From Candidatus Obscuribacter phosphatis (GTDB lineage: Bacteria; Cyanobacteriota; Vampirovibrionia; Obscuribacterales; Obscuribacteraceae), in contig MOYA01000001.1 of the NCBI GenBank assembly GCA_001899315.1, positions 1,368,938-1,432,937 of the forward strand: 64,000 nucleotides of DNA, read 5' to 3'. Both the position numbers and the translations under genes were made by a program. This document shows, piece by piece, positions 1 to 64,000 of this stretch (positions are counted from its first letter, which is position 1; each line of letters starts with the position of its first letter). The notes under the pieces are model-generated. The model ran no database searches and was not told where the DNA came from. It saw nothing but the letters and a program-made list of their open reading frames with translations.

Positions 1-168
1 GGTCCAAAGAGTCGTAGCCAGGACACCCCTCGCTTGCCGGCATAAATGCTAACCTATTAATTGGAAGTCAATAGATTGCCTTTTGGGAGATTGCTTTTGG
101 CTAGTTATCTTGAATCTGAGCGAGTTTCCCAATTAGAAGTGCGTTGTTGGTCAAAATCTCAGCATCGC

Positions 169-1098
169 ATGAGAGTATGGGTTTGGGTTCTATTTTCGCT
201 TTTGGTAATGATGCTTGAATTCAATGTTCAAGGTTCACCCTCCTTTGCTAGTCCAGTTTCAGCACAACGACGAGAGGCCGAGAAAGGAGTTCAATCGGCG
301 CATGCTATAAGCAAAGTGATTAACTCAGAATCCAGAGTGGCTGGCGATAAGAGCTATATAGTTTTGAGACAGCGCAGTGAACTTCTAGGTGACTATCTTC
401 TGTACTTGAACGAAGACTCTTTCCTTCTAAGAGTCAAAGATACTGGAGTTAATCTTTCCTACAAAGAAGGTTGGACATCCGTCAAAATTTTCAATGAACA
501 CAGCCGCAAGATTGCTGATTTAGAGATCGGGAAGACAGGTCATGTTTCCAATCCATTTACTAAGGCTAGTATGTTGTTGACTGGTTTGAGCTTCAGTGGC
601 GTTGAATATGGACCAGAAGCAAAGCTACCGGCAGAAGAGGAGTCTTCCAAAAGAAAGAAGCTTAATCTGCCAGACGATTATCAATTGGTCTGTTTTGATA
701 CCACAAAGGCATTTCGTCTAGCTCAGAACGAGAGGAAGAAGAGACAGGAAATCTATTCTTCAGCGCCTATAAGCGCTAGAGTTGTAGTTTTGACAAACTG
801 CTTTAAGAATTCAGGTAAACAGGGAAAAGCTCTAGAACTTTTGGGACAACTTCAAGATATTGATACTGGTTTCATTGCAGATAGTAAGCGGCACAGGAAA
901 GGTGTTCCTTTGCAGATCGATTATCAAAATGTAGGCGGAGACAAGAGGAACTACCTTTCAACGTATCGCGTAACCGTGCAAAAAGGAGTTTTCGAGATTC
1001 AGCCGGCTAAAGACTATTCTGTGGCAAAAAATGCCAATGAGGTTATTCAAAATAGAGGCTCAGGGGATGCTATAGAGCTTATGATTCTGGACCACTGA
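169..1098 (+). CDS. Predicted secreted protein of unknown function
   Basis: The frame is open from a TTG at 61, directly after an in-frame stop. The ATG at 169 is preferred because it puts a typical signal peptide at the very N-terminus: MRVWVWVLFSLLVMM, followed by a small-residue region ending near PSFA. No strong ribosome binding site precedes either start. The mature part is about 280 residues, soluble-looking and rich in charged residues, with no further membrane segment. Only one conspicuous cysteine pair is visible (Cys in LVCFDTT and TNCFKN). I do not recognise a family. It converges on the large signalling gene on the other strand, with about 130 bp of apparently empty sequence between them. 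Confidence 0.6.
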   Translation: MRVWVWVLFSLLVMMLEFNVQGSPSFASPVSAQRREAEKGVQSAHAISKVINSESRVAGDKSYIVLRQRSELLGDYLLYLNEDSFLLRVKDTGVNLSYKEGWTSVKIFNEHSRKIADLEIGKTGHVSNPFTKASMLLTGLSFSGVEYGPEAKLPAEEESSKRKKLNLPDDYQLVCFDTTKAFRLAQNERKKRQEIYSSAPISARVVVLTNCFKNSGKQGKALELLGQLQDIDTGFIADSKRHRKGVPLQIDYQNVGGDKRNYLSTYRVTVQKGVFEIQPAKDYSVAKNANEVIQNRGSGDAIELMILDH

Positions 1099-1226
1099 CC
1101 CAAGATCTAAGATTTCGGGGTTTGGAACTAAAGTCCGGATATTCAAGAGTCCAGTGTATAGTGCACGTTACGCAACTATGCATCTTAAGGCTCCTAAAAA
1201 GGCTCTCTGCGGTTCTGCAAGCTGGA

Positions 1227-4055
1227 TTAAATCGGAGCGTTGAGGTTCGCTATCACGGCGATAAAAATATCGACCAAAAACGGGTCCCATTGTTTTCCAG
1301 CTCCGGCTCTCAGAGTTGCGATGGCTTCTTCTACCGTTAGAGCCTGTCTATAGGGTCTTGCTGAAATCATGGCATGATAGCTGTCGACTATTGAGACAAT
1401 GCGCGCGGCCAAGGGAATATCTTCACCCCGCAAACCTCGTGGAAAACCGGTCCCGTCCCATCGTTCATGGTGATTCTCTAGTATCTGACAGACTTCTGCC
1501 AGAGCTTTCACTGGTCGCAGCATCTCCGCGCCCATCAACGAATGTTGATTGACAATTCGTCTTTCATCCGGTGTATAAGCCCCGACTTTGTTGAGGATAT
1601 CGTCCGGCAAGCGGAGCGTTCCAACATCATGCAGAAGTCCGGCTACACGAATCTGTTCAATCTGACTTTTGGAGAGTCCCATGACCTTTCCAAGCATTTC
1701 GGAGAGTCTGGCGACTTCGAGATGGTGAATCTTGTTGTAGTCCGAACGCGAATAGAGATTCTGGGCAAGTTGCTTGACCATTTCCACTACTTCCGGCATT
1801 AGTTCAGTGCTATTTCTGGCTTCGTCAGATAGCTTGTCTACATCGAATCCAAAGTTTTCTTGCTTTACTGCCGTCGGTTGCGGTTGATTGCCCTTGAGTT
1901 CATCGGCTGTGCGCACCTGATTTCGTCCCATGCGCTTCGACATATATAAGGCCTTATCTGCCATGTCTAATAGCACATGTTGTTCGATTGCATCATCCGG
2001 GAAAGTAGAAATTCCAAGAGAGGCTGTAACTGAGAGCGAAAAACTTTCGTGATGGATTACTTCTTGAGAGAGGCTGCGTCTAATACGTTCGGCTACAACA
2101 TGGGCGCCTTCTCTGCTGACCTCCGGCAAAACCAGCATGAACTCTTCGCCGCCGTATCTAATTGGTATATCGACGTCGCGGCAATTGCTCTTGATCAGTT
2201 TCGCCACAGCCTTGAGAACTGTGTCGCCTACAGGGTGTCCGTAATTATCGTTGATTGATTTGAAATGGTCGACGTCGACCATAAGCACTGAAAGATGTCT
2301 TTGATAGCGCTCAGCCATGCGCAGCTGTTCAGTCAGTTTCTCTTGACCGGTGCGGTGATTGAAGAGCGATGTTAAACCGTCTGTGGTGGCTTGTCTTTGC
2401 ACTCTCGCGTAAAGTCTGGCGTTGGTGACTCCCGATGCGACTTGGTCGGCGACCGATTTCATAAAGGCTTCGTTGACTCTATTCCAGTTAGCCGGCACTT
2501 CACCTTTGAAGCCAACCAATAGACCCAGCAGTTTTTCGCTGTAATGAACCGGCACGTAAAAGAGAGAGAGAATGTTATAGCCGTTCAAGACATGTGAACG
2601 AAAGGCATCGAGACGTCGATCATTAGCCACGTCGTTGGCGATTATCGCCTGATCTGGTGCAAATAGCTTGGAATAGAGTTCAAGAGTCGATATGTCTCGC
2701 TCAAAATCAATCACCTTGTAACTTTCATCGGTTACATACTCTACTCGAATTGTGTCTTCGGGCTCTTCCTCAGATGGCAAAACAAGAAAGCAGCAATCGA
2801 GAGCAAAATAGCCGGAGAGTTCTTCGAGCATTTCGGTGAGATTCTCTTTGATATTGAAAGAGCGTCTAATCGTGTTGCTGATGCGATGCAGCAAAGACTC
2901 TTGATTGCGCAATATGTCTGATTCACGTCTCAGTTGCTCCAGCATGGTGTTGCGCTGCATTTGAGACTGTCTATCTTGTGAGAGTTGTTCATGCGCCTTT
3001 TCTAGACGCTGGGCATAATCTTCCAGTAACTCCAACTGCACGGCCAGTTCTTTTTCTATGCGGCGATGCCGCAATGAAGACTGGGCTCGAGCCAGAAGCT
3101 CGCTGTCGAAACAGCTATCGGCAAGACAATCGTCGGCTCCGACTCCCAGCGCTTCTACACGCACGGACGGCCCAGAATCTGGAGTCACTATCAAGACTGG
3201 AATATGTTTCCAATCAGGAGAGTCTTTTACCATTTTGCAGAAACCATAACCGGAAGTGCCGGTCAGATTGCTGTCTACGATAATCAAATCGATGCGGGTC
3301 TCGCCCAAAAAAGACAGTGCTTTCTCTTCGTTGTCGCATTCTAAGATCGAATAGCGTTCAGAAAGTATGCGGCTGAATCTTCTTCGCAAAACGCGGTTGG
3401 AATGAAGAATTAAGATGTGGTCGCGCTCTTCGTGTCCGCTCTTATCGGAGAGGTTGCGCTCAGAGCCGGCGAGAGCCATTGCCACTGCCGCCTGTCCATT
3501 GTCTTTTTCGGTATCGGCGCCGATGAAAAGTTGGGTGCGATTGGCTAGATGTTCGCCCATCAACCTGAGGGTGGTGAGATCTTGATTAGTTATCTCCCGA
3601 GAGGCGTCGAAAGATACCACACGCAAGAAGCCCTTAACCGAAATGGCGCTGGTGGCATGGGCATCGCAAAGAATAGGCACGATGGCGTAGGGCATAGCCC
3701 CTTCATCACTCGGCAAACTCGATGAAGAGCGGGTATCGCTCTTCAGATAGGCGCGTCCCACCCAGGCTCGCTGTGTCGACTTGACCTTCTGAGACAGTAA
3801 AGAATTAGCCACAGCTAGAGGCTGTTTATTCTCGTCGAGGAGGTTACGGACCAGGTTGAGGGTTTGTTCGTCCTTTTCGGCGGCGCTAAAATCGACAAGA
3901 TTGACAATGTCATGCCCCGAAACAATGTCGATGAAGCCATAATCAAAACCGAGAACTTGGCAAATATGGCGTTCCACCGCATCGAGGAATTCCTCGCGCG
4001 GAGCGGCGCTCATTTTTAGAGCTTGGTCTGAGTTGAGATTGCTTTTGCCGGTCAT
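1227..4055 (-). CDS. GAF/response-regulator/GAF protein with GGDEF and HD-GYP domains
   Basis: A 942-residue cytoplasmic regulator of cyclic-di-GMP. Domains in order: GAF-like (about 20-175); receiver (about 212-332, phospho-acceptor Asp in LIIVDSNLTG near 261); coiled coil (335-390); second GAF (393-550); GGDEF (555-715) with intact signature GGEEF near 635, so cyclase activity is plausible; and HD-GYP (750-942) with LLHDVG, the HHE motif and DGTGFP in place of the usual DGxGYP. Such proteins can make and degrade the messenger, with sensory domains setting the balance. There is no membrane segment. The ATG at 4055 follows a close AGAGG. It lies 108 bp downstream of asnB on the same strand and could be read through from it. 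Two other GGDEF proteins in the window lack the signature, so this is probably the only cyclase here. Confidence 0.93.
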   Translation of the reverse strand: MTGKSNLNSDQALKMSAAPREEFLDAVERHICQVLGFDYGFIDIVSGHDIVNLVDFSAAEKDEQTLNLVRNLLDENKQPLAVANSLLSQKVKSTQRAWVGRAYLKSDTRSSSSLPSDEGAMPYAIVPILCDAHATSAISVKGFLRVVSFDASREITNQDLTTLRLMGEHLANRTQLFIGADTEKDNGQAAVAMALAGSERNLSDKSGHEERDHILILHSNRVLRRRFSRILSERYSILECDNEEKALSFLGETRIDLIIVDSNLTGTSGYGFCKMVKDSPDWKHIPVLIVTPDSGPSVRVEALGVGADDCLADSCFDSELLARAQSSLRHRRIEKELAVQLELLEDYAQRLEKAHEQLSQDRQSQMQRNTMLEQLRRESDILRNQESLLHRISNTIRRSFNIKENLTEMLEELSGYFALDCCFLVLPSEEEPEDTIRVEYVTDESYKVIDFERDISTLELYSKLFAPDQAIIANDVANDRRLDAFRSHVLNGYNILSLFYVPVHYSEKLLGLLVGFKGEVPANWNRVNEAFMKSVADQVASGVTNARLYARVQRQATTDGLTSLFNHRTGQEKLTEQLRMAERYQRHLSVLMVDVDHFKSINDNYGHPVGDTVLKAVAKLIKSNCRDVDIPIRYGGEEFMLVLPEVSREGAHVVAERIRRSLSQEVIHHESFSLSVTASLGISTFPDDAIEQHVLLDMADKALYMSKRMGRNQVRTADELKGNQPQPTAVKQENFGFDVDKLSDEARNSTELMPEVVEMVKQLAQNLYSRSDYNKIHHLEVARLSEMLGKVMGLSKSQIEQIRVAGLLHDVGTLRLPDDILNKVGAYTPDERRIVNQHSLMGAEMLRPVKALAEVCQILENHHERWDGTGFPRGLRGEDIPLAARIVSIVDSYHAMISARPYRQALTVEEAIATLRAGAGKQWDPFLVDIFIAVIANLNAPI

Positions 4056-4163
4056 CTACCTCTTCCGGTTCTTCTGAACACTAGATCTATATGCCTCAAG
4101 ACTTGCGCCTTTATGCCTAATAGTTAGAGCTTTATTTCTTTACTCAACGCAGCCGAGGTAAGT

Positions 4164-6080
4164 TTAGAGGAAAAACTTCCTCCACCACCATTGGAACATC
4201 AGCAGGGTCCAGAGCTCTTTGCGTCTGTCAACACGCATAGACATGTGCTCTTCAAGCATGTTGTTTATGTACTGAAAGTGGAAAATGCCTTGATTCTCCA
4301 CGAATTCACGGCTAAAGAGTTCATCTACAAGAGGGCGAAATTCCTGTCTTAGCCATTTAGCCACCGGAATACCAAAGCCTTTCTTTGGTCGCTTCAAAAT
4401 ATAGGGCGGTAAATAAGGGGCCACTGCTTTCTTGAGCAGATATTTAGTGGTCATACCGCGCACCTTCAAAGAGGGGGGCAGACTGAGGGCGAATTCCACA
4501 AGTGGATAGGCCAGGAAGGGCAGGCGTACTTCCAGTGAAGCGGCCATTGAGGCTCGGTCCGACTTGACCAAAAGGTCATCAGGCAAATAAGTGGTCATGT
4601 CAAGACGCATGATATTGTTGACTACTTCTAGAATGTCTTTGCTGTTTCTGCCGCTCAAGCCATTCTTGTTTACCAGGGGCAGGTCGGCAAAGAGAGCTTC
4701 CTCCATCACGGCGCTGGAAATCGCCCGGTGGCTTTCTTTCACCAAGGCTTCCTGTCTCGACATAGGAATTGAGCCCATCCAACGTAAATGCCTACGCACC
4801 GGCGGTTCTGCTGCCGAGCCTATAAAGCGTTTCACTTTATAGTCAAAGCTGAGATTGTTCATATTGACCGGCAACTTGCTAAGAGCCGGCTCTAGAACAC
4901 CATGCCGCACTGCCTGGGGCAATATAGACCACATCGGCGCCATTTTATGGGCTTGATAGGTGGGATAGCCGCCGAATAGCTCGTCCCCTCCTTCACCAGC
5001 GAGGGCAACGGTAACCCGTCGCTTTGTCATCTTTGAGAGGAAATAGGTGGGAACAATCGAAGCATCGGCAATAGGCTCGTCCAAAATACCCCATAATTCA
5101 TCGAGGGTCTCGAAGCCGAGAGAAGGCGAGAAGGTCACCACTTCATGTTGTGAGCCGATATGCTTGGCTACGGCTAGGGCATGACTCGATTCGTCGAAAG
5201 ACTTGTCTTCGAAGCCAATAGAGAAAGTCTTGATGGCCGAATCCGAGTTCTTAGCAGCCAATGCGGCAATAGCGCTCGAATCAATACCGCCGGAAAGGAA
5301 AACACCGAGGGGTACTTCTGAAATTAGGCGTAATTCAATCGATTTGGAGAGCAATTCGACTAGTTTCTTGCCTGCTTCTTCTTCGCCGATATCGACAGTT
5401 TCGGTGGAGGGCAGCCAGTAGCGTTCGGTGTGAATTTCACCATTTTGCACAAGCATAAAATGGGCAGGCGGTAATTTATGAATGCCCTTGAACATTGAAT
5501 GGGGCGCCGGCACGTATTCTAGGGTGAGATACTTCTGCATGGCTTCGTCATCCAGCTCTTTTCTTGCGTCTGGATGGGCGAGGATGGTCTTCAGTTCTGA
5601 ACCGAAGATCAGTTTATTGTTGAAGACACCCCAATGAAGCGGTTTTTCGCCCATACGATCACGGGCTATAAAAAGTCTTTCTTTATTCTTATCCCAGATA
5701 GCAAAGGCGAACATGCCTTCTAGATATTTCAGACAGTCGATGCCGAACTCTTCATAGAGGTGCACAATTGCTTCTGTATCAGACTTGGTCTTGAGTTTAT
5801 GTCCGCGTTCCAAGACCAGTTTTTGCAATTCTTGAAAGTTATAGATCTCGCCGTTGAAAACTATCCAAATGCTTTCATCTTCGTTGGCAATTGGTTGTTG
5901 TCCTCCGGCTACATCGATAATCGAGAGGCGGGTCATACCGATGGCGCAAGGTCCAAGCACGGTATAGCCTTCTTCATCGGGACCGCGGTGATAGATGCTT
6001 TTACACATCCTTCCCAGATGATTGTCTTTTTCTTCGATATGATGCTTATTTAGATTGAGATAACCGACGATGCCGCACAT
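4164..6080 (-). CDS. asnB: Asparagine synthetase B, glutamine-hydrolysing
   Basis: Makes asparagine from aspartate, glutamine and ATP. The N-terminal class II glutamine amidotransferase domain starts MCGIVGYLN, so Cys2 is the nucleophile; RLSIID and FNGEIYN are the usual glutaminase motifs. The synthetase domain carries the ATP pyrophosphatase loop SGGIDSS near residue 263 and a C-terminal region with RPKKGFGIP. Length 638 matches the AsnB branch often found in bacteria that also use it for exopolysaccharide or peptide amidation. The start is fixed because Cys2 must follow the initiator. It is divergent from the glycosylase gene with only 37 bp between the start codons, so their promoters must overlap. 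Confidence 0.96.
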   Translation of the reverse strand: MCGIVGYLNLNKHHIEEKDNHLGRMCKSIYHRGPDEEGYTVLGPCAIGMTRLSIIDVAGGQQPIANEDESIWIVFNGEIYNFQELQKLVLERGHKLKTKSDTEAIVHLYEEFGIDCLKYLEGMFAFAIWDKNKERLFIARDRMGEKPLHWGVFNNKLIFGSELKTILAHPDARKELDDEAMQKYLTLEYVPAPHSMFKGIHKLPPAHFMLVQNGEIHTERYWLPSTETVDIGEEEAGKKLVELLSKSIELRLISEVPLGVFLSGGIDSSAIAALAAKNSDSAIKTFSIGFEDKSFDESSHALAVAKHIGSQHEVVTFSPSLGFETLDELWGILDEPIADASIVPTYFLSKMTKRRVTVALAGEGGDELFGGYPTYQAHKMAPMWSILPQAVRHGVLEPALSKLPVNMNNLSFDYKVKRFIGSAAEPPVRRHLRWMGSIPMSRQEALVKESHRAISSAVMEEALFADLPLVNKNGLSGRNSKDILEVVNNIMRLDMTTYLPDDLLVKSDRASMAASLEVRLPFLAYPLVEFALSLPPSLKVRGMTTKYLLKKAVAPYLPPYILKRPKKGFGIPVAKWLRQEFRPLVDELFSREFVENQGIFHFQYINNMLEEHMSMRVDRRKELWTLLMFQWWWRKFFL

Positions 6081-6117
6081 ATTTCAACTTTCTCTGTAGG
6101 CTTGCAGACTTTATTTT

Positions 6118-6726
6118 ATGGTAAAAGACGGCAAATTAAGTAAAACTGCTCACAAGTGCTTGCCAAGCTCTTTCTTTGCTAGAGAGACAGTAGCTCTCGC
6201 CCCTGAACTATTAGGTAAGTATCTGCTTAGGCGCTTTGAACCCGGTATAGAACTGGCTTTCCCCCTTGTCGAAGTAGAAGCCTATACCCAAGAAGATGCA
6301 GCTTGTCATGCATACAAAGGGCTTACTCCTAGATGTCGCGTCATGTTTGACCAACCAGGCTTGGCCTATGTTTATTTCATTTATGGCATGTATCATTGTC
6401 TCAACGTTGTCACCGAGCCGAAAGGGCGTGGTTGCGCCGTCTTGATCAGGGGGCTTGGGGCACCGCTTGCGCTCAGCCGGTCAAGCGAGCAATTTAAGGA
6501 CAAATTCTTTAGCAAAGAAAGCAGCCTTGTTGGACCAGGTCGCTTGTGCCGGGCTCTCAATATCGATCTGTCCTACAATGGCATATCTCTTACCAGTCCT
6601 AAAAGTCCTTTGCAGCTCATCGACTTGCCAGAGCAAGAGCCGCTTGAGCCCAGGCAAATCAAGACGACCAAAAGAATCGGTATCACCAAAGATGCCGATA
6701 GACTCTGGCGTTTTCTAGTCGATTAA
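6118..6726 (+). CDS. mpg: DNA-3-methyladenine glycosylase (AAG/MPG family)
   Basis: Base-excision repair glycosylase that removes alkylated purines. The sequence shows the family pattern: FFARETVALAPELLGKYL near the start, VEVEAYTQEDAACHAYKG (with the catalytic Glu region), an aromatic stretch VYFIYGMYHCLNVV, then VLIRG and GPGRLCRALNID. Length 202 is normal for the bacterial AAG type. The ATG at 6118 leaves a short basic extension ahead of the conserved domain. It lies back to back with asnB and is followed, 28 bp on, by the VanZ-like gene in the same direction. Confidence 0.95.
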   Translation: MVKDGKLSKTAHKCLPSSFFARETVALAPELLGKYLLRRFEPGIELAFPLVEVEAYTQEDAACHAYKGLTPRCRVMFDQPGLAYVYFIYGMYHCLNVVTEPKGRGCAVLIRGLGAPLALSRSSEQFKDKFFSKESSLVGPGRLCRALNIDLSYNGISLTSPKSPLQLIDLPEQEPLEPRQIKTTKRIGITKDADRLWRFLVD

Positions 6727-6754
6727 ACTATGGAAGACAAGGCAGGAAGTCAAT

Positions 6755-7399
6755 TTGACCAAAGAGCGACAATTTAAGTTATGTCTTTTGCTTTCAGCAG
6801 TCTGGATGCTTGTCATTTTTTGCTTTTCGCACCAGGCTAATTCAGGGCGCATTACCGAAGACTATCTTGGTGGTGCCAATGTGCCGGTGCGCAAGTTTGC
6901 CCATATGTTCGAGTTTGCCGTTCTGGCAATACTTTATTACCGCTCTTTATTGCTTGGGGCTTGTTTAGCTCTTCAAAAAAGCCCAGATTATTCTGCCAAT
7001 AATTCTGCAAGTAATTGTGCAACTAATTCTGCAAGTAATGCTGCCACAAATGCTGCCGATTATTCTGGTGATTCTTCTGGCGAAAAGTCCTTAGAAATTG
7101 AGGGAGAATTCTCAACGCAAATCTCACCAAAAATCGCTAATAAAGAAACGGCAAAAAACGCCGCAGCAAGCATTTCAGTAAGAGCTTCAGGAAGAGCTTC
7201 AGTAAGCTCTGTCAATCACCTAAAATTGGCTATTCTAGCCTTGTTTATGGCCATAGCTTATGCCTTATGCGATGAATGGCACCAGTCTTTCGTACCGGGG
7301 CGCTCTGCCACTTTATCTGATGTTATGGTTGATGCAAGCGGGTCTCTAATTGGACTTTTGCTTATTTGGTTTGGTTCACGCGGTCGGTCTGCTCGATGA
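6755..7399 (+). CDS. VanZ-like membrane protein with a low-complexity insert
   Basis: VanZ-like domain proteins are small polytopic membrane proteins. The visible hallmarks are VIFCFSHQ in the first segment, VRKFAHMFEFAVLAILYYRS, and the C-terminal DEWHQSFVPGRSATLSDVMVD, all typical of the family. Between the second and third membrane segments (about residues 72-150) lies an unusual Asn/Ser/Ala-rich insert that family members normally lack. It is encoded by imperfect tandem copies of a 12-15 base unit. The start is TTG, supported by AGGAAG five bases upstream. The 3' end overlaps the convergent gene by 38 bp. The function of VanZ-like domains outside teicoplanin resistance is not settled. Confidence 0.85.
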   Translation: MTKERQFKLCLLLSAVWMLVIFCFSHQANSGRITEDYLGGANVPVRKFAHMFEFAVLAILYYRSLLLGACLALQKSPDYSANNSASNCATNSASNAATNAADYSGDSSGEKSLEIEGEFSTQISPKIANKETAKNAAASISVRASGRASVSSVNHLKLAILALFMAIAYALCDEWHQSFVPGRSATLSDVMVDASGSLIGLLLIWFGSRGRSAR

Positions 7400-8243
7400 C
7401 CATTAGAGGGTCTTTGCTGATTTTTAGATCTAGAGCCAGTGGATGCGATTTTGACGTGCCTGAGCTCATTTCCACCAGCCCGCCTTTGACTTTTACCAAA
7501 TAAGAGTCTTTGTCTTGATCGCCAAATTCGATTGTTTCAATACGCACATCCTGCTCGGCAGGCAAAGACTTGATGCGTTCTTCCGAAAGTGGAAAGGCAG
7601 TTTCTTTGAGATATTTAGCCAGCTGCTCTTCACCCATCATAGACATGGCCTTGATCTGGCTGGCTTTATAGCTGTCGCGACGGAAGTCAAGCATGCTCGA
7701 CACATAAAGTCTGGCAAAATCTTCCACTTTGGCTTTGGGGTCGACCAACTGCGTTTGGCGCTTTGGGCTCGCGCCTTTAGTAGGCGTTCTGTCCGACATG
7801 GCAAAAATAACCCCGAGGACAAGCAGACAACCAAGTCCCAGAGCCGCTGTCTTTAGTATGGTCAAATCAGCTTTCTGTGCTTTAGAGCGCTTCTTGCGCT
7901 TTAGATCGGGAAATTCAGAAGCGAGGAAGGCTTCCATATCGGAGAGATCTTCTGCTGGCGAGTTCGGCTTTGCTGCCTGTGGCAACCCTAAATTGGGCTC
8001 TTGTCTGTAATCTTGTTTGTAATCTTGGTTGTAATTGTGATTCTGACCAGCTCTAGAAGAAGCAGAGCCGGCAAGAGAACTAGATAAAGCATTGGCTAGT
8101 CTCTGGCTCTCATCAGCTGTTAGCACGACTTGACTACCGGGAGGCGTGCCAATCTTGCGCCGCACTGAAAGCTGTAATCTACCGCCTTCTTTGTTGAGGA
8201 TGATGGCAAAGCCCGACTGGATGTCCAATGTAAAAGGAAACAT
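7362..8243 (-). CDS. Membrane-anchored protein of unknown function
   Basis: The frame can be opened at a GTG at 8279, but that codon sits inside the terminator of the sigma factor gene. The ATG at 8243 (MFPFTLDIQSGF) is therefore the likely start, giving 293 residues. The N-terminal 60 residues look like a small beta domain. A Gln/Asn/Tyr-rich stretch (QNHNYNQDYKQDYRQ) and a basic KRKKRSKAQK patch precede one membrane segment, LGLGCLLVLGVIFAM. A C-terminal domain of about 150 residues follows. With this order the C-terminal domain would be outside the membrane. I recognise no family. It converges on the VanZ-like gene with a 38-bp overlap. Confidence 0.7.
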   Translation of the reverse strand: MFPFTLDIQSGFAIILNKEGGRLQLSVRRKIGTPPGSQVVLTADESQRLANALSSSLAGSASSRAGQNHNYNQDYKQDYRQEPNLGLPQAAKPNSPAEDLSDMEAFLASEFPDLKRKKRSKAQKADLTILKTAALGLGCLLVLGVIFAMSDRTPTKGASPKRQTQLVDPKAKVEDFARLYVSSMLDFRRDSYKASQIKAMSMMGEEQLAKYLKETAFPLSEERIKSLPAEQDVRIETIEFGDQDKDSYLVKVKGGLVEMSSGTSKSHPLALDLKISKDPLMVIEQTDRVNQTK

Positions 8244-8254
8244 AGGACCATTGT

Positions 8255-8289
8255 AAAAAAAGAAAGGGCGGATATCCACCCTTTCTTTT
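8255..8289 (-). terminator. Intrinsic terminator after the sigma factor gene
   Basis: On the minus strand the stem GAAAGGG pairs with CCCTTTC around an inner self-complementary GGATATCC and is followed by seven T residues. On the plus strand the same stem is followed by TTTT, so it may work weakly both ways. It lies about 55 bp after the sigma stop codon. A second nested hairpin (8303-8342, TTCAGCTC with GAGCTGAA) lies between the stop codon and this terminator. Confidence 0.85.
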
Positions 8290-8343
8290 GATTCTGAATA
8301 TTTTCAGCTCTGGCTTCAGCTTTTGTCTCAAGCTGAGCTGAAT

Positions 8344-9366
8344 TTAGAGATACTCGCGCAGTCTGGAAGACCGACCGGGTTGTCTCAGTTTACGCAGGGC
8401 TTTGAACTCTATCTGGCGCACACGCTCTCTGGTTACGGCAAAGAGTTGTCCGACTTCTTCCAAGGTGCGCTGACGTCCGTCATCTAGACCGAAACGAAGT
8501 CTGAGCACATCTCTTTCTCTGGGGGTGAGTTCGTTCAACATCTTAGCCAGATCCTGGCGCAGCAGTTCGTGGGTGACCGTGGTTTCTGGTCTGTCAGTTT
8601 CGGCATCCTCGATGAAATCGCCAAGGCGAGAATCTTCTTCTTTGCCGATAGGAGTTTCCAGTGAAATTGGCTCTTTGGCTGCTTTGATGATTTCATGCAG
8701 TTTCACTATGGATACATCCATAGCTTTGGCCAATTCCTGTTCAGTGGGCTTGCGATTGAGCTCTTGAGCCAACTGACGGGTCACTTTCTTGAGTTTGTTG
8801 ATGGTCTCAACCATGTGCACCGGCACACGGATGGTCCTTGATTTGTCTGCCAGGGCGCGGGTGATGGCTTGTCTGATCCACCAGGTGGCATAGGTCGAGA
8901 ACTTATAGCCTCTCTCGTGGTCGAACTTTTCGCTGGCTCTAATGAGACCGAGGTTGCCCTCTTGAATCAGGTCGAGGAAGGAAAGTCCGCGTCCGATGTA
9001 CTTCTTAGCGATAGACACGACCAGTCTCAGGTTGGCTTGCACCAACTTACGCTTGGCCATCATGTCGCCTTGCAGAATTTTACGGGCTAGCTCGATTTCT
9101 TCATCGGGCTTGAGTAGCTGAATACGTCCAATCTCTCTGAGATAGAGCCTGACTGAATCTTCAGTGGCGATCTCGCGGGTGGAAGGAAGTTCTACCGGCT
9201 CATCGTCATCGTCGATGCTATCGTCTTCGTCATCTAGAATAGTGAACTGGTCTGAGTCATCAATAAGGTCGAGTTCTTCCAACTCGTTTCTTTTAGCCAG
9301 GTTTTCATCTTCGATGAGGATAGGACTGATGATGCGATCTGTATCCGGGGACTTGCTTTTTGCCAT
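8344..9366 (-). CDS. rpoD: RNA polymerase primary-type sigma factor (sigma-70 family)
   Basis: Directs RNA polymerase to housekeeping promoters. After an acidic N-terminal stretch (residues 30-60, many Asp/Glu) come region 1.2 ([15 protein letters not shown]), region 2 with the core-binding and -10 recognition helices ([27 protein letters not shown]), region 3, and region 4 with the -35 helix-turn-helix [20 protein letters not shown] at 301-320. Length 340 is short for proteobacterial RpoD but fits cyanobacterial SigA-type factors. The C-terminus [14 protein letters not shown] resembles group 1 and group 2 factors. Whether it is the essential copy or a group 2 paralogue cannot be decided from one window. 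GAGG lies five bases before the ATG, and a perfect hairpin sits in the 5' leader. Confidence 0.93.
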
Positions 9367-9395
9367 AGTTGCCTCGTTATGAATTTACCGATGCT

Positions 9396-9415
9396 GTTAG
9401 ATCTTTTGATCTAAC
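9396..9415 (-). promoter_or_regulatory. Perfect hairpin in the sigma factor 5' leader
   Basis: GTTAGATC and GATCTAAC form a perfect 8-bp stem with a four-base loop, about 30 bases upstream of the sigma start codon. No T-run follows. It could be an mRNA-stability or translation-control hairpin, or a repressor operator. The rest of the 9367-9783 interval holds no convincing gene; two opposing short frames there have no family features. A second inverted repeat lies at 9667-9698 (AGTTGA with TCAACT, inner GTTGC with GCAAC), downstream of uvrB. Confidence 0.45.
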
Positions 9416-9783
9416 TGTTTGTGATCGAAATGATATGCGCGCCTTAAAGTCTGCCTTGAGCAGGCTGTTTAAGAGCCACAGTTTCATTGAGCACTGGCCG
9501 ACTGTTTCTGACTTGGCTGTCCCCGTAGGACCATTTATAGCGGCGGTGTTGCTCTTCGTCTGTTTGACGGCAATATCGTATGTGCGTTTTATGTATCCAA
9601 GAGGGAAATCAACAATTCCATAATATTTGCCCTGCGCTTTTTGCAATATCGGCAAAACCTATTATGAGTTGAACAGGTTGCTTGGCAACGCCTCAACTGT
9701 AGTATAAGTGCGCCTAGCATGTTGTGCTCATTTAGTTAAGCACCTTTAAAAAGCTGCTAAATATGATCCAAGAGCTGAAAAGC

Positions 9784-11862
9784 CTAGTTATTACCTGGTT
9801 TGCGCAATTGCTGCGCCCTTTCATGTAATACTTTTAATTGATCTCTCAGGTCGGCAGCCCGCTCAAAATCCAGTTCTCGGGCGGCGTCCTTCATTTCCTT
9901 TTCTATACGTTTTATAGCCAGTAACAGATCTCTTTGCGATAGCTCAAGCACGGCTTCAGGTATAGGCTCTGGACGGTTGACCTTACCACCTTTCTCTTTA
10001 CGCTTCCTCTTGACATTAGCCTGTTCAAGCTCAATTTCTTCACTCTTACCGCGCAGAGTATCAAGCAATATATTGGAAGAATGTTTGACGATTGTGCGAG
10101 GCACAATGCCATGTTCTTGGTTGTGAGCCATTTGCAAGGCTCTTCTTCTTTCGGTCTCGCCCTTGGCTTTGACGATTGAATCGGTCATTTTGTCGGCGTA
10201 CAAAATCACCTTGCCTTCAGCATTACGAGCGGCTCTGCCTATTGTTTGAATCAGCGAGCGCTCAGCTCTTAGAAAGCCTTCTTTGTCTGCTTCCATAATT
10301 GCCACCAGCGATACTTCGGGCAAGTCCAAGCCTTCTCTTAAGAGGTTGACGCCCACTAGAACATCAAAAACACCTTGGCGAAGATCGCGCAAAAGCTCGA
10401 CTCGCTCAATTGCTTTGATGTCTGAATGCAGCCACTTAACCTTGATGCCCAGCTCGCTAAGATAATCGGTCAGGTCTTCAGCCATACGTTTGGTCAGGGT
10501 TGTGACCAAGACTCGCTCATCTTTTTGGCTGCGTTCTTTTATTTCACCAATCAAATCGTCTATCTGCCCCTGAATCGGGCGAATCTCCACCACCGGATCG
10601 ACAAGACCTGTTGGTCTGATGATTTGTTCTACAACATTCTCTGAAACCGAAAGTTCCCAGTCTCCAGGCGTGGCTGAAACAAAGACAACTTTGCCTACTC
10701 TTTCGAAAAACTCATCCGGGGTAAGCGGTCTATTATCGCGGGCACAGGGCAGTCGGAAGCCATAATCAATGAGAGTATCTTTGCGGCTGCGGTCGCCGTG
10801 GAACATGCCCCGCAATTGAGGTACGGTCACATGTGATTCATCAATGAAGGTTATGAAGCCGTCTCTGCCGTACTTTCTAACAAAGTAGTCGATGAGGGTC
10901 TTGGGCGGCTCGCCCGGCTTACGCCCTTCCAGAATGCGCGAATAGTTCTCGATGCCGTTGCAATAGCCCACTTCTTTCAACATTTCGATATCGAAATTGG
11001 TGCGCTGTTTGAGCCGATAAGCCTCTACCAACTTGCCTTGGGCAGCCAGCTCGCCGAGCCTTTCTTCCAGTTCTGCTTGAATTTGTTTGACTGATTCTTC
11101 TATTTCATTTTCGTCGGCCACATAGTGTTTGGCCGGATAGATTCTAATGCTCTCTAAAATCTCTTCAACTTCGCCGGTGACCGGGTTTACATGGGTGATG
11201 CGCTCTACTTCGTCACCAAAAAATTCTACTTTTATGATGCGTTCTTCATAAGAAGGATAAACTTCCAAAATCTCACCGCGGGCTCTGAATCTAGATCTTT
11301 CCACGACTAGATCGTTGCGGTCATAGTGAATCGATACCAGTTTCCTGAGAATATCCTGACGGTCATATTCCACCCCCACTCTCAGTTCGAGAGCGGCAGA
11401 TAGATAACGTTCGGGTACGCCGAGACCGTATATAGTTGATACCGATCCGACAACCACAACGTCTTCCCTTTCCCAGAGAGAGCGTGTGGTCGAATGCCTG
11501 AGCCTGTCTATCTCATCATTGATACTGGCTTCTTTTTCTATAAAAGTATCGGTCGACGGTATGTACGACTCAGGCTGGTAATAGTCGTAATATGAGATGA
11601 AGTATTCGACGGCATTGTCGGGGAAGAACTCTTTCATCTCATTGCAGAGCTGGGCCGCCAGGGTTTTATTGTGAGCCAATAAGAGCGCCGGCATTTTAGT
11701 TTCGGCGATAATGCTCGCCATAGTCATGGTCTTGCCCGAACCGGTGACGCCAAGCAGGGTCTGATAGCGGGTCCCTTGTCTGAGACCCTCTGAAAGTTTG
11801 TCGATTGCCTGTGGCTGGTCGCCGGCAGGCTTGAAGCTAGAGACTACCTTGAATTCCGGCAT
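9784..11862 (-). CDS. uvrB: UvrABC system subunit B
   Basis: Damage-verifying helicase-fold subunit of nucleotide excision repair, acting with UvrA and UvrC. Visible are the Walker A GVTGSGKT near residue 39, the DNA-clamping beta-hairpin region [12 protein letters not shown], the DESH box in FIDESHVT, helicase motifs including IGRAARN, and the C-terminal UVR domain with [12 protein letters not shown] that contacts UvrC. Length 692 is typical. The ATG start gives the conserved N-terminus [17 protein letters not shown]. It follows tatA by 19 bp on the same strand and is probably cotranscribed with it. Confidence 0.98.
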
Positions 11863-11881
11863 TTTCTTAGATTAGCTTACT

Positions 11882-12205
11882 TTAGGTCTCGCCGTCACTG
11901 CCAGCATTACTACTGGCGGTGTTGGCACCGGAGCCGGCGGGTATTGTGGCAGCTTTTTCGTCTGGCTTGACGGCTGAGCCGGCTTGAGCCAAGGCTTTTG
12001 CCTGATCGTCGGCTTTGACAGTATTTTTGGAGGTTGTGTCGCGTTCTTTTATAGATGTGACATCTTCTTGAGCATCGCTTAGAGCTTTCTTGAAATTACC
12101 CAGACCTTGCCCCAGAGACTTGCCAAGTTCGGGCAGCTTCTTAGGGCCGAATACCAGGAGCGCCACTCCTAGAACAATCGCCACATCAACTGGACTGCTG
12201 AACAT
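11882..12205 (-). CDS. tatA: Sec-independent translocase protein TatA/TatE family
   Basis: Pore-forming component of the twin-arginine export system. It has one N-terminal membrane helix followed by the signature FGPKKLPELGKSLGQGLGNF, the amphipathic helix of TatA/E. The C-terminal tail (about residues 50-107) is Ala/Gly/Asp-rich, variable and probably disordered. Length 107 suits TatA/E rather than TatB. No tatC is visible in the window. It lies just upstream of uvrB; the pairing is probably only positional. Confidence 0.93.
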   Translation of the reverse strand: MFSSPVDVAIVLGVALLVFGPKKLPELGKSLGQGLGNFKKALSDAQEDVTSIKERDTTSKNTVKADDQAKALAQAGSAVKPDEKAATIPAGSGANTASSNAGSDGET

Positions 12206-12285
12206 GTTAGACCCTCTCGCTCACCCTGATATTTCTCTATCTGTTATAGATAGTAGCACACCCTCTTTACAGTCTAATTTAGCTA

Positions 12286-13866
12286 TTACTCAGGCTTGGG
12301 GGCATCTTGGGCACCGTTGGAATAATTGACCAAGGGCGCTTTCAGTAGCTCTCTAAATTTCTTGAGCTTAAATCTGTCGCTCATTTCGGCGGCAAAAGCT
12401 TGCATATAGACATAGTCGGGCACGATGCCTTCAGGTTCAAGATGAGCCAGCAAGGCGCCTTGATCAGTGGTTGTATCGATTGATGTATTGGGTCGGTTAT
12501 TGACGAAGTTGGCTAGGTTCATGGCAGCAATAGCAGCCACATAGACCGGGTCTGGATTTAGTCTGAGCCACTTGACCTTATTGGTCAGGAAAGAGTTGTA
12601 GAGAAAAGTGATATGCGGGTGGTCGATTTGCTGTTGATTGTGGTCCACACTGCTGGCAAAGATACCAACCATGAGCTTGGGGTATTTGGCCGCCACTTGA
12701 CTGACATACAGCGAGCCGTCGCGGTTGGCGAAGAATTCTTCCGATTCGCTGACTGTGCCGACATTAGCCGGCCAAGCACCTTTGAAGACATCCAAGCGCT
12801 CACAGGCTGCCGCCACCTGGGGCGGGAAAAACTGCTTGGTTAGAGCTACATCAAGCGATGAATTGAAGGCGAATTCTTTCGATTCTTCCCATTGTCCATT
12901 TTCGTTTTCATCAAAGAACAGTACGCCCTTTAGTCCTGGGGTGCCTCTTTTGGTGCCGGTGAGCCGGTTGGGGCGGCGAAAGCCCTGGGGCAGCCAACGC
13001 AGTTTGCGATAATCAACCACCAGATTGCCTGAAGAGGCCGAGCCCTCGCGGTAATGTTTATTGATCATCAGATCTTGCTGCGAACCGAGATTGGATGGAT
13101 GGAACATAGAGCCAATCGGGCTTTCATAAAAGGCCAGCCAGGTGATGAAGCCTAGATCTTCGGGAAACTTAGCCAGAGCCACCAGGGCTTGGTTGCCACC
13201 GTTGTCCCAGCCCAAGATACCGATATTGTCTGAGAGGGGGCGGGGGGCACCGGATTGCTTGGTCAGATCGCTGATAAATCTGCCCTTGTAGTCTGGTTTC
13301 TTGCCTCCGGCAAAAAGCAGAACATCGCGCAGAGCCTCTATCGAAAGAGCACCGCGGTTGTCGAAAGTGCCCTTGCTGCCAAACTTGGCGCTACCGCCAC
13401 CGGGAAAGGCAAAACGAACTTCGATGAGCCCGACCTGGGCCATATGGGTATTGAAAGACAAACCGTCGGCGCCTTCGCCGCCCGGAATTACCACCACTAC
13501 CGGTGCGCCTTCTTCATAACGAGCTTTCTCGCCATAAATCAAATTGACCGCCAGTCCTTGCCCTTCGCAGGTCTCTGAAGGCACATAGGTGCTGACTGAG
13601 TTTTCTTTAGCCAGAGGCGGTGTGCGCAAACTTTCCGGCGGTAACTCCACCCCTTTGGCATTGGCTGCCCCGGCGTTTAGAGAAAGAACACCAAAGCCCA
13701 AAGTCAGACTCAAGAGAGTGACAGCAAGTAAGAACCTTTTACCATTGCCCAATTCCAAAACCAAAAAAGGTTTGGCTGCGTCTATCAAGCCGGCTCCTGT
13801 AAGGCAGCCTCCTTGCTTAGTCTTGTTGCTTGGCGCGGTGCGGCTCTGATTTGTAGTCTTAAGCAA
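12286..13866 (-). CDS. Exported alpha/beta-hydrolase-like protein
   Basis: The start is TTG with AGG about eight bases upstream; no ATG occurs in the first 100 residues. One hydrophobic segment (about 44-66) acts as signal peptide or anchor. The fold suggestion comes from VVVVIPGGEGADG followed by an elbow-like GILGWDNGGNQALVAL. This resembles the nucleophile turn of dienelactone-type hydrolases but with Asp where Ser or Cys is expected. Further on, SSVDHNQQQIDHPH could supply acid and His. The segment FDENENGQWEESKEF resembles a calcium-binding loop. I cannot name a substrate. It sits between glyS and tatA on the minus strand with more than 80 bp on either side. Confidence 0.65.
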   Translation of the reverse strand: MLKTTNQSRTAPSNKTKQGGCLTGAGLIDAAKPFLVLELGNGKRFLLAVTLLSLTLGFGVLSLNAGAANAKGVELPPESLRTPPLAKENSVSTYVPSETCEGQGLAVNLIYGEKARYEEGAPVVVVIPGGEGADGLSFNTHMAQVGLIEVRFAFPGGGSAKFGSKGTFDNRGALSIEALRDVLLFAGGKKPDYKGRFISDLTKQSGAPRPLSDNIGILGWDNGGNQALVALAKFPEDLGFITWLAFYESPIGSMFHPSNLGSQQDLMINKHYREGSASSGNLVVDYRKLRWLPQGFRRPNRLTGTKRGTPGLKGVLFFDENENGQWEESKEFAFNSSLDVALTKQFFPPQVAAACERLDVFKGAWPANVGTVSESEEFFANRDGSLYVSQVAAKYPKLMVGIFASSVDHNQQQIDHPHITFLYNSFLTNKVKWLRLNPDPVYVAAIAAMNLANFVNNRPNTSIDTTTDQGALLAHLEPEGIVPDYVYMQAFAAEMSDRFKLKKFRELLKAPLVNYSNGAQDAPKPE

Positions 13867-14000
13867 GGTCTACCTGTCTAGATACATGGGGTCTTAATTT
13901 GATCGGGTCTCAATGGGTTGGATAAGCTGAACTAAGTTAACAGGCGTAAAAGCGTCTCAATTGTTCCGACACCCTTGATTGCTTTTACTTAACTTGTCAA

Positions 14001-16211
14001 TTAATTAATCAAAGACTGCAGCTTGGTGAAATCACCCAGTCGCTTCAGCCACTTGTCGATGTTCTTGAGAATACCGTGACGATTGGCTTTCTTTACCGGA
14101 TCTTGGTCATTGACCAGAATTTTGTCGAAAAAGGCGTCGACTGGAGTTGAGAGTTCACCGAGCATGGCAAGCATCGCTTGGAAATCAGCTTTGCTGGTGA
14201 GTTTGGCGCCTTCATCCAGTTTTACTTTCTCCTTAAAGGCTTGCCAGAGGGCTTTCTCTTCCGGCTCACTGAGCTTGTCTTCGATAACTTTATCGCCGCT
14301 ATCGCTCTTGAGAATATTGCCGACACGCACACCCATTCTAATCAGACCCTGATATTTGGCATCGGAAAGCAATTCATCGAGTACAGCCAGTCTTACTTTT
14401 AAGGAAGCTATATCAGAGAGTGCTCCGCAAGATAGGGCACAGTCGGTCAGTTCTCTCGAGTAATTGAGATCGAGTAGTTTGCCTTTCAATCTTTGCTCTA
14501 GAAAATCTAGAACCTCGCTTTCTACAGCCTTGGCATCGAATTTGCCCGAACTTTCTAGGTGGGTGGAGTAATCGTCCAAAAGAAACTTGACCAAGGCTTC
14601 CACATCGACCTGGCGGTCGCCTAGACCGTCAAAAAGAATATCTACTAAACCTTGAGCCGAGCGTCTTAGAGCATAAGGATCTGAAGAACCGGTAGGCTTT
14701 TTGCCGATGGCGAAAAGTCCGACAATATGATCTAGTTTGTCGATGAGTCCAGCCATCTGACCAACAGTATCGGCTGGGATACTGTCATGACTGCCTCTGG
14801 GAGAATAATGCGAAGCTATAGCCCGCACTACGGCGGCATTCTCTCCTCTGCTACTGCCACTGCTAACGCTGCTAGCTGTCTGACTGGAAGCTGAGGCTTT
14901 TGCTGCTGCATTTGCCGCATTGGCTGCGTACCAAGATCCGACAAAACCCTGTAATTCAGGGAGTTCGCGTACCAAGCCAGTGACCAAGTCTAGCTTCAAT
15001 AAGGCGCAAGCTCTTTTGAGGTCGGCGGCTTCAGCACCGCGGGCCACACCAAGCTCAGCCATCTTCTCGGCCAGTCTAGTCATGCGCTCGGTCTTGTCTA
15101 AGTAGCTGCCCAGACCTTCTTGATAGGTCAATTTAGCAAGATTTTCGCGTCGATCTTCTAGATTCAACTTGGCGTCATCAAAATAAAAGAACTTACCGTC
15201 AGCCAATCTGGCGCGCAAAACTCGCTCGTTGCCTTGTTTGATCTTGGCTTTGGCATTTTCTCTGTCATTGTTTGAAATTGTGATGAAATGCGGCAAAAGC
15301 TTATGGTCAATTTCTTCCTCGTTGACCTTTTCCAGTTTAGAAACAGGGAAATACCGCTGGTGGTGCACCATGATTGTCTCGATGAGCATCGATGGTAGGG
15401 CCAAGTACTCGGTTTCAAGATCGCCCACCACGGCTTTTGGCCATTCGGTTAGATAAACAACCTCGTCCACCAGGCTTTCGTTTAGCTCAAGTCTCATGGC
15501 ATGTCCGTTCAGCTCGGCGGCTCTTGCCTTGACCTCGGCGACAATCTTTTCACGGCGTTTGTTCTGGTCAACCATAACAAAGGCCTTTTCCAGAGTCGTT
15601 TCATAACTGGCTACATCTTTGATTTCAACAGTCTCAGGTTTGAGAATACGATGTCCAATCGAGTTTCGTCCGCTCTCGATACCAGCTATGTTGAATGGAA
15701 CTACTTGGTCATCCAAGAGCGAAACAAACCAGCGCAGCGGGCGAGAGAACTTCATGGTGGAATTGCCCCAACGCATAAGTCTCTCACCAGAAATCTGACC
15801 AATAACTTTCTCGATGATTTGTGGCAGCACCTGTGCAATCGGTCTGCCTTGGTTGACCACTGTGGCAAAAAGATACTCGACACCGCCAATGGTTTCACGT
15901 TCCAAATCTTCTACTTTGACACCATTGCGGGTGGCAAAGCCTGTAGCCGAACCAAGAGGCTTGCCGCTCTCATCGAAACTGTTCTTGACCGGCGGTCCCT
16001 TCACCCTCTTGCTTGTGGTTTTCTGTTCAAGCGCTATGTCTTTGATGATTGCCGTTAGCCGTCTAGGCGTGGCCAAGGTAGTAATGCCACCAAATTCAAT
16101 ATGATTCTCGGTTAGTTCAGTTTTCAAGAAATTGCCAAGACGTTCCATAGCTTCTGGAACAAATCCGGCGGGCAACTCCTCCACGCCAACTTCTAATAGA
16201 TAATTCGACAT
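14001..16211 (-). CDS. glyS: Glycine--tRNA ligase beta subunit
   Basis: Beta subunit of the heterotetrameric glycyl-tRNA synthetase, which contributes tRNA recognition. It starts with the diagnostic LLEVGVEELPAGFV and contains TPRRL, LRWFVSLLD, HHQRYFPV, ADGKFFYFDD and SSDPYALRR. Length 736 exceeds the roughly 690 usual for the family. The excess is an Ala/Ser-rich insert around residues 430-455 (starting AANAANAAAKASASS), placed between a conserved YYA-type element and the IASHYSPR element. The alpha subunit gene glyQ is not in the window. The insert looks like a surface loop expansion and is not expected to abolish function. Confidence 0.96.
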   Translation of the reverse strand: MSNYLLEVGVEELPAGFVPEAMERLGNFLKTELTENHIEFGGITTLATPRRLTAIIKDIALEQKTTSKRVKGPPVKNSFDESGKPLGSATGFATRNGVKVEDLERETIGGVEYLFATVVNQGRPIAQVLPQIIEKVIGQISGERLMRWGNSTMKFSRPLRWFVSLLDDQVVPFNIAGIESGRNSIGHRILKPETVEIKDVASYETTLEKAFVMVDQNKRREKIVAEVKARAAELNGHAMRLELNESLVDEVVYLTEWPKAVVGDLETEYLALPSMLIETIMVHHQRYFPVSKLEKVNEEEIDHKLLPHFITISNNDRENAKAKIKQGNERVLRARLADGKFFYFDDAKLNLEDRRENLAKLTYQEGLGSYLDKTERMTRLAEKMAELGVARGAEAADLKRACALLKLDLVTGLVRELPELQGFVGSWYAANAANAAAKASASSQTASSVSSGSSRGENAAVVRAIASHYSPRGSHDSIPADTVGQMAGLIDKLDHIVGLFAIGKKPTGSSDPYALRRSAQGLVDILFDGLGDRQVDVEALVKFLLDDYSTHLESSGKFDAKAVESEVLDFLEQRLKGKLLDLNYSRELTDCALSCGALSDIASLKVRLAVLDELLSDAKYQGLIRMGVRVGNILKSDSGDKVIEDKLSEPEEKALWQAFKEKVKLDEGAKLTSKADFQAMLAMLGELSTPVDAFFDKILVNDQDPVKKANRHGILKNIDKWLKRLGDFTKLQSLIN

Positions 16212-16347
16212 ATTTCCCCAGCTCTTGATTTGGTGACCTTGGACAAGGCGCGCTCTAAAGCTTATTATTTAAACTGGTAGTTCGGTAATCTTTACAGGCA
16301 ATATGTCGCAAAAATTCAAGGCAAAAGAACACAGGCTGGATATTTCG

Positions 16348-17790
16348 ATGAAATCTCTTTGCAAGAACAAATCCATTCCCAATAGGGTCGTAAAGGGCTT
16401 TCTGACAACAGTTTTATTAGTAAGCCTGACTGGATGCGCGGGCAAGAAAGAAGAGCCAGCCATTCAGGCTGCTCCTGAACTGGGACCGAAGTGGGGTTTT
16501 ATTGATCACACAGGTAAGTTTGTGATCAAACCGCAGTTCAGACGAGTTTTCTCCTTTTCTGAAGGACTAGCAGCTGCCGACCTCTCGGCTCGCTGGGGCT
16601 TTATAGACAATACCGGCAAGTTTGTTATCGAAAGGGCTTACGAAGATGTCCATCCCTTTAATAAAGGATATGCCGCAGTCAAGGTTTTTGGCGGCAAATG
16701 GGGCTTGATCGACAAGACCGGTAATGTGGTTGTACCGCCGAAGTATGAACAACTCGGTGATTGCGGTGAAGCTTCCACACCTCTAGAGCCGGTCGATCTA
16801 ATTTATTGTCCTTTTAGAGAGGGCGGTAAGTGGGGTTACATTGACCTGCAAGGTGATCCCAAGATTGAAGCCAAGTACGAGAACGTCGAACCATATTCAG
16901 AAGGTTTTGCCGCAGTATCGCAACTTGGCAAGTGGGGCTTTATTGACAAAGAAGGTAAGCAGATTACCGAGCTTAAGTTTGATCGAGTAAAACCCTTCCG
17001 AGACAGAGTGGCGGAAGGTTATTTTGGCGCTGATTTTGTCATCATCGGAGATATCGGAACTATATCGATGAGCGATCCGCTCAATTCGCGTTCGTTCTTC
17101 CATGATGGTTTGGGTCTATCGCTCAAAAAGGGCAAATACGGCTTTATGAACAAAGCCGGAAAGACAGTCATCAAAAGACGTTTCACTTATGCGGAAGATT
17201 TTTCGGAAGGTCTTGCTGTAGTGGCTGTCGGCAACTCTCGCCGTGGCTTTATCGACACCACTGGTCAACTGGCAATACCACCTGTTTTTGACGAAGCTCA
17301 TTCTTTTGCTGAGAAACTGGCTGCTGTCAAGATTGATTCCAGGCTCGTTGGTGACGATGGCAATATTTCGGCAACCGCTCTTGAGGAAGCAAGGAAAAAT
17401 GATCCACATGCTTCTATGACTGCTTCCACTTCAGCAACAGGAACTGATACCTCAGCGACTGGTGATACCTCAGCTAATACTAGTGGAGGCACTGGTGCTA
17501 ATGAGGGGCAAGATAAATCTGGTACTCAAGCCGATAATCAAACCGATGCTCAGGGTGATGCCAAGAAAGATGCACCTAAAGAAGAATCCAAAGGAAGTGC
17601 CAAGGAAGTAAGCCCAGCCGCTGCAGGCAAAGAACCTGTAAAAGATTCGGCGAAAGAGCCTGCAAAAGAACCCAATAAAGAACCCAATAAAGACTCCGGT
17701 AAAGAAGTCAAGAAAGAAGCTCCTAAAGAGACTCCTAAAGAGACAGCTGCCGACAAAGCTAAAGCTGAAAGCAAACCTGCTGCTAAGTAA
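16348..17790 (+). CDS. WG-repeat lipoprotein with a Lys/Pro/Ala-rich tail
   Basis: A lipoprotein signal with lipobox LTGC is preceded by a basic region and hydrophobic core. The ATG at 16348 gives a normal 30-residue signal; an ATG at 16303 would lengthen it by 15. The body consists of seven WG repeats of about 35-55 residues, each with a KWGFID-TGK core (for example WGFIDNTGK, WGYIDLQGD, YGFMNKAGK). The last 120 residues are low-complexity Lys/Glu/Pro/Ala, probably disordered or wall/periplasm-spanning. WG repeats are predicted binding modules of unknown ligand. The gene stands alone on this strand; a large palindrome lies 100 bp downstream. Confidence 0.85.
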   Translation: MKSLCKNKSIPNRVVKGFLTTVLLVSLTGCAGKKEEPAIQAAPELGPKWGFIDHTGKFVIKPQFRRVFSFSEGLAAADLSARWGFIDNTGKFVIERAYEDVHPFNKGYAAVKVFGGKWGLIDKTGNVVVPPKYEQLGDCGEASTPLEPVDLIYCPFREGGKWGYIDLQGDPKIEAKYENVEPYSEGFAAVSQLGKWGFIDKEGKQITELKFDRVKPFRDRVAEGYFGADFVIIGDIGTISMSDPLNSRSFFHDGLGLSLKKGKYGFMNKAGKTVIKRRFTYAEDFSEGLAVVAVGNSRRGFIDTTGQLAIPPVFDEAHSFAEKLAAVKIDSRLVGDDGNISATALEEARKNDPHASMTASTSATGTDTSATGDTSANTSGGTGANEGQDKSGTQADNQTDAQGDAKKDAPKEESKGSAKEVSPAAAGKEPVKDSAKEPAKEPNKEPNKDSGKEVKKEAPKETPKETAADKAKAESKPAAK

Positions 17791-17891
17791 ATAACCAACT
17801 GGCAAGACTGGTAAAAGTGAGAGCTGTGGTTGCGCATCTCTTAGCAACTGGCTGGTAAGGCATTTCCTTCGGCAAATTTTCAAACAGCCTC

Positions 17892-17925
17892 TTTGTCTAC
17901 AAACCGATATCGGTTTATAGACAAA
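17892..17925. repeat. 34-bp near-perfect palindrome between convergent genes
   Basis: A perfect 16-bp palindrome AAACCGATATCGGTTT (17901-17916) is flanked by one mismatched pair and then by TTTGTCTA and TAGACAAA, so 16 of 17 base pairs match. No T-run follows directly on either strand, which is unlike a standard intrinsic terminator. It lies between the 3' ends of the WG-repeat gene and the ferredoxin-like gene. Confidence 0.8.
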
Positions 17926-17994
17926 AGCGAGATCAGCATTTTTTTAAGTTCAGTCCAACCCGGAGGGATGGGCTCTTGGCAACACTTTTAGTTA

Positions 17995-18321
17995 TCACTT
18001 AATCTTCTTAGTCTTATCGAGTCGACCCGATCCATCGTACAAAAGACGTTCGACAGGCTTGTCTCCGATTAGGTGGTCTGCGACAAGTTGAGGTACATCT
18101 TCGCAACTGACATGGGCATACCAGGTCTGCTCTGGATACACGACCACCATCGGACCGTGTCCGCATTGGTCAAAGCATCCGGCTTTATTGACTCTGACCT
18201 TGCCCTTCAGACCGTTATCAAGTACGGCTTGGCGCAGGGCACTGCAAAGCTCTTCACCGCCCTGTTCGGCGCAAGTCTTGCCCATGGTGCAAACAAAAAC
18301 GTGCTTTTCAAAGACTTTCAT
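17995..18321 (-). CDS. 2Fe-2S ferredoxin, thioredoxin-like type
   Basis: A small (108 aa) electron carrier of the thioredoxin-like 2Fe-2S class. It begins KHVFVCTMGKTCAEQGG and contains KAGCFDQCGHGPMVVVYPE. The four cysteines in a C-x5-C ... C-x3-C arrangement match this class, in which they bind one 2Fe-2S cluster. It is found singly in cyanobacteria and relatives and as a domain of NADH dehydrogenase and hydrogenase subunits. Here it is alone, divergent from the rplJ leader. The ATG is the first in frame and leaves MKVFEK before the domain. Confidence 0.9.
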   Translation of the reverse strand: MKVFEKHVFVCTMGKTCAEQGGEELCSALRQAVLDNGLKGKVRVNKAGCFDQCGHGPMVVVYPEQTWYAHVSCEDVPQLVADHLIGDKPVERLLYDGSGRLDKTKKIK

Positions 18322-18553
18322 TTGATAAAACTCATGATCATTGACGTAACACCTACTTTATATCAGCATTCTAGCGCTTGACGAAACTGAATAATCTGGC
18401 GAGAATGAGCCCTCGATATATGTCAGAGACATTTCTGTCACTGACTATATTGTTAAGACCGCAGATAGCTCGGCATCCGTAAGGATTTAATGGCAACACC
18501 GGCTTTAGGTCACAATTATCGAGCAGTCGTTAGCGAATTCTCGCTTTGTGATC

Positions 18554-18630
18554 CCCGGTCTGGTTCCTTTAAAAAGGAAGACTGGGATTTTTTATGCCCA
18601 GCTAGTCTTCTTTCTTAAAGGAACCCGACC
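18554..18630 (+). promoter_or_regulatory. rplJL leader with alternative terminator and antiterminator stems
   Basis: Terminator form: CCCGGTC (18554-18560) pairs with GACTGGG (18580-18586, one G-T pair), and TTCCTTT (18564-18570) with AAAGGAA (18573-18579). Six T residues follow (18588-18593). Competing form: bases 18557-18572 pair with 18615-18630, giving 15 pairs and one mismatch, and enclosing a further hairpin (about 18577-18610). Both forms use bases 18557-18570, so they exclude each other. This matches the attenuation logic known for L10-type leaders in Bacillus subtilis, where L10(L12)4 stabilises one form. Confidence 0.75.
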
Positions 18631-18682
18631 AAGGCGTTCTTAAGTACCGTATTCCCGAGATAGCAATCTCTAAGGAGGCCTA

Positions 18683-19207
18683 ATGCCAACTAAAGAACAC
18701 AAGGCCGGAGTAGTATCCGATCTTGATCAATTCTTTGCTAACGGCAAAGTGGCTATTGTTGCTGATCTCAGCGGCTTTACGGTAGCAGAACTGACTCATT
18801 TTCGTCGTTCCCTTGATAAAGCTAATGCTAAGGTCAAAGTAACGAAAAACACCCTGGTGAAAATCGCCAGTAAGAACACTGAGTTTGAGGCTATCGAAAA
18901 GCTAGCTAAAGGACCGACAACCGTTGTGGTTGGTTATGACGATCCTGCTGCTCCGGCAAAAGCCGTTGTTGAGACTCTCAAAAGTCTCAAGAAAGGCTCA
19001 GTCAAGGGCGGCGTACTGGAAGGAAAATGTCTCTCTAAAGAGGAAGTTAAAGGCTTAGCCGAACTCCCCTCCAAAGAGCAACTTCTCTCTTCCATCATGG
19101 GTGGTCTGGATTCCGGCGCCAGAGGCATTGCCGGTATCTTCGAGGGTCTGATCAGAGACATTGCCCTTTTGACCGAAGAAGTCGCAAAGAAACAAAACAA
19201 CGCTTAA
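18683..19207 (+). CDS. rplJ: 50S ribosomal protein L10
   Basis: Stalk-base protein that binds 23S rRNA and anchors L7/L12 dimers. The protein shows the L10 pattern: KEHKAGVVSDLDQFF, VADLSGFTVAELTHFRRSLD, KVTKNTLVKIA, then a variable C-terminal helix that carries the L12 sites. Length 174 is normal. An excellent Shine-Dalgarno, AAGGAGG, lies four bases before the ATG. It is the first gene of an rplJ-rplL unit behind an attenuator-like leader. The usual upstream rplK-rplA genes are absent; a divergent ferredoxin gene is there instead. Confidence 0.98.
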   Translation: MPTKEHKAGVVSDLDQFFANGKVAIVADLSGFTVAELTHFRRSLDKANAKVKVTKNTLVKIASKNTEFEAIEKLAKGPTTVVVGYDDPAAPAKAVVETLKSLKKGSVKGGVLEGKCLSKEEVKGLAELPSKEQLLSSIMGGLDSGARGIAGIFEGLIRDIALLTEEVAKKQNNA

Positions 19208-19245
19208 TTGCTTAATTTGAAAAAGAAAATTGGAGAATAAACTAA

Positions 19246-19629
19246 ATGGCTACTAAAATTTCCGTCGACGAACTTCTCGACGTTATCGGTTCCCTCACCC
19301 TTCTTGAAGCCGCTGACCTCAAGAAAAAAATGGAAGACAAATTCGGCGTAACCGCTGCTGCTCCTATGGCAATGGCTGTTGCTGCTGCTCCCGGCGCTGC
19401 TGCTGCTGTTGAAGAGAAGACCGAATTCGACGTCATCCTCACCAACGTTGGCGACAAGAAGATCGAAGTTCTCAAAGTTGTTCGTGAAGTAACCGGTCTC
19501 GGTCTGAAAGAAGCCAAAGACCTCGTAGACTCTGCTCCTAAACCACTCAAAGAAAAAGTGAAGAAAGAAGAAGCAGAAGAAATGAAGAAGAAACTGGAAG
19601 CCACCGGCGCCAAAGTAGAAATCAAGTAA
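19246..19629 (+). CDS. rplL: 50S ribosomal protein L7/L12
   Basis: Multi-copy stalk protein that recruits translation GTPases. The N-terminal dimerisation part ([21 protein letters not shown]) is followed by an Ala-rich hinge (about residues 40-62) and the highly conserved C-terminal domain with [31 protein letters not shown] and [12 protein letters not shown]. Length 127 is normal. It follows rplJ by 38 bp with GGAGA upstream of the ATG. The gene downstream is not rpoB but a zinc-ribbon/TPR protein. Confidence 0.98.
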
Positions 19630-19671
19630 GGTGTATGATCTACCCTTGATACCAAGGAGCGATCAAATATC

Positions 19672-21480
19672 ATGCGTTGTCCTGCCTGCGGCACATCCCA
19701 TCCATCTCACTATGAGCAATGTGTCTCATGCGGCAAAGATTTCTATGAGGGTGGAGAAGCAATAGAAGACGAGGTTGTTGAAGACAATCGAGTCGACTCG
19801 GCTTCTCAATCCAGATTAGAATCAGGAAATAGACTTAATTCAAGAACTAACTTAGATCCAAGATCTAATCTAGATTCAAGAACTAGCCTAGATTCAAATA
19901 GAAACAATGAAGCGGCTTTCTCTCGTGTCCAAGGGCACGATGAGGAAGCCGCTTTCTTAAGATCTGAACAAGAGAGAGCTGAGCAAAGCCAGTCGGGGCG
20001 GCGAAAACAGCATCACGATGTGCGTCGCAATACCGGCGAAACAGCTTGGGAGTTCGATGAACCGCGGAGGAAACGGCGCTCCGAGGGCATGAAACACATG
20101 CTCAAAAGCGGCGCGCCCCAAGCCGCTGGAGTAGTCACTGCTCTAGTAATCTTGACTGTCTCGGCCGGTGCTACTTTCTACTTCTTGACCAAAGCCCCTG
20201 AATCGGACCGATTGTTGGTAAAGGGGCTGAAAGAGCTTGAAAACGGGCAATATGCCTTTGCTGTTTCTACTCTCAGCAAAGCCGCTGAGAATAACAGTAG
20301 TGGACAGGGCGCAGCCCGAGTGCAGTTAGCCTTGGCTCGTGCCTATATCGGTGTTGATCAAGTCGAGAAGGCAAATGAAGCAATCGCGAAAGCAAATCAG
20401 TTAGGCAGCGGTATTGCAGAAGATCCAAGCTTGGCAAGTCAGTTGGCTAATTATTATCGGATGCATGCTCAATATGACCAAGCGGTTGGCTTGCTTAGAC
20501 CTTTAGCCCTCAAGAATGTGCCTGGTAAACGGGCTGAGTTGGCTGATCTGGCAGCCCTTTGGGGCGATGAAGAATTTAGAGCTGGTAAGTTGGAGTCGGC
20601 TTTGCGACTCTGGGAAGAAGTAAAAGATTTGAAAGAAGGCTCTCGTTATACCGAAGCCGACGCGAGACTGGCGACGATCTATCAGAGACTCTCTGAAAAA
20701 TATGCAGCAGAGAAGAAAGACAAGGAAGCGCTCAATTATCTCTCTAAGTTGAACGCTATAGCCGATAATCCCCGCAATTATGAGATGGCGGCAGACTTGT
20801 ATGAGCGCACCGGCCAGTTGGAATTGGCTATTGATCAGATGCGCAAAGCTACCAAGCTCTCCACCCGAGATGATGCCGCTCGCAAGAAGCTGGCTTTGCT
20901 TCTGACCAAACGGGGCAAAGAATTGCTCGATAAAGGTGAACAAGAGACCGGCTATGCCTATCTGCAACAGGCCCGGTCGATGGATCCTTCCAACTCTGTG
21001 CCTTCAGTGACGATGAAACAGGTCAAGATAGACTTCGCCCAGGGCATGCCACGCTTGTCCGGACAGGTCTGGAATCCGAATCAAGATCCGATTAATTCGC
21101 TTGGTATGAAAGTAGAGATTGTCAACCTGGACGGTGAAGTGCTCTGGAGCAAAGAAACCAGAGTGGTTGACGAATATGTACCACCTCTAGGCAGCAAGGA
21201 AGGAAAGGCTGTCGATATCACCGGTGGTGTCTCGGTCAAGGCTGATGGCAAATGCGAATTTAAGGTTTACTTCGACGGTAAACTTTATAACAGTTATCCG
21301 ATTGGCATCAAAGAGAAGAAAATAGAGAAGAGCGATGGCAGTGAGAATAGCCAGAGCAGCCAGTCTAGTGGCGCTGCCTCCACCGGCGGTGATACACGCA
21401 GTCCAGAGGCTCGTCCACCTGAGAAAACAGAAGAGCCTAGACAACCAAGTGAAGAAAAGACCCTGAAAGATCTCGAATAG
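19672..21480 (+). CDS. Zinc-ribbon, membrane-anchored TPR protein
   Basis: The N-terminal ribbon has two CxxC knuckles (CPACG and CVSCG), probably a zinc site. Next come a variable region with a tandem NLDSRTSLDS-like repeat, a basic patch, and one membrane segment (VVTALVILTVSAGATFYFL, about residues 152-171). About 260 residues of TPR-like helical repeats follow (NGQYAFAVSTLSKAAE, GQLELAIDQMRKA). A beta-rich FxLYD-like domain (RLSGQVWNPNQDPIN) and a Ser/Glu/Pro-rich tail end the protein. With the ribbon in the cytoplasm, the TPRs would be outside. It follows rplL by 42 bp with AAGGAG upstream, so it may be cotranscribed with ribosomal protein genes. Its partner is unknown. Confidence 0.8.
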   Translation: MRCPACGTSHPSHYEQCVSCGKDFYEGGEAIEDEVVEDNRVDSASQSRLESGNRLNSRTNLDPRSNLDSRTSLDSNRNNEAAFSRVQGHDEEAAFLRSEQERAEQSQSGRRKQHHDVRRNTGETAWEFDEPRRKRRSEGMKHMLKSGAPQAAGVVTALVILTVSAGATFYFLTKAPESDRLLVKGLKELENGQYAFAVSTLSKAAENNSSGQGAARVQLALARAYIGVDQVEKANEAIAKANQLGSGIAEDPSLASQLANYYRMHAQYDQAVGLLRPLALKNVPGKRAELADLAALWGDEEFRAGKLESALRLWEEVKDLKEGSRYTEADARLATIYQRLSEKYAAEKKDKEALNYLSKLNAIADNPRNYEMAADLYERTGQLELAIDQMRKATKLSTRDDAARKKLALLLTKRGKELLDKGEQETGYAYLQQARSMDPSNSVPSVTMKQVKIDFAQGMPRLSGQVWNPNQDPINSLGMKVEIVNLDGEVLWSKETRVVDEYVPPLGSKEGKAVDITGGVSVKADGKCEFKVYFDGKLYNSYPIGIKEKKIEKSDGSENSQSSQSSGAASTGGDTRSPEARPPEKTEEPRQPSEEKTLKDLE

Positions 21481-21528
21481 GCTTAGTCTAGCTTAGCCTG
21501 GAAAGGCTAGCTTATTGCTTGTGGGGCA

Positions 21529-22203
21529 TTAGCCGTTATAGACGCGGTCGCCGCCTTGGCTCTGGGCGTGATTGGCATACTCCAAGGCCAAGGCTAACAA
21601 GTCGTGCTCGTCTCGGGCATGGGTAGGGAAGGACACTACGCCGATACTAGCTGTGACGCGCAGATGCCGCAGATCTTTGCTGATATTGTGGGTGGTCAGC
21701 CTTTCCCGCATTCTCTCGGCTACAACCATGGCTTTTGATGAATAGGTTTCAGGGAAAACTACCAACAAATAAGGACCTTCGCCCCGACCCGGGAAGTCGA
21801 TATCGCGAATGCAGGCTTTGAGAGTCTGGGTCGCTGATTTGAGCAATTCTTCTTCGATCATTGCGCCGTACTGACGCTTTGAACCTTCGAGATTGTCTAG
21901 TTGCACCAACATGAGCGAGAGCGGGCGCTTATAGCGCTTGGCTCTTCTTAGCTCATAGTCGAGCTTTTTGAAAAATGCTTTGAAATTGAGAAGCCCAGTC
22001 AAGGGATCGAGCATTGAAGACTTTTCCAACTCAGATAGCTCTTCGTCGGAAAGCTGCTTGGTCACCTCGATTTCAGAGGTTTTTCGGACCTTATCGGCTT
22101 TGAACTTTTCTCTGTCAGTGCGAGTTTCATTCACCATCTTGGTGAATTTATTCTCTTTGGCTGAAGACCAGCCTTCGTCAATGTCGAATTTCTTGTCGCT
22201 CAT
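21529..22203 (-). CDS. GGDEF-fold protein with a degenerate signature
   Basis: A 224-residue protein: a charged N-terminal 65 residues, then a GGDEF-type domain starting SSMLDPLTGLLNFKAFFKKL, with DLRHLRVTASIGVVSFP and a GGDRVY ending. Where an active cyclase has GGDEF or GGEEF, this protein has GRGEGPYLL, so the substrate-handling residues are lost. The domain-start motif and overall fold are kept, which suggests a receptor or scaffold role. There is no membrane or sensor domain. It lies 3'-to-3' against the TPR gene, with a small hairpin (21494-21509) between them. The ATG start gives MSDKKFDIDEGW. Confidence 0.85.
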   Translation of the reverse strand: MSDKKFDIDEGWSSAKENKFTKMVNETRTDREKFKADKVRKTSEIEVTKQLSDEELSELEKSSMLDPLTGLLNFKAFFKKLDYELRRAKRYKRPLSLMLVQLDNLEGSKRQYGAMIEEELLKSATQTLKACIRDIDFPGRGEGPYLLVVFPETYSSKAMVVAERMRERLTTHNISKDLRHLRVTASIGVVSFPTHARDEHDLLALALEYANHAQSQGGDRVYNG

Positions 22204-22253
22204 CTCTAGATCTAAAATAGCTACTTCAAGAACTTACCCGAGGCGCTTATTTT

Positions 22254-25200
22254 CTAATCAAGCTCACCTTTCAAGTTGCCGGCCACCGATAATTTGAGCT
22301 TCTTGGGGTCGAAATATTTAGCAATAGCTTTGTTTACATCGCCCAAGCCCACTTTAGAGAGCCGCTCTGGGAAATTATCAATATTGGCGAGGGGCTGACC
22401 CAATTGTTCATACTCACTCAACTTGCGAGCCATAGCCCGAGGACTGCGCAAGCCCACCTCGAAGGTCCCGGCAAGATGGGATTTCTCTTTGTCTAGTTCA
22501 GCCTGGGTGATGCCTTTGGCATTAAAGTCTTTGACAATGCCATCGACAATCTTTAGTGCTTTCTTGACGTTTTCAGGGTTGACCGAAAGCTCTATAGACC
22601 AAGGGGCAAAGGGATATTCAGGGTCGACTATACGGCTGTAAATGCCATAGGTTAGTCCATAGCGGTCACGCACCGGAGCCAGGCGGCAGGCAAAACTGTC
22701 ATAGCCGAGTACGGCATTGGCCACAAGACTAGGTAAGTAATCGGGTGCCTTGACGCTTAAGTCGACCGGACGGGCAAGCACGATGTCGACATTGGCTTTA
22801 TCGGGCAACTTGCTTACCAGTGGGGACTTAATCTCGTCTTCTTTGTTTAGCACTTGGTCGGTCACCTTGATCTCTTGCCGAGCCAAGCCTTGCCAATGAC
22901 CAAATTCGCTTTCTAAAAGCTCTTTGATCTTGCCTTGTTTGCCCTTAAAGTCGCCGACCAAGGTGAGCACAGTGTTGGCAGGACAGTAATGCTTGCTGTA
23001 ATAGTCGCGCAGATTATCTATTGTCGTTTCATTAACTTGCTTGATTTGGTCTTCGTAAGAATCGGCAAAATAAACACTGTCTTTGCGATACATACGAGTC
23101 AAAAGCTTGTTCCAAGCCAGCATCGCCGTCTGACTCGACTCTTCTTTGAGTTGTGCGGCGTAAATCTTCTGTACTTCTTTCAAGTCGGTTTCGTCTAATT
23201 TGGCTTCCATCAAACTAGATGCGACCAGCTTGAGCATATCTTCCAGATCGTCCGAGGTTACTTCACTATCGAAAGTATGGAAGAAGCTTTCCGAGCTAAA
23301 GTCTAGGTTTGCCCCCATATTCTCTAATTTGCGAGCTAGCTCTTCTTTTGAGAATTTCTTTGTGCCATAACCCAAAATACGGGCGAGTAGCTCTGGGTAA
23401 GCGGCCTGACCGGTACTGGCAAAATAGTCGCCGGCTCGTATTTTGCCTGAGACAGCCACAGTCTGACAGTGATCTATATTGAGCATAAGCACGGTCAGAC
23501 CGTTCTTGAGCACGATACGCTCGACGCGCGGGGCAATTTTGCCGCCGGCTTTGCTAGAATCAGGCAAAGGCTTGCTGTAATCAGGCTTTGACTTAACACG
23601 ATCAGGCTTTGGCGTTGCCGAAACTGCATTAGCGGCTGGCTTGTCCTGAGCTACAGTCTCGTTATTTACTATAGGTTCTTTTTGAACTAAATCAACTAAG
23701 GGTTCTTTCTCAACTAAAGGCTCTTTCTCAACTAAGTGCTGTTTCTCAACTAAGCTCTGCTCAAGGGCAACTGCGGGCAGCTCAATTTTTTCAGCCGCTT
23801 TCAGATATTGCTCGCTATACTGGCTCAGACTTTCGCCCTTGGGCAAATAATAGCCGACGGTGCGATTGTTCTCATTGAAAGTGGAGGTCAATCTATCGGT
23901 CTCGGCTTTCTTCACAGCCAAAACTTGATCAGGATAATTGCACCACCATTGCCAACCGGCACAGGCTATGCCTTCGGTTAATGACTGCGCCAGACCCATC
24001 GGATCACTGAGCGAGAGTTTAAAGCGCTTCACAATAGATTGCTTTGCCCGGTTCAGCTCGGCTTCGGTGATTCCCTTATCAGCAAGCCTCTTCAGCTCAG
24101 CCTTGATCACTTCTTCTACTTTTACCGGATTTTGTCCCGGCTGCACGGTGGCTTGAATAATGAATAGACCGGGATCGAGCAGGCTTATATTAGAGGTGGA
24201 ACATTCTGAACATAAGCCGCTTTCAATAAGGCTTTTGTATAAGCGGGTAGACTTGCGCGAACTGTCGCCCAGTACGAAAGAGAGAATGTCGAGTGGTGCA
24301 GTATCTTTAGAAACGGCTTCAGGAGTATGGAAAGCGATCATCACCCGGGGAAGCTCTTTGCCTCGCGAAACGACAAAGCGTCTTTCACCTTCTTGCGGCG
24401 GCTCTTTTGTATAGACAGGCGGAAACTTAGATGGGCTCTTGGGCAGTTTGCCGAAGTATTGGTTGATAAGCTCTAGAGTTTTACTTTTTTCAAAATCGCC
24501 GATAACCATTAATGTGGCGTTATCTGGCCAGTAAAAGTCTTGATAGAACTTGCGCAGGCGGGTAAGGGGCACGCCTTCTACGTCAGAGCGCCAGCCGATA
24601 ACAGGATGGTGATAGGGATGCTCTTTGAAGGCTGTGGCAAAAGTCATATTGGTGAGCAAGTCAGAAGGCTCGTCTTCACCTCTTTCTAATTCGTTGCGCA
24701 CCACGGTCATCTCGGCATCACGATCCGATTTGCGCAAGAGCAGGTTGCGCATACGATCGGCTTCCAGTTCTAGAGCAAGTGCCAGTGAATCTTTGGGCAC
24801 CACCTCAAAATAGTTGGTGCGGTCAAAATAGGTGGTGGCATTATTGATACCACCGACTTTCTTGAGAACATCATCAAGACCAGTGCCTTTAAGCGGGTCA
24901 TGCTTGCTTGTGCCCTTAAACATGAGGTGCTCTAAAAAATGGGTAGAGCCGGTATAGCCCACTGCTTCATTTCTTGAGCCGACATGGTAGACCATGTTTA
25001 CCACCGTCACCGGTGCGGTCTTTCTTTCTACCAAAAGTACGGTCAGACCATTCGGCAGTTTGTATGCCTCGATGCCATGTTTGAGATCTTTTGCAACAGC
25101 TTTAAATGCGCTCGCGCTTGTTCTCTTGCCTGTTGTCTCGGCGCAAACAGGCTGAGCCAAACTTTGCGAAAGAATAACCCCGAGAGTCAGACAACTCGCC

Positions 25201-25256
25201 AAAGGTAGCTTTCCTGACCTTTTGTTTCTTGACTGTTTTGACTGTCTTGACTGCAC
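22254..25256 (-). CDS. Exported M16-family zinc peptidase with two M16 domains
   Basis: A 1000-residue pitrilysin-family protein. The start is GTG with AAGGAG seven bases upstream, and a signal peptide ends near QPVCAE. The first M16 domain has the inverted zinc motif HFLEH (in GSTHFLEHLMFKGT) and the distal Glu in VVRNELERGEDEP, so it should be catalytic. The second domain (from about residue 590, KNGLTVLMLNI) lacks HxxEH and is the usual inactive half that closes the chamber. The linker contains a tandem VEKEPL repeat, encoded by near-identical direct repeats (about 23690-23760). It probably degrades peptides outside the cytoplasmic membrane. A paralogue without a signal peptide lies at 28.8 kb. 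Confidence 0.93.
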   Translation of the reverse strand: MQSRQSKQSRNKRSGKLPLASCLTLGVILSQSLAQPVCAETTGKRTSASAFKAVAKDLKHGIEAYKLPNGLTVLLVERKTAPVTVVNMVYHVGSRNEAVGYTGSTHFLEHLMFKGTSKHDPLKGTGLDDVLKKVGGINNATTYFDRTNYFEVVPKDSLALALELEADRMRNLLLRKSDRDAEMTVVRNELERGEDEPSDLLTNMTFATAFKEHPYHHPVIGWRSDVEGVPLTRLRKFYQDFYWPDNATLMVIGDFEKSKTLELINQYFGKLPKSPSKFPPVYTKEPPQEGERRFVVSRGKELPRVMIAFHTPEAVSKDTAPLDILSFVLGDSSRKSTRLYKSLIESGLCSECSTSNISLLDPGLFIIQATVQPGQNPVKVEEVIKAELKRLADKGITEAELNRAKQSIVKRFKLSLSDPMGLAQSLTEGIACAGWQWWCNYPDQVLAVKKAETDRLTSTFNENNRTVGYYLPKGESLSQYSEQYLKAAEKIELPAVALEQSLVEKQHLVEKEPLVEKEPLVDLVQKEPIVNNETVAQDKPAANAVSATPKPDRVKSKPDYSKPLPDSSKAGGKIAPRVERIVLKNGLTVLMLNIDHCQTVAVSGKIRAGDYFASTGQAAYPELLARILGYGTKKFSKEELARKLENMGANLDFSSESFFHTFDSEVTSDDLEDMLKLVASSLMEAKLDETDLKEVQKIYAAQLKEESSQTAMLAWNKLLTRMYRKDSVYFADSYEDQIKQVNETTIDNLRDYYSKHYCPANTVLTLVGDFKGKQGKIKELLESEFGHWQGLARQEIKVTDQVLNKEDEIKSPLVSKLPDKANVDIVLARPVDLSVKAPDYLPSLVANAVLGYDSFACRLAPVRDRYGLTYGIYSRIVDPEYPFAPWSIELSVNPENVKKALKIVDGIVKDFNAKGITQAELDKEKSHLAGTFEVGLRSPRAMARKLSEYEQLGQPLANIDNFPERLSKVGLGDVNKAIAKYFDPKKLKLSVAGNLKGELD

Positions 25257-25283
25257 GGGGTTCTCCTTTCTTTTGCTTGGGTC

Positions 25284-25649
25284 TTACTGGGCCGGAGCTT
25301 CGTCTTTAGCTTTCTCGGCGGCGTCTTTGGCTTTATCGGCAGAGTCTTTGGCTTTGGCTTTGCCATGCCCAGTCAGTTTCTCTACGCCTTTTTTGGCCCC
25401 TTCACCGACTTTCTCGATTCCTTTGCCAGTGCCTTTGACAACTGCTTCTGTGCCTTTGACAATCCCGACTGCGCCTTTCTTAACACCAGTGCCGATACCG
25501 ACACCGACCTTTTTGATATCGCCCTCAATTGTTTTCAAGGCCGATTTTTTCTCAGGGGCAGCCTTAGGTGCCGCAGCATCTTCAGCCTGGCTGGCTGCGC
25601 CGATGAAGGTGAGAGATGTAGCAAGCAAGGCTATTTGCAGGGTTTTCAT
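25284..25649 (-). CDS. Small secreted Lys/Gly/Ala-rich repetitive protein
   Basis: The frame opens at 25679, but the ATG at 25649 is preferred: AGAGGA lies six to seven bases upstream and the protein then begins with a clean signal peptide, MKTLQIALLATSLTF, cleaved near SQAED. The mature part of about 100 residues is made of short KxGxGxxKG units (GTGVKKGAVGIVKGTEAV) followed by a Lys/Ala/Asp amphipathic tail (DSADKAKDAAEKAKDE). The composition suggests an extended or helical cell-envelope protein. No known family. It precedes the M16 peptidase on the same strand and is divergent from the M20 peptidase. Confidence 0.7.
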   Translation of the reverse strand: MKTLQIALLATSLTFIGAASQAEDAAAPKAAPEKKSALKTIEGDIKKVGVGIGTGVKKGAVGIVKGTEAVVKGTGKGIEKVGEGAKKGVEKLTGHGKAKAKDSADKAKDAAEKAKDEAPAQ

Positions 25650-25753
25650 TGAAGTATCCTCTTTGGAACCACCGAACATAACTCAAATAATAGACTCAAA
25701 GTCGGTAGAATAGTTTCGGTCTCACCCTATTGAATGCAAAAAAGTTAGAGCTA

Positions 25754-27241
25754 ATGAAATCATCTACTTTCTCTTACAAATCGCAATTGTCAATCTTCTC
25801 TTCTCTATTGGCGCTGCAGCTTCTTTTGACCAATCCCAATCTATGCATGGCTGCTGGTAGTGCTTCTGGCAGTGCTGCTGCCGTCAAGGCTGAAGATCGG
25901 AAAACTGATACTCATATTCAGGTTAAGGGCCAGGCTCTGACTATATTTAAAGAATATCTACAGCTGGATACATCAAATCCTCCAGGCAATGAAAAGCTCG
26001 GCGCAGACTATCTAGCCAAAGTATTGAAAGAGAACGGCATCGAAGCCAGTGTCTTTGAAACTGCTCCCGGACGAGCCTGTGTCTATGCCCGTCTCAAAGG
26101 AACAGGCAAGCGCAAAGGCGTGGTCTTGCTCAACCATATAGATGTAGTCCCGGCTCATGCGCCCGACTGGAAATTCCCGCCCTTTTCGGGCACCGAGCAA
26201 GACGGCGAAATCTGGGGACGCGGCGCCATAGACATGAAAGGTATGGGGATAATCGAGCTGATGTCGATGATTGCCATCAAGCGCTCAGGCAAACTATTAG
26301 ATCGTGATTTGGTTTTTCTCGGTACACCCGACGAAGAAGTTGGTGGCGCCCATGGTGCAGCCTGGTTCGTCAAGAATAAGGGCGAACTGATAAAAGACTG
26401 CGAATACTTGATCAATGAAGGCTTCATTATCGACGCCTATAGCGACGGTAAGGCTAAATATTGGGGTGTGGACGTGGCCGAGAAGAATATTCTTTGGCTT
26501 GGTCTGACTGCCAAAGGTCTAGCCGGGCATGCTTCGATGCCCCAAGATAATTCTGCCAATAATCGCATGGTGCGCGCTTTGGCAAGACTAGCCGATAACC
26601 CGCCGCCCTTTACGCTTTTGCCTGAGGTAAAGCATTTCTATGAGAGTATCGCTCATACTGAACCGGCTCAACTGGGAACGCTCTATCGCAACATTGAAAA
26701 ATCGACTAGTGCAGACAAAGCTACAGCATCTAAGTTGAAAGAAGACAAGCTCAAATCAAGCATGCTGGCCAACACAGTCTCTCTTACTGTTATGAAAGCC
26801 GGTTATAAGACCAATGTCATACCGGCTGAATCATACTGCGAACTTGATTGTCGCCTTTTGCCCGGCGTCGATCATCAGGCTTTCATCAAACAAATCAGAG
26901 AAATATTGCAAGACGACAGCATTGAAGTTTCAGTAATTCAATGGGAAAAGGCTGAGCCATCACCATTTGAAAGCGCTTTTGTAAAAGCTGTGAAGAAGGT
27001 CAATGCCCTTGAGAGCAAAGATGGGAAGACGCCGGTGGTACCAGTTATAGTACCGTGGTTTACCGACTCGCACTGGTTTAGAGAAGTTGGTCTAAAGGCC
27101 TACGGCTTTGCCCCAGTCGAGATTGACGCCGAGCACTTAGCGACCATGCACGGCAAAGATGAGCGCCTGCCCATCAGTTCTTTCAACAAGGGCATAGATC
27201 GTCTTACTCTTATTTTGCAAGAACTGGCTCAATTAGATTAG
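25754..27241 (+). CDS. M20-family metallopeptidase (ArgE/DapE/CPG2 type), exported
   Basis: A dinuclear zinc peptidase or deacylase. Metal-site motifs are all present: LLNHIDVVP (His and Asp region), GRGAIDMKGMG, and TPDEEVGGAHGA with the catalytic Glu pair. A dimerisation domain follows (GLAGHASMPQDNSANN) and a final His in EHLATMHGKDERL. The N-terminus is a signal-like segment (LSIFSSLLALQLLLTNPNLCMA), so it probably works in the periplasm. A TTG at 25730 could also start the frame, but the ATG at 25754 has a nearby AGAG and is preferred. Substrate unknown. It lies next to two M16 peptidases, suggesting a peptide-scavenging neighbourhood. Confidence 0.92.
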   Translation: MKSSTFSYKSQLSIFSSLLALQLLLTNPNLCMAAGSASGSAAAVKAEDRKTDTHIQVKGQALTIFKEYLQLDTSNPPGNEKLGADYLAKVLKENGIEASVFETAPGRACVYARLKGTGKRKGVVLLNHIDVVPAHAPDWKFPPFSGTEQDGEIWGRGAIDMKGMGIIELMSMIAIKRSGKLLDRDLVFLGTPDEEVGGAHGAAWFVKNKGELIKDCEYLINEGFIIDAYSDGKAKYWGVDVAEKNILWLGLTAKGLAGHASMPQDNSANNRMVRALARLADNPPPFTLLPEVKHFYESIAHTEPAQLGTLYRNIEKSTSADKATASKLKEDKLKSSMLANTVSLTVMKAGYKTNVIPAESYCELDCRLLPGVDHQAFIKQIREILQDDSIEVSVIQWEKAEPSPFESAFVKAVKKVNALESKDGKTPVVPVIVPWFTDSHWFREVGLKAYGFAPVEIDAEHLATMHGKDERLPISSFNKGIDRLTLILQELAQLD

Positions 27242-27280
27242 ACCAGCTAATCAGAAAAATTGACAACAAAAATTTGCCGG

Positions 27281-28516
27281 CTAGCTTCTAATTGCCTTGG
27301 CGCGCAGACTAATCTTATTTGCCTCAGATTGCTTATTGGCTTTTGCCAAAGCATAGGCATAGGCATCAAGCAAGGCGGCCAAACTGGCATGTTGGGGACC
27401 GTTCAAAGCTTCTTGCATCTTTACGGCGCGGGCATAATAGGTAAGCGATTCGCTGTAACGTCCTTCCTTTACCAAAAGAGCTGCATAGCCAGCCAAGAAA
27501 TCAGCTGATGGTTTGAACTTCTCTTTGTTTTCCAGGGCGGCTGTATAAAGGGAACGGGCTTCGGATAAGCGTCCTTGTTGGGTAAAGAGCTGTGCTAGGG
27601 CTTCCATTCTCTTTTGTGTTTCACGCCTTTCCATGCCCAGGGTGGTCAAACTGATTTCATAGGCCTTGCGCAGCAAAGGTTCAGCCATGGCGGTTCTTCC
27701 CTGGGCTTGATAAACTCTGCCAAGATTTTCCAATGAAGCAGAAAGGGCGGCATGCTGGGGCGGAAGGCTGCGTTCTCTGAGCGCTAATGATGACTTGTAT
27801 AGCCTCTCTGCCTGTCTGACCAAGTCGCCCTGGCTTTTGATGGCATCGCCGACACTATCGAGCATGACTGCTGTTTCCTGAGCCTGGCTTTTGGCTTCGC
27901 TCATTGTTTCGCTTTCAGCTTGCTTGATGGCAATTTCAGCGTTTTCAAGCTTTTGCTTGTGATTGCTGTAATAGCTAGCCAACTTAGAAAAGGCTGAATT
28001 TATCTCAATCAACTGTCTGGTTTCGCGTTCGCCATAGTTGACCATCTTGTCAATGAGGGGCTGCGCCTGCGCTCTCTTGCCATTGTTGAAATAGAAAACA
28101 CAAAGTTTGCTGGTCAAGGCAATTACATCTTTATCGCTTCCGCCCAGAGCCGCTTCCTTTATTTTGAGAGCTTTCTCAAAGAGAGGTTCGGCTTTGGCAA
28201 GTTGGTTGCGATTGACATAAAGCACTGCCAAATTGTTATAGCTTTCAGCCAGCCTTATGTCATTTTGCGGGGCACCCTTGAGGTCTTCTATGGCTGCCTT
28301 GAAGAGTCTTTCCGCTTCACCAAAATTGCCGTTTTCATAGGCGCGTCCGCCTTCTTTTGTGTTCTTGTGCCAAGCGGCAGAATCGAGCGCCTGGCAAGGC
28401 GGACTCAGTAAACAAATTGAACAAAACCCTGCCAGTACCCCAAGTACACCTGGTACACCAAGTACACCAGATACAAAAGTTTCAGCTCTCAAAATAGAAA
28501 AGCGAAGGAACCGCAT
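27281..28516 (-). CDS. Exported tetratricopeptide-repeat protein
   Basis: A 411-residue protein with an N-terminal hydrophobic segment that contains a curious Gly-Val-Leu-Gly repeat (VLGVPGVLGVLAG), encoded by tandem near-identical 9-12 base units. The rest is TPR of the longer, kinesin-light-chain-like type: RLAESYNNLAVLYVNRNQLAKAEPLFEKAL, then ASLENLGRVYQAQGRTAMAEPLLRKAY, and similar units to the C-terminus. It probably acts as a protein-interaction scaffold outside the cytoplasmic membrane. It is convergent with the M20 peptidase gene (39 bp apart). Confidence 0.85.
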   Translation of the reverse strand: MRFLRFSILRAETFVSGVLGVPGVLGVLAGFCSICLLSPPCQALDSAAWHKNTKEGGRAYENGNFGEAERLFKAAIEDLKGAPQNDIRLAESYNNLAVLYVNRNQLAKAEPLFEKALKIKEAALGGSDKDVIALTSKLCVFYFNNGKRAQAQPLIDKMVNYGERETRQLIEINSAFSKLASYYSNHKQKLENAEIAIKQAESETMSEAKSQAQETAVMLDSVGDAIKSQGDLVRQAERLYKSSLALRERSLPPQHAALSASLENLGRVYQAQGRTAMAEPLLRKAYEISLTTLGMERRETQKRMEALAQLFTQQGRLSEARSLYTAALENKEKFKPSADFLAGYAALLVKEGRYSESLTYYARAVKMQEALNGPQHASLAALLDAYAYALAKANKQSEANKISLRAKAIRS

Positions 28517-28667
28517 CGCCTCTAAATATCTCCTAGATATAGAAAACGGCTGAGCCGACCAGGCTTTCCAAGAGCTTTGCGGGCGACTGCTTCCACTCAG
28601 CTTGGGTACTTCTTGGGTACTTATAAATTCGCCCTGTCGACAGTCTGATATTTTACGGTCTACCGCT

Positions 28668-28696
28668 TTGAAAGTCTATGATGAAAGTATTACAAT
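28668..28696 (+). promoter_or_regulatory. Sigma-70-type promoter for the second M16 peptidase
   Basis: TTGAAA (28668-28673) and TACAAT (28691-28696) are separated by exactly 17 bases; each hexamer matches consensus in five of six positions. The predicted start near 28703 leaves a leader of about 100 bases before the TTG start at 28805. Between this promoter and the divergent TPR gene lies a short direct repeat, TTGGGTACTT twice (28603-28623). Confidence 0.75.
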
Positions 28697-28804
28697 TGCC
28701 GCTTAGCGCTAATGGCGGGCAGACCGCTATAGTGTTCTGTAGGCAGGTTCTTTTAGACATTATCTTTTAGAAAACAGGCAACATTTACTAAAGAGGGTAA
28801 GCAT

Positions 28805-31576
28805 TTGGCAAAGGCGTCGGTGGAAAAGGCAGGTATGCCTAAGAAAGTTTCCGAGCAAAAAGGGGTAAGCGAGTTCAGGCTGGCAAATAACCTCAAGGTG
28901 TTGATCTCAGAAAACCATTCGGCACCGGTTGCCACCTTGCTGGTTATCTATAAGGTAGGCAGTCGCAATGAAGGGGTTGGCTACACCGGTGCCACTCACT
29001 TTTTAGAGCACATGCTCTTTAAGGGTACGGCTGAACACAACGCCGAGAAGGGTAATAGTCTAGACGACCTACTTACTCAGATCGGAGCCTACTGGAACGC
29101 TACCACTTGGTTTGATCGCACCTCTTACTATGAAGTAGTGCCGACCGAATTTTTTGAGCTTTGTGTCAAGCTGGAAGCTGATCGCATGCGTAATCTCAGA
29201 TTGCGCCAAGAAGATCATGACAGCGAGATGAGTGTCGTTCGCAATGAATTGGAGCGCGGCGAGAATCAACCGGAAGAAGCCTTGGAAAAGGAACTCTATG
29301 CCATTGCTTTTCGCGAGCATCCATACCACCATCCCACTATCGGTTGGCGCTCTGACGTGGAAGGCGTGCCAATGGATCGCTTAAGAGAGTTCTACAATAC
29401 TTTCTATTGGCCGGACAATGCCACAGTTATTGCTCTGGGAGACTTCAAGACTGAAGAAGCTCTTTCGGTAATAGACAAATATTTTGGCGCCATAGAAAGC
29501 GCACCGTCGCCGATACCGCAAGTTTATACAGTTGAACCGCCCCAAGAAGGCGAGCGCCGCTTTGAGATCACCAGGGCAGGCGATATGGTGAGAGTTTGGC
29601 TTGGCTATCATGTGCCGGAAGCGGCCCATCCGGATAACTATGCCGTCTCAGCCGCCAGGCAGATTTTGGGCAGCACCTATGAAAGATCAAGTCGACTCTA
29701 CAAAGCTCTTATCGATACCTCGCTTGCTGCCGATGTTTTTGCCCGTCACGATGATTTGAGAGATCCTGGTTTGCTCATGGTGGGAGCCATGGTCAATCCA
29801 GATGTAGATCCCCAAAAAGTGGAAGATATCTTGCTTAATGAAATAGCAAGATTGGCCAAAGAGCCGGTCAGCGATCAAGAGCTGGCCCGCATCAAAGCCA
29901 GTAATCGCAAAGGTACGATTCTTGCCAAAGCCGACCCTTCATCGCTAGCTTTTATGCTTGGTGAGGCCGAATCAAGAGCCGACTTTACCTGGCTTTTGAA
30001 CTATGATGACAATTTCGACCAGGTCACCAAAGACGATATCATGCGGGTGGCGCGCACCTATTTCAAGCGCAGCAATCGCACGGTAGGATATTTCTATCCT
30101 AAAGATGAAGTTGCCCAAAATAGCGATTTAGATCTAGATGCAGATCTAGATGAAGATGATGAAGATTCGGTGCCGGCAGCCATTGACCATGGCGCCAGCA
30201 ACCAAGTCTATACAGATGCAGAGTTGAAAGAGTTGTTGACCTGGCAGAGCACACCGGTCACCATCAAGTTTGAAAAGGCTAAAGAAAGCGAATATTTGTC
30301 GAAAGTGAAGCGGGTAGTCCTCAAGAACGGTCTCACCTTGCTCTTGATGAACAATCCGGGCACAGAGTCACTAGGTATTGCTATCAATCTGAGAGCCGGA
30401 CGTTATTTCACCCACGGCGAACCGGGCTCTCCCTCTGAAATGCTTGGTGATCTTCTCAGCCGCGGTTCAAAGAATTTCGACAAACTAAAGATTGCTGAAA
30501 ACCTGGAAGAGATGGGTATACCCGGCGGTCTGGAAGTTTATGTCGACAATTACCGAGTGGGAATGGGCACCCATCTTGCTGTGGAAGATTTACCCGCCTA
30601 TTTGGATATGGTAAGCGATCTGCTCATTAATCCACTCTTGCCCACTGATGAGCTTGAGAAGCTCAAAATCGAATGGAATGCTCGCTATGTTGAAAGCAAG
30701 AATTCCACCAAGTCAATGGCTTGGAATAAGCTCAGACAGTCTCTCTACAGCGAAGATCATCCCTTTTATGATGAAGACTTTGATAAACAGCTAAAAGATC
30801 TGGCCAAAATAGACCGGCAGAAACTGGTCGATATACATGGTCGCCTTTATGATCCGGCTTCGATGATCGTCACCATTGTTGGTGATATCGACCTAGATAA
30901 GGCTCACAAGCTGGTAGATGAAAGGCTTGGTGCTTGGACCAATGCCAAGGCTATGCCGCTTTCGCAAAGAACAGTGCTGATTCCCGAGACTGCACTACCC
31001 AAGAAGTTTGAAGAGATTGCCGTCTATCTGCCGGAGAAATCGAGCCTGGACATAGTCCTGGCTCATCCTTGCCAGGTGACAAGAGCCAGTAGTGATTTCT
31101 ATGCCACACGCATAGCCAATGCCGCCTTGGGCCAAGATACAATCACATCAAGACTAGGGCAGGTGGTGCGAGATCGCGCCGGTCTAACCTATGGCATTTA
31201 TTCCGGTTTTTCCGACACTGCTTTTGGTGGCGCACCCTGGAGTGTTTCATTAACCACTAATCCGGCCAATCTCAAGAGAGCTGTGCAACTGACAAGAGTC
31301 ACTCTCAAAGACTTTATGGACAGAGGTATAGATGTCAATGATTTAGAGAAGGAAAGAGGCAGAGCCCTTGGATCTTTTAAAGTTGGACTCAGTTCTTCGC
31401 TTGGCATCGCCAGAGTCTTGACCGAATTTGAATTCCTTGGGCTCGGTGCTGCCGAACTCGATCATATATCTGAACGCTATCTCAGTTTAACCAAGGAAAA
31501 AGTCGACGAGGCGCTGCGCAAATATATACACCCGGACAAGGCTGTCTTGGTGGCAAGCGGCACAATCGCTAAGTAG
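28805..31576 (+). CDS. M16-family zinc peptidase with two M16 domains, no signal peptide
   Basis: A 923-residue paralogue of the exported peptidase at 22.3-25.3 kb. It shares TGATHFLEHMLFKGT (zinc motif HFLEH) and VVRNELERGENQPEE (distal Glu) in the first domain and an inactive second domain from about residue 495 (VVLKNGLTLLLMNN). The linker is acidic and repetitive (DLDLDADLDEDDED). The start is TTG with AGAGGG eight bases upstream; no signal peptide is seen, so a cytoplasmic location is predicted. The family digests peptides of limited size in a closed chamber. It is transcribed from a strong-looking promoter and followed by about 140 bp without a gene. Confidence 0.93.
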   Translation: MAKASVEKAGMPKKVSEQKGVSEFRLANNLKVLISENHSAPVATLLVIYKVGSRNEGVGYTGATHFLEHMLFKGTAEHNAEKGNSLDDLLTQIGAYWNATTWFDRTSYYEVVPTEFFELCVKLEADRMRNLRLRQEDHDSEMSVVRNELERGENQPEEALEKELYAIAFREHPYHHPTIGWRSDVEGVPMDRLREFYNTFYWPDNATVIALGDFKTEEALSVIDKYFGAIESAPSPIPQVYTVEPPQEGERRFEITRAGDMVRVWLGYHVPEAAHPDNYAVSAARQILGSTYERSSRLYKALIDTSLAADVFARHDDLRDPGLLMVGAMVNPDVDPQKVEDILLNEIARLAKEPVSDQELARIKASNRKGTILAKADPSSLAFMLGEAESRADFTWLLNYDDNFDQVTKDDIMRVARTYFKRSNRTVGYFYPKDEVAQNSDLDLDADLDEDDEDSVPAAIDHGASNQVYTDAELKELLTWQSTPVTIKFEKAKESEYLSKVKRVVLKNGLTLLLMNNPGTESLGIAINLRAGRYFTHGEPGSPSEMLGDLLSRGSKNFDKLKIAENLEEMGIPGGLEVYVDNYRVGMGTHLAVEDLPAYLDMVSDLLINPLLPTDELEKLKIEWNARYVESKNSTKSMAWNKLRQSLYSEDHPFYDEDFDKQLKDLAKIDRQKLVDIHGRLYDPASMIVTIVGDIDLDKAHKLVDERLGAWTNAKAMPLSQRTVLIPETALPKKFEEIAVYLPEKSSLDIVLAHPCQVTRASSDFYATRIANAALGQDTITSRLGQVVRDRAGLTYGIYSGFSDTAFGGAPWSVSLTTNPANLKRAVQLTRVTLKDFMDRGIDVNDLEKERGRALGSFKVGLSSSLGIARVLTEFEFLGLGAAELDHISERYLSLTKEKVDEALRKYIHPDKAVLVASGTIAK

Positions 31577-31715
31577 ATGGTGCCAAGGAAAATGCCGGTT
31601 TAATGCAGGGTAGCCAAGCGGTTAAATCGCAAGATTAACTCTATACAAACTAAAGGAAGCTGAGATACACTTAAGCGTGTTGTTGATGACAACTAAGTGT
31701 TATCAGAGGTTGATC

Positions 31716-32318
31716 ATGTATAGCGTTAGCCCTTCAGTCAAACCAAATCTTGAAATTGTCAAACCGCCTCTTAGTGAGCAATCACAGACGGTGGACAAAC
31801 TTGAGCAGCTGCTCGGCAAGATTTTCAATGACGAAATTGAACATGCCATCAGTCGCGAAAGAGCTGAAATTCAGCCAAAGATCTCGGTGCCATCAAACAG
31901 CCTGCTCGACTTCAGTGTCGAGAGTTTCTTCAGCGAAGAGACTGCTGAGGAAAGCGAAATAATAGAGAGCAATAGCTGGAAGAGCATCATCGAAGCTGAT
32001 GACATTCCAGACTATAAACACGAAATTTCTGCTTTGAATGATGTTATTGCGTCACAACGTCGTGAACTGATTACGCTGCGCAATGTGGTAAAGATCACCA
32101 ATGACGAAATCAGACTACTAAAGCTTGATCTCGCCGACAAAACCGATGAAATTGCCGCCCTGCCAGAGCTTATCAAGGCGCCCTTGCTTGAAGAACTGGA
32201 AATTGAGAGAGTGGCGCACCAGGCAACTGCTTCTCATTTAATCGAAACCCAGAACAAAGTTAGTCTGTTCGAAAAAACATTTTGGTTTCGACTTGGTAAG
32301 TTCTTAGGTCTTTGCTAG
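31716..32318 (+). CDS. Coiled-coil protein of unknown function
   Basis: The ATG at 31716 is chosen because AGAGG lies six bases upstream; an in-frame TTG at 31677 has no such site. The 200-residue product is acidic. The first 100 residues have no recognisable fold, and about residues 95-180 form a heptad-like helix (SQRRELITLRNVVKITNDEIRLLKLDLADK). The C-terminus KTFWFRLGKFLGLC resembles a short amphipathic membrane-binding tail. No family recognised. A strong intrinsic terminator begins 40 bp after the stop codon, inside the next reading frame. Confidence 0.65.
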   Translation: MYSVSPSVKPNLEIVKPPLSEQSQTVDKLEQLLGKIFNDEIEHAISRERAEIQPKISVPSNSLLDFSVESFFSEETAEESEIIESNSWKSIIEADDIPDYKHEISALNDVIASQRRELITLRNVVKITNDEIRLLKLDLADKTDEIAALPELIKAPLLEELEIERVAHQATASHLIETQNKVSLFEKTFWFRLGKFLGLC

Positions 32319-32329
32319 GAACTCAAAAA

Positions 32330-32647
32330 TTGAGGGCAAATTCGATAAAACATCCTCAAAAATGCCGACTGTTTTTTTGCAGTCTGGCATTTTTTGCTTA
32401 CCAAGCCATTTCTTTTGCTTCTCTATCTGCCCAACCGGCAGCTGACTTACAAACAGTAGTGCGGCTCAGTCGCGATGTTACAGCCGGTACTGTGGCCACA
32501 CAGTCTCTTTTACAGGAAGATAAAATTGAGCGCCGTCTTGCACCATTGAACGCCGTATCGGGCATAAGTGAATGTGTGGGAAGGGCCTTCAAAAGAAATT
32601 TGCCCAAGGGCAGAGTTATTCTTATCGATGACCTGGATAATCCCTAG
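32330..32647 (+). CDS. Exported SAF-domain protein
   Basis: A small protein with a SAF domain (about the last 60 residues: VVRLSRDVTAGTVATQSLLQ ... VGRAFKRNLPKGRVILIDDL), the fold found in CpaB pilus proteins, FlgA-like chaperones and sialic-acid synthases. The N-terminal LFFCSLAFFAYQAISFA looks like a signal peptide, which fits a CpaB/FlgA-like role outside the membrane. The start is uncertain: TTG at 32330 has AGGA nearby; TTG at 32312 overlaps the upstream gene by 7 bp. The signal-peptide codons coincide with a terminator hairpin (32358-32395). No pilus or flagellar genes are in the window. Confidence 0.6.
   Translation: MRANSIKHPQKCRLFFCSLAFFAYQAISFASLSAQPAADLQTVVRLSRDVTAGTVATQSLLQEDKIERRLAPLNAVSGISECVGRAFKRNLPKGRVILIDDLDNP
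32358..32395 (+). terminator. Intrinsic terminator embedded in the SAF gene signal-peptide region
   Basis: The arm 32358-32371 pairs with 32380-32394 (AAAAATGCC with GGCATTTTT, GACTG with CAGTC, one bulged T). The loop is eight bases, seven of them T, and the stem runs into a T-run ending at 32395. It sits about 40 bp after the stop of the coiled-coil gene, where a terminator for that gene would be expected. Confidence 0.85.
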
Positions 32648-32687
32648 GACAAAACTTCTATCAGGCATCTAGCGGATCATATAAGAA

Positions 32688-34013
32688 ATGAAAAAAATCA
32701 ATCTAGCAGCGACGGCACTCCTCCTCGCCTTTAGCTTGTCGCTGGCTCAAAAGTCCTACGCTCTTACTTCTTCAGAAGTTATTTCAGCAATTGATAAGGC
32801 TAAAGTGCTGGACGCTTCTATCAGGGTAAACGCTCAAGTGACGCCCGAATTGGTTTATGTTTCCACTTATAAAAACCCCAAGGCTAATGACCATGACTGC
32901 AAAATCGAAGCGGTCTTGTTGGCTAAAACGGTTATGGATCTCGACAGTAAGGTGCCCAGAGTGGAGGTGCGCTTCTTTCATCAGAACGCCCTCAGTCGGT
33001 ATAAGAAAATCAGTATTTCAGCCGGAGATGTTAAAGCTTTCGCCAGCGGCAGCATGAGTGAAGATCAGCTTCTTGCCTCGCTTGCCCTCACTGAGGAAGA
33101 AACTAAAGATGCCAATGCCCGCGCCACCAGCTATTTGCAAGAAAATCAATATGTGCGCAAGAAAAAGGAAGTGAGTTCGAGGATAGACAAAGATATCATC
33201 ATCATTTCAGCTGGACTCGACCCGACCCTCGATGACGACTTTCTCAAGCTGGAGGCTCTCAGACTGGCCCAGAAAGGCTTTGAAGCAGTGCCCGATGTAA
33301 AGATTGCTGAGATTACCTTTTATGATGCCTCGGCTGATCTGACCAATCGCACCATCAGACTCAACCGTGATGAACAGAAGACTCTTTCTGAGGGTCTTGC
33401 TAGTTTGCTCAAGGACAAAGAATTGAAGAGCGAGCAGGCTACAAAACTTTCACCTGAAGCTTTTGATGTGACTAGTTATAAAGCCAAAGACGGTAAGCTT
33501 AAGGCAGAAAGAGAAGCCCTTTTGAATCGACTGAAAGGCCTCAAGGAAGCCGGAGTCGGCTATAGCAAAGACATCAATAGAGACCTGGTCGAGATTGAAA
33601 ATGCGCTTGATTCACTAGACGAGTCTCAACTGCGAGATAAGATAAACAAGCTTTCTGACTTTATCGGCAAGTACGAAGAGAATCTCAAAAGGGCGAAGGA
33701 GTTTAAGGCAGCAGGCGGTAAGGATCAGGCAGCTAAAGCCGGGAAAACAGACTCTGGCAGTGCAGGCACCGCAAGCTCTGGAGCCGCTTCTGCACCGGCA
33801 GTCATAGACAATGCCGGTGTGATCTTGAAAGATCCCGAAGGTTATGTGAATTACCTGAAAGGCAAGCTCAAGGGTGGTGAGAATCATCCCAATTTCTATA
33901 ACAAGATTTTGCCTTCAATTATCGATACTCTTAAGAAAGCTGGACGAGGGCAGGAAGCCCTTAAGTTCGAACAGCAAATGAATGATCTGAAAGCGCGGAA
34001 TGCCGGACAGTGA
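32688..34013 (+). CDS. Exported protein with an internal duplication, unknown function
   Basis: A signal peptide, MKKINLAATALLLAFSLSLA, cleaved near SYA-LTS. Two related units of about 90 residues follow: one with VYVSTYKNPKANDHDCKIEA and VEVRFFHQN, the other with IIISAGLDPTLDDDFLKLEA and IAEITFYDAS. They look like a tandem duplicated alpha/beta domain. After these come a helical coiled-coil region (about 255-345) and an Ala/Ser/Gly linker before a short helical C-terminal domain. I do not recognise the family. The stop codon overlaps the next start (GTGA, 34010-34013), so the two genes are translationally coupled. Confidence 0.75.
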   Translation: MKKINLAATALLLAFSLSLAQKSYALTSSEVISAIDKAKVLDASIRVNAQVTPELVYVSTYKNPKANDHDCKIEAVLLAKTVMDLDSKVPRVEVRFFHQNALSRYKKISISAGDVKAFASGSMSEDQLLASLALTEEETKDANARATSYLQENQYVRKKKEVSSRIDKDIIIISAGLDPTLDDDFLKLEALRLAQKGFEAVPDVKIAEITFYDASADLTNRTIRLNRDEQKTLSEGLASLLKDKELKSEQATKLSPEAFDVTSYKAKDGKLKAEREALLNRLKGLKEAGVGYSKDINRDLVEIENALDSLDESQLRDKINKLSDFIGKYEENLKRAKEFKAAGGKDQAAKAGKTDSGSAGTASSGAASAPAVIDNAGVILKDPEGYVNYLKGKLKGGENHPNFYNKILPSIIDTLKKAGRGQEALKFEQQMNDLKARNAGQ

Positions 34014-34669
34014 TCTCTGGCTTTAGCAATTTGAAATGGCTTGCATTTTGCATTACCGCCTCTCTTGCAGTGAATGCGGTTTTTTCAGCAGAGTTAGAGC
34101 GTCGACTTGAATCTAGAACTTTCGGCAAGATTAACCCGGCCGATCTTAGCCAGGGTATGCAAAATGCCGGCTTTTCAGACTGGCTCAAACTGGAAAAGTC
34201 AGCCCGAGATAAGCTTTCGGAAGGACAGTTTGACGAGGCCGAACGAGGCTTCAAAGAGGCAATTAGTAAGGCTGAAGCCCTGAACATGGTCAGCCCCGGT
34301 GTAATCAATTCGCTGATGGGACTGGCTTTTGCCTTAGACAGGCAGGGCAACCAGGCTGAATCTGAACGAATTTACGAGCTGGCTATGCGCAATGCCGAGT
34401 CGGTTTTTGGTCCCAGTGCCACTCGTTTTGGCTATTACATGCCAGATCTCGCCTGGCTTTATCACTGGCATGGTAAAGATAGTCAAGCTGAAACTCTGTT
34501 TCTCAGGGCAATTAGCCTGGAAGAAGCCTCTTCCAGAATCGAAACCCCGAACTTAATTGAGCTCTTGAAAGAATATCAGCAATTTCTAAAGGAATGTGGA
34601 CGGACCAGCGAGAGCGAGAAAATCGGACATCGCGTAGAACATATAAAGGCTAAGTTGGCTGAACACTAG
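34010..34669 (+). CDS. Exported TPR protein, coupled to the upstream gene
   Basis: Starts at GTG inside the overlap GTGA with the previous stop codon. The N-terminus MISGFSNLKWLAFCITASLAVNAVFSA is a signal peptide. The remainder (219 aa in total) is TPR-like: SARDKLSEGQFDEAERGFKEAI, SLMGLAFALDRQGNQAESERIYELA, DLAWLYHWHGKDSQAETLFLRAI. It probably forms an interaction scaffold for the protein encoded upstream, given the coupling. The substrate or partner is unknown. Confidence 0.8.
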   Translation: MISGFSNLKWLAFCITASLAVNAVFSAELERRLESRTFGKINPADLSQGMQNAGFSDWLKLEKSARDKLSEGQFDEAERGFKEAISKAEALNMVSPGVINSLMGLAFALDRQGNQAESERIYELAMRNAESVFGPSATRFGYYMPDLAWLYHWHGKDSQAETLFLRAISLEEASSRIETPNLIELLKEYQQFLKECGRTSESEKIGHRVEHIKAKLAEH

Positions 34670-34715
34670 TTGCCAACCCTGATCAAAAAATCGGACATGC
34701 TGTAGACTTTTAGCC

Positions 34716-35903
34716 ATGACAAAGCGTGGTTCCAAAATCTTAGTAGGCGATTTGCTCGTCAAATCAGAGCTGATAACTCTGGCACAGTTTGCCGACGCCA
34801 TGCCGGTCTCGCTCAAAACCGGCTTGCCGGTGGGGCGAGTTTTGATTGCATCGGGCTTCTTGACTGAAGAAGGCTTTAAGAACGTACTGACCGTGCAAAG
34901 TCTTATTCGTGACCATCTAATTTCACAGGAAGCAGGTATAGAGGCGCTTAAGCTCACCAGACTGGGCAAGAGCTTGAGTGAAGCCCTTGATCAATTAGGG
35001 GAAAGCTGTGATTTCTTCGAATCGACCAATAGACTGGGCGAACTGCTTTTTGACGCCGAAATTATAGACAATGAGACTCTATCTGAAACCCTTTCGGTCA
35101 GTCTCACAACCGGACTGCCTCTGGCTCGGGTGCTTTCTATGCGCGGCGCCATTGCCGAGGAAGTGGCTTTTATTGCCCTTTGTTGTCAGTCTTTGATTAG
35201 AGAAGGCGTGCTCGACCGCGAATCTGCCGTCAATTCAATCAAGTTGGTCAAGCAAAATCTGGCCCATCTAAAAAATCTTGGACTCTCGTCCAAACCTGGC
35301 GCCATATCCCTCAAAAAGGCAAACAGTCTTAGGCTGGGCGAACTTTTGCTGCTTTCAGGCATGGTAGACGATAATGCCATAGTGCAGGCAGTGCAGGAAG
35401 GTCTCACCGACGAGCAGCCCCTCGGTAAGGTTTTGACCAGGGTCGGCATAATCTCAGAAGTTGAGCTTGGTCAAGCCCTGGCTATTCAAGAAATGATCAA
35501 TAACCGCACCCTTTCGCCCGATGACGCTACTTTTGTCTTAGCAACCGTCAAAGGTTCTGGTATGTCGCTTTCCAAGGCTCTTTCCGAAAGCGACAAGCAG
35601 AAAAGCCAGGCAGAAGAGAAGGGAGAACCCGCTCCCTTGGATGTCTTTCTCAGCTTCCTTGGCGTCAACATTCCCCAGCTTGGGCAGTTGAAAGAGCGGA
35701 GCCAGGCTGAAAATCGCCCGCTGGCAGATTACTTGCATAAGCAAGGCTTGCTGAACCCAGCCATCGAAGAACCAGTCTTTCAGTGCTATAAGCATTATCT
35801 CAGCGGCCGCCTAGATGATGACCAGTGTGCTTTTGCTGTTCATATGTTGGCTTGTACCGACTTGAGCGACCTAGAACTCTTACTCAAGCAATTGTCCTGG
35901 TAA
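34716..35903 (+). CDS. Protein of tandem MshEN/GspE-N-like repeats
   Basis: A 395-residue soluble protein with no ATPase domain. Four units of about 75 residues can be aligned by eye, at about 9-80, 106-180, 205-279 and a weaker one at 308-380. Each begins like RLGELL...I and continues with LGKVLTRVGIISEVELGQALA-type sequence. This is the pattern of the N-terminal domain of type II secretion and pilus ATPases (MshEN), which in MshE binds cyclic-di-GMP. Here the module is repeated and stands alone, so a c-di-GMP receptor or scaffold is a reasonable guess. The ATG at 34716 has no strong ribosome binding site. It is preceded by two exported-protein genes and followed by a decayed region. Confidence 0.7.
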   Translation: MTKRGSKILVGDLLVKSELITLAQFADAMPVSLKTGLPVGRVLIASGFLTEEGFKNVLTVQSLIRDHLISQEAGIEALKLTRLGKSLSEALDQLGESCDFFESTNRLGELLFDAEIIDNETLSETLSVSLTTGLPLARVLSMRGAIAEEVAFIALCCQSLIREGVLDRESAVNSIKLVKQNLAHLKNLGLSSKPGAISLKKANSLRLGELLLLSGMVDDNAIVQAVQEGLTDEQPLGKVLTRVGIISEVELGQALAIQEMINNRTLSPDDATFVLATVKGSGMSLSKALSESDKQKSQAEEKGEPAPLDVFLSFLGVNIPQLGQLKERSQAENRPLADYLHKQGLLNPAIEEPVFQCYKHYLSGRLDDDQCAFAVHMLACTDLSDLELLLKQLSW

Positions 35904-35952
35904 CTTAGTCTAAGCTTAGTCGGCTCTGTTATTTTATATATGTTTTCTGGCT

Positions 35953-36223
35953 CTAATTAAGAGGCAATCGAAAATTAGCTGCAGGCGTCGCTTCGCCTTT
36001 CTCGACCACCAGCATGCGTGAATAGACAGTGATTGACTTAGGGGCGCCAGCATCGCCACTGCCGGTCCAAGCTATCAGTTCGCCAAGCAATTTGGTGAGC
36101 GGAGCTTTCTCTTTGAAAGAACTCTTTAGCAAAGTCTATATACTGAGCCGCACCATATGTGGTGACGTGGCGAAGTATGCGGTTTAGTTGAGTTTCCCTA
36201 AGGTCAGCGAGCACCCTGCTTGC
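35953..36223 (-). pseudogene. Frameshifted C-terminal gene remnant
   Basis: On the minus strand the frame from 36223 reads DLRETQLNRILRHVTTYG and AAQYIDFAKEFF. The reading then continues in another frame as KEKAPLTKLLGELIAWTG, GAPKSITVYSRMLVVEKG and ends NFRLPLN with TAG at 35953. Removing a single base near 36115-36118 joins the two parts smoothly (AKEFFKEKAPLTK). Upstream an in-frame TGA (36224-36226) and further stops prevent extension, so the N-terminus is missing or decayed. The family is not recognised. The rest of 35904-36426 holds no intact gene. Confidence 0.65.
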
Positions 36224-36426
36224 TCAATCAAATACTGTTTATTAGACCTCTAGGTCGGCGACTTCTTCTGATTTTTGAACAGCAGCTCTGCATTATTTGA
36301 ACGCTTCCGGTCATCGATAGATGAATCACCTTAGTCTTCTTAGTTGTATTTCGATTGGCTGACGAAGAACCAGCTATGTAGCACCATGGGCGACACTGAG
36401 AAATTTGAGTTGGACAGCTATTTTGA

Positions 36427-36747
36427 TTGCACTTTATAATTTTTCAGATCTGTTTCAATCATGTTCTCGATTATTATGCCGCCGAGGGCTATGACCTGAG
36501 ACGAGCTGTGCAAGGTTCTGATACTAACAGCCATGCCGGTTCGGCAGATGCTGTCTCACCTGCCACCCACCTCAGAGACCATAATTCTGAATACAACGGC
36601 TTGGTGGAACTTTTGCAGCAGCAACTCTCTGAAGAGAGAGCGAAAAGTAAACTGCTAAGCCAGAAAGTAGAAGAGCTCGAGACCGCTTTGGCGCGCAGAG
36701 AGGCGCTTAGTGCACCGCAGATTTTGCGTAATCTAGATAGTGATTAA
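36427..36747 (+). CDS. Possible small coiled-coil protein
   Basis: A 106-codon frame starting with TTG and lacking a ribosome binding site. The C-terminal half is a convincing helix or coiled coil (VELLQQQLSEERAKSKLLSQ). The N-terminal 30 residues look unlike a natural protein start, so translation may begin further in, for instance at the GTG at 36508, or the gene may be a remnant like its neighbour. No family recognised. Confidence 0.4.
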   Translation: MHFIIFQICFNHVLDYYAAEGYDLRRAVQGSDTNSHAGSADAVSPATHLRDHNSEYNGLVELLQQQLSEERAKSKLLSQKVEELETALARREALSAPQILRNLDSD

Positions 36748-36780
36748 AAAAGACCGGTAACTGATCTAATCACCGGTCTT
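36745..36780 (-). terminator. Intrinsic terminator after the second degenerate GGDEF gene
   Basis: AAGACCGGT (36750-36758) and ACCGGTCTT (36772-36780) form a perfect 9-bp stem. On the minus strand the stem is followed by a run of six T residues, so it ends transcripts of the GGDEF gene that stops at 36801. It may also stop readthrough from the small plus-strand frame. Confidence 0.8.
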
Positions 36781-36800
36781 AGTTTGAATTTTAAGATTGT

Positions 36801-37523
36801 CTAGGCTTGGGTTGCCGCTGTAACAGTCTGATTGCCGCCCGAGGCATTGGCTTTATTGGCAGCATCAATTGCAGACTGCAAGAGGTCTTCGGCCTTGAGG
36901 GCATTACCCGGATAGCCGGCTATACCTTGAGAGACTGTAACATGCCAGTTTTGACCAACATCTGAGACGCGCTCTAGCATTATTTTGCTGCGAATACGCT
37001 CAGCCAAGACCGAAACTCCTTTAGGGTCAGTCTCAGGGCAAATAACCAGGAAGGTATCGGTGTCGTAGCGGGCCGGGATATCTACGTCACGAACTTTGCT
37101 CATGATGAAGTTAGCAGTGCCCTTGAGTATGGAATCAAAGGTGTTTTGACCATGGGTTTTGCCGGCTTTGGTCAGTTCATCTACTTTAATGACCAAGATG
37201 CCGAGAGAATGCTTGTAACGCTTAGTGCGCTTCAACTCGTCCCTTAATATGCGGGTGACCGTGTTGCGATTGTAAAGTTCAGTAACCGAATCAAGCAGGG
37301 CAATACGCTCAGCTTCTTGTTGGTCACCTTTAGAGGTGCCGATGGTGGACTGAACATTAGACAGATAAGAGCCTTGCTCCAGCTCTTTATAGCGGCTGTG
37401 GGCATCACCTTGAGGCTTGACCGGCTGGTTGACACTGCCGGTGTTTCTGAGCTGATTCAACTTCTGCCTGAAGAGACCTTCTCTAGCAAATAAAGGAACC
37501 TGGTCTTTGTCGAAGGTTGGCAT
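36801..37523 (-). CDS. GGDEF-fold protein with a lost GGDEF motif
   Basis: The ATG at 37523 is chosen over a GTG at 37535 because GAGGA lies about five bases upstream. The N-terminal 75 residues are polar. The GGDEF-type domain begins LLDSVTELYNRNTVTRILRDEL and includes RDVDIPARYDTDTFLVICPE. The position of GGDEF reads DTDTF, so cyclase activity is not expected. It ends with an Ala/Thr-rich tail. Organisation is similar to the protein at 21.5-22.2 kb: short polar N-terminus plus one degenerate domain. A role as an effector or dominant partner of active cyclases is possible. It has its own terminator. Confidence 0.85.
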   Translation of the reverse strand: MPTFDKDQVPLFAREGLFRQKLNQLRNTGSVNQPVKPQGDAHSRYKELEQGSYLSNVQSTIGTSKGDQQEAERIALLDSVTELYNRNTVTRILRDELKRTKRYKHSLGILVIKVDELTKAGKTHGQNTFDSILKGTANFIMSKVRDVDIPARYDTDTFLVICPETDPKGVSVLAERIRSKIMLERVSDVGQNWHVTVSQGIAGYPGNALKAEDLLQSAIDAANKANASGGNQTVTAATQA

Positions 37524-37699
37524 CGTATTCCTCACAAGTCGCCGACTAACTAATACCGACTAACTAAAACAGATCGTCAGACAATATTTATATCATATCC
37601 GCCGCTTGTCAACAGGTGCTGTTGTTTTAACTACAAAATCGAGGCTAGCAAGGGGGAAATTAACCACCGCTAATTATCTGACTGATAGTCCTTATAGGT

Positions 37700-37755
37700 G
37701 ACCGGCACGCCGCGGAGTAATTTTAGCCTGCCGGTTATGACACCATAATTGGTGC
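37700..37755. other. Intergenic region with two adjacent hairpins
   Basis: Between the GGDEF gene and the START-like gene about 500 bp hold no reading frame with coding character. Within it ACCGGCA (37701-37707) pairs with TGCCGGT (37729-37735), and directly after it CACCA pairs with TGGTG (37741-37754). The region could be a leader, a small RNA or simply promoter DNA; a TTGACG at 37918 is a weak -35 candidate for the downstream gene. Confidence 0.3.
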
Positions 37756-38038
37756 GCAATACGTGAATATTATCTCTATCAATGAGTTAATTCTCAGTGA
37801 CAAACATAAAAAATCTTGGCAGAGCCATCACTTGAAATCTCCTCGATCTCTGAATAATGTCTCTATGAGGGATTTTTAGACCATGTTGTATATATATTTT
37901 TGTCTTAAGCAAGCCTCTTGACGGCCGTCGATATATGTTCGACTATATGCGAGTACGCTAAAGAAGTTTGCTTATGACCACTTGTGATCTTCTTACAGCA
38001 AAGCCACCCGGCTCATGCCAAGGGGAAGTTTCTAAAAG

Positions 38039-38770
38039 ATGCTGAAAGTCGCAAGATCAAAAAAAGCCGCCTTACTATTGATGGTATCGCTGGCGGTGAG
38101 TCTCCAAGTCGGTCTGCCTGCTCAATCACAAATAGTGCATAGCGTCACAAAAGGCATAACCCCGGAAGTTTCCACAGCCACAGCTGAAGAGCGCAAAAAG
38201 CTCGATAAAGGTGAGGTCGTAGTCGGTCTCAAAGATGTCGGCAGCACCAAGTTTGTCATGGGAAAAATTGTCATAGATCAGTCGCCCGACAAAGTCTGGC
38301 CGATTATGGTCAATCCCTTTGAGTTCAGAGGCAGAATTTCGCCCCGTGTGAAGAACGTGGAAGTGATGACGGATCAAAGTCATCTTTCAGTTCTGCGCAT
38401 GACTATGGATACAAATCCCTTGCCTCTCTTGCCCCAGCTTTCTTATACAGTCGAATCTCGCTATGAGCAAGACGAGCAAGGCGGCAGAATAGAATTTAGA
38501 AGAATTGCAGGTACTCTGAAAGATTTTCGCGGCTATTGGGAAATGAGCCCTACCTGCGGTGGCACCAAAACCGAACTTACATATAGTATGTATTTAGATC
38601 CAGGTTTCTTCGTGCCACAGTGGATTGTGCGCGAGGGCGTCAAGAGTGAATTGCCTCGCACCCTCTTGGCTCTGCGCAAACGCATCAAAGATGTCTACGA
38701 AGAAAAGGCCAGACCGGAAGCTCATAATATTTTGGCAGCCAATATAAGCGCCCATCATACTGTTCACTAA
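38039..38770 (+). CDS. Exported START/SRPBCC-like protein
   Basis: A 243-residue protein with a signal peptide (AALLLMVSLAVSLQVGLPAQS). The mature part shows the SRPBCC (polyketide-cyclase/START) pattern: GKIVIDQSPDKVWPIMVNPF at the start of the domain, RVKNVEVM, LPQLSYTVESRYE, a central GYWEMSP with GGTKTELTYSMYLDP, and a C-terminal long helix SELPRTLLALRKRIKDVYEE. The fold forms a hydrophobic pocket, so a lipid or other hydrophobic ligand in the periplasm is plausible; no catalytic residues can be assigned. The gene stands alone with long non-coding sequence upstream. Confidence 0.78.
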   Translation: MLKVARSKKAALLLMVSLAVSLQVGLPAQSQIVHSVTKGITPEVSTATAEERKKLDKGEVVVGLKDVGSTKFVMGKIVIDQSPDKVWPIMVNPFEFRGRISPRVKNVEVMTDQSHLSVLRMTMDTNPLPLLPQLSYTVESRYEQDEQGGRIEFRRIAGTLKDFRGYWEMSPTCGGTKTELTYSMYLDPGFFVPQWIVREGVKSELPRTLLALRKRIKDVYEEKARPEAHNILAANISAHHTVH

Positions 38771-38877
38771 AGTACGGTCTCGTTCTCTAAAGCCATAGAG
38801 TAAATCGGAAGCATCAGTCTTTGCCTGCTAAAAATTCGATTGCTTCGTCTGACAACCTGAACAAAATCGAGGGAAGC

Positions 38878-39612
38878 ATGGGCGCCGACATAATAGGCTG
38901 GCGAAACTGTTCACTGCAAAGAGACAACGGCAGAGAAGGCTTTCTCTGGAAGCTGAAGCTTCTCTCTATGCGTGAAATGGTTGAGACACAGGTGCCCGAA
39001 CACCAGCGACATCAGTTGCGCATGCAGCTCCGAGGCACCAATCGGCAGTCAATCGAGCTCAACTATCAAACGATACTCGAAGAGCTAAGCAGTTTTGAAA
39101 ACGGTTTTAGCGAGTGTGCCAGTTGTCCGATTGCTTTCGGGCAGCCACTCGGTTGCCACAAATACATCACCTATCCAGTGGACGGGGTGTTCGAAGAGCT
39201 GGTTTTCAATTACTTTTGCTTGCAGCTTCCCGTCAAAGATTCTATTTGCGACCAGCTCTACCAGGATTTTGTTTCCAAGTTCCCATCTTCCAACACTTCT
39301 TGGCACAGGATGCGAGGCAACTCGCAGCAGGGTGGACTTGCCTCTCTGACTGTTCCACTAAAGTTCGAGTGGATTTGCAATGGTTCCAAACGCTATGTCG
39401 ACAGTGCGCAAATTCTCGGCGCCCTTTTTCTCGAACTTGACAATAAAGCCTCAGTTGTAGGCTACACCAGCTTTTGGATGGAACTAGTCAACTTTGGGCG
39501 TGACATCAGAAACTCTCGCACTCTTGACGAGATCCGAACGCTTTTGCCAATGCTTGTTGCCATGGTTCCAATCGCCGTCAACGAGGGCGGCATCATAGTC
39601 GTCGATGGCTAA
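38878..39612 (+). CDS. Protein of unknown function with a cysteine cluster
   Basis: The ATG at 38878 follows GAGGGA closely and is preferred over a TTG at 38821, which would add 19 polar residues. The product of about 244 residues has no signal peptide or membrane helix. A cluster CASCPIAFGQPLGC near the middle might bind a metal. Hydrophobic beta-strand-like stretches alternate with helices. I recognise no family. It lies between the START-like gene and the convergent carboxypeptidase gene. Confidence 0.6.
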   Translation: MGADIIGWRNCSLQRDNGREGFLWKLKLLSMREMVETQVPEHQRHQLRMQLRGTNRQSIELNYQTILEELSSFENGFSECASCPIAFGQPLGCHKYITYPVDGVFEELVFNYFCLQLPVKDSICDQLYQDFVSKFPSSNTSWHRMRGNSQQGGLASLTVPLKFEWICNGSKRYVDSAQILGALFLELDNKASVVGYTSFWMELVNFGRDIRNSRTLDEIRTLLPMLVAMVPIAVNEGGIIVVDG

Positions 39613-39648
39613 AATAAGGCAAAAGAGTTGTCCTAAGTCAGTAGGTAT

Positions 39649-41295
39649 CTAATTCGATTCTGCCGCTGTCGGCGTCTTATCAGCCTTATTATCTTCTTTA
39701 GAATTGGCTTCCTTTATATTGACTCTTCTAAGTCGCTCAATTAGATCGGCTATGACTATGCGTACATCACTGACCGAAGCCTTGTGACCATTGACAAGAA
39801 CAGTGACGGCAAGTTTCTTGCCCTGGGCAGTATCGAGCACGCCGGTTATACCGCGGACAGTCTCCATGGCTCCGGTTTTAAATCTAAATCTACCGCTTTC
39901 ACCTTTGCCGGCACCTTGGCTGCGCAAAAGATCAAGATATTCAGGATGCTTCTGCGCCATATAACGCAGCACCAGATTTAGTGCATGGGGTGTGACCGAG
40001 TTCTTTCTAGAAAGTCCGCAGCCGTCAAACAAAATCACCTCAGCATTAGGCACGGCAATAGAAGAAAGCCACTGTCCAATGCGAGCCAGACCTCGCTCTT
40101 CAAGGTCGGAGGTTCTCTTAGATGCCAACTTGCCACCGCCTTGTTTATCTGCATTAAGACCTATCTGGGCAATTGTCCTAAGAAACTGCTGGGCATAGAG
40201 ATTATCGCTTTCATAAAGACAAAGCTTGATTAGCTGGGGTAACGGTTTGGAACTATGCTCAGCCAAGACCAAGGTTGGTTGCTTGGCTAAAAAGCCGGGC
40301 ACCTTGCTGTCTCTCAAAATACGCCGGTCAAATTCAACGCCGCTTTCAGCCAGGGTGCTTGAGAACAAAGCCAAGTTGAAGGCGGTAGGGTTAGCCACAA
40401 CAAAAGGTCCATCTTTATGTACCTTTGGGTCAGGCTTGCCGTTAGAACCGGAAGCGATACCACGGCAAAGTTTGGCTGTCTGAGTACTTTCATCAAAAAT
40501 TAGAAAGGCACTGGCGAGATCGGCCGAAAGAACACCGTCCAAAACTGAATTTAAAGATGAACCGCCATCGTCTATTTTTATAGTGCTCGGTATACCAGCT
40601 GAATAAGCGATATTTTTATCTACCACCAGACTAGATGAAACCGGCATCCACTCTTGGCCAAAGTCTTCTAAGAGCCAGTGCACATGAAAGTTGTCGGCAC
40701 CATTATTAGGGCTCAGCTGATAAATTTTGCCCTTTACTGCTTGTAGTTTGACACCGCTCTTATCGCCATCAAAGTTACGCAAAGAGAGCACCAAAGATGC
40801 CAGGTCTCCGCGGGAAAAAGAAGGGTCTTCACTGGTTTCAAGAGCTAAATCACCATTTAGAACACCATCTTTAATTGTGCCGGCAGTGAGCAGTTTTGTT
40901 TTATAGACAAAGTCCCGACCGAGCAGATCATAAAGACAGGCAGTGGTAATTACTTTGGCGGTTGACGCCGGGGTATGTCTTTTGTCGCCGCTGGACTGAA
41001 AAAGCACGGTGCCGGTGGCTAGGTCCATCACCTCAACACCGACACGCGAATGTCTAATTTCAGGTCTATTCAGCCAAGTCTTGACAGCAAGATTAAGATC
41101 GCCGCCAAAAGCAGCTTTTGCCGCCGGCTTAGCCGAATTTTGTTTCACTGATGATTGCTTACCGACTTTTGGCTTTTTCTGAGCTTCTCTAGCCCTTGCC
41201 TGACTTGGACAGGCGAAAGTCGAAATACCAACTAGGCAAGCCAAACTAAAGACCGATAAAGCTGTAAGCAGGGGCGGCTTATGTGACCGTGTCAT
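39649..41295 (-). CDS. dacB: D-alanyl-D-alanine carboxypeptidase/endopeptidase (S13 family)
   Basis: A periplasmic penicillin-binding protein that trims or cleaves peptidoglycan cross-links. The three active-site elements are visible: STAK in TPASTAKVITTACLYD, SDN in LYESDNLYAQQFLRT, and KTG in FRFKTGAMETVRG. A signal peptide (LLTALSVFSLACLVGIS) is followed by a Lys/Ala linker. The 549-residue length fits PBP4-type proteins with an inserted domain between the first two motifs. The ATG at 41295 overlaps the stop of the preceding gene (TAATG), showing translational coupling; the frame could also open 15 bases earlier. The C-terminal 25 residues are charged and probably flexible. Confidence 0.93.
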   Translation of the reverse strand: MTRSHKPPLLTALSVFSLACLVGISTFACPSQARAREAQKKPKVGKQSSVKQNSAKPAAKAAFGGDLNLAVKTWLNRPEIRHSRVGVEVMDLATGTVLFQSSGDKRHTPASTAKVITTACLYDLLGRDFVYKTKLLTAGTIKDGVLNGDLALETSEDPSFSRGDLASLVLSLRNFDGDKSGVKLQAVKGKIYQLSPNNGADNFHVHWLLEDFGQEWMPVSSSLVVDKNIAYSAGIPSTIKIDDGGSSLNSVLDGVLSADLASAFLIFDESTQTAKLCRGIASGSNGKPDPKVHKDGPFVVANPTAFNLALFSSTLAESGVEFDRRILRDSKVPGFLAKQPTLVLAEHSSKPLPQLIKLCLYESDNLYAQQFLRTIAQIGLNADKQGGGKLASKRTSDLEERGLARIGQWLSSIAVPNAEVILFDGCGLSRKNSVTPHALNLVLRYMAQKHPEYLDLLRSQGAGKGESGRFRFKTGAMETVRGITGVLDTAQGKKLAVTVLVNGHKASVSDVRIVIADLIERLRRVNIKEANSKEDNKADKTPTAAESN

Positions 41296-42089
41296 TAGCG
41301 GGCTGTCCAACCGCCGTCTATAGGCATGCTGCTGCCGGTTATTGAACCAGCTAGGTCGCTTGCTAAAAATAGACAGAGAGCACCCAATTCATCTAAAGAA
41401 ACAAAGCGATTGGAAGGTTGTTTCTCGCTTATTAGTCTATGTCTGGCTTCATCAACAGTAATATCGTTGGCTGCTGCTATAGCTTCCACTTGCTTTTCCA
41501 CCAGCGGAGTTTCTACCCAGCCGGGGCAGACGGCATTGCAGGTGATACCAGTGTCGGCACATTCGAGCGCCACTACTTTGGTGAGCCCGACTATGCCGTG
41601 TTTAGCCGCCACATAGGCAGCCTTATGGGTGCTCGCCACCAGACCATGCACCGAGGCGATATTGATGATTCGTCCCCAATTTTTAGCTTTCATCTTAGGC
41701 AGGCTCATCCTAATTGTATGGAAAGCTGCCGAGAGGTTGATGGCAATAATTTGATCCCAGCGATCAACCGGGAAATCTTCCACAAGGGCGGTATGTTGAA
41801 TACCGGCATTATTTACCAGTACGTCTACACCGCCGAATTTTTCAATAGCCGCTTCGATAAAGTGCTCAACTTCTGTGGTGCGTGACATATCAGTGGGCAA
41901 GTGCACCACGTCTTTGGCACCAGCTTCTTTCAATTCTTTGATTACCCCGGCAATCTCAGCTTCAGAGCCAAAACCGTTTATAGCCAAACTGAGATGCTTT
42001 TCAGCCATGGCTTTAGCGATTGCCTTACCGATACCACTGGTGGCACCAGTGATGACGGCGACTTTTGCCTGAGTCTTCAAAGAAGTCAT
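41295..42089 (-). CDS. bdhA: 3-hydroxybutyrate dehydrogenase, short-chain dehydrogenase family
   Basis: NAD-dependent oxidoreductase that interconverts D-3-hydroxybutyrate and acetoacetate. It has the Rossmann glycine motif TGATSGIGKAIA, VNNAGIQHTALVEDFP, catalytic Ser in NIASVHGLVAS, and YxxxK in KAAYVAAKHG. The segment GIQH plus VCPGWVETPLVEKQ is typical of PHB-linked dehydrogenases, and length 264 fits. It would support use of polyhydroxybutyrate or ketone bodies, though no PHB synthase or depolymerase is in the window. Its stop codon overlaps the dacB start, so the two are cotranscribed despite unrelated roles. Specificity is inferred; another SDR substrate is possible. Confidence 0.85.
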   Translation of the reverse strand: MTSLKTQAKVAVITGATSGIGKAIAKAMAEKHLSLAINGFGSEAEIAGVIKELKEAGAKDVVHLPTDMSRTTEVEHFIEAAIEKFGGVDVLVNNAGIQHTALVEDFPVDRWDQIIAINLSAAFHTIRMSLPKMKAKNWGRIINIASVHGLVASTHKAAYVAAKHGIVGLTKVVALECADTGITCNAVCPGWVETPLVEKQVEAIAAANDITVDEARHRLISEKQPSNRFVSLDELGALCLFLASDLAGSITGSSMPIDGGWTAR

Positions 42090-42110
42090 TTTAGTCTTTA
42101 CCTCAATTTC

Positions 42111-42539
42111 CTATTTTTTCTCTTGCCAAGTCTTATAGGCTTCCACAATTCGAGGTGGAAGCCTACAAGGTCTAGCGGTCGTACTACTGATAAAAAGTCC
42201 CTGATGACTGGCTTCGGTGCAGACTTCACCATTCACCAAAAAGCGTCCGGTAAAAGTCATGGTGGCAGCTGTGATATCACTTATCCACATTTCGCCCTTG
42301 GGTTTATCGAACAAGCGAATGGCACGCTTGTACTTAATCTGACTGCCGGCAAGAATAGGCATATAGCCCTCTTGCATCAGTTCATCAAGGGGGAAATATT
42401 CTTCTAGAATCTTCAGCCTCATATCTTCCAGCCAGCGGAAATAACTGATATTGGAAACGTGCCCGGCATAGTCTATATCGTAGGTCGATACCCTAACATC
42501 AAGGGTGACAGCCAGAAAACGATCAGTTTCTGCATTCAT
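42111..42539 (-). CDS. Acyl-CoA thioesterase, 4HBT/hot-dog fold
   Basis: A 142-residue single hot-dog domain. It contains the 4-hydroxybenzoyl-CoA-thioesterase-type active-site segment VSTYDIDYAGHVSNISYFRWLEDMR in the first helix region (Asp in DIDYAGHV) and ISDITAATMTFTGRFLVNGE. Enzymes of this type hydrolyse short or medium acyl-CoAs or acyl-ACPs. It lies 21 bp upstream of the dehydrogenase on the same strand and is probably cotranscribed with it, fitting a shared role in hydroxyacyl/acyl-CoA metabolism. Start ATG at 42539. Confidence 0.85.
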   Translation of the reverse strand: MNAETDRFLAVTLDVRVSTYDIDYAGHVSNISYFRWLEDMRLKILEEYFPLDELMQEGYMPILAGSQIKYKRAIRLFDKPKGEMWISDITAATMTFTGRFLVNGEVCTEASHQGLFISSTTARPCRLPPRIVEAYKTWQEKK

Positions 42540-42608
42540 TATGAAGAAAGAGTCTCACGAAGAAAGGGTTTCCACCTAGCGGTTAGCAGGCCTAATGATC
42601 ATAACTCT

Positions 42609-43100
42609 TTAGGATATTTTTTTGTCGAGCATCTTTTTATAGCGATTAGCATGAAAAGCCTCGACATGTTTGAAAGCCTTAAATCTCTTGGCTGCCTTGT
42701 AGAATCTTTCGGCATGTTCTTTTGATTCTTGCGCTTGTTCGATAAATTCGCCGGCGGCATCAAGGTGACCTTCTTCTAGCGCCTCTCTTTCGAACTGGGG
42801 ATACATAACCTCGGTTTCGTACATTTCGCCTTCATAGGCTAATTGCAAGAGTTTTGCCGTGGTCATGCCCTCAAGGGGATAAATAAGTTCGAGATGGGCG
42901 AAGGCATGGCTAGTTTCTTCATTGGCTGTTTTCTCAAAAAGAGCTGCCACTTCTTCATCACCCAGCTGCCTGGCTAATTTGGCGAAATATAGATATTTGC
43001 GATTAGCCATAGATTCTCCGGCAAAGGCTTGTTCAAGGTTACGTGAAGTCAAATCTGTCTTGGGGTTTACGTTGGTGTCATTCTTATCTGGAGTATTCAT
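42609..43100 (-). CDS. rbr: Rubrerythrin-type diiron protein without rubredoxin domain
   Basis: Non-haem diiron peroxidase that detoxifies hydrogen peroxide in oxygen-sensitive cells. The helices carry the ligands: NLEQAFAGESMANRKYLYFAKLARQ (first Glu), ANEETSHAFAHLE (ExxH), YEGEMYETEVMYPQFEREA, and AQESKEHAERFYKAA (second ExxH). The C-terminal rubredoxin domain of classical rubrerythrin is absent: the protein ends soon after the fourth helix, at 163 residues. A separate electron donor is therefore needed. AAGGAGG sits about seven bases before the ATG. Upstream lie two palindromes, one close to the PerR consensus, in keeping with peroxide induction. Confidence 0.92.
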   Translation of the reverse strand: MNTPDKNDTNVNPKTDLTSRNLEQAFAGESMANRKYLYFAKLARQLGDEEVAALFEKTANEETSHAFAHLELIYPLEGMTTAKLLQLAYEGEMYETEVMYPQFEREALEEGHLDAAGEFIEQAQESKEHAERFYKAAKRFKAFKHVEAFHANRYKKMLDKKIS

Positions 43101-43191
43101 GTCTGCCTCCTTAGGCTTCTTCTATTAATAGACTTAGTCTAATTAAGGGTTAAAAATAAATCCGGCTGCTCGCTGCTTACCGGTTCTGTAT

Positions 43192-43206
43192 TTAGAATAG
43201 TTCTAA
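43192..43206. promoter_or_regulatory. PerR/Fur-like operator upstream of rubrerythrin
   Basis: TTAGAATAGTTCTAA has the 7-1-7 architecture of PerR and Fur boxes and matches the PerR consensus TTATAATnATTATAA at 11 of 14 defined positions. It lies 92 bp upstream of the rubrerythrin start. A second palindrome, TAGACT-T-AGTCTA (43129-43141), lies between it and the start codon. Rubrerythrin is a common PerR target, which supports the reading. No PerR gene is in the window. Confidence 0.6.
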
Positions 43207-43348
43207 GTATAGAATCTGTCAAGCCTGTTCGCTGGGTTGTTAGAAGGTTAGTCTTTAAAAGCTCGAAATTAAGAAGGCAAAGTTTAGTTGTAAAATCCAA
43301 ATCAGCCGCTATTCAATTACGACCCACTTTATATGTTCAGGTAAAGAG

Positions 43349-43576
43349 ATGTCTCTATCAACCATCAAGAAAGCTGTCGATTCAGGGAAAATGCTTTGTC
43401 CTTCTTGCAAAGGCGCTGTCAAGAAATATGAAAAGTATGTGGAGATGACTGCTTCGGTTTGGGACGGCGCCGGTGATTCCAACCATGAAACGGCTGGGGC
43501 CAAAGTTACCTTGATTTGTGGCAACTGCGATTGGAAAGAAAGAACCGAGTTCTGGTCTCAATATATAGTTGAATAG
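43349..43576 (+). CDS. Small protein with two CxxC motifs (zinc ribbon or rubredoxin-like)
   Basis: A 75-residue cytoplasmic protein with MLCPSCKGAV near residue 22 and LICGNCDWKE near residue 58, a spacing of about 40 that suits a zinc ribbon. Rubredoxin-like iron binding cannot be excluded, because the first knuckle has the CPxC pattern. It is divergent from rubrerythrin, with the palindromes in the shared upstream region, so joint regulation is possible. ATG at 43349; AGGTAAAG just upstream is a modest ribosome binding site. Confidence 0.75.
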   Translation: MSLSTIKKAVDSGKMLCPSCKGAVKKYEKYVEMTASVWDGAGDSNHETAGAKVTLICGNCDWKERTEFWSQYIVE

Positions 43577-43611
43577 ACTAAAGCCCTGGCCAAAGACCTA
43601 AATAACTAAGC

Positions 43612-44475
43612 TTATGGCGCTGCTTTAGTCTCTGCCTCAGCCGAAGCCTTATCTGGTGTTGTCTGATTGGCAGCTTCCGGCGTCTTCTCTTCGCTCTTCT
43701 CTGCATTGCCTTCGGGCTGCGCCTGGGGCTGATGTTGATGCGGATGACTGGGAGCCGGCGGTAGAGGGGGACTACTAGGTTTGTCTTCTTTGTCCAACTT
43801 ATCAGCTTTATCCGAAAGCCTGTTTCTTATCAGCTGAGCCTGCTTCAGTAGGCTATCGGCGACATTATTTTGTCCGCGTTCGCGGCACATAGCCGCTAAT
43901 TTCTCAAGCCTGGTAGCCTCGTCGAGCTTATCGAGACCGTTTAGCGATTCATTGGCCTTATCGCTTTCACCGAGAGCCTTTTGAAAGGCGCTTTCCATCT
44001 CATTGAGCCGACTTTCACGGGCTGCGAGATTCTCTAGGGCTTCAGCCAAGGCCGAAGCAGCAACACTTTTATCTTTCTCTGAGCCTGTTTCGGCAATTGA
44101 CTGCAAAGCCGAAACTGTGCCCTGACTGGCAAAAATCTGGGCAAACTTGGATGCCAATTCGGCGTTTGTTAAGGAAGAAATGGCTAAAATAGCCGCTCTC
44201 TTACTTTTATCATTGCCCATAAGGTGGGGAATAAATTTCTCGATTGTTTGTATTTCTTGCAGGCGCAACTGTTGCTGGTTAAAAGAATAAGTAAAGTAGC
44301 CGCCCATAATAAAGATTAGAACGCCTGAAATTATTGGAGCCACGGCCCCGAGCTTGTCCCAGGCATCTTTCTGGGGCTTCTTTTCACCGGCAGCATTCTC
44401 TGCATCTGCGGCTAGATCAGCAGATTGAGTACTAATTTCTTTTTCTGTTGCTTCATTCACGCAAAAAGAATACAA
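43612..44475 (-). CDS. Single-pass membrane protein of unknown function
   Basis: A 287-residue protein: an acidic cytoplasmic N-terminus of about 45 residues, one membrane helix (VAPIISGVLIFIMGGYFTYSF), then a helical region (about 75-205) with a heat-repeat-like stretch AAILAISSLTNAELASKFAQIF and coiled coil. A Pro/His/Gln/Glu/Lys-rich low-complexity tail (PPLPPAPSHPHQHQPQAQPE) ends the protein. The start is uncertain: TTG at 44475 or GTG at 44460, neither with a clear ribosome binding site. Family not recognised. It is divergent from the quinone oxidoreductase gene, with about 60 bp between. Confidence 0.65.
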   Translation of the reverse strand: MYSFCVNEATEKEISTQSADLAADAENAAGEKKPQKDAWDKLGAVAPIISGVLIFIMGGYFTYSFNQQQLRLQEIQTIEKFIPHLMGNDKSKRAAILAISSLTNAELASKFAQIFASQGTVSALQSIAETGSEKDKSVAASALAEALENLAARESRLNEMESAFQKALGESDKANESLNGLDKLDEATRLEKLAAMCRERGQNNVADSLLKQAQLIRNRLSDKADKLDKEDKPSSPPLPPAPSHPHQHQPQAQPEGNAEKSEEKTPEAANQTTPDKASAEAETKAAP

Positions 44476-44535
44476 CTTGCCAACTTGGCTTGTCGAGCTT
44501 TTAGTAAGATAAGCTAAGTCATTTAAAGGGTGCCC

Positions 44536-45519
44536 ATGCGATCAATCATAGTCTCAGAACCAGGCGCAGCCGAAGTTCTAAAAATAGTAGAAAGAGAAAA
44601 ACCGGTTGTCGGCAAAGATGAATTGCTTGTTAAGGTCTGCGCTTTTGGCCTTAACCGTGCCGATATAGCCCAGCGTCTCGGACGCTATCCCGCTCCTCAA
44701 GGTGTACCTGCCGATGTGCCGGGCCTTGAATATGCTGGAGAGGTGGAAGCCGTCGGAGACAGTGTTAGCAAATTCAAGAAGGGTGATCGCGTCTTTGGCT
44801 TGGTAGGCGGCGGCAGCTATCAAGAATATCTGCTTGTTCATGCCGAGACTGCCATGCCCATACCTAAGGACATTTCGTTTGCCCATGCGGCTGCCTATCC
44901 TGAAGCCTTTGTCACCGCCTTTGATGCCATGGTCTTACAAGGAAAGCTCAAGCCTGGCATGAAAGTTCTTATTTCGGCAGTGGGCAGCGGTGTCGGTTTG
45001 GCAGCCGCTCAGATAGCCAAGTTGTATCGAGCCCAAGCCCTCGGCACAAGTCGCACCCAAGACAAGCTAGATAGAGCCAAAGCTCTGATTGGAGAGGGTT
45101 TCACTGCTCTGAAATGCGATAAAGATGCGAGCTTTTCCAGACAAGTCAAAGAGTCTTTTGGCGATATCGATTTATTTGTCGAACTGGTGGGCGGCAAGTA
45201 TGTGGAAGAAGATATTAAATGTGCTGCCGCCAAGGCAACCATTATGTTGATTGGGCTTTTGGGTGGCACATTGACCGAGCTTAGTCTCAACCTAATTCTG
45301 ATGAAAAGGCTGAAGCTGATTGGCACTTCAATGAGATCGCGCACCCTGGAAGAAAAGATAGCGCTGACAAAACGGTTCGAAAGCGAACTTTTGCCCTTTA
45401 TTGCCAGCCAAGAATTACAAGCTAATCTCGATTGCACCATGCCTTTCGAGCAGATTGTCCAAGCTCATAAGATGATGGAAGCCGATGCCAACTTTGGCAA
45501 GATAGTTATGGTTATTTAG
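44536..45519 (+). CDS. NAD(P)H:quinone oxidoreductase, zinc-independent MDR type
   Basis: Medium-chain dehydrogenase/reductase of the quinone oxidoreductase (QOR/PIG3) branch, which reduces quinones or enones using NADPH. Evident are FGLNRADIAQRLGRYP, VPGLEYAGEVEAVGD, GDRVFGLVGGGSYQEYLLV, and the nucleotide-binding SAVGSGVGLAAAQIAK. The structural and catalytic zinc ligands of alcohol dehydrogenases are missing, as expected for this branch. The ATG at 44536 is preferred over a GTG at 44530, which overlaps the ribosome binding site AAAGGG. The next gene starts at the base after the stop codon, so the two form an operon. Confidence 0.92.
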   Translation: MRSIIVSEPGAAEVLKIVEREKPVVGKDELLVKVCAFGLNRADIAQRLGRYPAPQGVPADVPGLEYAGEVEAVGDSVSKFKKGDRVFGLVGGGSYQEYLLVHAETAMPIPKDISFAHAAAYPEAFVTAFDAMVLQGKLKPGMKVLISAVGSGVGLAAAQIAKLYRAQALGTSRTQDKLDRAKALIGEGFTALKCDKDASFSRQVKESFGDIDLFVELVGGKYVEEDIKCAAAKATIMLIGLLGGTLTELSLNLILMKRLKLIGTSMRSRTLEEKIALTKRFESELLPFIASQELQANLDCTMPFEQIVQAHKMMEADANFGKIVMVI

Positions 45520-46437
45520 ATGACCAGAGAAAGAGAATATGTTGCCACCGCCGATGGTTCGCTCAGTTTGAAGGAACCGTCAGTAAAGGAGCTTTATCAT
45601 AATTTGCACGGTGCCTATGCCGAAGCCTTCGAAGACTATGCCCGTCCATCTTTCTTTGTGCTTGACCGCCTCGGCTTTGCCCAGGATCTTGCCCGAGAAG
45701 GCGGTCGTCTAACGGTTATAGACGCCTGTTTTGGGCTCGGCTATAACAGCCTGGTTTTGCTAGATTATTTACTTGAGCAAGAGAGATATAAGCAGCTAGG
45801 TCTCAAAGAACTGCAGATTTGCGCCATAGACACTGACCACGACCTGGCTTGCGACGCCGTTCCCCGTGTGCTTGCCCAGCCTTGCTTTCAGGCTCTAAGT
45901 AGTGACATCGACTGCTCTATCTTTACCAGCCTTGAGCCTCGCTCTATGCAGCTTGGCGATCTAAAGTTAAGCACTCTCTTTCTCAATCAAGATCTAAGGC
46001 TTGCACTGAAGCAACTTGAGCCCACCTATGATCTGGTTTTTCATGATCCTTTTTCGCCGCGCAAAGTCACAGAACTTTGGACCATCGAAGTCTTTAGTCA
46101 ATACAAAAGACTGCTCTCTGCCTGGGGCATGCTCTTTACTTATTCGGCAGCACCGGCGGTAAGGGGCACACTGCGCAGCCTCGGCTTTAATGTCTATAAA
46201 ACTACAGCGGTGGGTGGCAAGAAAGGCGGCACCATGGCAGCCAATAAGACAATAGACAAAGACTTGATGCAAGCATCCAACGGACTGATCTATGAGCTGA
46301 GCGAAGAAGAGGAAGCCCGCCTCAGCACCAGCTCAGCCTTGCCCTATCGCGACCCTGACGGCACTTTCAGCGGCGAAGAAATAAGAAACAACCGCTTGCT
46401 TGAGCAGGCTGACTTTCTCAAGAATAAGAAGAACTAG
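45520..46437 (+). CDS. MnmC-like SAM-dependent methyltransferase (DUF752 type)
   Basis: A Rossmann-fold methyltransferase related to the methyltransferase half of MnmC, which completes mnm5s2U at the tRNA wobble position. Visible are the SAM-binding VIDACFGLGYNSLVLLDYL, LVFHDPFSPRKVTELWTIE (the family's DxFSP-type catalytic loop), FTYSAAPAVRGTLRSLGF, and GGKKGGTMAA near the end. No FAD/oxidase half is fused, as in cyanobacterial and archaeal stand-alone forms. It begins directly after the oxidoreductase stop. Its last four bases overlap the convergent isomerase gene. tRNA modification is inferred from the family. Confidence 0.85.
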   Translation: MTREREYVATADGSLSLKEPSVKELYHNLHGAYAEAFEDYARPSFFVLDRLGFAQDLAREGGRLTVIDACFGLGYNSLVLLDYLLEQERYKQLGLKELQICAIDTDHDLACDAVPRVLAQPCFQALSSDIDCSIFTSLEPRSMQLGDLKLSTLFLNQDLRLALKQLEPTYDLVFHDPFSPRKVTELWTIEVFSQYKRLLSAWGMLFTYSAAPAVRGTLRSLGFNVYKTTAVGGKKGGTMAANKTIDKDLMQASNGLIYELSEEEEARLSTSSALPYRDPDGTFSGEEIRNNRLLEQADFLKNKKN

Positions 46438-47480
46438 ATTACACCGGCTCTAAGCAAGTCTTTCAAGTCAATCAAACCAACCGGTCTGGTGGCATGGTCG
46501 ACGATAAGCAGGTCGGCGATAGAATACTTCTCCATCAGCTTTAGGGCTTCTACAGCTAAGCTCTGCGAAGAGATGGTTTTGGGTGATGTGGTCATGATAT
46601 CGCGAGCGCATTTCTCAAAAACCGACTCTCTATATTTTGAGATGGAACGTCTCAAGTCACCGTCGGTGATCACACCTCTCAACTTGCCGTCGTCTTCACA
46701 TACAGCAGTAAAGCCAAGTTTCTTGGCGGTGATTTCTTCCAAGACCGCTTCATAGGCGGCATTAAGCGAAACAATCGGGACATCGACGCCAGAGCGCATG
46801 ATCGACTCGACTGTAATTAGTTTCTGACCGAGGCTACCGCCGGGATGACTTCTAGCAAAGTCTTCCGGAGCAATGCCCTTGACCGCCATCAAAGTCATAG
46901 CCAAAGCGTCCCCCATAGCCAAAGCGGCCGTGGTGGATGAAGTAGGAGCAAGATTGAGGGGGCAGGCCTCTTTGTCGACACTGACATCGAGCACTACATC
47001 GGCATAACGAGCCAATGTAGACTGCATATTGCCGGTAAGAGCAATAAGCTTGAGACCAGTCCGCTTGATTGGTTCAAGCACCAATTTGATTTCTTGAGTT
47101 TCACCCGAACTGGAAAGGGCGATGACCAGATCGCGACTATCGAGCATGCCGAAGTCGCCGTGGCGCAGTTCAGCTGGATGAACAAAGAAGGCTGGGGTGC
47201 CGGTTGAGGCAAATGTTGCGGCAATCTTTGTCGCTATATGACCACTCTTGCCCATGCCGGTTACTACTACTTTGCCGCTACACTCAACCAAAAGTTCGAT
47301 GGCATGTTCAAAGCTTGGTGCCAGACGGTCCTTAATGCGCAGAATAGCTTCGGCTTCGTCTTGCAATACTTGGGCGCCATATTCAATTAGCGAAAGTTCT
47401 ACAGTCTCGGGCTTGGCTTCATCAGGGTCTGAAGGGGAAGCACTGAATACTTGCCCGACTTCGAGATCAAACTGGTTCAT
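46434..47480 (-). CDS. kdsD: Arabinose-5-phosphate isomerase, KpsF/GutQ/KdsD family
   Basis: Converts ribulose 5-phosphate to arabinose 5-phosphate, the first step to Kdo, an inner-core sugar of lipopolysaccharide. The SIS domain is visible as VVVTGMGKSGHIATKIAATFASTGTPAFFVHP and ALSSSGETQEI. Two C-terminal CBS domains follow (from about residue 220, IMRSGVDVP; and DIMTTSPKTISSQ). Length 348 is slightly above the usual 320-330, the extra being N-terminal. The order of domains is canonical. It implies an outer membrane with Kdo; no other Kdo gene is in the window. Its last bases overlap the convergent methyltransferase gene. Confidence 0.95.
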   Translation of the reverse strand: MNQFDLEVGQVFSASPSDPDEAKPETVELSLIEYGAQVLQDEAEAILRIKDRLAPSFEHAIELLVECSGKVVVTGMGKSGHIATKIAATFASTGTPAFFVHPAELRHGDFGMLDSRDLVIALSSSGETQEIKLVLEPIKRTGLKLIALTGNMQSTLARYADVVLDVSVDKEACPLNLAPTSSTTAALAMGDALAMTLMAVKGIAPEDFARSHPGGSLGQKLITVESIMRSGVDVPIVSLNAAYEAVLEEITAKKLGFTAVCEDDGKLRGVITDGDLRRSISKYRESVFEKCARDIMTTSPKTISSQSLAVEALKLMEKYSIADLLIVDHATRPVGLIDLKDLLRAGVI

Positions 47481-47657
47481 CGATTGGTCCTTAATCTTGG
47501 TACTTAGTTGAATCTTTAGCTAATGCTCGGCACTAAGAGCTTTATTTTACAACCTGGGCTGCTTTGATTTCTTGACAAACTCTAACTGTTTATAATGGAA
47601 GCTGTAAAACCTCACCAAGATTCCGCTCATTTTCTGAGACTTACTTAAGGAAATCAG

Positions 47658-49799
47658 ATGCCCCCTAAGATTTTCGCACGCGGAGAAAAGCTCGAAGACG
47701 GGCATTACACCGTGCTTGAAGAAATAGGCGTGGGCGGTATGGGCGTGGTTTATCACTGCCGCGACGAACTGCTTTTGAGGGATGTCGCCATTAAGATGCT
47801 CTTGCCGAGCTTGATGGCAGATAAGAAAAATCTTGAAGTCTTCAAGGAAGAAGCCAGGCTAGCTGCCCAGCTGGAGCACCCTAATATAGTCACTGTCTAT
47901 GACATTGGTGTGGAATCGAGAGCCAACCGCGATCACCATTTCGTAGCTATGGAATATCTACCGGGCGGCAACCTAGCCGCCCGAGTCACCCAGGGGCCTC
48001 TGCCTCTTGAACATGCCCTCAACTGGATGAAGCAACTGGCTTCGGGGCTCTCTTTTGCCCATAAAAGAGGGGTGGTACACCAAGATATCAAGGCAGACAA
48101 TATTTTTATCACCAATGAAGGCGACCTGAAAATTGGCGATTTCGGACTGGCGCGCTTGCTTGTGGGCCGGGTCTATCTAAACTCTTCCACCAAAGGCATG
48201 GGCACACCCGCATATATGTCCCCCGAGCTTTGCCGCGGTGAGCAGCAAGATCATCGGTCCGATATCTACTCGATGGGTATTCTCTTTTTTGAAATGTGCA
48301 CCGGGCAACTGCCTTTCCGGGCGCAGGGCATGATCGAAATGGCCATGAAACATACTAGCGCCCCCGTGCCTTCAGCCAAAAGGCTCAATCCCCATGTGCC
48401 TGAAGTTCTAGATAAAGTGATCAAGCGTATGATGGCCAAGACTCCAGAAGAACGCTATAAGTCGATGGCCGACGTGCTGGGAATAGTAGACGACCTGATT
48501 TTTGAATTGCGCGTGGCCCGAATGGGGCTGGCAGGCAGGCTGGAAACCGGCAGACTAGCCGGGGATGCATCTGAAGCCCCCAAAAGCGAGCCTAAAGAAA
48601 AAGCAGCCAGTGTTGATGCTGGTCCGGCGGCTCCTAGAGCCGACGATGTCACGGCACTGCCGCCCAGCCGGCCGCGTACCAAAAGCAAAGACACAACCAA
48701 AGTGGTGGCCACCAGTTCGCAGAACAAACTAGAGGCAAGACCGGCTAATGACGCCAATCTTACCCCATCGACCAATTCGGGGCAGTTGGTACTCTGGAAA
48801 TTTGCCAGCCATGGTCCAATCGGTTGGTCGGCGGCGCCGGTGCAAGATCGAGAAGGCAAGAACATCTTTGTACCATCGAGCGACGGCAGACTTTATAGCT
48901 TAGCCAGTGAGAGCGGTGCTTTGAATTTTGCCTATGATGCCGGTTCGCCCATTCTCTCCGCCCCACTTTATTTGGCCGACAAGCTAATTATCAGCGATTG
49001 TCTGGGTGTCACCCATGCTCTCAATCCTCAGACTGCCGAGCCCCTCTGGCAATATTTCGGACAGGCTGCGATTTTGGCACCGGCTACAGCTTACGGCAAC
49101 ACCCTTATTTTGTGCGATATGCAAGGGCAAGTCACCGGTCTAGATCTTAGACAAGGGCGCAAACTCTGGAATTTCAGCGCCGGCGACGCCATCGTTTCGC
49201 AGCCGCGTGTACATGGCGATTCTCTTTATTTTGCCAGCCGCGGCGGCAGCGTTTTTTCTATAGCCTGTGCCACAGGTCGGCTCAATTGGAAGTTTGTCTC
49301 ATCGGGCAATATTGTCAGTTCGCCTGTGACATCGGTCGATACAGTCTATATCGGCACCCAAAGCGGTTCGTTCTTTGCCCTTGATGCCGAAGCCGGTCGT
49401 TTGATTTGGGAGTATCCCATGGCCGGAGCCATTAACCGCGGTGGCGCTATCGTCTTTACTTCGGTTATGTTTGCCACCAATAGCCGCTGGCTTTATTGCT
49501 GTGAAAAATATGACGGTTCGCTAAAGTGGAAGGCACCGCTCAAAGCCAAACCGGCAGCTAATCTGATTATTCAAGGCAATCAGATTTTGTCGCTTGGTAA
49601 AGACGGCACCCTCGAATCGTTTGACACCAGAAGCGGTGCTTCGCTTTGGCGCTATTCCCTCAAGAAAGAAGTCGAGTCGATTCCACTAATAAGCGGCTCA
49701 AAGTTGTATTTTGGCGCCGTGGACGGTGAAATTATCGCCCTAGATCTTAAAAACGAAGCGGCATTAGCTTATCGGCTAGAAAAGCCAGAAAAGAAATAA
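47658..49799 (+). CDS. Serine/threonine protein kinase with C-terminal PQQ-type beta-propeller
   Basis: The Hanks-type kinase domain spans about residues 15-285: glycine loop IGVGGMGVVYH, catalytic Lys in VAIKML, catalytic loop VVHQDIKADN with Gln instead of Arg in HRD, IGDFGLA, and GTPAYMSPE. A disordered linker (about 290-375) leads to a propeller of PQQ/BamB-like repeats (LYSLASESGALNF, VFSIACATGRLNWKF, FFALDAEAGRLIWEY) up to the C-terminus. No membrane helix separates the two, so the propeller stays in the cytoplasm; most bacterial kinases of this style place their sensor outside. The ATG at 47658 follows AAGGAAATCAG. The 3' end overlaps the convergent prenyltransferase gene by 53 bp. Confidence 0.93.
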   Translation: MPPKIFARGEKLEDGHYTVLEEIGVGGMGVVYHCRDELLLRDVAIKMLLPSLMADKKNLEVFKEEARLAAQLEHPNIVTVYDIGVESRANRDHHFVAMEYLPGGNLAARVTQGPLPLEHALNWMKQLASGLSFAHKRGVVHQDIKADNIFITNEGDLKIGDFGLARLLVGRVYLNSSTKGMGTPAYMSPELCRGEQQDHRSDIYSMGILFFEMCTGQLPFRAQGMIEMAMKHTSAPVPSAKRLNPHVPEVLDKVIKRMMAKTPEERYKSMADVLGIVDDLIFELRVARMGLAGRLETGRLAGDASEAPKSEPKEKAASVDAGPAAPRADDVTALPPSRPRTKSKDTTKVVATSSQNKLEARPANDANLTPSTNSGQLVLWKFASHGPIGWSAAPVQDREGKNIFVPSSDGRLYSLASESGALNFAYDAGSPILSAPLYLADKLIISDCLGVTHALNPQTAEPLWQYFGQAAILAPATAYGNTLILCDMQGQVTGLDLRQGRKLWNFSAGDAIVSQPRVHGDSLYFASRGGSVFSIACATGRLNWKFVSSGNIVSSPVTSVDTVYIGTQSGSFFALDAEAGRLIWEYPMAGAINRGGAIVFTSVMFATNSRWLYCCEKYDGSLKWKAPLKAKPAANLIIQGNQILSLGKDGTLESFDTRSGASLWRYSLKKEVESIPLISGSKLYFGAVDGEIIALDLKNEAALAYRLEKPEKK

Positions 49800-50670
49800 T
49801 GCTGACCACGCCGTTCACTGTGAAGAAAGCAGCATTTACCCTAGATAGATCATCTGCTTTCACCAAGCGATGTTCGTAAACCAGCATGCCCGCAATCAAT
49901 ACAAGCCCAAGGTAATAAAAAAGAGCCAGTTTGAGCGTGAGCCCCAAGGCAAGCAGGAAAAGAACTGTACAAACATGCAGAGCCCGCGAAATTTTGAGAG
50001 CGCCAGCCACACCAAACCGAGATGGAATCGAATGTAATTTCTGGTTGCTGTCGAATTCGGTGTCTTGACATGCATAAATGATATCGAACCCAGACACCCA
50101 GGTAGTGACAGCCAGAGCCAGCAGCCAAGGTGGAGCGCCAACTAAGGCTCCACTTGCCGCCACCCAGCCTCCTAGAGCGGCGCCGCCCAAGGCTATGCCT
50201 AGGACAATATGGCAGAGCCAGGTGAAGCGTTTAGTGAAGGAATAGAAACTGAGCCAAAACACTGCAATTGGCGACAACCAGAGACAGATAGGCGGCAACA
50301 TAGAAGCAGCGAAAAGCATCACTGCAAAAGAGACAATACTGATTGTCAGTGCCAGCCCTTTGCTTATTTTCTTGGCTGGAATGGCTCTATCTTTTGTGCG
50401 TGGATTTTTGGCATCGATATCAGCATCAATGAGCCGGTTCAGGGTCATGGCAGCGCATCTGGCACTGGCAAAGGCAAGAACAGTCCAGCCCAAAGTGGAG
50501 GCAGAAGGAAAGCCCGGTGTGGAAAGGATGAAACCAGAGAGGACGAAAGGCAGAGCAAAGACCGTATGCTCTATCTTGATCATCTCTGCCCATTCGGCAA
50601 TGGTCTTGAAAGATATATCTGATTGCATAAAACTACTGTACTTGAAGAATTTGCCAACAACTGGCATCAT
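49747..50670 (-). CDS. UbiA-family prenyltransferase, MqnP/4-hydroxybenzoate type
   Basis: An integral membrane enzyme that attaches a polyprenyl chain to an aromatic acid during quinone synthesis. The first Asp-rich motif is NRLIDADIDAKNPRTKDR and the second is DIIYACQDTEFDSNQKLHSI followed by PSRFG. This second form is typical of UbiA and of MqnP in the futalosine route to menaquinone. About eight membrane helices are visible. The N-terminal EHTVFALPFVLSGF is also typical. Which ring substrate it uses cannot be told from sequence; no other mqn or ubi gene is in the window. The coding end overlaps the kinase gene by 53 bp, yet both C-termini look natural. Confidence 0.92.
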   Translation of the reverse strand: MMPVVGKFFKYSSFMQSDISFKTIAEWAEMIKIEHTVFALPFVLSGFILSTPGFPSASTLGWTVLAFASARCAAMTLNRLIDADIDAKNPRTKDRAIPAKKISKGLALTISIVSFAVMLFAASMLPPICLWLSPIAVFWLSFYSFTKRFTWLCHIVLGIALGGAALGGWVAASGALVGAPPWLLALAVTTWVSGFDIIYACQDTEFDSNQKLHSIPSRFGVAGALKISRALHVCTVLFLLALGLTLKLALFYYLGLVLIAGMLVYEHRLVKADDLSRVNAAFFTVNGVVSIISFLAFLADKLMPLRF

Positions 50671-50715
50671 TTGGAAGGTTTAAGATAAGGTTAGTCTATA
50701 AACAGAGTATTTGCC

Positions 50716-51222
50716 ATGAATTTTGACGGAACTGGAAAAACTATAGATCTGCAAGGTGTTGCTTCTTTTGCTGCCCTGGTAGATGTGCTCTCGCAAGAAC
50801 TGGGTGTGCCTGCCGGCAAAATGCTCGGTCAACTGCCCAATGGCCCCGACACTTTCAATCAATTGCTCGGCGAGATTGATATCAATAGCCACGGCTTTGC
50901 CCGCAAGCTGACCTTGACCTGCGCCCCCGGCGCCAATTTGCACCTGCGCTTCAGCACCACCTGGGGCGGTGAGCGCAGCCACCTAATGACTTCCGGCGTC
51001 AATTCAGAGTTTGTTCTCTCCGCTTCAGTTGAGCAAGTCATGCCGCAAGCCCGCGCTCTAGCCAGACATATAGAAGATATCTTTGCTGTTCAAGATCGTA
51101 TGGTCACCCTCGGTCATAGCGATAAGTTGGGTGCGGCTGCCGTTTCGGTGGCCCAGATTGAAGCTTTCGAAAGACAAGAAGGCTCAGCTGTGGTCAGCGC
51201 TCCGCAAAGACAAAGAGACTAA
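50716..51222 (+). CDS. Small protein of unknown function
   Basis: 168 residues, soluble, with no signal peptide. The sequence contains a central beta-like stretch (KLTLTCAPGANLHLRFSTTW) flanked by helices (SFAALVDVLSQELGV and QVMPQARALARHIEDIFAVQD) and a flexible C-terminus. No motif is recognisable. It lies back to back with the UbiA-family gene (45 bp between starts) and end to end with the AMP-ligase gene (1 bp between stops). Codon use and spacing suggest a real gene. Confidence 0.6.
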   Translation: MNFDGTGKTIDLQGVASFAALVDVLSQELGVPAGKMLGQLPNGPDTFNQLLGEIDINSHGFARKLTLTCAPGANLHLRFSTTWGGERSHLMTSGVNSEFVLSASVEQVMPQARALARHIEDIFAVQDRMVTLGHSDKLGAAAVSVAQIEAFERQEGSAVVSAPQRQRD

Positions 51223-51223
51223 A

Positions 51224-52660
51224 TTAAGCAATCACTTTAGAGCCGTGCCGGGCATCCACGCTTAGCCTTGTATATTCAATGGCTATATTGGCTTTGGTCA
51301 GTTGTTCTCTGGTCTCTTTGCTTAAAGTTGCACCTTTGTAAGGTTCAACCAATAGTTTGCCAGCGGCCAGAAAGGCTGATCTCTTTACAGCACCATCTAG
51401 GCTGACAAAACTTTCTACAACATGCGACCAAGGTGACGACTTGCGCCCGGTCAAATAAAGTCTGCCATCTTTAAGATAGCCGGTATCACCGGTGCGGTGA
51501 AAAACTTTATTGCCTATAGAGAGCTTGTTTTCACTTTCACCGACCCCTCGATAATAGGCTTTATTGACGTGCTCTCCTGCCACAAGTATTTCGCCGACCT
51601 TACCTTCTAAAGAAGGCGGAACTTTCTCAAGATCTTCTGAGTTAAGCTTTTCTCCCTGAGTCTTTTGGGACGCGCTTATCTTTTGGTACTTTTCAAAGCT
51701 GGCGAGAGGCAAAATAATTAGTTCCACTGACTGATCAATTGTGCCGCAAAGCAAGCCTAACCCTTCTTTTGCTGCCTTGTACATTTCACTCAGACAACTT
51801 TCATCTACTTCTAGATGGCTTATCGGCTCTGCTTCAGACGAACCATAAACCAAGGTCAAACGTTTGCAATGACGTCTAACTGCTGCTGCCACTGGGGCAT
51901 AAAGCGGTGCACCGCCGACGATGACATGCTTCCCCTTAAGCAAATTGGCTGTGTCGCCATCTTTTGCAAGCATTTGGGCAAACTGCGGCGCACAAATAAT
52001 TTTATCAGGCATAAGGTCAGGCTCAAAAGCAAGCTTCTTTGCGGCAATCGCTTTAGCAAACTGCAGATCAGTTCGAGATACGTATATTGAAGTCTGTCCC
52101 GCCCGCAAAGTGGCTAAGACAAAAACAGGTAAGGTGGTTAGAACAATTTTCGACTGCCTAAGCTCAAGAGTATTCTCTAAAATCTCAGCTTGTTTCATAA
52201 GAAAATCATGACTTCTTTCTATTGCCTTGATGCCGCCAGTGGTGCCTGAAGTAAAGGTCATCAAAGCCATGCCCGCGTCTTGTTCTGGCGAGTCTTGTTT
52301 GGGCGGAGCCTTTTTCAGATTGCCGCAGACCGGCAAAAGTAGCTTTAGACCAAGCAAAATATATTGCGGTTCAGCAAACTTGAGGCAGCGCAGAGCCCGA
52401 CCCAAATTGCTTGGTTCAATCAAGACCGCCTCAGCGCCTATTCCGGCAAGGGCAATTAGAGCTACATAAAAATCTATTGATGGCTTGATGGCAAGCACCA
52501 CTCTATCGCCCCGCTTAATAGACTTTCTGCTCTTCAACCAAGCAATATAGACTTTTACTCTCTCAAAGAGTTCTCTGTAACTTATCTCACCGCCGGCGGT
52601 GACGATGGCAATTTTATCGCCCAGCGCGCTTTGTTGACGCAGTACATAAAAAATATTCAT
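51224..52660 (-). CDS. AMP-forming acyl/aryl-CoA ligase-like enzyme
   Basis: A member of the ANL superfamily that activates a carboxylate as an acyl-adenylate. Core motifs: MTFTSGTTGGIKAIERSHDFL (phosphate loop), VYGSSEAEPISH, GDTGYLKDGRLYLTGRKSSPW (hinge region). The ATG at 52660 is chosen because GAGGAG lies upstream and the preceding gene ends five bases before; the longer frame would run through that gene. The resulting 478 residues are short for the family, and the C-terminal lid carrying the catalytic Lys looks reduced. Substrate unknown. It is the last gene of a six-gene operon, so it probably activates a building block or free fatty acid for that pathway. Confidence 0.88.
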   Translation of the reverse strand: MNIFYVLRQQSALGDKIAIVTAGGEISYRELFERVKVYIAWLKSRKSIKRGDRVVLAIKPSIDFYVALIALAGIGAEAVLIEPSNLGRALRCLKFAEPQYILLGLKLLLPVCGNLKKAPPKQDSPEQDAGMALMTFTSGTTGGIKAIERSHDFLMKQAEILENTLELRQSKIVLTTLPVFVLATLRAGQTSIYVSRTDLQFAKAIAAKKLAFEPDLMPDKIICAPQFAQMLAKDGDTANLLKGKHVIVGGAPLYAPVAAAVRRHCKRLTLVYGSSEAEPISHLEVDESCLSEMYKAAKEGLGLLCGTIDQSVELIILPLASFEKYQKISASQKTQGEKLNSEDLEKVPPSLEGKVGEILVAGEHVNKAYYRGVGESENKLSIGNKVFHRTGDTGYLKDGRLYLTGRKSSPWSHVVESFVSLDGAVKRSAFLAAGKLLVEPYKGATLSKETREQLTKANIAIEYTRLSVDARHGSKVIA

Positions 52661-52664
52661 AGTT

Positions 52665-53540
52665 CTAAAACTCCTCAGGGCTGGTCTTGAGCTGGCGACC
52701 AAACAAGGCATAGCTGCGAAATATCTGAGCCCCAAAGCAGTCTTGCATATAGCGGCTGGAACCATCATCTTTATATAGGGCGAAAACTCCACGGCTGTAG
52801 CCCCTTGCCAAATAACGCGAGATGGCTGTCTGCACCATGGCTTTTCCCATGCCGGCAAACTGGGCGCCTGGTTTTCTGGCTATGGTTTTGAACAAAATCG
52901 TATCTTGTAAGTAAGGCAATATTAGACAATAACCAAGCAATTCACCGCTGCTCTTAGACCTACAAAGCACAGGCGGAAAGTCTATGATGATATTTTTTAG
53001 ACCCTGGTATAGTTTGCTGAATTCTTCGAATGAAATCGGCTGATAGAGATAGTTGTCGGCAAAAGCCAGGCAAGAAAGATTGTAGATCTCGGCAAGTAAG
53101 GTCTGAAAGTGGCAATCTCTTGCCAAGTCGCCTACTTCAATTGCCGGCATGCACCAGCTTTGGGTGGCGGCTTGCCTTTTGATACTAAGAAATGAATCTG
53201 TATATGAATCGAAAGTAAAAAGCGATGAATAATAGCGAGCCGCCGCTGTAAATCTATACTCGGCGAGAATGGCAAGCTGCTCTTTATAGTCACTGTCATA
53301 GGGCTCGGCACTAAAGGCAGGCAAAGACTCTTGGCTATAGTCTCGCTCTACTAGTCTGTAGCGATGCCAGGTGTTTGAATTTATCGGTCCGATTACGCAC
53401 TTGCCGTCGGTAGTCTCTGCCTTTTGAATGGCTGTCGCCAAAGTCTGTGCTAGATCAAAAGCATTGCTGCATGCAAAAAATACATCGGCACCAGAGTTTG
53501 TATTTTTTTCTGTTATTGGACTGATAATTTGCTTGGACAT
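52665..53540 (-). CDS. GNAT-like N-acyltransferase family protein
   Basis: 291 residues. The C-terminal half has the GNAT fold signs: SGELLGYCLILPYL (strands 4-5), FAGMGKAMVQTAISRYLARGYSRGVFALYKDDG (CoA-binding turn and following helix/strand). The N-terminal half contains CVIGPINSNTWHRYRL, a pattern seen in acetyltransferase-like proteins that sit in lipid or secondary-metabolite clusters. No membrane helix. It lies between the kinase-like gene (2 bp away) and the AMP-ligase gene (4 bp away). It could transfer an acyl group to an amino group, which would fit an amino-acid-derived head group. Function unproven. Confidence 0.72.
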   Translation of the reverse strand: MSKQIISPITEKNTNSGADVFFACSNAFDLAQTLATAIQKAETTDGKCVIGPINSNTWHRYRLVERDYSQESLPAFSAEPYDSDYKEQLAILAEYRFTAAARYYSSLFTFDSYTDSFLSIKRQAATQSWCMPAIEVGDLARDCHFQTLLAEIYNLSCLAFADNYLYQPISFEEFSKLYQGLKNIIIDFPPVLCRSKSSGELLGYCLILPYLQDTILFKTIARKPGAQFAGMGKAMVQTAISRYLARGYSRGVFALYKDDGSSRYMQDCFGAQIFRSYALFGRQLKTSPEEF

Positions 53541-53542
53541 AG

Positions 53543-54895
53543 TTAGACCGCCATTAAGTAAACAAAGGAACCCAGATAAGCCAGCGCCCCTTGCTTGAAC
53601 CAGCGAGATCTGCCGATTCTTTCATCGACATCGGCGGCCTTGGTAAAACAAGCAAAAATGAATGTAGCCGAAAATACAAACATTAGGCCGCTCAGGGCTG
53701 TTATGCAGATGGAAAGATCAATGTCTATGCCGCGCCCGAGAATAAATGAAGGCAGAAAGAGCAAAGCCCAACTCTTGAGAGCATTGATGATTAGTAGGAA
53801 GGTTCTGCCTTTGCGTTTTGAGGACAGACTAATATGAGCCGAACCAATGATAGCGCCGTGAATGGCGAAAGCCAGCCCATAAGCCGAAAGTAAATCGGCA
53901 GGCTGAAAACGTTTGGTTAGGGCCGGTAGAAACAGAAAAAGTAAAACCGGAATAAAGCACCAAATAGCAGCACTGCCATGTCGGTTGGATAAATAGCGAA
54001 AGCGCCTCGGCAAAAGTCGTTTGTATGAAAAAAGCAAAATTAGCGGCATGAGCAGATAGGCAGCACCGCCTTCGGTGAAGACAAAATAAAGAAAAACCAG
54101 ACTACCAAGAGTGGCGCCGTCATTGAGACTGCTTCTTTCTTTGTTGGTGAGCACAGCCAAAGTAAGCACGGCAAATATAAGTACCTGAACTGCTAGATTA
54201 GCCTCAGGCAAAGGCAAAGCCTTTTCAAGTACAAATAGAATTGATACCGGAATGAGCAGATTGTCGGCGCCGCCAAAGGATATTGCTTCAACCACGCAAG
54301 CCATACAGGCGAGTAAAACAGCCACTAGAATGGCTTTCACTACTCCCACGCCGCAAAAGACAAGCAAGCTCAAACCGGCTAGCATTGCCGTAAGCCAGAA
54401 AGCCAGAGAGCCCTCTAGACTTTTGGCACCATATTGCAGTCTATAAATATGGGCGCCAAAGCGCTCGCCCACAAGAGCAGCCACAGAGTCGGCCAGAGCC
54501 AGTACCGCCATTGGTACTAGATAATAGAGCGGGGCGGAAGCTAAGTTAAATATGGTGGCAACGGCTATAGGAAAGAACATTTCACCAAGTGAAAATCGAT
54601 CCACCGAGAATAGAACTTTTCTAAGCTCGGCAGCCCCCGGGTTGACCCTTAATACCAAGAAAAATAGACAGATAAATAGAGCCAGAAAATTGACCGGGGC
54701 TGGGTCAGAAAAGACAAAGGGAAAACTGAGGCAGACCAAGCCCATAAGCAAATGCACTAACTTGCGGCTGCTTTCACCAGATAGACTAAGTCCGAATTTT
54801 CTTCCATATCTAAGCGCCAAAAGAAGTATCGTCAAAATTGACGGTACTGCAAGCAAGGCAGACAAAGCGGCAGTATTTTCAAACCAATTGATCAC
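53543..54895 (-). CDS. Dolichol/phytol kinase or CDP-lipid-synthase-like membrane protein
   Basis: The start is GTG at 54895 with AGGAG seven bases upstream; the longer open frame to 54976 lies inside the preceding gene. The protein has about 13 membrane helices. The N-terminal half resembles the phytol kinase/dolichol kinase/CdsA-like group: SGESSRKLVHLLMGLVC, ALADSVAALVGERFGAH and YGAKSLEGSLAFWL match the conserved SRKxxH, DxxAxxxG and KSxEGS motifs of that group, where CTP is the phosphate donor. The C-terminal half (from about residue 230) is extra membrane sequence of unknown role, so it may be a fusion. It probably phosphorylates or activates a polyprenol or lipid in the operon's pathway. 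Confidence 0.82.
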   Translation of the reverse strand: MINWFENTAALSALLAVPSILTILLLALRYGRKFGLSLSGESSRKLVHLLMGLVCLSFPFVFSDPAPVNFLALFICLFFLVLRVNPGAAELRKVLFSVDRFSLGEMFFPIAVATIFNLASAPLYYLVPMAVLALADSVAALVGERFGAHIYRLQYGAKSLEGSLAFWLTAMLAGLSLLVFCGVGVVKAILVAVLLACMACVVEAISFGGADNLLIPVSILFVLEKALPLPEANLAVQVLIFAVLTLAVLTNKERSSLNDGATLGSLVFLYFVFTEGGAAYLLMPLILLFSYKRLLPRRFRYLSNRHGSAAIWCFIPVLLFLFLPALTKRFQPADLLSAYGLAFAIHGAIIGSAHISLSSKRKGRTFLLIINALKSWALLFLPSFILGRGIDIDLSICITALSGLMFVFSATFIFACFTKAADVDERIGRSRWFKQGALAYLGSFVYLMAV

Positions 54896-55994
54896 GGTGC
54901 AGCTCCTGTCCGACAAAACACTTATAAAAGAACGTCCGGCAATAAGTGGGCAAGTAGGCATCATATTTAGTGACATCTTGCACTTGATTTTTCAAATAGC
55001 TGCCAAGATCTCTTCTCACCAGCATATTCCAATAGACCAGACGAGCTCCGGGTCTAGCTGCTCTTTGCAAAGAATGTGCAAGCTTAGCAGCCTCAGCATC
55101 ACTCATGTACTCAAAGACATCTGACAGGTTGAAGGCGTCGATACTGTTGGCTGGCAAATTAGAGGCTAAACTATGCAGATCGGCTTCCACCAGCTTGATT
55201 TTAGAAAGCGAGTCTTTCACCGCCTCATAGTTGCGAGCCTCTAAATAATGGGGCAGTTGCTCTCCATAGCCGCCTCTTAGTATGTAATGCAAATAATGAT
55301 TGTCCGACAAATGCCCAAACTTGAGATGCTGTTCTACAGCTCGTTCAATAAAGTTGCCAAATGAATCACTAGCTTGATCGAAGCAGTCATGATCTCGACC
55401 CAATAGGCTAATAGACAAACGAGAAAAGAAGACTCTGCAGGCAATTTTGTATGCCCCGGTATGCCAACGCTGTTCGTAAAACAGCTCTTGCTCTTGGCAC
55501 GACTTTGCCTGCAGCAGGTCGTCTATTGTCTTACTGTCGTGCAAGAGGGGCAAAACAAAGCTTGAGAATAGTCTAAAGTAACTATCCAGCTTACCCGAAT
55601 GTATGACGCCAATTTTTATTTTGCCTCTATGGCTATCGAAAAATTCTCGTGAAGCTTGACTGAGCTGCTTTCTCAACCTGTTATAAACTGCCAAACGATA
55701 GTCAGCATAGGCTCTATCACCTCTGGCACCAAGAAAATACAATACTTCAAGGTGGCTCAGTGAATGAAAGGCTGCCATCTTAAGCTCAAGAAGGGCTAAC
55801 TGCGCCCTTGAAAAATCAAAAGCCAGCACTTCTTTGACCTGGGGCAAACTGGCTATAGATAAAGTATTGTCACCGGCTGCTGCAACCGATAAAACTCTGG
55901 CATTAGTAAGTCCAGAAATCTGTTGCAAGAGCGGGTTAACATCTTCCCAGCACTGCGAATATCTAAGTTTAGATTTGCACTTTTGATTTTTCAT
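54879..55994 (-). CDS. DUF3419/BtaA-like 3-amino-3-carboxypropyl transferase
   Basis: BtaA transfers the 3-amino-3-carboxypropyl group of S-adenosylmethionine to diacylglycerol, the first step to betaine lipids. The match is seen in KLRYSQCWEDVNPLLQQ at the N-terminus, VLSVAAAGDNTLSIASLP (SAM site), VLAFDFSRAQLALLELKMAA, a long middle region with HYILRGGYGEQLPHYLEARN, and the C-terminal NLSDVFEYMSDAEAAKLAH with YWNMLVRR. Length 371 is close to the family norm. The ATG at 55994 has GAGG upstream and overlaps the previous gene by 26 bp. No BtaB (the N-methyltransferase) is fused or adjacent. The acceptor lipid may not be diacylglycerol here. Confidence 0.88.
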   Translation of the reverse strand: MKNQKCKSKLRYSQCWEDVNPLLQQISGLTNARVLSVAAAGDNTLSIASLPQVKEVLAFDFSRAQLALLELKMAAFHSLSHLEVLYFLGARGDRAYADYRLAVYNRLRKQLSQASREFFDSHRGKIKIGVIHSGKLDSYFRLFSSFVLPLLHDSKTIDDLLQAKSCQEQELFYEQRWHTGAYKIACRVFFSRLSISLLGRDHDCFDQASDSFGNFIERAVEQHLKFGHLSDNHYLHYILRGGYGEQLPHYLEARNYEAVKDSLSKIKLVEADLHSLASNLPANSIDAFNLSDVFEYMSDAEAAKLAHSLQRAARPGARLVYWNMLVRRDLGSYLKNQVQDVTKYDAYLPTYCRTFFYKCFVGQELHRDQLV

Positions 55995-58446
55995 GACAGA
56001 CCTCGTCATTGCGCTCTAATACTTTTACTGTGCCGGCAAAGCCGTTCACTTCCACCAGATCGCCGTTCTTGAGCAACTCTTCGGCGCCGGCTAGTGCCAC
56101 CACACAGGGAATCTTCATTTCCCTCGCTACAATTGCGGTATGCGAGAGTATGCTGCCGTGGCTGACCACTAGGGCGCCGGCCAAACTAAAGTGCATGATC
56201 CAACCAGGATCTGTCCGCTCCGCCACCAAGACTTCACCTGCTTCAAGCTTTTCTTGATGCGGATCTCTAATTACCCGCACCCGCCCTCTAAAAATGCCAG
56301 ATGAAGCCGCTTTACCTATATATTGGCGATCTGGGCAAGAGGGGGCAGAGCAGTCGCTAGCCGCCATCTTTTGCTCAGGGCTGTCTGCATCAATTGTCTG
56401 ATTGGCTTGCACAAGCCCGACAAAACTGACTCTCAGAGGCGACTGTTCAGGATAAGCCAGCCACTCTTCTTTTCTTGCTTTTATAAGACAGCGCAAAGAT
56501 GATAGATTGGTTCCGTTTGCCGCAGCGAATATCTCATCGCGCTTGAGATAGAAAACATCGTCGGCTTTATCGATAAGATTGGCTTGATAAAGTCTCTCAC
56601 CGGCACAGTTAAAGATAAGCCTAACCAAGCCAAAGACTCTAGTTCGGGCAAAGCGAAGGTTCTCGCGACGCGCAATCAGTACGGCGGTGCGATTGGCTAT
56701 AGCCTTAAGCAAAAACGGCGCTCTTTTCTCTATAGTCTCGGCTGCTATCTTATTTTTCCCAACTTCGGTCAATGGCTTGCGACAAAGCGCCGCCACCGTT
56801 CCCAAAAGTACAGCCGGACAATCTTCCTGATTTGGTGTTTCCAGCTTCAGCTCAGAGAGATTGCGGTCGCCAAAGAGTCTCAGATAGTCTTTGTATTTCT
56901 GCCAGGCTAGCTCTTCTTGCTTCAAGAGGGCGATAGCATCGGCAAAGTGCTCTAATTTGACCAGTCGGCAGAACTCATCTCTATTTTTGATTGACAAAGC
57001 CAATTCGCTAAGCAAGCGTGGTGGTTCAGAAGAAACCACCGGTATATCGGCTTTAAGACAGCCGGGTAGAAAGTCTAATAGATTATGTCGCTCAAACAGC
57101 TTGGTGCAGATACCCGAAAAGATCATTGTATAAAAGTCGTTGACCACAGGAGTCTGCCAATGTCTAAGCAAATTTTCTTCGAGAGCTAGGTAGATATTTC
57201 TAAGCTCAACAAGGTCCATTTGCTTGATCTTTTCTCGGTCGAGCGAGACTGCAGCTTCAAGTCGTTTTTCAAATTTGCAGACAGCCGCATCGAGCGTCAG
57301 ATAAGCCACCAACATCTTGCCCAAGCAATAGAGGCTATTCAGTTTCTCAGAAACAGAGACCTTTTTTGAGGGCGCAAGCTCTTCTGCCAAAGGCGCCTTT
57401 AAGCCCATCATCGCTTCCATAAAGCTTTTGTTGGTGCGATAGAACGGCAGCATAGAAACCAGTTCATACCAACTGGCTAGGTTGTAAAAGATTTTGCCCT
57501 GATAATAGCCGAGCATTGTCTCGAATATTTTGCTTGTCTCGACCTTTTTTGCCGGCACACCCATAAAAAGGGCAAAGCTTTTGTAAACCTCGCGATAGGC
57601 CTCTTGGGCAAATGCGAAAGTAAGTGGGCTGGTCTTGCCCGGATAAGACTCTTGAATATTACTGGCATCAAAGACTGTTATAGGCAGCGGTTTGACCGTA
57701 ATGGGGCGCACCTGCACAATAAAAAGACGACCGCGCCTATCAAGACACCACTCTATATCAACTGCACCGGTCTTTCCAGAGTTCTCAGCCATAACAGAGT
57801 TTTCTGAAATAAGCTTGATGGCATGCAGTATCTTGCGATACCAGACGCTCTTAAATTCAGGGGGCAGGTCCCGAGCCGCAATTATCGTCTGTCCGTCTAT
57901 TTCACCTGACACCAGCCGATCTGCTAGACCTGTGGTCATTGATAAAACAGGCTGTCCTTGATAAAGAGGATGACTGGAAAAAGCAACACCAGCATAGCTT
58001 GCTTCGACCATGACTTGCACTATCACCGGTGCCTCTAGTGTCTTTGAGCCAGTAGCATTATTACCATCGAGCAGTTCTTTATAGACGGCACTGCGTGCAG
58101 ATAGATAAGAAGAGCGCACCTTAGCTATGTACTCGATTACATCTTCTTTCTTGACTGAAAGAAAACTATCATATTGTCCGGCAAAAGAAGCGTCGGCTCG
58201 ATCTTCAGCTAGGGCGCTCGACCGCACTGCGAACTTTTCGCTTGCATACATAGTCAGAAATTCTTCAAGCTCTCTATAGTCGCCATTGACCACGACAAAA
58301 GGCGGTACAGAAAAGGGCGCCACCTTGAGAGGGTGCATTGCTTTTGCCTTTTCTGCAAGCTCGGCAAGCATAAAAAGACCCTCTGCCTTGCTGCCGAGAA
58401 CTTGCTCGCCATCGCTATTTCTTAAATTTAACGCTAACGCTTTCAT
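55969..58446 (-). CDS. PEP-synthase/rifampin-phosphotransferase-like enzyme
   Basis: An 825-residue dikinase-type protein. The N-terminal ATP-grasp domain has FAVRSSALAEDRADASFAGQ (about 73-92) and DIEWCLDRRGRLFIVQVRPI near 240. The C-terminal mobile domain carries the phospho-His loop SHGSILSHTAIVAREMKIPC (His near 769). Between them lie about 450 residues with no similarity that I can place. The C-terminal TIM barrel that binds PEP or pyruvate in true PEP synthase is missing, as in rifampin phosphotransferases, where the middle region binds the drug. So it probably transfers a phosphate to a specific small molecule using ATP. In this operon an isoprenoid or polyol acceptor is plausible. The ATG at 58446 lies 29 bp after the prenyltransferase stop. 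Confidence 0.87.
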   Translation of the reverse strand: MKALALNLRNSDGEQVLGSKAEGLFMLAELAEKAKAMHPLKVAPFSVPPFVVVNGDYRELEEFLTMYASEKFAVRSSALAEDRADASFAGQYDSFLSVKKEDVIEYIAKVRSSYLSARSAVYKELLDGNNATGSKTLEAPVIVQVMVEASYAGVAFSSHPLYQGQPVLSMTTGLADRLVSGEIDGQTIIAARDLPPEFKSVWYRKILHAIKLISENSVMAENSGKTGAVDIEWCLDRRGRLFIVQVRPITVKPLPITVFDASNIQESYPGKTSPLTFAFAQEAYREVYKSFALFMGVPAKKVETSKIFETMLGYYQGKIFYNLASWYELVSMLPFYRTNKSFMEAMMGLKAPLAEELAPSKKVSVSEKLNSLYCLGKMLVAYLTLDAAVCKFEKRLEAAVSLDREKIKQMDLVELRNIYLALEENLLRHWQTPVVNDFYTMIFSGICTKLFERHNLLDFLPGCLKADIPVVSSEPPRLLSELALSIKNRDEFCRLVKLEHFADAIALLKQEELAWQKYKDYLRLFGDRNLSELKLETPNQEDCPAVLLGTVAALCRKPLTEVGKNKIAAETIEKRAPFLLKAIANRTAVLIARRENLRFARTRVFGLVRLIFNCAGERLYQANLIDKADDVFYLKRDEIFAAANGTNLSSLRCLIKARKEEWLAYPEQSPLRVSFVGLVQANQTIDADSPEQKMAASDCSAPSCPDRQYIGKAASSGIFRGRVRVIRDPHQEKLEAGEVLVAERTDPGWIMHFSLAGALVVSHGSILSHTAIVAREMKIPCVVALAGAEELLKNGDLVEVNGFAGTVKVLERNDEVCHEKSKVQI

Positions 58447-58475
58447 ATGCTTAGACCTTAGAGAATTTAGAGAAC

Positions 58476-59435
58476 TTAGTGAACCAAATAATTTATGAGC
58501 GTAACCATCAAGACGGTTACATAACCAAAGAGAACCGAGAGATTAGAGAGTCCGGCAAACACTTTGGAAAGTGTTTGCTGTGTGGCTTTGCCATAACCAG
58601 GCAAGACAAAAACATCGAAAACCAGAAAGGCAACAATCGCCAGCCAGCTAAATGAAAGCGGTGCCAAAGCAAGACAAAGGCAAACTTGGGCCAAGACTAT
58701 GCAAAGCTGCAGCCAGATTGTTACAGCTTTGAGCCCTAGAACATGGTTGTAGCTTGTGATTCCTGCTTTGGGCCGGGGCAAGATTTTTCTGCCCATTTCT
58801 ACAATGACACCACTCAAAAAACTGGCAGCAAAAAAGTAAAGCAACCTCGGATCGAACCGGCTAAGACCAAAGTCAAAACTGGTTATGACCAGGTCGATAA
58901 AGAGCATCACCGGCATATGAACCAGCATATAAACCATGGGGCGGCGTGCTAAATAAGGACCGGCAAAAAACTCGCGAGCCATGAGTCCCATATAGCCGAA
59001 AGAGAGCGCGAGCAATAGTAAGGTGGTTTTATTAGCTAGACAAAGGGTTATTTGGATAGCTAAAAGACTAAGTCCGACAATTTTTAGTTCATTGAGCGAG
59101 ATTAGCCCCCTGGGCACAGGGCGCTCAGGCAGATAAAGGCAGTCGTTTTCATTGTCTTTATGTTCATCTATAACACGCAACTGAAAGAACATAAACAAAG
59201 TGACAGCCATTGACGACAGGGTGCTCTGCAAAGGCAGGCTGAGCGTGCCGAGGCGCAGGCTGGAAGAAAGGCAAAGTCCTGCCAGGCTGAATATGAGAGA
59301 TAGGAAACCATATTCCAGTGGAGCAAAGCGTTCTTTTAGATATTGGGCGAAGCGCTTGTTGAAGGGCTGTCTGCATTTGAGCGTAGTCATAGGGTTAAAT
59401 CTGTAGTGCCTCGGTAAACTAGCCATCAAGTGCAT
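58476..59435 (-). CDS. UbiA-like prenyltransferase, first gene of the lipid operon
   Basis: About eight membrane helices. The first Asp-rich motif reads RVIDEHKDNENDCLYLPERP, followed by VPRGLISLNELK. This form (DExKDxxxD then RPVPRG) is typical of the UbiA branch that acts on small or polar acceptors rather than on aromatic acids. The second motif region is EMGRKILPRPKAGITSYNHVLG, with a changed acidic pattern. Length 319. Start codon uncertain between 59435, 59426 and 59390; none has a clear ribosome binding site. Being first in a tight run of six genes suggests it supplies an isoprenoid-modified intermediate. The acceptor is unknown. Confidence 0.85.
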   Translation of the reverse strand: MHLMASLPRHYRFNPMTTLKCRQPFNKRFAQYLKERFAPLEYGFLSLIFSLAGLCLSSSLRLGTLSLPLQSTLSSMAVTLFMFFQLRVIDEHKDNENDCLYLPERPVPRGLISLNELKIVGLSLLAIQITLCLANKTTLLLLALSFGYMGLMAREFFAGPYLARRPMVYMLVHMPVMLFIDLVITSFDFGLSRFDPRLLYFFAASFLSGVIVEMGRKILPRPKAGITSYNHVLGLKAVTIWLQLCIVLAQVCLCLALAPLSFSWLAIVAFLVFDVFVLPGYGKATQQTLSKVFAGLSNLSVLFGYVTVLMVTLINYLVH

Positions 59436-59471
59436 GCTACAAGTCTTGAAGGCTGAAAAGTGACCGGTGGC

Positions 59472-59553
59472 TACAGTTTTAGAACTGTATTGTGGCGGGA
59501 ACTTTCTGATTGATAATTGGTCGCTAGCTAGTTGATTGGCCAGTTGATTGGCT
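59472..59553. promoter_or_regulatory. Divergent promoter region with tandem repeats and a palindrome
   Basis: The 266-bp gap between the operon and the divergent methyltransferase gene contains two adjacent 12-base repeats, AGTTGATTGGCC and AGTTGATTGGCT (59530-59553). It also holds a 7-bp inverted repeat with a four-base loop, TACAGTT and AACTGTA (59472-59489). These are candidate operator sites for a regulator of the lipid operon. No -35/-10 pair could be assigned with confidence. Confidence 0.4.
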
Positions 59554-59701
59554 AGTCAGGCAGACAGGTCAATAAAATCTTCAAAGATTGGCAAGCTTAG
59601 GCATTTTCGAAACCAAACTGGCGACTGCGCTATAGCTGCCACTATATTCATTTGCTGTATCATTAGATTTTGCGAACCTAGCTTGGTTAAGGTAAATATC
59701 A

Positions 59702-60325
59702 ATGGCAGACAAAAAAAATCATTGGGAAACAGTATACGAAACTAAGCCGGTAGACTCTGTAAGCTGGTATACGCCCCGTCTCAGCAAGTCAATAGACATA
59801 ATAATGAAGAGCAGCCATGGTGCCAAAGACTGCGCCATCATCGACGTAGGTTCAGGAGCATCGAATCTTGTCGATGATTTGCTGTTGGCAGGATTTACCG
59901 ACATTACAATGTTGGATATTTCGGAAAGGGCTATTGCCGAAACAAAGCAGCGTCTCAGAGATAAGGCAGCTCTTGTTTCATGGATTATTGACGACATTAC
60001 TAAAGTTTCTTTGCCAGCGCAACGATTTGATATCTGGCACGACCGCGCTGTCTTTCATTTTCTAACAAGCCCAGAAGACCGAGTGGCTTACGTAAGTCGA
60101 GTGGCTGCTTCAGTCAGACCTGGAGGTCACGTTATTGTCGCGACTTTTGGACCTGAGGGTCCAGAAAAGTGCAGCGGGCTTGAAGTTGTCCGCTATGATT
60201 CTGAGTCGCTGCATGATCAGTTTGGGTCAAAGTTTCGATTAGTCGAACATAGTGCAGAATTGCATAAAACTCCATTCGGTACGACACAGCATTTCGTTTA
60301 TTGCCTCTGTCGAGTTGAAGGGTAG
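59702..60325 (+). CDS. Class I SAM-dependent methyltransferase
   Basis: 207 residues. The N-terminal WETVYETKPVDSVSWYTPR is typical of a bacterial branch of small-molecule methyltransferases. The SAM site is CAIIDVGSGASNLVDDLLLAGF with acidic loop TMLDISERAIAE; later IDDITKV, FDIWHDRAVFHFL and VRPGGHVIVATFGPEGP. The C-terminal THFVYCLC-like strand completes the Rossmann fold. Relatives act on thiopurines, tellurite, aconitate or unknown small molecules, so substrate cannot be assigned. It is divergent from the lipid operon. An N-methylation role for its product is a guess. AAGG lies about nine bases before the ATG. Confidence 0.88.
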   Translation: MADKKNHWETVYETKPVDSVSWYTPRLSKSIDIIMKSSHGAKDCAIIDVGSGASNLVDDLLLAGFTDITMLDISERAIAETKQRLRDKAALVSWIIDDITKVSLPAQRFDIWHDRAVFHFLTSPEDRVAYVSRVAASVRPGGHVIVATFGPEGPEKCSGLEVVRYDSESLHDQFGSKFRLVEHSAELHKTPFGTTQHFVYCLCRVEG

Positions 60326-60461
60326 TTACGGCAAGCGGGTCTAGGCTAGGCTGGCTTGCAACCACTTTGAAACATTTCTCACCTAGGCTGGGTCCAGGTG
60401 TGAATCAATTGCCTTACTACTGAAACAGCACCGACTTAAAGCACTTCTTTTGAGGCTAGCC

Positions 60462-63400
60462 ATGTCGAGTTTTGAGCGCAATGAAAAGAAAGAGAACGAG
60501 TCAGAGTCAGAGAAGCCAAATCTCAGTAAAGTCCAAGAACCAGCCGAAACAAAGCAAGAACAGCCCATAAAGCAAGAACAGCCTGCCACAGAGCAAGTTA
60601 ATGAAAAAGAGACCTTGCAGCCCCTAGACTTTAGCCCGTCTAAAGACGAGCGCAGCTTGCAGCTAAGCGTTCTTAAATCAGGGGCAGATAAAGCTAAAGA
60701 GACAGCCCAGCCCTTCATGCCCACCCTTGATCTGGTTTCGGAAAAAACCGTCACTTTCCCAGCCCAAAAGGCAGAAAGTGAAAGTAAGTCTCTCTTTAAG
60801 AACGGCGAACTCAAACAGGCTAGAGAGCAAGCTCTGAAAGACGGAGTGCCGATATTGATAGACATCGGCGCCACCTGGTGCGGACCCTGCCGTGCCCTTG
60901 ACCGTACCATGAGCACAAAAGAAGCCGAACTGAACGGCAAGGCTAAAGTTGTAAAACTCGACATCGATAAACTACTAAGCGATCCGGCCAAGCTCCCCGC
61001 TGCCGAACAAGCCCAACTTAAAGAGCAAAAACAGATACTGAAGGAACTAGGCATTAAACCTGAAGAGATTCAAGGTGTGCCATACCTAAAATTATTGCCT
61101 CTAAACAAAGATGGTAAAGCTGCCTCTGAAGGCAAAGATCTTTCGGGCTTTCCTCTTAACCCTAGCGAAAGTCAAGCCTGGTTCAACAGCCTCTATGCCG
61201 ACTGCGACACACTAAAGAAAGAGATGGCCAAGAGCAATGCAACACTTGAAAAACCGGCGGTGAAGAGCAAATTTGAAGAAAGCCAAAACAATGAGCAGTC
61301 AATCGGCAAGTCGGTAAAACTGGAAGAAGGCACCTATGAACGCAATGAGAACGGTCAGATCACCAAGACCATCTCGAGCGACGGTAAAACAGTCAGAGAA
61401 CTAAAATACGAAGACAAGCAAAATCCAGATAGGGTCACTTCACTTACCATCAATGGTGAACGTGAGTTTCGTTTTGTAGGCAACAATAAATATTCAGATG
61501 GTTCAATAGTCAAAAAAGACGGCTACGAAATGTCGTCTTATGCAATTTATGAGAAAGGCAAGCTCACAGGCAACTTTAGCGGCGCCCTGTCGATGAGCAA
61601 AAATGGTGTATTCACCACAGGCGATGGCAGTAAGGCTCTTGATCATTTAGATGCAAGCAGTCGCGCCATTAGTGAAGAGAACAGACTCAAGCGCGAAGCC
61701 GATGGTATTTGGCCAAGTAAACTAACTGCCACACTAAATGACGGCAGCCAACTGACCGGACACTATAAGGGCACCACTCTTGACGAATTGGAAGAATCTA
61801 GAAAACTTGACGAAGATACTTTCGAGATAAGCATCTGGAAGAAAGACGGTGATTCATACACCAATCCGGCTTACCCAGGCGAAGTGCGCAAGAACATGTC
61901 ACTCAAGCCTGACGGCACCCTTAGCTTTACAGACCAGGAAGGCAAACTGCAAACCAAGTACAAAGACGGCGCCAGCGCAGTAACCGAGAACGGTATCACC
62001 AGGAAATCGGACGCTCAAGGCAACCTAGTTGAATTGACCAATAAAGACGGCGATAAAAGACACATCGAATGGGAAGATGGCAAAATCGCCGCTGTAACAA
62101 CAGAGCGTAAAGACAAAAACGGAGCTAGCAAGACAGAGACCCTAGCAGTCAAAGAAGGAGACAAAGAAAAACAAGAACTAAAAATTACAGCTGATGGAGC
62201 GATTGAGTACAAAAAAGAAAACGGCAATCTCATTAGAGACGACTTTAGAAAGACCACTGAGTATGATCAGCTTGGTCGTCCCTTAGAGCTAAAATTTGAA
62301 AGTGGTGCAAAACGCCAATTTACATACGACGGCGATAAGCTGCAAGCAATCAAAGATACATTCACTGCCGCTGGAGGGGAGGAAAAACAGCGCACTCTAA
62401 CAAGAAAAGGTGATAGCGATGTTTTCGTTTTAGACGAAAACAAGAAAGAGAGAATAATTGAGGGACTGCCTGACCCTGACGGCGATTATCAGTATAGAAA
62501 CAAAGTCGAAGATAAAACCAGCAGAACCTCTAAGAGCTACGATCTAGAAAGAATCGCCAGGGGCGAGTTGTCGCTCAGCTCGGACAATCTACAAGAAGCC
62601 AAGGAAGACCTTTTGAGCGCCGCCAGAGCGCAAAACATGAATACTGAAAGGCTTGATAGATTTGTCGGCGATCTAGAAAAGAATGCCACTAAATGGGGTG
62701 TCAAAGAAGAGAGTCTAGTGAAGTCACTCGACAACATTCGCGCGCTTCTCGATGAAAAGCTGGTAAGCCCGCTTTACTCCAGAAAAGAATTGAATCAATT
62801 GGCTGAAACTGCTTTGCACAATATTGGCAATCCTATGCAAATTGATCAAGGGGCTCACCCTACCTGCAATATAACCACAGTAGAGATCTACACTGCCACA
62901 AAGCATCCAGATGTCTACACCCAACTAGTTAGAGATGTTGCATCAAAAGGCAGTTGGACGACTGCTGAAGGTGAAAAGTGCACACCGCCCAAAGAAGCCT
63001 TAAGACCGGGTGATGACGAGAAAGCTTACGATATAGACAAACCAAGCAATAAGGTGCGCAATATCTCAAGCCAACTGGTGCAGATGAGCCTAATCAACGC
63101 TATGTATGCCACCGGTCGCATGGATCAAGAAACCGCAGTGAACGGTGTCAAGCAAGTTGAATCAAGACGAGACTGGAACTACATAATGGTACCGTCCCAG
63201 AAAGTAACAGGTCAGGAATTGTACAACGGTCAGATGGTACAGGTTACCCGCACCATCGGAGAAGATCGTCTGCGCAACGGCAAAGGCCAATTTGTCGGCA
63301 AAGAAGACAGCGGTCCGAACCTGACTGTCGAAGATAATATAGAGGCATCAAAAATGCTGCTCAAGAGTGCGATGCCGTATGTAGCCGGACCCTATAGGTT

Positions 63401-63716
63401 AGGAAACGACCCATGGGTATATGATTTGCCCGATGCGCCGCGCCTAAACAAAGCTAAGCAAGACGGTATGTTGCCTATGGGCGTGCCCACCATAGGTGGT
63501 GCGCATGTGCAAACAATTCATGACATCGCCAGGAACTCTGCCGGTGAAACAGTAGTTTTGCTGGATAACCAACACGGCGAAAGAATGGATGGCTGGGTAA
63601 CCATTCCCCAACTGCATCAGACAATAAAAGAGAAAATCGAACTAAAACCATCGATAAATCGCTTCGGTAAGCCTTTCCCAGCCGATGTACAAGAAAGCTC
63701 GCGCCCCAGCTATTAA
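60462..63716 (+). CDS. Large protein with thioredoxin motif, repeat-rich middle and papain-like C-terminus
   Basis: The ATG at 60462 is preferred (GAGG six bases upstream) over a TTG at 60450. 1084 residues, no signal peptide. After a charged Glu/Lys/Gln-rich 110-residue tail comes a thioredoxin-like domain with PILIDIGATWCGPCRALDRT (WCGPC near 139). The middle (about 265-690) consists of short beta repeats reminiscent of YD or MORN-like units (KTVRELKYEDKQNPDRVTSL; KDGDKRHIEWEDGKIAAVTT). A helical region (about 690-780) precedes a C-terminal domain with QGAHPTCNITTVEIY, GGAHVQTIHDI and VVLLDNQHGERMDGW, which can be read as Cys (near 802), His (near 1015) and Asn (near 1036) of a papain-like fold. 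Family not recognised. Confidence 0.75.
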   Translation: MSSFERNEKKENESESEKPNLSKVQEPAETKQEQPIKQEQPATEQVNEKETLQPLDFSPSKDERSLQLSVLKSGADKAKETAQPFMPTLDLVSEKTVTFPAQKAESESKSLFKNGELKQAREQALKDGVPILIDIGATWCGPCRALDRTMSTKEAELNGKAKVVKLDIDKLLSDPAKLPAAEQAQLKEQKQILKELGIKPEEIQGVPYLKLLPLNKDGKAASEGKDLSGFPLNPSESQAWFNSLYADCDTLKKEMAKSNATLEKPAVKSKFEESQNNEQSIGKSVKLEEGTYERNENGQITKTISSDGKTVRELKYEDKQNPDRVTSLTINGEREFRFVGNNKYSDGSIVKKDGYEMSSYAIYEKGKLTGNFSGALSMSKNGVFTTGDGSKALDHLDASSRAISEENRLKREADGIWPSKLTATLNDGSQLTGHYKGTTLDELEESRKLDEDTFEISIWKKDGDSYTNPAYPGEVRKNMSLKPDGTLSFTDQEGKLQTKYKDGASAVTENGITRKSDAQGNLVELTNKDGDKRHIEWEDGKIAAVTTERKDKNGASKTETLAVKEGDKEKQELKITADGAIEYKKENGNLIRDDFRKTTEYDQLGRPLELKFESGAKRQFTYDGDKLQAIKDTFTAAGGEEKQRTLTRKGDSDVFVLDENKKERIIEGLPDPDGDYQYRNKVEDKTSRTSKSYDLERIARGELSLSSDNLQEAKEDLLSAARAQNMNTERLDRFVGDLEKNATKWGVKEESLVKSLDNIRALLDEKLVSPLYSRKELNQLAETALHNIGNPMQIDQGAHPTCNITTVEIYTATKHPDVYTQLVRDVASKGSWTTAEGEKCTPPKEALRPGDDEKAYDIDKPSNKVRNISSQLVQMSLINAMYATGRMDQETAVNGVKQVESRRDWNYIMVPSQKVTGQELYNGQMVQVTRTIGEDRLRNGKGQFVGKEDSGPNLTVEDNIEASKMLLKSAMPYVAGPYRLGNDPWVYDLPDAPRLNKAKQDGMLPMGVPTIGGAHVQTIHDIARNSAGETVVLLDNQHGERMDGWVTIPQLHQTIKEKIELKPSINRFGKPFPADVQESSRPSY

Positions 63717-63726
63717 GATTTAAACC

Positions 63727-64000
63727 ATGAACAATAAGCAAGAAACAGATCTACTTATATTTTTCGTCAATAGCACGGTGCCTTTGCCTGAATCTTTTGA
63801 CCAGCCCATGCCGGCAGATTGCATAGTTGCACTGCCTGCCAAAAGAGCCAAGCTGAGGCAAGCCTATCTTTTGGCGACAAGCCTAAACGAGCAAACTAGT
63901 ACTAGTGCTAGTACTAGTGCTGCGCAAGAGCTTATCATCGAGCTTGAGCCAGCTGGCAATAGACAAGAGCAAATACAAGACTGCTTACGACCTTTCATCA
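63727..64000 (+). CDS. Partial CDS, unknown function, cut by the window edge
   Basis: Starts with ATG at 63727, ten bases after the previous stop, and stays open to the end of the window (91 codons seen). It begins MNNKQETDLLIFFVNSTVPL and contains a Thr/Ser/Ala repeat TSTSASTSA encoded by tandem ACTAGT/GCTAGT units (63896-63921). The spacing suggests it is cotranscribed with the large upstream gene. No family can be assigned from this part. Confidence 0.65.
   Translation, partial: MNNKQETDLLIFFVNSTVPLPESFDQPMPADCIVALPAKRAKLRQAYLLATSLNEQTSTSASTSAAQELIIELEPAGNRQEQIQDCLRPFI

Follow-up and report, generated by a model that had tools for sequence, protein, structure and literature searches.

A conserved six-gene operon of Vampirovibrionia as a candidate module for a polar lipid with an S-adenosylmethionine-derived group

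The window (the whole 64,000-nucleotide stretch analyzed here, from the Obscuribacterales genome of Candidatus Obscuribacter phosphatis, a non-photosynthetic bacterium related to cyanobacteria) carries six closely packed genes on the minus strand at 51224-59435, and all six ORFs lie where a preliminary description of this DNA had placed them. They encode a UbiA-superfamily membrane transferase (58476..59435, 319 aa), a PPDK-type dikinase/ligase (55969..58446, 825 aa), a DUF3419/BtaA-type S-adenosylmethionine (SAM) 3-amino-3-carboxypropyl transferase (54879..55994, in an ORF reaching 56009; PF11899), a CTP_transf_1-fold membrane protein (DolK-like; 53543..54895; assigned from relatives, motifs, and a structure model), a tandem-GNAT acyl- or aminoacyltransferase (52665..53540, 291 aa; assigned from relatives and a structure model), and an AMP-forming acyl/aryl ligase of the ANL superfamily (51224..52660; PF00501). 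Start codons as the DNA reads are ATG at 55994 for the BtaA-like gene, GTG at 54895 for the DolK-like gene, and ATG at 52660 for the ligase gene, and give the same intergenic gaps as reported before (29, -26, -17, 2, and 4 bp). Purifying selection acts on each of the six genes (dN/dS 0.08-0.15) and their order is conserved across genomes, which excludes chance ORFs and bears out the earlier claim of a six-gene operon. Distance matrices also agree in each of the 15 pairwise gene comparisons (r 0.88-0.96; 0 of 2,000 permutations). At the level of sequence comparison, the six genes, or seven where a gene resembling HMG-CoA reductase (HMGR-like) is included, are thus shown to form one conserved, co-evolving unit.

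The same six genes, in this order and as tightly spaced, were present in 21 examined Vampirovibrionia genomes from two families, with protein identities among carriers in the class falling from 84% to about 30%. The six genes together with the HMGR-like gene also occur in genomes of the phylum of Ignavibacteriales and, in order, on a plasmid in the alphaproteobacterium Roseinatronobacter sp. S2, which is in culture and comes from an alkaline spring. Parts of the set are present in photosynthetic cyanobacteria, and one complete cyanobacterial genome contains a UbiA-PPDK-DUF3419 core. The preliminary description had proposed a single pathway and a comparison of neighborhoods across relatives; homologs proved strictly syntenic across phyla rather than scattered, and they co-evolve and are sometimes fused. 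For example, the PPDK-type and DUF3419 proteins form a single ORF in four genomes (G084, G086, G103, and G009, the last at a contig end), and the AMP ligase is joined to UbiA in one (L184), so these enzymes appear to be tied together. Given the conserved order, fusions, and co-evolution, the idea that the genes are chance neighbors was ruled out.

Variant clusters add further genes. A DAGK/YegS kinase, from an unrelated family, is found in seven (L021=L137, L123, L022, L125, L129, L182, and L184), and these variants would keep a lipid kinase role through another family. Phosphatidylserine- or diaminopimelate-type decarboxylases are added in variant clusters, with an alpha-amino acid head group as their expected substrate, and exporters are of the MMPL or ABC (DevC-LolD-type) kind. 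The L022 variant also has a phospholipid-methyltransferase-like N-terminal region, as read by eye. An apparent DAGK-HMGR fusion in L177 was rejected, since its ORF shifts frame within the HMGR part and contains an undetermined base, and the two genes were entered as neighbors only.

The DUF3419 protein matches PF11899 well above the cut-off (197.3 bits versus 28.2), and its SxAAGDN and xxDxSxxQ motifs (SAM-binding and acidic, respectively) align with those of rhizobial and other DUF3419 proteins. A sequence search of the PDB with this protein gave no match. The family includes BtaA, known to transfer the aminocarboxypropyl group of SAM in the making of betaine lipids (PMC10491745), and the putative function in aminocarboxypropyl transfer rests on homology at low identity.

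Its neighbor, the PPDK-type protein, has an N-terminal ATP-grasp domain (PPDK_N, PF01326, 106.8 bits), a linker domain, and a C-terminal mobile domain (PEP-utilizers, PF00391, 75.6 bits) with an invariant catalytic histidine (His769). Matches were limited to these two families, and the PEP/pyruvate barrel that follows the histidine domain in PEP synthase (pyruvate, water dikinase) was not found. The earlier label of ATP/His-loop phosphotransferase named the right family and is refined here to the layout of rifampin phosphotransferase (RPH) and the prodigiosin ligases PigC/RedH, which share the domain order and invariant histidine. However, the operon protein scores far under the cut-offs of those families and, unlike them, is linked with a DUF3419 protein by fusion or coupling.

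Less secure is the chemistry of the two membrane proteins. The earlier UbiA-like, BtaA-like, and AMP-forming ligase names were all right, with the window UbiA scoring slightly below the PF01040 cut-off (30.6 versus 34.2 bits) and homologs above it (L147, 43.9 bits; L178, 46.3 bits). The first aspartate motif (D-E-x-K-D) is kept, whereas the second is absent from the alignment, with E-x-G-R-K instead; the neighboring menaquinone prenyltransferase MqnP has both. Classical prenyl transfer is not secure because of this missing motif, and the donor may be something other than a prenyl diphosphate. The DolK-like protein of the window had no Pfam or NCBIfam match; one of 10 members matched PF01148 (E 0.0016), and NCBIfam searches with 22 of these proteins returned no sensible family. 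In the structure model, its N-terminal half resembles CdsA (Z 9.5, rmsd 4.2, 162 aligned; modest values for a helical protein), and the protein carries RKxxH and KxxEGS motifs. The putative CTP_transf_1-type fold of this half and the two motifs are shared with CdsA and with CTP-dependent phytol, dolichol, and diacylglycerol kinases, from which the operon protein differs by some 200 additional residues that form a C-terminal membrane domain and by its distance from every curated family. No chain of a dolichol or phytol kinase was among the VIA-align matches listed for the model, which excludes nothing. The dolichol/phytol kinase of the earlier description is refined to a probable CTP_transf_1-fold protein, which may be either a kinase or a cytidylyltransferase.

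The last two genes of the operon encode a candidate acylation pair. The GNAT-like protein has a weak sequence match to GNAT (E 0.019); its structure model (pLDDT 83.6) matches tandem-GNAT proteins, with Z 15.8 to 7q3a (rmsd 4.0, 237 aligned), such that the family proposed earlier was correct and can be refined to tandem GNAT. Instead of acyl groups, it might transfer aminoacyl groups. The AMP ligase matches PF00501 (AMP-binding, 110 bits), is nearest to PRK09274/OleC in NCBIfam, and has an invariant P-loop, acid motif, and C-terminal catalytic lysine. Alignments show that catalytic or SAM-binding motifs are retained in the DUF3419, PPDK-type, and AMP-ligase proteins alike. In the N-acyl steps of sphingolipid synthesis, an acyl-activating enzyme is paired with a GNAT-type ceramide synthase, as in the operon; that pathway differs in its serine palmitoyltransferase and ceramide reductase, which the operon lacks.

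The HMGR-like gene, absent from most Vampirovibrionia carriers, is confined to seven-gene versions. Its product shares with class I HMG-CoA reductase the family and the positions of the catalytic Glu, Lys, Asp, and His, but has Glu at the equivalent of Ser684 and does not keep the Lys735 position. HMG-CoA synthase (PF08540) was detected in none of 13 genomes with this one Pfam model, and the controls gave signals. Mevalonate supply through the HMGR-like gene was rejected on this basis, and the enzyme probably reduces another thioester.

Together, these results suggest a dedicated biosynthetic module, spread by horizontal transfer, for a polar lipid bearing a SAM-derived 3-amino-3-carboxypropyl group, a reading to which we assign a probability of roughly 60%. 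They fit the putative chemistry of the preliminary description, namely a phosphorylated or prenylated anchor, a SAM-derived head group, and acylation by the ligase and GNAT. A lipid alcohol would come from the HMGR-like or a thioester-reductase-like enzyme in some carriers, and otherwise from the cell pool, and would be phosphorylated by the CTP_transf_1-fold protein, or by the DAGK/YegS kinase in variants. UbiA would couple the phosphorylated lipid to a polar acceptor, which the PPDK-type enzyme may use ATP to phosphorylate or activate; the BtaA-type enzyme, its physical partner, would attach the aminocarboxypropyl group. The AMP ligase would form an acyl thioester from which the tandem GNAT moves the acyl group to an amine, the simplest choice being the one on the SAM-derived group.

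Several other products were weighed against this polar lipid. A non-lipid small molecule (a meroterpenoid, pyrrole, or amide) could be prenylated by UbiA, condensed with ATP by a PigC/RedH-like PPDK-type enzyme, and acylated by the ligase and GNAT; the PPDK-type protein scores similarly against the prodigiosin ligases and RPH, and natural-product clusters often carry UbiA and AMP ligases. Nonetheless, the core has no polyketide synthase, NRPS, or cyclase, and the CTP_transf_1-fold protein, the DAGK/YegS kinases, and the head-group decarboxylases and MMPL/DevC-LolD-type exporters of the variants all indicate a lipid, leaving such a molecule an unlikely product. Slightly less probable still is a betaine-lipid operon in which diacylglyceryl-homoserine is the product of the DUF3419 protein and the remaining genes are accessory or supply precursors. 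The BtaA family membership and the SAM-binding stretch and acidic motif agree with this, as with the BtaA/BtaB system of DGTS synthesis. However, the conserved set contains no BtaB-like N-methyltransferase partner or fusion and has five more enzymes, of which UbiA, PPDK, GNAT, and ligase play no part in the known synthesis of betaine lipids. Moreover, the DUF3419 proteins encoded in clusters group on a separate branch (99/90), which includes neither the rhizobial proteins nor a second DUF3419 paralog of the same family that adjoins a methyltransferase. Hence, lacking a BtaB-type enzyme and with a separate DUF3419 branch, this is not a standard betaine-lipid operon. A divergent methyltransferase at 59702-60325 is common only to the closest cluster and one more, where it is non-adjacent.

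Isoprenoid readings are weaker. An isoprenoid-quinone or phytol-salvage pathway would join the phytol-kinase-like protein and UbiA to MqnP (49747-50670), which lies next to the operon in several of the family's genomes. Yet MqnP and a 168-aa gene remain paired where the cluster is not adjacent, clusters of other families and phyla lack the pair as a neighbor, and quinones need neither a SAM aminocarboxypropyl transferase nor a GNAT; we consider this pathway very improbable, and MqnP was rejected as a member since its synteny is at family level only. Archaeal-type ether lipids have been proposed for bacteria of the FCB group (PMC7852524), and UbiA and the co-occurring CTP_transf_1-fold protein might by analogy act as DGGGP and CDP-archaeol synthases. 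Some carriers in the phylum of Ignavibacteriales have a GGGP-synthase homolog, and the enzyme is encoded elsewhere, outside the cluster, in six carriers. GGGP synthase (PF01884) was not found in the window genome, most Vampirovibrionia carriers, or the cluster, however, and UbiA lacks the second aspartate motif; this pathway, barely conceivable here, was rejected given the missing synthase in the window genome.

Returning to the SAM-derived polar lipid, a conserved enzyme module across several phyla offers a direct route to a new class of lipids. In a fuller version, to which we give somewhat below even odds, the product would belong to a new class of lipids of the bacterial membrane or outer membrane. 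Its chain would be reduced or phosphorylated, and its head would be an aminocarboxypropyl group that is derived from SAM and N-acylated. The genes for it would form a mobile module of six or seven, present in Melainabacteria-type and Bacteroidota-type bacteria, on an alphaproteobacterial plasmid, and partly in photosynthetic cyanobacteria, and the HMG-CoA-reductase fold would reduce a substrate other than HMG-CoA. If true, SAM-derived aminolipids would gain an acylated or phosphorylated branch, PPDK/RPH-type enzymes would acquire a role in lipids, and a further function would be suggested for the HMG-CoA reductase fold. The proposal is testable now, with a cultured carrier that has the genes on a plasmid and the complete cyanobacterial genome with the three-gene core. 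A search of the open-access literature brought up no paper on the six-gene set, although one may exist outside it, and none with BtaA and UbiA together; DUF3419 appears there in four papers, judged by their titles to be on algae, plants, or a fungus.

Six consecutive genes on the minus strand of the window, running from 59435 down to 51224, encode UbiA-like, PPDK-like, DUF3419, CTP_transf_1/DolK-like, GNAT-like and AMP ligase proteins. The operon structure in the preliminary description was borne out, and its intergenic gaps were recovered using start codons at 55994 (ATG), 54895 (GTG) and 52660 (ATG). All six genes are under purifying selection (dN/dS of 0.08–0.15 versus the closest relative), and the DUF3419 gene shares 84% identity with that of a Candidatus Obscuribacterales MAG. 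The latter match places the organism, whose 5.49-Mb genome lacks Photo_RC, among the non-photosynthetic bacteria of the Melainabacteria group.

Among 40 relatives screened first, the six genes kept their order in genomes as distant as ~30% identity and in a second family of the class Vampirovibrionia. A survey of 240 genomes of the class with a DUF3419 profile then identified the cluster-type protein in 32 of them (E below 1e-100). All six genes occurred in identical order in 21 opened neighbourhoods, including the window, while four further clusters were partial because of contig ends. One cluster (L071) was rearranged; it contains an HMG-CoA-reductase-like (HMGR-like) gene as well as a formyltransferase, and a GNAT was not seen in its opened neighbourhood. 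Seven loci from the phylum to which an Ignavibacteriales MAG belongs comprised the six genes, in the same or permuted order, plus an HMGR-like gene directly upstream of UbiA. The cultured alphaproteobacterium Roseinatronobacter sp. S2 carries on a plasmid (NZ_CP121116.1), in this order, HMGR-like, UbiA, PEP/pyruvate-binding, DUF3419, two hypothetical and AMP-binding genes; the HMGR-like gene spans the record origin and is missing from the plasmid gene table. Other lineages of the window's phylum have partial sets, either UbiA-PPDK-DUF3419 (G839 and G946) or DUF3419-DolK-GNAT-ligase (G837). All three genomes contain photosynthetic reaction-centre genes, and hence oxygenic cyanobacteria are among the carriers.

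Several results indicate that the genes evolve as one unit. Distance matrices from 24 genomes were correlated for all 15 gene pairs (r = 0.88–0.96; 0 of 2,000 permutations reached the observed correlation). PPDK and DUF3419 form a single ORF in G084, G086 and G103 and, up to the end of its contig, in G009, while an 871-aa ORF in L184 combines the AMP ligase and UbiA. In the DUF3419 tree, which is arbitrarily rooted and has some long rows, 31 cluster sequences fell on one branch (support 99/90); four of them come from truncated contigs or have a neighbouring gene that the ORF caller missed. Genomes from different phyla are interleaved on this branch, which indicates that the cluster was moved by horizontal transfer.

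The cluster DUF3419 protein retains both the acidic motif and the SAM-binding stretch typical of its family, whose characterised member BtaA transfers the aminocarboxypropyl group from SAM during the synthesis of betaine lipids (PMC10491745). The PPDK-type protein still has its ATP-grasp residues and the His of the mobile domain; it ends where PEP synthase continues, and is organised like rifampin phosphotransferase and PigC/RedH. UbiA keeps its first Asp motif, while E-x-G-R-K replaces the second. One member of the DolK-like proteins matches PF01148, and the AlphaFold model (pLDDT 90) best matched CdsA over residues 49–228 (Z 9.5, rmsd 4.2, 162 aligned), although this score is modest for a helical protein. 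The invariant DolK-like residues (RK..H and K..EGS) resemble those of CTP-dependent polyprenol kinases, and the C-terminal 200 residues form an additional membrane domain. The GNAT-like protein, a tandem GNAT by predicted model, is a putative acyl- or aminoacyltransferase, since its Foldseek matches include MshD, MprF-type aminoacyl-PG synthases and FemX. In the AMP ligase the ANL motifs are intact, and its closest family is PRK09274/OleC.

Variant clusters differ in composition. Ignavibacteriales-type clusters (L021, equivalent to L137, and L123) encode a thioester-reductase-like SDR, DAGK/YegS lipid kinase, UbiA, PPDK, GNAT, a phosphatidylserine-decarboxylase homologue and DUF3419. Aminicenantes-type clusters (L022, 7220–15626; L125; L129; L130) have a longer DUF3419 protein (in L022 its N-terminal region appears, by eye, phospholipid-methyltransferase-like), together with a distant GNAT, a PLP decarboxylase, ABC exporter genes and, in three of four (L022, L125 and L129), DAGK. 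The decarboxylase is of the DAP/ornithine type, and a class II aldolase also occurs there; L129 encodes an Omp85 protein with a relative in L125. Clusters in other lineages of the phylum additionally contain DAGK, HMGR-like, AurF-type oxygenase and MMPL genes. DUF3419/PPDK clusters at L183 (6792–11142) and L184 accompany an AurF-type di-iron oxygenase and MMPL transporter.

The catalytic Glu, Lys, Asp and His are all in place in the HMGR-like protein. Relative to the solved HMG-CoA reductase 6hr7, however, the 'SGN' Ser is replaced by Glu and the Lys that precedes 'NLIGS' is missing (residues 684 and 735 in HMG-CoA reductase numbering). A search of 13 genomes, nine of them with the HMGR-like gene, found no HMG-CoA synthase (PF08540), so the HMGR-like enzyme probably reduces a different thioester. 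An HMGR-like gene also lies beside a sulfotransferase in L141 (9163–11431), in whose genome no DUF3419 protein was found.

The evidence supports a single, previously unassigned pathway that very probably makes a lipid. We consider a lipid more likely than a soluble natural product because, across variants, the lipid-kinase role appears to be filled by two unrelated families and the thioester-reductase role possibly by two, while head-group decarboxylases and lipid exporters recur. The preliminary description of a polar-lipid or isoprenoid-conjugate pathway thus holds as regards a single, very probably lipid, pathway, whose putative chemistry would comprise a phosphorylated or prenylated anchor, a SAM-derived head group and acylation.

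Outside the cluster, the same bacterial family has another DUF3419 paralogue, which branches apart and adjoins methyltransferase, DoxX and DUF2071 genes. This run, which also includes a small protein, is conserved (L077, 6046–10380; L079; L031; L032) and is a better candidate than the cluster for ordinary betaine-lipid synthesis, possibly the true betaine-lipid locus. Elsewhere, DUF3419 occurs with ketoacyl synthase III, an AMP ligase, an acyl-CoA-dehydrogenase-like protein and an ABC1-kinase/aminotransferase fusion (L131; L132, 946–9312; L186), and on Rhizobium plasmid pMK-2 (L148, 1–5056) it adjoins ketoacyl-ACP synthase III, oxidoreductase, metallo-hydrolase and 'CoF synthetase' genes. Flanking the operon in the window, the menaquinone prenyltransferase MqnP and a 168-aa protein (49747–51222) are paired across the family, including in genomes where the cluster is not adjacent. 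A large protein at 60450–63716 has a thioredoxin domain and RHS-like repeats. At 47658–49799 lies a serine/threonine protein kinase in which PQQ-type repeats were recognised by eye, and its relatives occur near the operon in several family members.
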